IMG/VR virus record: IMGVR_UViG_3300020463_000115
Span: 1-26,286 of that record
DNA length: 26,286 nt
Source: a virus
Reading direction: 5' to 3' (one strand)
Shown: positions 1 to 26,286 of the stretch, one piece after another
Layout of the letters: the number at the start of each line of letters is the position of its first letter
Position numbering within the stretch: position 1 is the first letter of the stretch
The notes under the pieces: generated by a model
The model's database searches: none
Told to the model about the DNA's origin: nothing
Seen by the model: only the letters and a program-made list of their open reading frames with translations
Program-made: the position numbers and the translations under genes

Positions 1-265
1 TAATCCACGTTTCAAACATTTTAGTTGCTTCATCAAAAATAGCATTTTCTTTTTTTATCTTAATATTCTCGTAGTACGAGATTGTTTGATCTTCTATATC
101 TTCAATAGAATATTCTTCCAAGAGATCTAAAAAGTCTTGGTTATTATAATCTACTTCTATGTAATATGGATTTATTGTTTTGCCATTCTTGTATAGAATC
201 TCTATAGACTTATGTTGTCTATCGGCGTATCTTAAGCTTTCAATCTTATTCGAAAATCTTGCCAT
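1..265 (-). CDS. Hypothetical phage protein, cut by the window edge
   Basis: An open frame starts at an ATG (263-265) and runs off the left edge, giving 88 visible residues beginning MARFSNKIESLRYADRQHKS. The visible part is acidic and charged, with no signal peptide, membrane segment or motif I recognise. It lies 13 bases downstream of the 338-residue structural gene on the same strand. A GAAAGG-like ribosome binding site sits upstream, so it is probably the next gene of the same late transcript. The context suggests a small virion or assembly protein, but the sequence gives no function. The stop lies outside the window. Confidence 0.7.
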   Translation of the reverse strand, partial: MARFSNKIESLRYADRQHKSIEILYKNGKTINPYYIEVDYNNQDFLDLLEEYSIEDIEDQTISYYENIKIKKENAIFDEATKMFETWI

Positions 266-278
266 AATATACCTTTCA

Positions 279-1295
279 TCAGAATAAACCTATTCCTAAA
301 TAATTTGTACTTTGTACCGTAGCAGTTCCAGTTGGAACTTGTTGTGAATAATAAGCAGATGCATTTGGGTTAGCAGCATTCTGATCAGTTCTTTCAACAT
401 AGCTTGTTGTATATGTATCTGTTATGCCGGATCCTCTAGTATTCATATTAAGACTACTAAGATAAGCACTAGTGCCATATTGATATCGAATTGAAGTATC
501 AGTAGAATCTGCAGGATCATATGCCCAATATTGCATTAAATCTAAAAGCATATCTCTAAATTTAGGTTTGTCTAATGTTCTTAAGCCATCATCAAATGTT
601 GTGAGAGGTAAAGGAACTGTACCTTCAGCCGCAGCATTAACGCGGTGTAAATACCAACTAATCTCAGCTCCTGCATCAGGCTGATCTTCAATTTCTGGTA
701 AACTACCGGTTGCGAAAGCCGTTATATCTGACACAGTATCTTTTGCAACAGGAGTTGAAGAAACTAAAGTCGCATCTGTTTCTGATGTAGAAGTCGTAAC
801 AAAATATGTTCCAGCATTTTCTGCCGGAGTTGTAGTACCACTAGCTAATCGTGTAAGTGCTGGTGAAATAAAAGTATCATATATATCTACCCAACTCATT
901 GCTTTAAGATAATTACTATTCTCGTCATAAAATACAGGATAAGAATAGTTTTGATATGAACTACCACCACGATCTTTATATGGAAAAGTAAGAGCTCCAT
1001 ACTCGTATCTCTGCAGAGTATTAATATAATTTACGGCAATGTAAGAAGGAGCTACACCAGTACCAGGATTTGGGGCAGCTGATGTTGCAACAGGACCGGC
1101 AGGTAAACGCCTATCAATAAGAGTACCTAGCTTAAACTCAAAAGAAGTTGCAGCTGCGTTTGGAGTAACAGTTAAGCTTGTTCCAGGATTATTACCATAT
1201 AACCTTATGCATTCATTGATGATTTGAGTTACTTCTGCTGAAGTCATGGCTCTTAGGTCAGAGCCAACTCTTTTCATTGGCCTCACGACTGCCAT
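279..1295 (-). CDS. Virion structural protein of the marine T4-like type (338 aa)
   Basis: The protein starts MAVVRPMKRVGSDLRAMTSA and is rich in Thr, Ser, Ala, Asn and Tyr. It lacks a signal peptide or membrane segments. From memory it resembles a family in T4-like cyanophages that shares an early helix of the form AEVTQIINECIRLYG, a central YDTFI segment, a YLHRV segment and a late NTRGSG segment; this could not be checked here. That family is usually called a virion structural protein with no defined role. It ends the chain gp8, giant protein, 76 aa and 128 aa genes, and its start is 1 base past the stop of the 128 aa gene, so translation is probably coupled. A baseplate-peripheral or fibre-associated role is an inference from position only. 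Confidence 0.75.
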   Translation of the reverse strand: MAVVRPMKRVGSDLRAMTSAEVTQIINECIRLYGNNPGTSLTVTPNAAATSFEFKLGTLIDRRLPAGPVATSAAPNPGTGVAPSYIAVNYINTLQRYEYGALTFPYKDRGGSSYQNYSYPVFYDENSNYLKAMSWVDIYDTFISPALTRLASGTTTPAENAGTYFVTTSTSETDATLVSSTPVAKDTVSDITAFATGSLPEIEDQPDAGAEISWYLHRVNAAAEGTVPLPLTTFDDGLRTLDKPKFRDMLLDLMQYWAYDPADSTDTSIRYQYGTSAYLSSLNMNTRGSGITDTYTTSYVERTDQNAANPNASAYYSQQVPTGTATVQSTNYLGIGLF

Positions 1296-1296
1296 G

Positions 1297-1683
1297 TTAC
1301 GTTCCTGCTGTAAATAAGGTTTTTAACGTTGCCCCGGCAGAATCATAAATTACTAAAGTTTGCAGATTTTTTAATTGCACACTAGTGATAGCGTCATTTC
1401 CCATCTTTGCTTCAGTAACGCACGAGTCAGCTAAATCAGATGTGTTAACTGGAAATGTACCGCCAATAATATTTAACATCTGCGCGGAGTCTAAAAAAGA
1501 AAATCCACTTACCTGAGTTTGTAACGATGATAAATCAGCATCTATTTCGTTTATTGCTTGTACTAAGTCAGAATCGCCAGTTGTAGTAAGACTTACAAGG
1601 TCACCGACTTTATAACTAATCTCGTTAGTCTTATCCCTCCAAGCACTTACGAGGTCGTTTAAATCTACAAATGTTCTAGCCAT
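1297..1683 (-). CDS. Small fibre-like structural protein (128 aa)
   Basis: The N-terminus, MARTFVDLNDLVSAWRDKTN, is followed by a V-GDLVSLTTTGDSDLVQAINEID segment (residues about 26-48), a type I associate with small tail-fibre or structural proteins of marine T4-like phages. The pattern with spaced Leu, Ile and Val suggests a short trimeric helical stalk followed by a beta-rich end. No enzymatic motif is visible. The start overlaps the last bases of the preceding 76 aa gene, and the stop is 1 base before the next gene, so it belongs to the same tight late operon. It could be a connector or whisker-like piece attached to the 1750 aa protein. That role is not shown by the sequence. Confidence 0.7.
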   Translation of the reverse strand: MARTFVDLNDLVSAWRDKTNEISYKVGDLVSLTTTGDSDLVQAINEIDADLSSLQTQVSGFSFLDSAQMLNIIGGTFPVNTSDLADSCVTEAKMGNDAITSVQLKNLQTLVIYDSAGATLKTLFTAGT

Positions 1684-1906
1684 TCTTTTCTACCAATCTC
1701 TCTAGTAACCCTTTAATGTCAGCCATATCTTGTTTCATAGTCTGTACATCATCTTTTACTTCTTCAAACTCTAAAGCTTTCTTTTTTCTCTCAGCCTTCA
1801 AACTTTTTGCTCTTCTGATTTCATCCGAATTCACATTTAATACCGCTCCGTTATTAGGATCTCTAAAAAAAGATTCTGATCCTTTAACTTTCTGATATTT
1901 ATCCAT
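1676..1906 (-). CDS. Small charged coiled-coil protein (76 aa)
   Basis: The protein starts MDKYQKVKGSESFFRDPNNG, has a Lys/Arg/Glu-rich middle (residues about 30-50), and ends in a heptad-like helix, VQTMKQDMADIKGLLERLVE (about 54-73), with Val, Met, Ile and Leu at the spacing expected of a coiled coil. Similar small proteins occur in T4-like marine phages next to the large structural protein (from memory). The opening FFRDPNNGAVLN segment looks like a conserved binding motif. Its start is 1 base beyond the stop of the 1750 aa gene and its end overlaps the 128 aa gene by 8 bases. It may act as a small chaperone or an oligomerisation piece; this is an inference. Confidence 0.75.
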   Translation of the reverse strand: MDKYQKVKGSESFFRDPNNGAVLNVNSDEIRRAKSLKAERKKKALEFEEVKDDVQTMKQDMADIKGLLERLVEKNG

Positions 1907-1907
1907 A

Positions 1908-4900
1908 CTATACCGCCAATGCTATTACTCTCAAATCTTTAAACGTTGGAACTTTAGCGTTATTAAAAGATTTCATTACAATCTTAAGAACAAACCGGTT
2001 GAATGGAACAGCTAATCCACCGGGTCCACCAACAAGATACTCATAATCTCTAAACACGTTAGGATTTTCATCCGATGGTAAGTTTTGTTCTTTACTCACT
2101 TCTTGCCATGCGGCATCTTCAAATCTAGCATCATCGCTTATTACCTTAAAGTAAACTTCAAAATCTGCAACAGATGGCCGGTTTGCACCAAGTATAACTT
2201 TTAACCCTACTGCAGCAGCCGCTAGTGTAACAGGTCTTGTAACATGTTTAGCTATAATTGTTCCACCAGTTTTGTCTGTCTCAGCGACCAGATTAAGCGG
2301 AGTATTAATGTTGCTAGCTCCAGATCCAGCGGAATCTGCATTATCAATTCTATTATGTGTTAACCACAATGCAGCTCTTTGCATGTCGATTACAGGCGAA
2401 ACATAAGGCGAAGCAGTTGTTAAATCAACTTTAATCGTAGCTGACTTTTCTCCGGTAGGCAGGTTTGTGTTTTCAATATAATCGGCAGCAATGACTTTTG
2501 GAGTACTAAATACGTTTCTATTTCGAAGTGCTAAAGGACCAAATGCAGGATCTTGTGAATATGGTGTCTCAGATCCAGCAGCTGACTTACCTGATATAAA
2601 TTTACCAGATACAGCAATAGAAGTTGATTGCGGAATATTGGTTTCTACGTACGGCCATACTTCCTCAAAAGGAATGTTTTGGCTATTTAGAATTGCAGTA
2701 CCACCAATTGATTTAGTAAGCGTAGTGTTATTGCTAGCTTCTACTGTAAAATTATCATGGTCAATAGCAGTAATTGGTCTAGTTCCCATATATTGTGTAC
2801 CAGCTAAACCTGAATAATTAAGTGCAGAATCAAATCCGTAAATCTTAACGTTATCGCCAACACTAAAACCGTGATCTTCATGATTAATTGTTATAGTAGC
2901 GTCACCTTGAGTTGTAGTAATAGGATCAGTATTTAAAAGCCTAAGTGGAACTGTACCGTTCCTCATAATAATGCTTGAACCGGTTGTGGAGAAGTTTGCT
3001 CGTTTTAGTTTAAACATTAAATCTTTTGACTGATCTGGTTCCCATGTAGAGCCGTTTTGTGATTTAAATAACGATCCCATAGCAGGCTGAGATGTAATAC
3101 GTTTCTCAGTAGAGTTTAATATGAACTGTTCTGTTTCTGCTATATAAACATTATAGCTATCGCATTCAGCTAAGAGTACAATAGAATATTCTTCATAAGG
3201 CATTAAAAATACAGGTTCATCAAATGTAAATGTTGTCGCGACCGTTGCATCAGAAGATACATTGATCGTCGATGGCGATTTAAATAGTACAGAGCCTGGC
3301 ATAATTTCATCAGACGCTGGTACACCATTTACTGTGGGTCTTATTTGTACCTGAGCTGGTATTGTAGCATCTTTACTTTGAAAGTAAATATCAACACTCG
3401 TAATAAATACACCGTCCTGATCTGATACAAAGAAAGTCTGCGCAAGTGGATCCGCTTGTCTTACTGTACGTGGAGGTGTTACTTGAACTCCATCAACACG
3501 GCGTTCTCCAGTTACAACGTTCCATGCTGTCGTAGACGTCGTTGAGCTACGTCCACTAATAGATGACGATGATGATGATTGGGTATCACTTGTTACGTTT
3601 CGAATCCTAGTAGACCTTACTGTACGCTGCTGAGTTTCTAAAACTCCTTGAGCGGCATACGTGGTAACACCTATAGAAGTAGCAGCTTCTTCATTATTAG
3701 AAGTAATATCTAATAATTTAAATTCCCGTATACCAGTACGAAATCTTAATGCATCGGTGTTTGGAATAAATAGTTCGCCTTCAACTTTACCTTCTGCATC
3801 AGAGAATAGTGATGTTCCACCCCCATCTGGATGACCAGAGTTTCTATCGTATCTATTACCAGCTTCATTATCGGTAGTAGAAATACGCGTAAATGATCCG
3901 GATCGTGTCCAGTTACTTACATCTGTACCATCAAAAAATGGGAAGAACCTGTGATTTGGTTTTAATCCTTCAGCTTTAAAACTTACACGCCGTGATCTCA
4001 TAAATGGAATCATTGCAACATCAACTACGCGATCACCAACTACGGTTCGTATAGTTGAAAAAGAAGAAACTCTAGCAACCGCTGTTCGTGTTGTAACTGT
4101 AGTAACGTCACTTGTTTCAGTTCTTACTGCTTGAGATCTCCAGTTTCCTGATGCTCCATTACCGGTAAATGATTGTGTCTGAGTACCAGTTGATACTGAA
4201 GAGCCAAGACCTTGAGATCGTGTATCTCCTACTTGCGTTCCACCCCAGTTCCATTGTGAGTTATTAAATAACTGTGCTTGTGCTCCACTAATTCTTGTTT
4301 CTGTACCACCGCTAATTATGTTATCTGCAGTACGTCTTGTTTCTCTCCAATCATCAGAAGCAGGAGAAAGTGTAACTTGACCCATATTTGTAATCACATT
4401 GAATGGGTTTATGTTCATTGTTCCAGAAACTTGTGGCTGATCTAGATAATCTATTTCAGTATACTTGGCATATATGTTATCGCCTTTGATAATAGTATTT
4501 GTAGAAAGATCAGAATCATAAATTAGTTTAATATTTTCTTCAGTAAAAGACGGTCTTAATATTTGTGCTTTAGGATCTATAGATGCTTTATATTCTACGT
4601 TATCAAATCCTGTTGCTAATTGATCCTGAAAGTTATCGACTAAGAAGCCGGCTTTTGTTCTATCATTTCCGGTAGAATCAAATACAGTAAAATTAGATAA
4701 CCCTTGTTCTAACAAAGATAAGGTAGTCAATTCGAAAAGATTGTCTACTTTTTTCTCTATAGAAGATATATCACCCATAGCGAATTTTTTGTTATCAATA
4801 GGAATAGCACCAATGTCAGAATCGCTAATTGTAAATGGCGCCATACCAATATCATATAGCAATAATTGATTTGAAGCTACATCCGGATATTGTGGCTGTA

Positions 4901-7160
4901 AATCAGATCGCCCTTGCAATACTATTAAATTAGCATCTTGGTCTATAACTAGACGATCAAATCGTGGTAGAAAGAACTCTGCGTCTGCAGTTATAAGATC
5001 TGTATTTGTTGGTAGTTCGTTAATACGAGCAGTACCACCAGTAAAGTCAGAGTCTTTATCTGTCTTACGTGGTCTAAAATCTAATACATCTCTTAACTCG
5101 ACTTTAGTTCCGTCATTTAATCTGTGCGATGGAATATCGCCATATGCAACCTGACCGGTATATGAGTTAGTTGCAAAGAAATCGCCAGAAGCACCATGCT
5201 GAAAGTATCTAAATCTTGCAAACAAATTACCAGATGGAGCTGTTTTATCACCTTTAAGAATAACTCGAGCGGGTGAATACCAGTTATCACGCTGACCGTT
5301 GTCAACAATAAAGTCGCCTAGTCTATTAGCACCATCTGAATCAGAATCACGTAGTCTATCTAATTTAAATAAATCTGGCTTTTCTAATTCTAAAAATTTA
5401 AGTCCAGCACCATCAGATTCTACAACACCTGTTACAGTTGTTTCGAGTAAGGTTTTAGTTCGTACCGAGCCATTTGCTTTATTAACTTTAACAATAACCT
5501 CAACATTAGAGTTCGTAGGTCCGCTTGAAAGTGTCGCAGCTTGTGTGCCAGCTCCTGATATAGAAACATCGTTGCTAATAATAGAACCACTTGAGTCAAC
5601 AGATATAATCCAATCAGAAGTATTTGAGAAAGTTTCACCTGTCGCCGTTAATGTAAGAGTTGCCTGACCAGAGGCGTCAAATGAAGCGTTAAATTTACGT
5701 TGTACTTCAAGAGAAATATCTGATAATGTTTTTGGTCTAGCAAACGGTAAGCTAAATAGCAAATTGTTATTACCAATATCATTTAGAATTGCTTCACCGT
5801 TATCTAGTAAAATATCTGCATAGTCACCAGCTGATGCACCAATAGATCGTACGTCAGAAAACTTTTGACCTGTATTCATAACAACGTCAAAAATGTATAA
5901 TTTAAAATTAGCTCCTGCTAATGCATCTTCTTCAATATATCGTGCACGACAAGTACCAATAGTAGAACCACCATGACTGACTGCAGATCTCAAGTTACGA
6001 ACTTGAAACACGTCGATGTTTGGGGTACCTACCATAGTACTAACAATCACATAGTTACCGTAATTAGCTGCCACCACCTGGTTATCTAATGTAGTTGTAT
6101 CTTGTGCTTTTGGTACACGAAGTCTTGTAGTGTATGTTTTTTCTGCTCTGTAGCCATTAACATATGCTAAGCCCGGAGAAACTACTGCCCTCAAGAAATT
6201 AGCATTCGAATCTTGTTCGTGTTGAAGTAAAAATGGATTAATAATAAAGTCACCATTAATATCGTTTGTTCGTTGAGCCATACGATCTTCAATAGCTTTA
6301 AACTGATTGTGTCCACTTACAACATCGAATATATTACCGTTAATCACTCTACAAAAATATACAAAGTTTTCGTCAGAATCTATCTCATCTTGCGTTGCTA
6401 ATACTAAACGAATTCTATAACGATCTGCTCCTGGAGCCGAAGTATTAGGTGTTGCACCTTGGTTATCGTACAAAGCTTCTGCATCGGTAGAAGAAACAAT
6501 ATCTTGCTGTACTTTAAATCCTACTGTTGCTGTAGGTAATGAAGTATATTTACTAAGAATTTTTGATTGTTTTTCAGCAAACACAAAATGACCTTGCGTA
6601 AAGAAATCTCCACGATCTATAGAAATACGTGAACCAAATCCAGTTGCAGGGTTTGCGGTTGTATCCGTAGTTTGTACAGTAAGAGTCACGCCAGATACGG
6701 ATCCAACAATGTTTTCGCCGGCGGTTACTCGTTGTGATTGAGAAAAATCTGATGTAGCACTAAGTGTGTCAGTATACCGAATGTAAAGAGTAGCAGGATC
6801 TGTAGCAGTTGCTGCAATAGCTTCTAATACAACGACTTTAAATGCAGATGTTTGACCAATAAATTCATCGTTAGTAATTGTAGAAAGATCAGCTGGAAGA
6901 GTATTAGTGCTCGTATCTAATTTAATAAACTCGTATCGCGTATTAAGTGTGGGCCCACCTGGATTAACAGAGGCGCCTTCCTTAAAAATATTTCTCCCAA
7001 ATCGCTCCATCTCTTTTTGAATAATAGTTTGCATCTGGGTAAGCTCACGTGCTTGTAGAGCTCTACCCGAGTTAAACAATACTCTATAATAGTTGTCGCT
7101 ATCTTTATAATCGTCTTTATACGTGTCGCTAAAGATCTTATCTGTAAATTTGTTCGCCAT
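1908..7160 (-). CDS. Giant virion structural protein, DUF4815-like (1750 aa)
   Basis: This is the largest gene in the window. Its N-terminus carries the pattern YYRVLFNSGRALQARELTQM (about residues 25-44), which I associate with DUF4815 proteins of marine T4-like phages, where it marks a large baseplate-peripheral or fibre-like virion protein. Further on are a beta insert with GGSTIG (about 394-440), a Gln/Asn/Ser/Thr-rich middle, a VAMIPFMRSRRVSF segment with FFDG shortly after (about 1045-1075), a Ser/Thr run near residue 1195, and an ADPLAQTFFV segment (about 1230). No enzyme motif or signal peptide is visible. It follows gp8 by 9 bases with an AAGG ribosome binding site. By position it could replace the T4 gp9-gp12 or long-fibre attachment machinery, which is an inference. 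Confidence 0.8.
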   Translation of the reverse strand: MANKFTDKIFSDTYKDDYKDSDNYYRVLFNSGRALQARELTQMQTIIQKEMERFGRNIFKEGASVNPGGPTLNTRYEFIKLDTSTNTLPADLSTITNDEFIGQTSAFKVVVLEAIAATATDPATLYIRYTDTLSATSDFSQSQRVTAGENIVGSVSGVTLTVQTTDTTANPATGFGSRISIDRGDFFTQGHFVFAEKQSKILSKYTSLPTATVGFKVQQDIVSSTDAEALYDNQGATPNTSAPGADRYRIRLVLATQDEIDSDENFVYFCRVINGNIFDVVSGHNQFKAIEDRMAQRTNDINGDFIINPFLLQHEQDSNANFLRAVVSPGLAYVNGYRAEKTYTTRLRVPKAQDTTTLDNQVVAANYGNYVIVSTMVGTPNIDVFQVRNLRSAVSHGGSTIGTCRARYIEEDALAGANFKLYIFDVVMNTGQKFSDVRSIGASAGDYADILLDNGEAILNDIGNNNLLFSLPFARPKTLSDISLEVQRKFNASFDASGQATLTLTATGETFSNTSDWIISVDSSGSIISNDVSISGAGTQAATLSSGPTNSNVEVIVKVNKANGSVRTKTLLETTVTGVVESDGAGLKFLELEKPDLFKLDRLRDSDSDGANRLGDFIVDNGQRDNWYSPARVILKGDKTAPSGNLFARFRYFQHGASGDFFATNSYTGQVAYGDIPSHRLNDGTKVELRDVLDFRPRKTDKDSDFTGGTARINELPTNTDLITADAEFFLPRFDRLVIDQDANLIVLQGRSDLQPQYPDVASNQLLLYDIGMAPFTISDSDIGAIPIDNKKFAMGDISSIEKKVDNLFELTTLSLLEQGLSNFTVFDSTGNDRTKAGFLVDNFQDQLATGFDNVEYKASIDPKAQILRPSFTEENIKLIYDSDLSTNTIIKGDNIYAKYTEIDYLDQPQVSGTMNINPFNVITNMGQVTLSPASDDWRETRRTADNIISGGTETRISGAQAQLFNNSQWNWGGTQVGDTRSQGLGSSVSTGTQTQSFTGNGASGNWRSQAVRTETSDVTTVTTRTAVARVSSFSTIRTVVGDRVVDVAMIPFMRSRRVSFKAEGLKPNHRFFPFFDGTDVSNWTRSGSFTRISTTDNEAGNRYDRNSGHPDGGGTSLFSDAEGKVEGELFIPNTDALRFRTGIREFKLLDITSNNEEAATSIGVTTYAAQGVLETQQRTVRSTRIRNVTSDTQSSSSSSISGRSSTTSTTAWNVVTGERRVDGVQVTPPRTVRQADPLAQTFFVSDQDGVFITSVDIYFQSKDATIPAQVQIRPTVNGVPASDEIMPGSVLFKSPSTINVSSDATVATTFTFDEPVFLMPYEEYSIVLLAECDSYNVYIAETEQFILNSTEKRITSQPAMGSLFKSQNGSTWEPDQSKDLMFKLKRANFSTTGSSIIMRNGTVPLRLLNTDPITTTQGDATITINHEDHGFSVGDNVKIYGFDSALNYSGLAGTQYMGTRPITAIDHDNFTVEASNNTTLTKSIGGTAILNSQNIPFEEVWPYVETNIPQSTSIAVSGKFISGKSAAGSETPYSQDPAFGPLALRNRNVFSTPKVIAADYIENTNLPTGEKSATIKVDLTTASPYVSPVIDMQRAALWLTHNRIDNADSAGSGASNINTPLNLVAETDKTGGTIIAKHVTRPVTLAAAAVGLKVILGANRPSVADFEVYFKVISDDARFEDAAWQEVSKEQNLPSDENPNVFRDYEYLVGGPGGLAVPFNRFVLKIVMKSFNNAKVPTFKDLRVIALAV

Positions 7161-7169
7161 TTAATTGCC

Positions 7170-8546
7170 TTACAGCTGAATAATAACTTTGATGTCTTCG
7201 GTTTGGTTTGGATCTCTTTCAATCGCAGCCCTATTATCTACATATAATAATGTTCCAGAGAAAGGTTTTACTGTAGATTTAGTAAACGCATCACTATCTG
7301 CATCAATTGCAGCTGAGTCAAGAATGCCTTCACCGTTACCATCAGTCTCAGTAATTGTTTCACCTTCGGTAAAAGCAAGAAAACCGGTTGAATCAGATTG
7401 ATGATACCAAACATAGTTTGAATCGGCTTTGTCTATATAAGCTCGTGCTGTTGACGTAGATCCTTGAATAGTTTTATCTTCAGTAAAACTTTGCGCAATA
7501 GAGCCGAACTTTAGTTTATTTAAAACGTTACCAGCTAAAGAATTAAATAAATTACCAGATGATGCTGAGTCAGTTTCTACCGGATTTTTAATAAGTCCAA
7601 CTTGTCTAAAGTCGTTACTTGTAATTAGTGCATTATTTTCGTCGCCTTGAAGTCTAGTATTGAACATAAGAGCATTTGATCTTAAATCATCTCTTGCATC
7701 TCCACCTATTCCTTTAGGAGCAATTACAGCTCGAGCATGTGCTCCAGATCCACCGCCACCAGTAAAAACAACTGACGCATAGTCATATCCAGCGCCAAAA
7801 GCCTTTCCGCTACCCGAATCGTTCATCTCAACTTTTACAATTTCTCCATTATTAATAGTTGCTGTAGCCTGAGGAACTTTTGTTCCGTTACCAGTAAATC
7901 CAACACTTGGCGCTGATGTATATCCGCTTCCACCATTATTTAATTTAACTGCAACCACTTCGCCTGGTACAGCTGCATTTTGAATATTTTTTTGTTCTTG
8001 TTCTAATGCAGGTGAAGTTGCGTCTGCGGAGTCAACGAATTGTACAGGAATATAATTAGCAGAAGTAAATTTAGTAGAACGAAGAGCAGTTTGACCGTAC
8101 ATATATTTCCATACATAACCGTCAGCAGTTGTAAATGGCAATAGCGATGATCCTGCAGGTTTAACAGTAGAAGAAACTGCATTTCCTTGTGCATCACGAC
8201 CTTGCTGTAAACATATGAATACAGCGAGTTCATCATTCATAACAAAGTATGAATTAGTTGGATAACCTTGAACGTGATCATCATATCCAGAATAAATTGT
8301 ACCTGATGACCAGTTATAACGAGGAATTACATATGAAACATCTTCAGCATTTTTCATTGCCTGCATATTATTTCGAAAGTCTCTTTCAGTTTTTGCAGTA
8401 TTAGTAGGTATCGGGGCTACATCTGTAGCATTCCAATCCTGTGATCTACCAATAGCGATATAATATGTGTCAGATGAATCATTAACATCCTTAAAAAGAT
8501 CATTTAGAATTTGTTTCTTAAATCTATCTGTAATAATTGCAACCAT
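7170..8546 (-). CDS. gp8: Baseplate wedge protein gp8, enlarged (458 aa)
   Basis: The ends match T4 gp8: an N-terminal IAIGRSQDW segment (T4 has ITFGRSEPW), VIPRYNW (T4 VIPRRDW), DGYVWKYMY (142-150; T4 DGYVWEYLF), a GLIKNPV segment (317-323; T4 IITNPLE) and the C-terminal VDNRAAIERDPNQTEDIKVI, parallel to MENRPPI plus DQTEEINIL. gp8 is a dimeric wedge component. T4 gp8 is 334 residues, so about 120 extra are present. They form a glycine-rich beta segment with GGSGYTSAP and TGGGGSGA (about 196-275) and a second beta insert (about 350-412). It is followed closely by the giant structural gene and preceded by the gp10-like gene with a 10-base gap and a GGGA binding site. Confidence 0.87.
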   Translation of the reverse strand: MVAIITDRFKKQILNDLFKDVNDSSDTYYIAIGRSQDWNATDVAPIPTNTAKTERDFRNNMQAMKNAEDVSYVIPRYNWSSGTIYSGYDDHVQGYPTNSYFVMNDELAVFICLQQGRDAQGNAVSSTVKPAGSSLLPFTTADGYVWKYMYGQTALRSTKFTSANYIPVQFVDSADATSPALEQEQKNIQNAAVPGEVVAVKLNNGGSGYTSAPSVGFTGNGTKVPQATATINNGEIVKVEMNDSGSGKAFGAGYDYASVVFTGGGGSGAHARAVIAPKGIGGDARDDLRSNALMFNTRLQGDENNALITSNDFRQVGLIKNPVETDSASSGNLFNSLAGNVLNKLKFGSIAQSFTEDKTIQGSTSTARAYIDKADSNYVWYHQSDSTGFLAFTEGETITETDGNGEGILDSAAIDADSDAFTKSTVKPFSGTLLYVDNRAAIERDPNQTEDIKVIIQL

Positions 8547-8556
8547 TTTAGATTCC

Positions 8557-9543
8557 CTAGCTCACTGTTCCGCCGTTGTTACCAATCAACTGCCAATTTC
8601 CGCCATCCCAAATCATATGACAACCTTGATTGTTATTCAAAGCTATGTTAGTTCCTGGTCCAAAATTGGCTGGAGTGATAGTAGCAGCACCAGCATTCTT
8701 ATTTGTAAATATCTTATATTCTCCTACCGTTGTACCGTCAGCCACAGAAACAGATATTGGTGTTGCTGAATTAGATAGAATAAACGATTTAGAAGTATCC
8801 GCAGCTCCAGTAGCCGTAATTGTAGAAACACCATGAGCGCCTTTATCAATTTCTACTGATCCGGTACCCTTGCCTGCCATGTTTAAATTAACGTTAGGAT
8901 CATCTCCACCTGCACTTAAAACAGGATTAGTACCAGTAGCAGAATTTTGTACACTAATATAATTTACAGCACTTCCTATTGCAGTAATACCAAAGACTTC
9001 AGCTCCGTTTACATCCGCAATGTAACCACTAATTTTTGGCTGAGATACTGTTGGAGTCGTAAGAGTCTTATTTGTAAGAGTTGCGGCGTGATCATTAAAT
9101 ACTAAAACATCATCAGCCGCTAAAATAGGTAAGTTAATATTTCTGTCTGCTACTAATTCAGATACAGTAATAAAATAATTATGTGTCGATGATGTATCAT
9201 TAATCCGCGGAGTTTTTAATGTAGGACTTGTTAATGTTTTATTTAATAGAGTTTGCGTGGCTGAATCAAGTACAACATTACCAGAAGTATTTGGCAAAGT
9301 TATAGTATTGTCCTGTGAAGGATCTTGAGCATTTAAAATTGTTTCGTTCGTATCATCAGTCTCGCCTTCGAAAAGAAGACCTCCGCCGGCGACAGTCAAA
9401 GAACCTGTCAGAGTATCACTGTCTCCACCAAGTTTATTGTATAGCTCAACAAAATTTTCATTAATCTTTTGACCAGCTTGACGAAGCGTATCACCGCTTC
9501 CATCGTTAGCAAAAGTGCCAGTTGATATGTTCTGACGAGTCAT
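8557..9543 (-). CDS. Tail-fibre-like protein with gp10-type N-terminus (328 aa)
   Basis: The first 40 residues, including GTFANDGSGDTLRQAGQKIN and ENFVELYNKLG, match the start of T4 gp10 (NVVDDGTGDYLRKGGIKINENFDELYYELG), the segment that ties gp10 to the wedge. The rest is repetitive beta structure with two related units, LNKTLTSPTLKTPRI (100-114) and LTNKTLTTPTVSQPKI (156-171), then glycine-rich segments and a C-terminal MIWDGGNWQLIGN motif typical of fibre tips. T4 gp10 is about 602 residues, so this is a short relative that keeps the anchor but has a different body. An AGAGG site 6 bases before the ATG and an exact late promoter box upstream fix the start. It heads the gp10-like/gp8/giant-protein block. 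A separate short fibre borrowing the gp10 anchor is equally possible. Confidence 0.72.
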   Translation of the reverse strand: MTRQNISTGTFANDGSGDTLRQAGQKINENFVELYNKLGGDSDTLTGSLTVAGGGLLFEGETDDTNETILNAQDPSQDNTITLPNTSGNVVLDSATQTLLNKTLTSPTLKTPRINDTSSTHNYFITVSELVADRNINLPILAADDVLVFNDHAATLTNKTLTTPTVSQPKISGYIADVNGAEVFGITAIGSAVNYISVQNSATGTNPVLSAGGDDPNVNLNMAGKGTGSVEIDKGAHGVSTITATGAADTSKSFILSNSATPISVSVADGTTVGEYKIFTNKNAGAATITPANFGPGTNIALNNNQGCHMIWDGGNWQLIGNNGGTVS

Positions 9544-9567
9544 TGTAAACCTCTAAAATATTTAATG

Positions 9568-9575
9568 TATTTATA
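9568..9575 (-). promoter_or_regulatory. T4-type late promoter box (TATAAATA) for the gp10-like block
   Basis: An exact TATAAATA reads on the minus strand in the 33-base gap before the gp10-like start. In T4 this box spans about -13 to -6 and is used by the gp55 late sigma factor. That geometry puts the transcript start near 9562, about 18 bases before the ATG, with an AGAGG ribosome binding site (9550-9554) correctly placed between. Confidence 0.75.
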
Positions 9576-9576
9576 T

Positions 9577-11100
9577 CTAAAACGATACATATTCGGTGTT
9601 GACGGAGAGATTAATCGGCCTATGGTCGCTAAAAGGCCAATAAGCAATTCTGCCTGATCCGTCTTGTAAATTCCTATTATTTGTAAAATAACTTGTGTTA
9701 TCAGTATCACCAACATACAACAAGCCTGTCTTAGCATTATTTATAAACCATTCTCTGACCTGTTTTGGAGTCATACCTGGATTCATTTGCATTAAAAGTG
9801 CAGCCATGCCAGCAACCTGTGGCGCGGCCATACTTGTTCCTGAATAATTTAGATAACTGCTATTAGAATATGAGCCGCCACTTATAACATTAGTTCCTGC
9901 TGCCCAAACATCTACGCGCGGACCTTTTTCACTTGATAAAGCTGTCGCTTCTGAAGAAGAATATAAACCTGAATCCATATTACCTACAACAATAGTATCT
10001 TCGCCGATGTTACTGGCTCCTCTATTATAATAAAGTGGCGATCCTGCACTAACATTTCCTTGATTCGCTTGTGATGTAAAGTAATTATCGTAATCTAGGC
10101 CACCTTCAACATCTAGTTTTTGATATTGATTTCCGGCTGATTTAGTAACAATAATACCTTCATCTTGCATTTCTTCTACTTCAGATTGTAATCCATAAAT
10201 AGGGCAATTAACTCTAGAAGAAGAATCTCCTATTAGACCATACGAACTACTAGCAGCAGTCGCTCCAGTATTTGTGCCTCTATAAACAATATTAGTAACA
10301 TATGATGCACCGCTATAATAATGATACGTTTTAAATCCCCAACTCATATTTACAATTGTTGGTCTTCGGTATCCTGTGGTAGGATCTACTGATTTATTCT
10401 TATGAAATTCTTTTACAGCATCAAACCAAAAAGTACTATTACCAATACCGTATGTCGAAGAAGCAGGCATACTATATAACTGAGCTTTTGGCGCCCAACC
10501 AACCGTATTACCTCCCATAGTTCCTAAGACGTGTGTAGCATGATCACCGTATGATAACGAACTTGTATAATTGATAGTATTTGCACCACTCATATTTGGT
10601 AACGTATTCCATTGAAGCTGATTATATCTACCAGTAAACTGCTCATGATCATATCTAGCAGTATCTCCTTCATGCACAACTACGTCGACGCCCTCACCAT
10701 CTAGATGTCCAGTATATTTTTCAGTCGAGCGTTGACCTGTTACACTCGATCCCCATCCGTTTGTTGCTTCAATGTGTCGTAATAATCCCCAATTATTTTG
10801 GTTTGTATTATTACTTGATCGTTCCCAATTATTTCTATGATTATATTCAAAATCTAAAAAGTTATCGTCCCACTCAATGGGAGTATGTACACTATTAACT
10901 CGTGGATCTGATCGTAGTGTCTCAGCTTCTTCGTCTGTTAAAGCCATATTAAAATGACGCTTACTACCATCTCGGCTATTAACTACATCAACAGCTCGAG
11001 CCGGAACATAATCGTTTCCAGCTTCTGCCGTGAGTTCGTCTTTCAGAGGGTCTTTACTCTGACCCTTTTCCATTGCTATTATATAATCTTTTTGTGACAT
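9577..11100 (-). CDS. Subtilisin-like serine protease (peptidase S8) with inhibitor-like propeptide
   Basis: The catalytic core is clear: His187 in GDHATHVLGTMGG, the oxyanion Asn324 in KSAGNQ and the nucleophile Ser423 in GTSMAAPQVAG. The usual Asp strand reads VDVVVHEGDT (138-147), with Glu144 where Asp normally lies and Asp146 two residues on. Residues about 50-71 (FNMALTDEEAETLRSDPRVN) look like an I9-type propeptide that would fold and inhibit the enzyme until cleaved. There is no signal peptide, so it is made in the host cytoplasm, as expected for a virion protein. It sits between a tail fibre and the gp10-like gene in a baseplate operon. It may be a virion-borne protease acting on host surface proteins, or a maturation enzyme for a fibre; the sequence does not decide between these. 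Confidence 0.9.
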   Translation of the reverse strand: MSQKDYIIAMEKGQSKDPLKDELTAEAGNDYVPARAVDVVNSRDGSKRHFNMALTDEEAETLRSDPRVNSVHTPIEWDDNFLDFEYNHRNNWERSSNNTNQNNWGLLRHIEATNGWGSSVTGQRSTEKYTGHLDGEGVDVVVHEGDTARYDHEQFTGRYNQLQWNTLPNMSGANTINYTSSLSYGDHATHVLGTMGGNTVGWAPKAQLYSMPASSTYGIGNSTFWFDAVKEFHKNKSVDPTTGYRRPTIVNMSWGFKTYHYYSGASYVTNIVYRGTNTGATAASSSYGLIGDSSSRVNCPIYGLQSEVEEMQDEGIIVTKSAGNQYQKLDVEGGLDYDNYFTSQANQGNVSAGSPLYYNRGASNIGEDTIVVGNMDSGLYSSSEATALSSEKGPRVDVWAAGTNVISGGSYSNSSYLNYSGTSMAAPQVAGMAALLMQMNPGMTPKQVREWFINNAKTGLLYVGDTDNTSYFTNNRNLQDGSGRIAYWPFSDHRPINLSVNTEYVSF

Positions 11101-11107
11101 AGCTTAC

Positions 11108-12724
11108 CTATATAATATTAATAGTATTACCCATTGATCCGTGTGAAGTACATTGATAATACAACGTAGATGGTGCACTCATAGGAACTTTAAATGTAAT
11201 TGTCCCGCTTGAGCTACCGTTATTTGTTACGCCTGTACTGTATGCAGATCCACCAGCGCTAGCTCTAATCTCAAAGGGATGTGAACCACCAGAATTATTT
11301 ACAAAATAATATGTTTCGCCTCTACGCAAATATAACAAAGGATCGTTTTCAGGAGAAGGAAACCAATGTCCGTCAGGATCATTAAAGATATAATGACTGC
11401 TTCCGCTTGCTGTAAGTGTAAACAACGAAGCGCCTCGTGTCATAGCTGTCCAACCACCACGTTGATAGATCTCAAACTGACCGTTATCAGTATTATAAAT
11501 TATCTCACCGTTTGCTGCAGTTAAAGATCCTCTTTGTGACGTAGTAAGAGAAGCAACTCTAAATCCGCCGCCTGAAACAGTAACAGATCCACCGACCGTC
11601 ATATTAATATTAGACGACGATGTAAGTGTAGGTGTTCCTGCTGTACTTGTTCGAATTGAATTAATAATAAGACCATCGGAATCAAACTTGCCTACATCTG
11701 CACCTTTGACTCGAATGTCAATCTCGTCATCAACACTTGCATGGAATGATGTATCACCATCTGCATCCATTACTAGTTCGGTTCCGCTCATATCAATAGA
11801 TGAACCACTTGCAACGTAAGTTCCTAAATCACTAATCTGAGATTCAGTTATTGTTAGTGCAGCTTGATGCGCAACTACATCTGAATCTGTTACGGTATAA
11901 CCAGTAATGTACGATTGTAATTTGCCCCTTAAGTTGTTTCCTGCTGAATCGCTAATCTTATTTTCTGCAATCGCTAAAGAACCTTGATGTTGAGTAACAG
12001 CCGAAGCCGGTACATTTGCATCAGGAATATTAGCCCAGGTAACTGCGGCAGACAAATCGTTTGTTTCAGTATAGCTTGTTAAGTAACCCGATAAATCTGG
12101 CGGTGTATATGAGAATACGCCTGTACCGTTATTATACGATAAGGTAGCTGATCCTGCAGCATTTGTAGAAACACTAAAGTCAGCATATCCTAGGCCACCG
12201 CCTCCACCACCGCCACTTACGTCGGCAGCTGCTATAAACATTCCTTGAGCTGAATCCCATTTAAGAATCTGGTTGTTGGAGATGCCAGACATATTAATAT
12301 CTGTGTGTCCGCCTACACTACCGATTCTAGCAGAAACATAGTTTGAATCAACAAGCGATATTGTTTTAGCCGAGTCGATTCCGGTACCGACATCATCAAA
12401 GTCGGCAAGCTTTATCCAAGCTCCACCATGTGCATAGTAAGCTTTTCCCTCACCGTGAACGTGAGCAAACATACCATGATACGTTCCAGCAGCTGGTAAT
12501 GCGCCAAGCGAATCATAGTTATTCGAATATAATATTTTATGTGTTCCAAAATTTATATCAGAATCGCCGGCGATAGTATTTAAATGTATACTACCTTGTG
12601 CAGCTTGCGCTATAGTTGAAATTGCAGCCGAATCTAAGTCAGCATTCTGCAATGTGGTAAAGTTGGCATCGAGTTCGACGTGGGTCAATGCCGTCCCTTT
12701 AGTATTTCGTAATGTAATTGCCAT
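11108..12724 (-). CDS. Tail fibre with C-terminal cupredoxin-like domain (538 aa)
   Basis: The start, MAITLRNTKGTALTHVELDA followed by NFTTLQN, is a baseplate-anchor motif of the same style as INENFVELYN in the gp10-like protein. The body is a fibre of Ser/Asp/Ala-rich beta segments with a seven-glycine hinge (171-177). A segment of fibre-tip style, EIIYNTDNGQFEIYQRGGW (407-425), precedes the end domain. Residues about 431-538 form a blue-copper-like beta domain with all four type I ligands: His482 in GGSHPFEI, then Cys525, His528 and Met531 in YYQCTSHGSMGN. The Cys-x2-His-x2-Met spacing is that of amicyanin. An AGAGG site 6 bases before the ATG supports the start. The protein is probably exposed on the baseplate; whether it binds copper or only keeps the fold is unknown. 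Confidence 0.8.
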   Translation of the reverse strand: MAITLRNTKGTALTHVELDANFTTLQNADLDSAAISTIAQAAQGSIHLNTIAGDSDINFGTHKILYSNNYDSLGALPAAGTYHGMFAHVHGEGKAYYAHGGAWIKLADFDDVGTGIDSAKTISLVDSNYVSARIGSVGGHTDINMSGISNNQILKWDSAQGMFIAAADVSGGGGGGGLGYADFSVSTNAAGSATLSYNNGTGVFSYTPPDLSGYLTSYTETNDLSAAVTWANIPDANVPASAVTQHQGSLAIAENKISDSAGNNLRGKLQSYITGYTVTDSDVVAHQAALTITESQISDLGTYVASGSSIDMSGTELVMDADGDTSFHASVDDEIDIRVKGADVGKFDSDGLIINSIRTSTAGTPTLTSSSNINMTVGGSVTVSGGGFRVASLTTSQRGSLTAANGEIIYNTDNGQFEIYQRGGWTAMTRGASLFTLTASGSSHYIFNDPDGHWFPSPENDPLLYLRRGETYYFVNNSGGSHPFEIRASAGGSAYSTGVTNNGSSSGTITFKVPMSAPSTLYYQCTSHGSMGNTINII

Positions 12725-12733
12725 TTTTTACCT

Positions 12734-13774
12734 CTAAATAAGTTCTACGTAATCTGAATCGACATAACCAATTGTCATATAGCGTGGATTTCCAGCAGCT
12801 GAGTCATAGAACCATGTTGCCTTATCGAACCTTTCTATATCGTTGCTCATTCTCACACCATGCTGATCATAAGCCGGGCCTTCTTCTCCATCTGAGTAGA
12901 ATGGCGCAAAGTCTTTTGCCGAATCATCGAATGTCGGCGAGTTAATATTCATCGTATCGTCTATTTTTCCGTAAGACGCAGCAAAGACGTCAGCAGGCAT
13001 ATCTTTATATTCGCTAACTCTTGCATCTAGATCTATACGTTCTACCACTGTATCTGAATCTCCATCGTCCGGAAGAATACCAAGTGTTTCTACTAATCCA
13101 TTTGGTATCGTGTAAGTCGCAGTACCTTCAACAAATAATGGTGGCGGTGGTTCGTCAATATTATCTGGCATAGTCAAAAGAATTGAGTTTGTAGAAGGCA
13201 TTTCTAAAACAACTGATCCACCTAAAAAGAATCCAGCCGGATGTACAAACTTTTTATATAAATCTTTCCACGTATTTAACGGAATAGATGATTTAACAAG
13301 AACAGAAAATATCTGATATAACGCACTGTTTTGAATAAAGCGAAGAGATTCTGTTCCTATTTGTGATTCACTCACGATAAACATGTTATTCTTTGGATAT
13401 TCTATTTCAACATCAATACCATAAAACGCTCTAAAGAAACCCTCAGCAGAATATTTAGTACCTTTAACACGATAAAAGTTAGCAAAGTTACGAAGTACCT
13501 CCCGTGGTTCAGCAAAATAAGTAGAATTAGCGCCATCAGCAATCGATGCAAATATATTCTCAATATACTCTAAGCTAGTTGCTTCTAAATCATATAGACT
13601 ATACATGTCTTGTAGAGCATCAATAGTGCCATCTGAATCCATATAATCATAATAACCTTCTAAGAAAGTAACTAGATTTGGATATGCGCTTGTGTAGTAT
13701 TGAGGTAGTACCTCTTTAATACTATATGCTCTTAAATTTAAATTAGATCTGCTATAGTCTGGGCTATGAGACAT
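12734..13774 (-). CDS. Baseplate wedge protein, gp7 / tail-protein-I-like (346 aa)
   Basis: This follows gp6 by 1 base, the position of gp7 in T4. The first 200 residues hold a helical pattern seen in tail protein I-like wedge proteins: VLPQYYTSAYPNLVTFLEGY, an IADGANSTYFAEPREVLRNF segment, a YRVKGTKYSAEGFFRAFYGI segment (about 103-122) and FVHPAGFFLGG. The last 140 residues are Asp- and Pro-rich with no recognised motif. T4 gp7 is 1032 residues, so this would be a short version lacking the extra domains. In T4, gp7 pairs with two gp6 copies to form the wedge core. The gp7 name rests on position and architecture and not on clear sequence identity. Confidence 0.6.
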   Translation of the reverse strand: MSHSPDYSRSNLNLRAYSIKEVLPQYYTSAYPNLVTFLEGYYDYMDSDGTIDALQDMYSLYDLEATSLEYIENIFASIADGANSTYFAEPREVLRNFANFYRVKGTKYSAEGFFRAFYGIDVEIEYPKNNMFIVSESQIGTESLRFIQNSALYQIFSVLVKSSIPLNTWKDLYKKFVHPAGFFLGGSVVLEMPSTNSILLTMPDNIDEPPPPLFVEGTATYTIPNGLVETLGILPDDGDSDTVVERIDLDARVSEYKDMPADVFAASYGKIDDTMNINSPTFDDSAKDFAPFYSDGEEGPAYDQHGVRMSNDIERFDKATWFYDSAAGNPRYMTIGYVDSDYVELI

Positions 13775-13775
13775 T

Positions 13776-15698
13776 TTAATATCCGGACGAAGGTATGCTT
13801 GGAGATCTTACATATGTGTTAGCTGCTCCTGTACTAGAAGATGTAACGCCTGTAGCTGAGCCAAGAGTAACATCGGTTTGTTGTCTATCGACTCCGCTTG
13901 TAGCAAAAGATGGACCTTCATCTAAATCTAAAATGTAACTTCGTAGCGGCCTTATTGTAGATTGGTTGGCCGGAGTTACTGATAGCTTAATATAGTTAAC
14001 ACCTGCAGTAATAGCAGTCGGAGCAAATCCAGTTAAATTAATTGTACCGGTCAATGCTTCATATGATCCAACATTGTCTACTTCAACTTCTCCAATTGAA
14101 TTTACGATCTGAAGTTTAGTTAAATTTAAAGCATTTTTAATAGAACAAACTTTACCATTAAAAATAAATGTTGACGAACTTACAATATAATCTGCCGGAT
14201 CTGGCGAAGATAATTCTGCCGGAAAATATATTCTATATGATGTTGATTGTAATAGATCCGGCACAAATCTTTGTTGTAGTTTTACAGATGCTTGCGAGTT
14301 TAGAATCGCTTCACTAATATCATCAACTTGTCCTAATAATTCAGATCTTCTAAATATTCCGCCAAATTGCTTCAAGTTAGTACTAACATAAGATTGTAAT
14401 TCTGCAAATACCGAAGACTCCGTTGACTTAACAGTCTGCCCAGTAAGATTAGGATCGAAATTAAACGTTAAGATAATTTCAAGGTAAGTTATAACTGGAT
14501 CTTCAAACGCAGTGTCAATAGAAAGAATCGAAAGATTGTTAGATACATCTTGGACAATAGAGTTTTCAACTGCCGTCTTTTGTGATTCAGTCGTACCATC
14601 TTCAAACACAAGAGAAACATATACTTTACCATAATCTGCCGGAACATTGTCTTCTCCGCCCCAGGCAATTGCATCTGTAACTGTAGGATAATTTCTTTGT
14701 ATCACTGCACGATAGTCATCGGCTGTTACAAGTCTTTGTTGTGCAGCAAAAGAGATAGGAGCGTTTTGTCTAATCGATTCTATTGACTGTCTTGCGCCAC
14801 CTACTCCTGACGAAGCAACTGTAGCAACTGATAAAGGATAATTACCTACTCCTGGAACTGCGACTTGAGCACCTGCCGCAAAGGTAGAAGCGTTATTAGC
14901 TGCGGCTCCTTTACAAGACAAATATGTAACTACGATTTTATTACCGGCTTCCGGAGATTTACCGAATGATATACCGTCACCGAAATTTAATTCGTAAAAT
15001 CCATTCGGAGCTTCTGATATTTGATAATACCGAGATTGTGAATTAACTGACGTCGCAGTGGTAATTGGCGTGTATGACGTAAACAATGAACTTGAAGGAG
15101 TCTCATATACGTAAACAGCGGCGGTTGTAGTATCTATCGTCTCGTCTTGCATAACGTATAGCTGTCTTTCGCCTACGTCTCCTACGAAAAATGTCTTTTG
15201 TTTTTGTACGCCTTCAAATATTTGTATAGTGGTTCCAGCAGTTCCATTTAAAAACTGGTAAAAACCTTCGCCATTATCAGTGGCTGTATAGTCTTCTAGC
15301 GTTTGAAAAGTATATGTTACGTCATCAGCGTCTGCAGTAAATGTATAGCCAGCTCCCAAAACGATAGAGCCTGGCCGATTAGCAACACCAGAAAGATTCA
15401 TTGATAATTGTATTTCAGCTCTGGAAGCAGTACGAGATCTTGGTACATAACCTAATGTAGCAGCATGAGATACAACCGAGCTTCTTAATTGCGCAGTGGT
15501 AAGAAATGATTCGTTCAATGCAAAGTTAGCAGTCAGTGCATTATAGTGCGTATTATATGCAAGCACGTCAAGAATATTAGAAAGGCCTGAAGCTTCAAAA
15601 TTATAGTCTTCAAATTCAGGTTGCTTTGCTAAATATACTTTTAAAGAGTTTTTGATGTTATCAAAATCTAATTTACTATTTTGTACTGTAGTTGCCAT
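13776..15698 (-). CDS. gp6: Baseplate wedge protein gp6 (640 aa)
   Basis: gp6 forms the continuous inner ring of the baseplate that links the six wedges and is of the baseplate J type. The length is close to T4 gp6 (660). The N-terminus shows FDNIKNSLKVYLAKQ, a glycine (SGLSNILDVL) and the conserved YNTHYNALTANFALNESFL (about 48-66), followed by LRSSVVSHAATLGYVPRS. The middle carries LVTADDYRAVIQRNYPTV (about 322-339), typical of baseplate J proteins. It begins 1 base after the gp25 stop and ends 1 base before the gp7-like start, keeping the 25-6-7 order expected from the wedge assembly pathway. Nothing looks truncated. Confidence 0.92.
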   Translation of the reverse strand: MATTVQNSKLDFDNIKNSLKVYLAKQPEFEDYNFEASGLSNILDVLAYNTHYNALTANFALNESFLTTAQLRSSVVSHAATLGYVPRSRTASRAEIQLSMNLSGVANRPGSIVLGAGYTFTADADDVTYTFQTLEDYTATDNGEGFYQFLNGTAGTTIQIFEGVQKQKTFFVGDVGERQLYVMQDETIDTTTAAVYVYETPSSSLFTSYTPITTATSVNSQSRYYQISEAPNGFYELNFGDGISFGKSPEAGNKIVVTYLSCKGAAANNASTFAAGAQVAVPGVGNYPLSVATVASSGVGGARQSIESIRQNAPISFAAQQRLVTADDYRAVIQRNYPTVTDAIAWGGEDNVPADYGKVYVSLVFEDGTTESQKTAVENSIVQDVSNNLSILSIDTAFEDPVITYLEIILTFNFDPNLTGQTVKSTESSVFAELQSYVSTNLKQFGGIFRRSELLGQVDDISEAILNSQASVKLQQRFVPDLLQSTSYRIYFPAELSSPDPADYIVSSSTFIFNGKVCSIKNALNLTKLQIVNSIGEVEVDNVGSYEALTGTINLTGFAPTAITAGVNYIKLSVTPANQSTIRPLRSYILDLDEGPSFATSGVDRQQTDVTLGSATGVTSSSTGAANTYVRSPSIPSSGY

Positions 15699-15699
15699 A

Positions 15700-16146
15700 T
15701 TATCTCAGCCTCGATAAAGATGTAGTTACAGTAACGAGTTCTCCGACGTTTGCTATGCCAAATCGAATCGTTACATCTATTGCGTTAGTATCTGGATTGT
15801 CTGATATGTCTATCTTGTCTATTATCGCTCTGGGTTCATAATTGTTAATAGAAGCAATAACTGATTGCTCTATTTCAAAAGCCGTACCATCATCCATATT
15901 TTCAAAAAGCGCATCACCAACACCGCCACCAAAATTAGGCGCAAATGGTTTCTCTGTAAATCCAGTTGTTAATATATTTTTTACCGCTTGCTTAACAGCA
16001 CCAGCATCAACTTTCTTAAATATATCTCCATTTGTCTTTGCATTAAAAGAGAGATCTATATCTACATAATTTTTAGATCGAGAAGTTACAACACTAGATG
16101 ATGTAATGTTTCCGTCTTCTACTGCAAATGCTCTATTCGTTGCCAT
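15700..16146 (-). CDS. gp25: Baseplate wedge protein gp25 (148 aa)
   Basis: gp25 is a small wedge-core protein with a lysozyme-like fold, of the GPW/gp25 family, that contacts gp6 and the sheath. T4 gp25 is 132 residues. Recognisable parts are VDIDLSFNAKTNGDIFKKVD, AVKQAVKNILTTGFTEKPF and the family signature FAPNFGGGVGDALFEN, then INNYEPRAIIDKI and a final beta segment with VTIRFGI. It is the first gene of the second late block and has its own exact TATAAATA box upstream, with GGAAC as a plausible ribosome binding site before the ATG. The gp6 start lies 1 base after its stop. Confidence 0.92.
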   Translation of the reverse strand: MATNRAFAVEDGNITSSSVVTSRSKNYVDIDLSFNAKTNGDIFKKVDAGAVKQAVKNILTTGFTEKPFAPNFGGGVGDALFENMDDGTAFEIEQSVIASINNYEPRAIIDKIDISDNPDTNAIDVTIRFGIANVGELVTVTTSLSRLR

Positions 16147-16168
16147 GACCGTTCCAAATAATTTGTAC

Positions 16169-16176
16169 TATTTATA
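16169..16176 (-). promoter_or_regulatory. T4-type late promoter box (TATAAATA) for gp25-gp6
   Basis: An exact TATAAATA on the minus strand lies in the 34-base gap between the 214 aa gene and gp25. By T4 late promoter geometry the transcript would start near 16163, giving a leader of about 17 bases before the gp25 ATG. No terminator hairpin is visible in this gap, so read-through from the hub block is also expected. Confidence 0.75.
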
Positions 16177-16180
16177 ATCT

Positions 16181-16825
16181 TTAAGCGAGTATTTCTATAA
16201 GTTCGCCAGTAGTTTGTATAGATCCGTTGTATCTTGTTTCTAATGTTTTAGTAAAATTACCTTTAAATTTAGAATCAACAGCTGGCATTTGTAATATTAC
16301 ATGGCATTCTAATGAGCCATCAGTATTATATCTGTCGTAATCTAATATAACTTTCTCAAATAATATACTATCTTTCCAATAAACAGCTAAATCAAACATT
16401 GCCATATGATCGGGTATGCCACCACTGTTTAGTAATTGATACACAACTACACGACCTTTTGTTGCTAAATCGTTAAGACCTCCGGAAGAAAGATTTTCTT
16501 GTGGACCTTTTTTATATAGACCTTCTACTACAATTAATCTTTTATTTAGAAATTGACCTAAGTCCATGTTTATAGTATTCATTGCCATAGCTTGTAGATA
16601 TAACTGACGTGCAATTTGTAATCTATCAGCATCATTAGTAATATGATTTAGATTTGTTTTTTCACCTACAGCGCCTAAAAACTTTCCTATTGATATGCCT
16701 CGTGCCAACTTTGTACCCGAAGATATAAAGGTAGCATTATTTGGGTTATACAGTGGATCCGGCACAATAGTTTTAATGCCAGGATTTGGTTTAAAATATG
16801 AATTATAAAAATTAAAATCAGACAT
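16181..16825 (-). CDS. Conserved-looking hub-block protein of unknown function (214 aa)
   Basis: I place the start at the ATG 16823-16825 (MSDFNFYNSYFKPNPGIKTI). A longer frame beginning with TTG at 16846 would overlap the needle gene further and has no better support. With the ATG, the start overlaps the needle stop within ATGTCTGA, which suggests coupled translation. The protein is soluble-looking. An NNATFISSGTKLARGISIGK segment, a helical NDADRLQIARQLYLQAMAMN segment and a C-terminal RYNGSIQTTGELIEI are the main features. No catalytic or metal motif is visible. Because it ends the hub block after gp48, gp53, gp27-like, gp5, amidase and needle, it is probably part of, or an assembly factor for, the central spike; this is an inference. 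Confidence 0.85.
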   Translation of the reverse strand: MSDFNFYNSYFKPNPGIKTIVPDPLYNPNNATFISSGTKLARGISIGKFLGAVGEKTNLNHITNDADRLQIARQLYLQAMAMNTINMDLGQFLNKRLIVVEGLYKKGPQENLSSGGLNDLATKGRVVVYQLLNSGGIPDHMAMFDLAVYWKDSILFEKVILDYDRYNTDGSLECHVILQMPAVDSKFKGNFTKTLETRYNGSIQTTGELIEILA

Positions 16826-18461
16826 TGTATGCACCATTTGGACCAATAATAGTATTATTCTCTGCTACTGTTGGTGAATTACTAGCAGTTCTTCCTATTT
16901 GTTTTGGAACACCTCTACCTAAAGCTTCTGCATTTAATTTATTTTCGGCCACTTGTTTTGCAGTAAAATCATTATTAGCTCTGTTATTATCATCTCTAAG
17001 CTTTGATCTAACCTCGCCTGAAGTTAATGGCCTGTCACTCACTCCACCAGACAACGTAGTTTGATTAATCATTTTAAGTAGTTCACCTTCAGGATCTGTA
17101 GCTACATCTCGTATTCCAAAGCTAGACTTTTGATATGTAGTAGCAACGCCAGCATTTGGCACAGCAGTTGCTTTGGTATCATCTGGAAGTGGAGTGGTAT
17201 TAATTGCGTTTTCTGTAATTGTACCTTGAGTACCCACACTTGGAGTATATGTGGATGGAGCAGCAGTACCATCGGGATATGATTGGTGCACTGAGGTTGC
17301 AGCAGTTTTTGACATACCGTTCAAATCACCAATAAATGTTGGAGCAGTCATACTATTTGTTGCCGTTATATCACCCTCTACGTCTATACGCACTGCACGT
17401 ATTGTATCGACGTTAATTGTACCAGATCCTCCTTCACCGTCTCCCAACCATACCGTGTTACCAATATGCGTATTATAAAAATAGCCAATAATGTTTTCAC
17501 CACCAAACGTTCCTTTTTCACCAAAGACTGATAAGTCAGTTGCATGAATGTTTGTGTTTGGTGATGTCATATTCTGTCTAACTTGTGACGTTATTTGTTG
17601 TGCACCTGATGAGTAGATTCCGAGCTCGCCCTCAACCGACTGTTCAAATTTGCCTTTGACCGCATGTAAATATCCACCGAGAGTTAGATCTGTTTTTGAT
17701 TCTGCAACTGTAGTATACTGGTGGCCTTTGACGGTTAAGTTATCCTGAAGTGCAATGTTACCCTTGCGCGCTCCATCTATCTCTGAGATATGATCACCCG
17801 TAACAATTTGTAGTTTATTGCCTCCGACGCTGAGGTTATAATCACCGGCTACATCAACATTCAGATCACCCTGATATGTCATATGAGCATTACCTTCAAC
17901 AACTACATGCTGATCGTTACCTGCACTAATCAATACATCGGATATACTACTGACATAAACCGAACCGTCAGGTCTTATTTCTATTCCTGCTCCAGATTGA
18001 TGTTTAATAAGAATACGTTCATTTGTAATAGTATCATCTAATTCTACAACATGTCCGGCCGGCGTTTCCCATACCTGATTATTTGGATATGTAGAATATC
18101 TTCTCTTTGTTTCTTCTTGCGGTGGAATATAATTAAATACTGGCTCTCCGGTTATTGCACCGGTCGGAACTCCATCACTGGTTATTCCTACAGGATCACC
18201 ATCACTAGCAGCGTATCTAGGGTTTCTTACATATTCGTCTAAAATATTTCTTGGCTGTAAAGTAGGTATGCCACCATTAGTTGCTAAATCATTTCTTATT
18301 AATCCACGAGAAGCTTTGTTTAAAGAAGGTTCGTAAAAGTATTGAGTACGTGGATATACGCCTGAAGGATCTTGATAACCGCTAGGATAAACACCTTCAT
18401 CATATACACTATTACCAAATCGATTCTGCCGATCTAGTATATCATCATTTTCTGTTGTCAT
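16818..18461 (-). CDS. Central spike / needle protein, gp5 C-terminus-like beta-helix (547 aa)
   Basis: Residues about 1-125 are Pro/Tyr/Asn-rich with no recognised fold. From residue 133 the pattern TPAGHVVELDDTITNERI, IKHQSGAGIEIRPDGSVYV and then short beta repeats such as VVVEG, LNVDVAGDYNLSVGG and LTVKGHQYT (to about 310) is that of the gp5 C-terminal and VgrG needles, a trimeric beta-prism that pierces the outer membrane. A second small beta segment (NVDTIRAVRIDVEGDITATN, 350-369) precedes a disordered Ala/Asn/Thr tail. In T4, OB-fold, lysozyme and needle are one protein (575 aa); here the needle is a separate gene. It follows the amidase gene by 10 bases with an AAGGAAAG ribosome binding site. 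Confidence 0.8.
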   Translation of the reverse strand: MTTENDDILDRQNRFGNSVYDEGVYPSGYQDPSGVYPRTQYFYEPSLNKASRGLIRNDLATNGGIPTLQPRNILDEYVRNPRYAASDGDPVGITSDGVPTGAITGEPVFNYIPPQEETKRRYSTYPNNQVWETPAGHVVELDDTITNERILIKHQSGAGIEIRPDGSVYVSSISDVLISAGNDQHVVVEGNAHMTYQGDLNVDVAGDYNLSVGGNKLQIVTGDHISEIDGARKGNIALQDNLTVKGHQYTTVAESKTDLTLGGYLHAVKGKFEQSVEGELGIYSSGAQQITSQVRQNMTSPNTNIHATDLSVFGEKGTFGGENIIGYFYNTHIGNTVWLGDGEGGSGTINVDTIRAVRIDVEGDITATNSMTAPTFIGDLNGMSKTAATSVHQSYPDGTAAPSTYTPSVGTQGTITENAINTTPLPDDTKATAVPNAGVATTYQKSSFGIRDVATDPEGELLKMINQTTLSGGVSDRPLTSGEVRSKLRDDNNRANNDFTAKQVAENKLNAEALGRGVPKQIGRTASNSPTVAENNTIIGPNGAYNV

Positions 18462-18471
18462 GTGCTTTCCT

Positions 18472-19992
18472 TTATGGCTCTAGAGCAATCTCTGCAGAAT
18501 TGAGTGGAGGGCTAGTACCATATTCTGATACATTTATTTTTCCAAAATGATTTTCCACATAATTAGAAAGATCGAATCCTGGATCTGGAGCTCTTTGCGG
18601 ATCAGTTTCTCTATGACTCCACGCTTGGCCACCGGGCCATACTTTATAAAAATCAGTCATAAAAGATTTAAGTGTTTTTCTTTGCACAGGATTAATAGAC
18701 TCTACGCCATATGGAGGATTTGCTAATCCAGAATTTGAGTTAACCGTGTATCCACCTACAAGTGCTACACCAATACTATATTTATTGTGACCATTTGTTG
18801 CTGCATGCGCTCCTTTTTGTTGTATCGGCCGGCCTCTTTCAATAGTACCATCATTTCTTATCACATAGTGATAACCAATTCCACTATATCCTGCAGCTAA
18901 ATGCGTTGCATGAATCTCTTCAGATCCTACATCTTGATCTAAAAAGTGACCGGTCCAATGTAGTACAACTTCTGTAATATCACGCGTTGCAGATCTAAAC
19001 TCAGCTTCTAATTCTTCTGTACCACCTACGACCGTAAACTTATATGGATTAACTGCATTCGGATCTTTCCACGTTTCTGTACTACTGCCTTCCCATTTAT
19101 TATCATTTTCACCAATGCTCATTACCGGTAAACTGGTGGAACCAGTATATGTAATTCTACTTGAAACTCTCGTATCAATACCAAGTAAGGTTTCTTCAAT
19201 AAGATTGAAAGGACTATCAGAATTATTTGATACAAACAGTATTGCTTCTGCGTATTTACCTTCGGATAGTAAACGTACAACATTATAATTCTCAAACGTT
19301 TTAAGTTTATTGCCAGTCAACTCGTCAATAATTAACCCTATAGGTCCTGCACTAATATCCATCACGGCTTGTAATATTGGCGAAATTGCATCGCCTATTG
19401 CTAAGTCTACTTTAGAATTAAAATCAGAAATAACTGGAGCAAGTACAGACCCTAAAGATCGCGACAATCCTGCACGTACAAAGTCTTTAATATTGCCAGC
19501 ACCATGAACGCCTTGTATAACGGATACCAAGCTTGTTATGTCTTTCCCAGTTGCTTTTGATAAAAGAGTACCAATAGCCAGGCCCGAACTACCACCATAA
19601 TATGATTTTAAGAATCCTGCAACAGGACTCTCACCTGTTAGTATAGCAAGAGTGCCAAGCGCAGTTAGTACATCAGGAACATCAGCATGACCACTGCCAA
19701 TTCCTGTAAACGCATCATCTATTACTTCAAATAGATCTTCGCCAGTTACTGCTTCAGTTAATTTTACAAGAGCTAAACCTAATACTACGCCTTTTAATTC
19801 ATTACTATAGTTTTGTAGCTGAGTAATGGATTGAAATCCATTTAATGTCTGACCAACATTTTGACCTAATGCAGATGTAAATTTAGCATTGTATTCGCCT
19901 TCAACTGTAGGCGCAGTATTACGAAAGTCTGCGGTGCCTAGTCTCTGATTATATGTAGATAGTGTAGACTGGTATCGATTAAAACTAGTCAT
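18472..19992 (-). CDS. Tail-associated N-acetylmuramoyl-L-alanine amidase (506 aa)
   Basis: The C-terminal domain (about 335-485) is an amidase_2/AmpD-type zinc hydrolase that would cut between muramic acid and the stem peptide. His345 (VVLHWTG), His460 and Asp470 (HRETDPQRAPDPGFD) match the AmpD zinc ligands, including the 10-residue His-Asp spacing. GYHYVIRNDGTIERGRP (373-389) is the family's central motif. The Lys found two residues before the Asp in AmpD is Ala468 here. Residues 1-330 are rich in Gly, Ala, Leu and Ile with long hydrophobic helices (about 67-78, 108-121, 137-146, 200-226) and resemble no lysin domain I know. The gene overlaps the gp5 stop by 1 base (TAATG), so the product is probably a structural hub lysin and not a lysis enzyme. 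Confidence 0.88.
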   Translation of the reverse strand: MTSFNRYQSTLSTYNQRLGTADFRNTAPTVEGEYNAKFTSALGQNVGQTLNGFQSITQLQNYSNELKGVVLGLALVKLTEAVTGEDLFEVIDDAFTGIGSGHADVPDVLTALGTLAILTGESPVAGFLKSYYGGSSGLAIGTLLSKATGKDITSLVSVIQGVHGAGNIKDFVRAGLSRSLGSVLAPVISDFNSKVDLAIGDAISPILQAVMDISAGPIGLIIDELTGNKLKTFENYNVVRLLSEGKYAEAILFVSNNSDSPFNLIEETLLGIDTRVSSRITYTGSTSLPVMSIGENDNKWEGSSTETWKDPNAVNPYKFTVVGGTEELEAEFRSATRDITEVVLHWTGHFLDQDVGSEEIHATHLAAGYSGIGYHYVIRNDGTIERGRPIQQKGAHAATNGHNKYSIGVALVGGYTVNSNSGLANPPYGVESINPVQRKTLKSFMTDFYKVWPGGQAWSHRETDPQRAPDPGFDLSNYVENHFGKINVSEYGTSPPLNSAEIALEP

Positions 19993-20870
19993 TACGCAAT
20001 ACCTCTATATTCATTATATACACTTTGAGCAAAATTAATTCTTTTTTGTCTGGCAGAACCTGAACTTCTTTCATATTTTTCATCAAATATCGTTGCAGCC
20101 ATTGCAACCGAATCAGTACCTTTCAATAGATTACCTGCATTCCTATTTAAACATCCAGACTCGCTATCACAGTTACTTAATTCCCAAACAATAAACTGTA
20201 GCTGATCTATAAACGTGCTATCCTGCCACGGTTTACCATATACTTGTTCAAAGATTCTTCTACGTCCTGGATGCCATTGCGCAATACCTGCAGCTTGGCC
20301 GCCATCACCTCTTGGTCCATGAGCCGGAAGATTTTTTCCAACTTCTGCTATAAGATTTCCTACTATGCCAGCAGATTGTTTTGCGGTAAAACCTCTAGAC
20401 TTAAAGAAATTAAAAGCTTGCGCTACTCGATTTGATCCGACTACTGCAGCATCGTCTTGATTAGTTAATCCTGCTGCTCTAGATAATGCCGGATCAACTT
20501 GTCCTGGGCCATATCCAGTCTCATATTGTATTGCCTTGTCTTGCATATTTTCTAATTGTTGCTCAGACGGTATTTCTATTTTAGGCATTACTCCAAGAAT
20601 GCAAGGTAGTTGTGACTCTTTACCATCTAAAAACATTCCAAATACTTGTGCACCAGGTAAAATTTGTGGCATCATACCAATACCCGAAGTACCACCGGAT
20701 GTTGTCGGTTGTAATACTGTAGCCCATGGTAATGCGTCATTTGGAATTTCTGTTACTTTTCGAGAATGTATACCAAATATTCTTACCTGTACTCTACCAA
20801 GAAGTAGAGGATCTAAATTATTAGTGGCTACACCAATAAACCACCGAACTTCATCTCCGTATTGATTCAT
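19992..20870 (-). CDS. gp5: Baseplate hub gp5-like protein: OB-fold plus tail lysozyme (292 aa)
   Basis: Residues 1-95 are a gp5-type OB-fold with WFIGVATNNLDPLLLGRVQV and LPWATVLQP, ending in LPCILGVMP; in T4 this domain joins gp5 to gp27. Residues about 148-292 are a tail lysozyme of the Phage_lysozyme2 type: GFTAKQSAGIVGNLIAEVGK with Glu176 as candidate catalytic acid, then RGDGGQAAGIAQWHPGRR. It would cleave peptidoglycan in the periplasm during injection. The needle part of T4 gp5 is missing and is encoded two genes downstream. Two cysteines (234 and 240) bracket an acidic loop and could pair. The ATG overlaps the stop of the gp27-like gene (ATGA), so the OB-fold partner pair is made together. 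Confidence 0.85.
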   Translation of the reverse strand: MNQYGDEVRWFIGVATNNLDPLLLGRVQVRIFGIHSRKVTEIPNDALPWATVLQPTTSGGTSGIGMMPQILPGAQVFGMFLDGKESQLPCILGVMPKIEIPSEQQLENMQDKAIQYETGYGPGQVDPALSRAAGLTNQDDAAVVGSNRVAQAFNFFKSRGFTAKQSAGIVGNLIAEVGKNLPAHGPRGDGGQAAGIAQWHPGRRRIFEQVYGKPWQDSTFIDQLQFIVWELSNCDSESGCLNRNAGNLLKGTDSVAMAATIFDEKYERSSGSARQKRINFAQSVYNEYRGIA

Positions 20871-22291
20871 TGGTTATAACCTTCAATGACTGAACCAATT
20901 TTTGTATTACCTCTATAATTAGCAATCTTAACTAAACTTAATCCTACGGAATAATTATTCTGACCAAGTGTATGTTTAGCAGTGTATATCATGTAATCGC
21001 CAGATCTTTTTCTATCGTAAATTTCATTATGTTGCTCAGCGTCTGCAACTGATACTACTGTAAGAATTCGTCCTAATGTTTTGTTACCATCTTGTGGCAT
21101 CATATGAAGCCCTGGTACTTCTATTTCTAATACAGATTTACCAAGAAGATTTCTCACAGATTTTGATATAGCTTTTGTTGAATGTTTTTGTGCACTATTT
21201 TCTTCGTGAATATTTTTTACGTTATTGTTATATATGTTAGCGGTAGCAATCTTACTAATTCGTTCAGCAGTCATTTCACTAATATGTTTATTCTTAAATC
21301 TAGATCGAGTGTCCGCCGCAGGATACGATCCGGTCACAAGTAAATTTGATAAAACTTTTTCTAAATCATAATTAAATGCAAACTCTAATCCATGTGTAGT
21401 ATCTACATATTCATATCGAGAACCAATGTCTCCATTCCTAATTAAATCCAATGTATTAGCATTCTTTGGATTTTTTAACGAACTAACTTGTCTAGCAAGT
21501 CCTGCACCAGTAGTTGCGGCTCTTTGTGACAGCTGCGAAGAATAAATAAATGGATCATCTAGATTAATAGGAGCTTCTTGCAATAAGCTATATAAATCAT
21601 AGAATCTTAAATCATTATCAGCTAACGAAGCATAACAAAAGAATGGAGTACCGGTTAATCCGGTTGTTCGCTTCTTTATAACGTCAATTGCTTCTAATGG
21701 ATTTAGATTTGGCACAATATATCTAAACGCAGATTGTAATTCTTGGCTTAACTGTTTAACACTATTTGCAGCATCTTCATTTGGATTCATTGCAATATCT
21801 ATAAAGCCAGAAAACTGATTAGCGTCACCGGCTCGTAATACTTTTTTTCCAGAGTCAAACGAATCTCTTAGTATGGTGTTAATAATTTCGCTTGGCTTAC
21901 CTTCGTACATTTTATTTACATTAATAAGCGTATTAAGATATGCATCATAGTCTAATAGTTTTAGCGTAACCATATCAGTAGTATCAGTTGTTGGTACTAT
22001 GCTTTCAACTTCTCTCACAACAAATCGTTTTATAACTTTAGGCGCAGATGAGTGTAATGCAAATTCTACATCTAAAATCTCAGTACCCTGATAATCCATA
22101 ATTTCTATAGATCTACCGGTATCGGTATACGTAACAGAGCCAGTTAGATAAGGTCGTTCAATATGTTCAAATATTACTAATTCTACTATTGATGAAGTAA
22201 TATCAACATTATGATCATTACGTTGTGTAGATAGTACAGCGCGGCGTAAATCATATTCATGAGGGTCGAAGGGCGTATATGATTTAGCCAT
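20867..22291 (-). CDS. Baseplate hub protein, gp27-like (474 aa)
   Basis: The N-terminal segment HNVDITSSIVELVIFEHIER (27-46), followed by PYLTGSVTYTDTGR and a QGTEILDVEF segment, is the beta pattern of the phage hub gpD/gp27 family, which forms the trimeric ring between tail tube and spike. T4 gp27 is 391 residues, so this version is about 80 longer. The middle shows VTLKLLDYDAYLNTLINVNK and a long helical stretch; the end carries IYTAKHTLGQNNYSVGLSLV, a type of strand pair that closes such hub proteins. Its start overlaps the gp53 stop by 8 bases and its stop overlaps the gp5 start by 4. Placement directly before the OB-fold/lysozyme gene supports the assignment. Confidence 0.8.
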   Translation of the reverse strand: MAKSYTPFDPHEYDLRRAVLSTQRNDHNVDITSSIVELVIFEHIERPYLTGSVTYTDTGRSIEIMDYQGTEILDVEFALHSSAPKVIKRFVVREVESIVPTTDTTDMVTLKLLDYDAYLNTLINVNKMYEGKPSEIINTILRDSFDSGKKVLRAGDANQFSGFIDIAMNPNEDAANSVKQLSQELQSAFRYIVPNLNPLEAIDVIKKRTTGLTGTPFFCYASLADNDLRFYDLYSLLQEAPINLDDPFIYSSQLSQRAATTGAGLARQVSSLKNPKNANTLDLIRNGDIGSRYEYVDTTHGLEFAFNYDLEKVLSNLLVTGSYPAADTRSRFKNKHISEMTAERISKIATANIYNNNVKNIHEENSAQKHSTKAISKSVRNLLGKSVLEIEVPGLHMMPQDGNKTLGRILTVVSVADAEQHNEIYDRKRSGDYMIYTAKHTLGQNNYSVGLSLVKIANYRGNTKIGSVIEGYNQ

Positions 22292-23042
22292 TTACAAATT
22301 TATCCTGAAATTCTCTAAAAATATCACGAACGGCATCAGGCTTTATGACGCGTATTGATTTTATTCTATCATTTTCTGCAAGATAATATTCTAGTTGTGT
22401 TACCGGCGTTTTATTAGCAGGACGATCGCCATGAGGATCAATATCGCATTGTTCGTTGTTACCATCTACATAATATCTTACAGAATTTTTTTCGGAACTT
22501 GAGGATATAAGTGTAATAGACTCTACCGCTCCACCAACCTGAGATGTTAGAACTTCGTTAGGTCTAAACGTACTGTCTGTCGTATCTTCTGAACCTAAGG
22601 TCTGCAAATCTTTTACAAAAATTTGACCTAGATCTAAGTTTCTATGTGCAATAGTTCCGGTAATACCAGAAGTAGATCCTGTTACAGTTTGTCCTACTTT
22701 CATCTGAGCGGCAAGAATATCTTTTGTTTCAACAACTGTGTGTGTTAAATCTTTATCCATAAGTCTTGTTAAAGATGTATGTGTTAAAGGCCAACCCTGC
22801 TCTTTAATGTGATCGTTGAGCAGATAAAACATCCAATAATAATCTGTAGTACCATATAACTTATATGATAATTGATCGGGCCTATCTCCTTCTTGTATAT
22901 AATAATTTCTATAAAACGCTATATTATCTTTTATTTGATCTATGATATCGACATAAGAAGTTAAATTTTGAAATGCTACGGGTGCGAGATTAACGCCAAA
23001 TTTGTACGGAATAGATCTAAAATTTTTGAAATACGTTGCCAT
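22284..23042 (-). CDS. gp53: Baseplate wedge protein gp53 (252 aa)
   Basis: gp53 is the wedge protein that clamps the outer wedge to the hub. The core matches T4 gp53: EGDRPDQLSYKLYGTTDYYW (51-70; T4 has SPRPEELANAIYGNPQLYW), then LLNDH and GWPLT. The C-terminus, EYYLAENDRIKSIRVIKPDA and VRDIFREFQDKF, parallels T4 VLENEKLRQIKIIAKSDI. T4 gp53 is 196 residues; the extra length is an insert at about 108-190 with VGQTVTGSTSGITGTIA and FRPNEVLTSQVGGAV, a beta domain also seen in gp8 of this phage. It overlaps the gp48 stop by 1 base (TAATG) and the gp27-like start by 8 bases. Confidence 0.9.
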   Translation of the reverse strand: MATYFKNFRSIPYKFGVNLAPVAFQNLTSYVDIIDQIKDNIAFYRNYYIQEGDRPDQLSYKLYGTTDYYWMFYLLNDHIKEQGWPLTHTSLTRLMDKDLTHTVVETKDILAAQMKVGQTVTGSTSGITGTIAHRNLDLGQIFVKDLQTLGSEDTTDSTFRPNEVLTSQVGGAVESITLISSSSEKNSVRYYVDGNNEQCDIDPHGDRPANKTPVTQLEYYLAENDRIKSIRVIKPDAVRDIFREFQDKFVNG

Positions 23043-24064
23043 TAGTAAGCTCCTGTTGTAGTACTACTATTACCAGGTTTATCATCGCTAGTAATAAGCT
23101 CCCAAAACTCTTCCCAGAAATCTTTATAATTTTTACCATATAAGTTCCATCCGTATCTCACGTCTTCTTTATCTAGTGTTCTAAACTCTATCATGTCAAG
23201 TGTCATATCTATTTCGCTATATTGGCCATCACGATAAAACGATTGTGAGCTAGCATTATAGTTTGTAGTCATACCACGAAGATAGCATGGAAGTAACTGA
23301 GCTCCTATGTTCTTACTTCCGTACCTCATAGCAATACCAAACTTATTTGGAAATTTATATCCGACAGGAAGTTTTTGACCCCCTGCTTGTACATCAATTG
23401 ATTCAGGATATAACTCTGTTCGAAACCATTTTATAATTTTTTCTATTTGTTGTGCTTCAGCTTGTGATCTAGGTAAAAATTTAAAATTAAAAGAATGCTC
23501 TCTTGGTCGTACAGATTTAAATACGGCCCGTATATTTGGATTGATAGCAGTTTGCGTAACTGTAGATGCAACTGCACCGGCTCTACTACCTGCCATAGTT
23601 GCAGCTCTTGCTGCAGCAACTCTTGCTATATTTGGATCTTGCAGATTCGAAAGTATTGATCCTAAACCACCTGTACCCATAAGCGCTGAAGCTGAAGCAC
23701 CTAATAAAGAGCTTCGTCCTCCTGACAACGCTTGTCTCGCTGCTTCACCACCTATGCCAAAAGAAAAAGAATTATCAAATTCTATACCATCTTGAATAGT
23801 CTGAGCAGGTGGAAGATACAATTCAATAGTGTCACCTCTAAATGTTTGACCAGCTGTAAATGTGCCACTTAATAGATCACCTAAGTTACCAAAAAACCCG
23901 GATGTCCACCAGTTATCATCTCCATCAGTACTTCCACTGTTTTCTATTTCGGACGACTGAAATGCGGCTGTATTAATAGTTGGTGGTATTTCAATGATTT
24001 GCGTGAAATACACACGTCCTTTATAATCATCTTGTGCTTCTAGGGGGAATCTATATTTAGGCAT
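23042..24064 (-). CDS. gp48: Baseplate tail tube cap gp48 (340 aa)
   Basis: gp48 caps the hub and starts tail tube polymerisation. T4 gp48 is 364 residues. The diagnostic segment is VRPREHSFNFKFLPRSQAEA and QQIEKIIKWFRTELYPES (about 185-222), followed by the beta strands of the tube fold (GMTTNYNASSQSFYRDGQYS and EIDMTLDMIEFRTL). Between them and the N-terminal beta segment lies a Gly/Ala-rich hydrophobic stretch (about 104-172). This is the first gene of the leftward block, with an exact TATAAATA box 35 bases upstream of its ATG. In T4, gp48 sits in a different cluster from gp53; here the two genes overlap. Confidence 0.88.
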   Translation of the reverse strand: MPKYRFPLEAQDDYKGRVYFTQIIEIPPTINTAAFQSSEIENSGSTDGDDNWWTSGFFGNLGDLLSGTFTAGQTFRGDTIELYLPPAQTIQDGIEFDNSFSFGIGGEAARQALSGGRSSLLGASASALMGTGGLGSILSNLQDPNIARVAAARAATMAGSRAGAVASTVTQTAINPNIRAVFKSVRPREHSFNFKFLPRSQAEAQQIEKIIKWFRTELYPESIDVQAGGQKLPVGYKFPNKFGIAMRYGSKNIGAQLLPCYLRGMTTNYNASSQSFYRDGQYSEIDMTLDMIEFRTLDKEDVRYGWNLYGKNYKDFWEEFWELITSDDKPGNSSTTTGAY

Positions 24065-24073
24065 ATTTTTTCC

Positions 24074-24081
24074 AATAAATA
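24074..24081 (+). promoter_or_regulatory. Possible late promoter box (AATAAATA) for gp4
   Basis: AATAAATA on the plus strand differs from the T4 late box TATAAATA at one base. By T4 geometry its transcript would start near 24087, about 19 bases before the gp4 ATG at 24106. It faces away from the exact minus-strand box at 24099-24106, so the short spacer may hold a divergent pair. The match is weak in an AT-rich genome. Confidence 0.4.
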
Positions 24082-24098
24082 CTTAAAAAACTTAAGAC

Positions 24099-24106
24099 TA
24101 TTTATA
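24099..24106 (-). promoter_or_regulatory. T4-type late promoter box (TATAAATA) for the gp48 hub block
   Basis: An exact TATAAATA on the minus strand ends on the first base of the gp4 start codon. The predicted transcript start is near 24093, about 29 bases before the gp48 ATG. It is the only strong candidate for driving the seven overlapping or closely spaced hub genes from gp48 to the 214 aa gene. Confidence 0.75.
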
Positions 24107-24588
24107 TGGCATACTCAGGCAAATACAAACCAAAAAACCCAAAGAAGTACGGTGGGGATCATAATAGCATCATTTTTAGATCAATGTGGGAAAGACATTG
24201 TTTTAAATGGTGTGATGAGAATCCAAAGGTAAAATCTTGGACCAGCGAAGAAGTCATTGTACCATACTATTATGACGGCGATAAACGTTATCACCGATAT
24301 TTTCCAGACCTTAAAATAGTACTTGAGGATAGAATACTATTAGTTGAAATTAAACCAGATAAAGAAACAAGACCACCTACAGGATCTAAACGCACAAAGC
24401 GATATATCAATGAAGCGTTTACGTATGTCAAGAATATGAATAAATGGGAAGCTGCACAGTCATACGCAAAAGATAGAAAGTGGGAGTTTCAGATATGGAC
24501 AGAGAATACTCTACAAACTATGGGTATTATGCCTAAACCAATAAAGAGATTAAAGCCGCTACCTCCACCAAAGAAAAAGAAAAAATAG
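24106..24588 (+). CDS. gp4: Head completion protein / nuclease gp4 (160 aa)
   Basis: gp4 acts in the last step of head filling, before the tail joins; T4 gp4 is 150 residues. The start, MAYSGKYKPKNPKKYGGDHN, and RSMWERHCFKWCDENPKV are typical of the family. A PD-(D/E)xK-like nuclease core is visible: Glu29 (MWERH), Asp68 (RYFPDLKI) and Glu81-Ile-Lys83 (LLVEIKPDKET). The C-terminus ends in a basic tail of five lysines. In T4, gp4 and gp53 are neighbours in the same direction; here gp4 points away from gp48-gp53 across a 41-base spacer. No strong ribosome binding site is seen before the ATG. Confidence 0.92.
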   Translation: MAYSGKYKPKNPKKYGGDHNSIIFRSMWERHCFKWCDENPKVKSWTSEEVIVPYYYDGDKRYHRYFPDLKIVLEDRILLVEIKPDKETRPPTGSKRTKRYINEAFTYVKNMNKWEAAQSYAKDRKWEFQIWTENTLQTMGIMPKPIKRLKPLPPPKKKKK

Positions 24589-24590
24589 CA

Positions 24591-24598
24591 TATAAATA
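24591..24598 (+). promoter_or_regulatory. T4-type late promoter box (TATAAATA) abutting the next start codon
   Basis: An exact TATAAATA on the plus strand sits in the 15-base gap between gp4 and the next gene, only 5 bases before its ATG. With T4 geometry (last box base at -6) the transcript would begin at 24604, the A of the ATG. No ribosome binding site is visible in the gap, which fits either a leaderless transcript or a chance match. Confidence 0.5.
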
Positions 24599-24603
24599 CT
24601 GCT

Positions 24604-25188
24604 ATGGCAAATATATTTCAGAAACTAGAGCTCGAAGCTTTTAGAGCAGGTATTACACCAAGAACAAAACAATCAATAGATTGGTTCAGACGTAAAGCCT
24701 CATCGATGGGACGCGTAAGTCGTGGTGCTCTCATGAAAGAAGATCCAGTAGAGTTAAAAAATAAAGGCATTGCAGGAAACATGTATATGTTTTTCTATGA
24801 TCCAAAAACAAAAGATACTCTACCATATTATGATAGCTTCCCATTGGTTATTGTTGTAGGTCCTGCTCCAGGTGGATTTAATGGTTTAAATTTACATTAT
24901 CTTCCGCCAACACTGAGAGCAAAGATGCTTGATGCGCTGATGGATATAACTAATAACAAAAATTTTGATGATACTACGAAGTTCGAAGCAACATACAATA
25001 CACTGAAACGTGCATCTAGTTTAAAATTTTTTAAGCCATGCTTCAAGCATTATTTAAATTCAAACGTTAGAAGTAGATTTGCATATGTACCAGCTCCTGA
25101 ATGGGAGATCGCTACATTCTTACCAACTGCAGATTTTCAAAAATCAGGTAAGTCTACTGTATATAGAGATTCAAGGAAAATGATCTAA
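24604..25188 (+). CDS. Conserved phage protein of unknown function next to gp4 (194 aa)
   Basis: I do not recognise this protein with certainty. It starts MANIFQKLELEAFRAGITPR. Its middle holds a striking segment: NMYMFFYDPKTKDTLPYYDS, FPLVIVVGPAPGGFNGLNLH and YLPPTLRAKMLDALMD (about 59-115), a pattern I associate with small proteins conserved across several phage groups. The rest is basic (many Lys and Arg), and no catalytic residues stand out. In T4, genes 3, 2 and 4 are adjacent, so by position it could be a counterpart of the DNA end protector gp2 or another head-tail joining factor, but T4 gp2 is longer (274 aa) and I see no clear identity. Its stop overlaps the next start (TAATG). Confidence 0.85.
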   Translation: MANIFQKLELEAFRAGITPRTKQSIDWFRRKASSMGRVSRGALMKEDPVELKNKGIAGNMYMFFYDPKTKDTLPYYDSFPLVIVVGPAPGGFNGLNLHYLPPTLRAKMLDALMDITNNKNFDDTTKFEATYNTLKRASSLKFFKPCFKHYLNSNVRSRFAYVPAPEWEIATFLPTADFQKSGKSTVYRDSRKMI

Positions 25189-25793
25189 TGGCATATGGTA
25201 TCGATGATCTCAAAGGTGAGTTAACCACCGGATTTGCAAGAACGTCTTTATTTCGGGTATTCCTACCATCGGTTGATGGAGTATTCGGTATGACTACTCG
25301 TCGAGTAAACGTTCTATGTAAATCGGCACAACTTCCTTTTAGACAAATTCTTTCAAACCCTCGTATGGTTGGTATGAAAGAACATAAAATAGCATATGGA
25401 TATGCAACAGATGACGTGTCATTAACCTTTCATGTACCAAATGATTATGACATCAAACAATACTTTGAATTTTGGCAAAGTAAAATAATAAACTTTGAGA
25501 CAAAAGAATTAAATTACCCGGATGAATATAGTTTCGAAGTAAGAATACAACAACTCAGCATGCCCACTAATCTTATAGGGCAAGCGGAACAGATATTAAG
25601 TACAGGCGTATTAGCAAACAACAGCGCATTCGATGACTTAGCTAAATCTTTAGCTGACTCACAAGTTGTATATACCTGTATTTTGGACAAAGCGTTTCCC
25701 ACTACAATGAACGCTATAGAATTTAGCAATGAACCAGGTGGAATGGTTGAATTGAACGTGCAATTATCATTTAAGGATTGGAGATCTGTATAA
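25188..25793 (+). CDS. Tail-tube-fold protein, candidate tube initiator gp54 or gp19 paralogue (201 aa)
   Basis: The beta pattern RTSLFRVFLPSV, VNVLCKSAQLPFRQILSNPR, MVGMKEHKIAYGYATDDVSL, TFHVPNDYDIKQYFEFWQSK and a closing VELNVQLSFKDW strand is that of the T4 gp19/gp54 tube fold, which also occurs in gp48. It is longer than T4 gp19 (163 aa) and shorter than gp54 (320 aa). A helical segment (about 135-160: GQAEQILSTGVLANNSAFDD) lies between the strands. The neighbouring gp26 gene favours a baseplate role, so a gp54-type ring on top of gp48 is my preferred reading; a tail tube paralogue is the alternative. The ATG overlaps the upstream stop (TAATG) with AAGGA about 10 bases before it. Confidence 0.78.
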   Translation: MAYGIDDLKGELTTGFARTSLFRVFLPSVDGVFGMTTRRVNVLCKSAQLPFRQILSNPRMVGMKEHKIAYGYATDDVSLTFHVPNDYDIKQYFEFWQSKIINFETKELNYPDEYSFEVRIQQLSMPTNLIGQAEQILSTGVLANNSAFDDLAKSLADSQVVYTCILDKAFPTTMNAIEFSNEPGGMVELNVQLSFKDWRSV

Positions 25794-26286
25794 TGCCTTT
25801 ACCAACAGTGAACGAGGTACCTAAGTACACTCTTACTATACCATCAACGAAACAGGAAGTTAGATATAGACCATTTTTAGTAAAAGAACAAAAAGTATTA
25901 CTTATCGCGTTAGAGTCACAAGACGACAAACAAATTTTATCATCTATTGTAGATACAATTAAAGCATGTATAATAGATCCGATCGATCCGTTGTCTCTAG
26001 CAACATTTGATATTGAATATATCTTTACCAGAATACGTGCAAAGTCTTCAGGTGAAACATCAAAAATAAAAGTAAAATGTTCAGAATGTGATATAGATAA
26101 TGACTATACAGTTGAGTTAGATAAAATACAAATAGACGTACCAAAGAACGATAAAAATAAAGTAACGCTGAACGACAAGTATACGCTAACATTAAAATAT
26201 CCAAGGTATGCTCATATGGTTAAAGGTGATTTAGCAGACGATGCAGGATACTCAGAGACTTTATATTATTTGACTTTAGGTTGTTT
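25793..26286 (+). CDS. gp26: Baseplate hub assembly protein gp26, cut by the window edge
   Basis: The frame starts at the ATG overlapping the previous stop (TAATG) and runs off the right edge; 164 residues are visible and T4 gp26 is 208. The start, MPLPTVNEVPKYTLTIPSTK, then VRYRPFLVKEQKVLLIALES and an ATFDIEYIFTRIRAKSSGET segment, followed by VKCSECD, fit the T4 base plate protein family of gp26. gp26 is needed for assembly of the hub rather than for its final structure. The CxxC pair might bind a metal, but no partner pair is visible. T4 keeps gp26 next to gp51 and gp27; here its neighbour is the tube-fold protein. Confidence 0.85.
   Translation, partial: MPLPTVNEVPKYTLTIPSTKQEVRYRPFLVKEQKVLLIALESQDDKQILSSIVDTIKACIIDPIDPLSLATFDIEYIFTRIRAKSSGETSKIKVKCSECDIDNDYTVELDKIQIDVPKNDKNKVTLNDKYTLTLKYPRYAHMVKGDLADDAGYSETLYYLTLGC

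Follow-up and report, generated by a model that had tools for sequence, protein, structure and literature searches.

Type-1 cupredoxins are classical blue copper proteins, known from photosynthesis and respiration. The domain that ends the marine phage tail fibre described here has in common with plastocyanin, amicyanin, rusticyanin and the N-terminal domain of the nitrite reductase 2dv6 a predicted fold and the order of its ligands, with a ligand loop of the amicyanin kind, but it differs from them in being part of a virion fibre, in showing no redox partner, in a sequence similarity that is marginal and in a copper site that is a predicted one. Among viral proteins, the cyanophage connector family PHROG 677 matches the domain with its C-terminal 100 positions (E 9e-36), and its isolate members keep the four ligands. 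The N-terminal anchor of this family differs, however, since its first ~90 positions match not the fibre but a separate gene at 8557-9543 of the window (here, the whole stretch of 26,286 nucleotides that was analysed). Secreted bacterial proteins carry the same domain and the same ligands as the fibre, but they are cellular. The HxH sites of T4 gp37, discussed as part of the Ferrojan horse idea (PMC11705849), also place a metal on a phage fibre and in a marine setting; they are inter-chain His sites that hold iron on another fold, whereas the site of the present fibre would be mononuclear and contained within one domain.

A search of a literature that lay largely outside subscription journals found no papers linking cupredoxin, plastocyanin-like or copper-binding to phage fibres, and neither 'cupredoxin' nor 'plastocyanin' is used in the published cryo-EM studies of cyanophages P-SCSP1u and A-1(L). 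The fold and type-1 sites are themselves classical, and domain databases may already tag the fold, but the presence of a conserved type-1 site on virion fibres seems not to have been reported.

The fibre gene and its locus

The gene lies on the minus strand at window positions 11108-12724 (stop codon included) and encodes a tail fibre or connector-like protein of 538 amino acids. Profile searches matched residues 195-537 to PHROG 677 ('baseplate wedge tail fiber protein connector', E 1.2e-46) and the fibre to PHROG 9729 ('tail fiber protein', E 8e-36), while a Pfam scan matched no family to the whole fibre. The same scan did not find the T4 gp9/gp10 N-terminal anchor PF07880 in the fibre ORF; PF07880 hits the separate gene at 8557-9543. 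The fibre gene belongs to a T4-like virus and stands in its cluster of tail and baseplate genes; products of genes nearby match gp6, gp8, baseplate wedge proteins and a gp9/10 N-terminal domain. The nearest isolates by the gp6-like protein are Phage C48C1 (42% identity) and, both at 33%, Methylophilales phages Melnitz and pelagiphage HTVC008M. At 26,286 bases, the virus record would be only part of the genome, should the virus have the size of T4-like phages.

Other features of the locus can be noted. An HVH (His-x-His) motif at fibre residues 88-90 (window 12455-12463, minus strand) is kept in most close relatives; motifs of this type have been discussed as iron-binding sites on the fibres of other phages (PMC11705849). 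Two tail proteins on the minus strand contain stretches that suggest possible cell-wall hydrolases by eye, one amidase-like (18472-19992) and the next lysozyme-like at its C-terminus (19992-20870).

Predicted structure of the C-terminal domain

The last 108 residues of the fibre (431-538; window 11111-11434, minus strand, the plus strand of which holds many stops) were modelled by AlphaFold2 with 40 relatives at a pLDDT of 96.0 and a pTM of 0.88. Foldseek recovered 23 PDB chains at E ≤0.001, and all of them were cupredoxins or copper proteins containing one, including rusticyanin, nitrite reductase, AcoP, plastocyanin, amicyanin, McoA and a caa3 oxidase chain. In VIA-align, residues 25-131 of 2dv6 (the N-terminal domain of the Hyphomicrobium denitrificans nitrite reductase) superposed with a Z of 11.1, an rmsd of 2.0 Å over 92 residues and 23% identity, and rusticyanin followed with a Z of 10.1. 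In the model, the strand at domain residues 90-95 ends with the Cys, and the loop from there to the strand at 102-107 contains the second His and the Met, as in cupredoxins. When predicted viral structures were compared, tail and baseplate proteins of cyanophages were the best matches, followed by proteins with an S8 protease and, lower down, by giant-virus 'beta-sandwich' proteins; sequence searches found no solved structure of a viral relative. A cupredoxin fold, that is, a Greek-key β-sandwich, is well supported for the modelled domain. The sequence-only reading had proposed such a domain and had named beforehand a non-cupredoxin prediction as the outcome that would speak against it, and its proposal was borne out by the confidence of the model and by the matches to solved cupredoxins. 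The comparison with amicyanin that it suggested held in part: amicyanin was among the Foldseek matches and the loop spacing agrees, but the closest solved folds are the 2dv6 N-terminal domain and rusticyanin.

Similarity at sequence level is far lower. The domain scores 14.0 bits against PF00127 (Copper-bind), under the curated cut-off of 21.2, and is not a member of that family by score, and the profile matches six of 23 divergent members of the phage and bacterial set at E ≤0.01 (best 1e-4). Similarly, its score of 14.6 bits against the plant At5g54830-like family PF25489 falls under the curated cut-off of 27. This profile weakly matches 28 of 40 phage copies at E ≤1 (best 1.5e-5), and such weak matches hint at a wider cupredoxin-like family that may reach plants. 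A sequence relationship to amicyanin beyond the C-x2-H-x2-M loop is possible, with E values of 7e-4 in Foldseek and 0.53 in phmmer. The family profile also reaches a plastocyanin-like protein (L288) in a genome of the Prochlorococcus family, with all four ligands paired in the alignment. A recent capture of host plastocyanin (petE) is nevertheless unsupported, since the link between plastocyanin and the domain is remote (phmmer E 0.019; hhalign probability 51%) and petE, a gene known in cyanophages (PMC3037559), is separate.

The predicted copper site and its conservation

The four type I ligands that the sequence-only reading had placed in order within the last 108 residues were found where it put them. 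His482, the first predicted ligand, is encoded at window positions 11279-11281, followed on the same minus strand by the predicted ligands Cys525 (11150-11152) and His528 (11141-11143) and by Met531 (11132-11134), the expected axial ligand. These correspond to domain residues 52, 95, 98 and 101, and each is invariant in 23 divergent copies. The loop reads C-TS-H-GS-M, which confirms the amicyanin-like Cys-x2-His-x2-Met spacing, and the 43 residues that separate the first His from the Cys recur in 97 of 109 scored copies. His, Cys, His and Met are thus placed in the predicted fold as in type-1 blue copper sites, with His and Met in one loop after the Cys. Cys525 is the sole Cys of the fibre, and the ligand Cys is likewise the only one in 103 of 128 complete carriers, which rules out an intrachain disulfide role. 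Outside the domain, Cys accounts for 51 of 59,094 residues.

The ligands were surveyed in viral sequences by scans with peptide patterns. None of the patterns of the first scan covers either His or the Cys, so that scan is unbiased for these three ligands; one pattern of the second scan includes the first His. In the first pass, H, C, H and M were found in 116 of 127 distinct matches; six matches reading 'YCHM' are partial alignments to the divergent domain of a neighbouring long protein. After further scans, C-x2-H-x2-M was kept in 128 of the 135 distinct copies of at least 85 amino acids, and in isolate records it was present in all 19 full copies, including the very divergent ones of MED4-213, Sf-CH1b, S-TIM61 and Melnitz-3. 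Copies from cellular genomes keep it in 23 of 28 cases, and the other five have Cys-x2-His with the Met three to five residues on.

Departures from the pattern were of several kinds. One clade of three copies (L048, L054 and L179), encoded in 235-aa stop-to-stop ORFs, carries N or D at the first His, S at the Cys and N at the second His, and has no Cys anywhere in the protein; this clade provides a natural control that lacks the site. Both His are replaced (by Y and F) in L235, Lys replaces the Met in the divergent L241, and a further copy in a long S-SM1 protein is without the site. C-x2-H-x2-M is also missing from L160, a copy cut by the contig end.

When 23 divergent phage and bacterial copies were aligned, eight of ~103 columns were invariant (G39, H52, P53, F54, Y93, C95, H98 and M101), and all four ligands were among them, an outcome with a probability of ~1.6e-5 if invariant columns are placed randomly. 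A chance motif is ruled out by conservation across 30-95% identity. We read these patterns of substitution as indicating selection for a metal site that may be lost occasionally as a unit and not residue by residue. Homologues that freely lose the Cys or His, which had been named as grounds for abandoning the copper site, were not what we found, losses being few and coordinated; and the option that the domain is only a fold is made unlikely by the conservation of the ligands. Overall, there is good support for a genuine cupredoxin at the fibre end whose type-1 copper site is complete. That this end is the tip of the fibre is presumed from the C-terminal position of the domain, the full-length model (pLDDT 51.5) being too poor to show where the domain lies.

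Distribution and domain architecture

A tblastn search at E 0.001 found the domain in 336 phage records, nearly all of cyanophages, typically as the last part of a protein labelled gp9 or tail fiber connector. Isolates with the domain include S-SM1, P-SSM7, Syn30 and S-RIM2. In the Prochlorococcus podovirus P-SCSP2 it lies near the protein N-terminus. Among the loci that were fetched, 121 of 146 copies were C-terminal and 25 were internal. Carriers begin with several unrelated-looking kinds of N-termini (the MAITLR-, NDGxGDxLR-, MAEFKIDRIRFRW-, IKISEL- and MANRYPLI-types), a diversity that marks the domain as a swappable module. In a collagen-like phage fibre (L089) the cupredoxin is internal. 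Furthermore, divergent cupredoxin-like modules occur in long ORFs near the fibre gene of other phages (L131, L132, L028, L035, L124, L130, L140 and L167). Some of these modules have the complete C-x2-H-x2-M, one of them with THPL as well and an inserted hairpin, while others retain the first His only; the long protein of L131 begins MAEFKIDRIRFRWTGPW.

Bacterial copies (L090-L094 and L268-L278) have all four ligands, are mostly C-terminal, belong to secreted proteins and are 30-52% identical in alignment. The carriers are proteins that we take from their sequences to be CHRD, FAS1 and collagen-like proteins and one short lipoprotein, and we know of no function assigned to them. The secreted collagen-like (GATGATG) proteins L272-L275 end in the same cupredoxin. 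In the class to which a Pricia MAG belongs, 13 of 198 genomes had a match; in the family of a Prochlorococcus SAG 11 of 151 did, and these matches include plastocyanin-like proteins and possibly phage sequence.

Association with an S8 protease

An S8 subtilase gene (9577-11100, minus strand; PF00082, E 9e-26) lies 7 nt downstream of the fibre gene. It belongs with PHROG 9158, in which an S8 protease carries a fused C-terminal cupredoxin, whereas here the two are adjacent genes; this family matches the cupredoxin at E 2e-14 and the protease at E 6e-57. Protease and cupredoxin also occur in one protein in S-H9-1, ACG-2014e and L084. Among 110 loci with at least 1 kb of downstream sequence, an S8 gene was found anywhere in 37 and within 200 nt downstream of the cupredoxin gene in 19, counts that stand without a background S8 frequency for this gene region and make the association a suggestive one. 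Maturation of the fibre and an action on the host surface are two possible tasks of the protease.

Possible roles of the copper site

The C-terminus of a fibre is usually its host-binding end. Host binding by fibre C-termini is described for cyanophages as well (PMC10575957). In the explanation that we favour, each chain of the fibre in the virion would hold one copper ion, supplied by the copper pool of the host or, once the virion is released, by seawater. At the distal face of the fibre this metal would act in structure and docking and not in electron transfer: the loop with His482 and the loop with Cys525, His528 and Met531 would be ordered by copper into a rigid surface for contact with the host. 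Taken whole, this account of a copper-loaded extracellular module at the fibre end, with copper ordering a host-contact face, is put forward tentatively, as one that falls somewhat short of an even chance. Its parts differ in strength: the metal is very probably copper, loading in the virion seems rather likely, and a role in host contact is possible while somewhat doubtful. Host contact is favoured because the domain is mostly C-terminal, follows several kinds of N-termini and belongs to genes that match tail fibre and baseplate families. The sequence of the domain is, however, more conserved than that of many receptor-binding tips, and the existence of a clade that manages without the site and the PF00127 score under the cut-off also count against the favoured explanation.

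The presence of the domain inside proteins as well as at their ends, in S8 proteases and in bacterial secreted proteins means that its role need not be host binding. It could be a structural module only, stabilised by copper, which resists proteases and unfolding and caps or spaces extracellular proteins without touching the host. The great diversity of its carriers, among them the bacterial collagen-like, CHRD and FAS1 proteins, fits such a module, as does the clade that lost the site yet keeps the rest of the domain. However, a purely structural function does not account for the mostly C-terminal location of phage copies or for surface loop residues near the site being so strictly conserved; we consider it unlikely on its own, though it ranks as a close second to a copper-ordered face for host contact. 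A different metal at the site, such as zinc or iron, or an empty site in the virion seems very improbable. Sequence cannot separate copper from other soft metals, and the divergent L241 has Lys for Met, but H and C-x2-H-x2-M on a cupredoxin fold are the signature of type-1 copper and the ligands are lost together, not singly.

Electron-transfer cupredoxins carry a hydrophobic docking patch. The complete type-1 site is a hallmark of electron carriers, and the fibre could transfer electrons or sense redox state at the host surface as classical blue copper proteins do, but next to His528 the loop has small, polar residues (T, S and G), unlike such a patch. There is little support for electron transfer, since neither a partner nor a second cofactor can be seen: no other cofactor motif was recognised in the fibre and no redox partner gene in the window. 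We give this role the least weight of all. A copper-loaded tip might also mimic a copper protein and dock on a copper-handling outer-membrane protein of the host, which would make it a receptor-binding tip. The secreted cupredoxin azurin was reported to bind the outer-membrane copper transporter OprC of Pseudomonas aeruginosa (PMC6907878), and a comparable role has been discussed for iron-binding motifs of phage fibres (PMC11705849), but the interaction of azurin was not reproduced with native OprC (PMC8610252). Mimicry is attractive; its precedent is contested (PMC6907878 versus PMC8610252), and we regard it as improbable.

Significance for marine phages

A bolder conjecture, to which we lend little credence, is that the fibres of a marine T4-like virion bear tens of blue-copper centres, which it needs to recognise its host, docking via copper to an outer-membrane copper-handling protein, so that copper availability in the sea would tune infection. 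Should virions of common marine cyanophages prove to carry mononuclear copper sites, phages would have a part in the trace-metal chemistry of the ocean that goes beyond iron, and their adsorption may be copper-dependent. A domain that is annotated mostly as 'tail fiber connector' or 'hypothetical', and present in more than 300 isolate records, would also gain a first chemistry.
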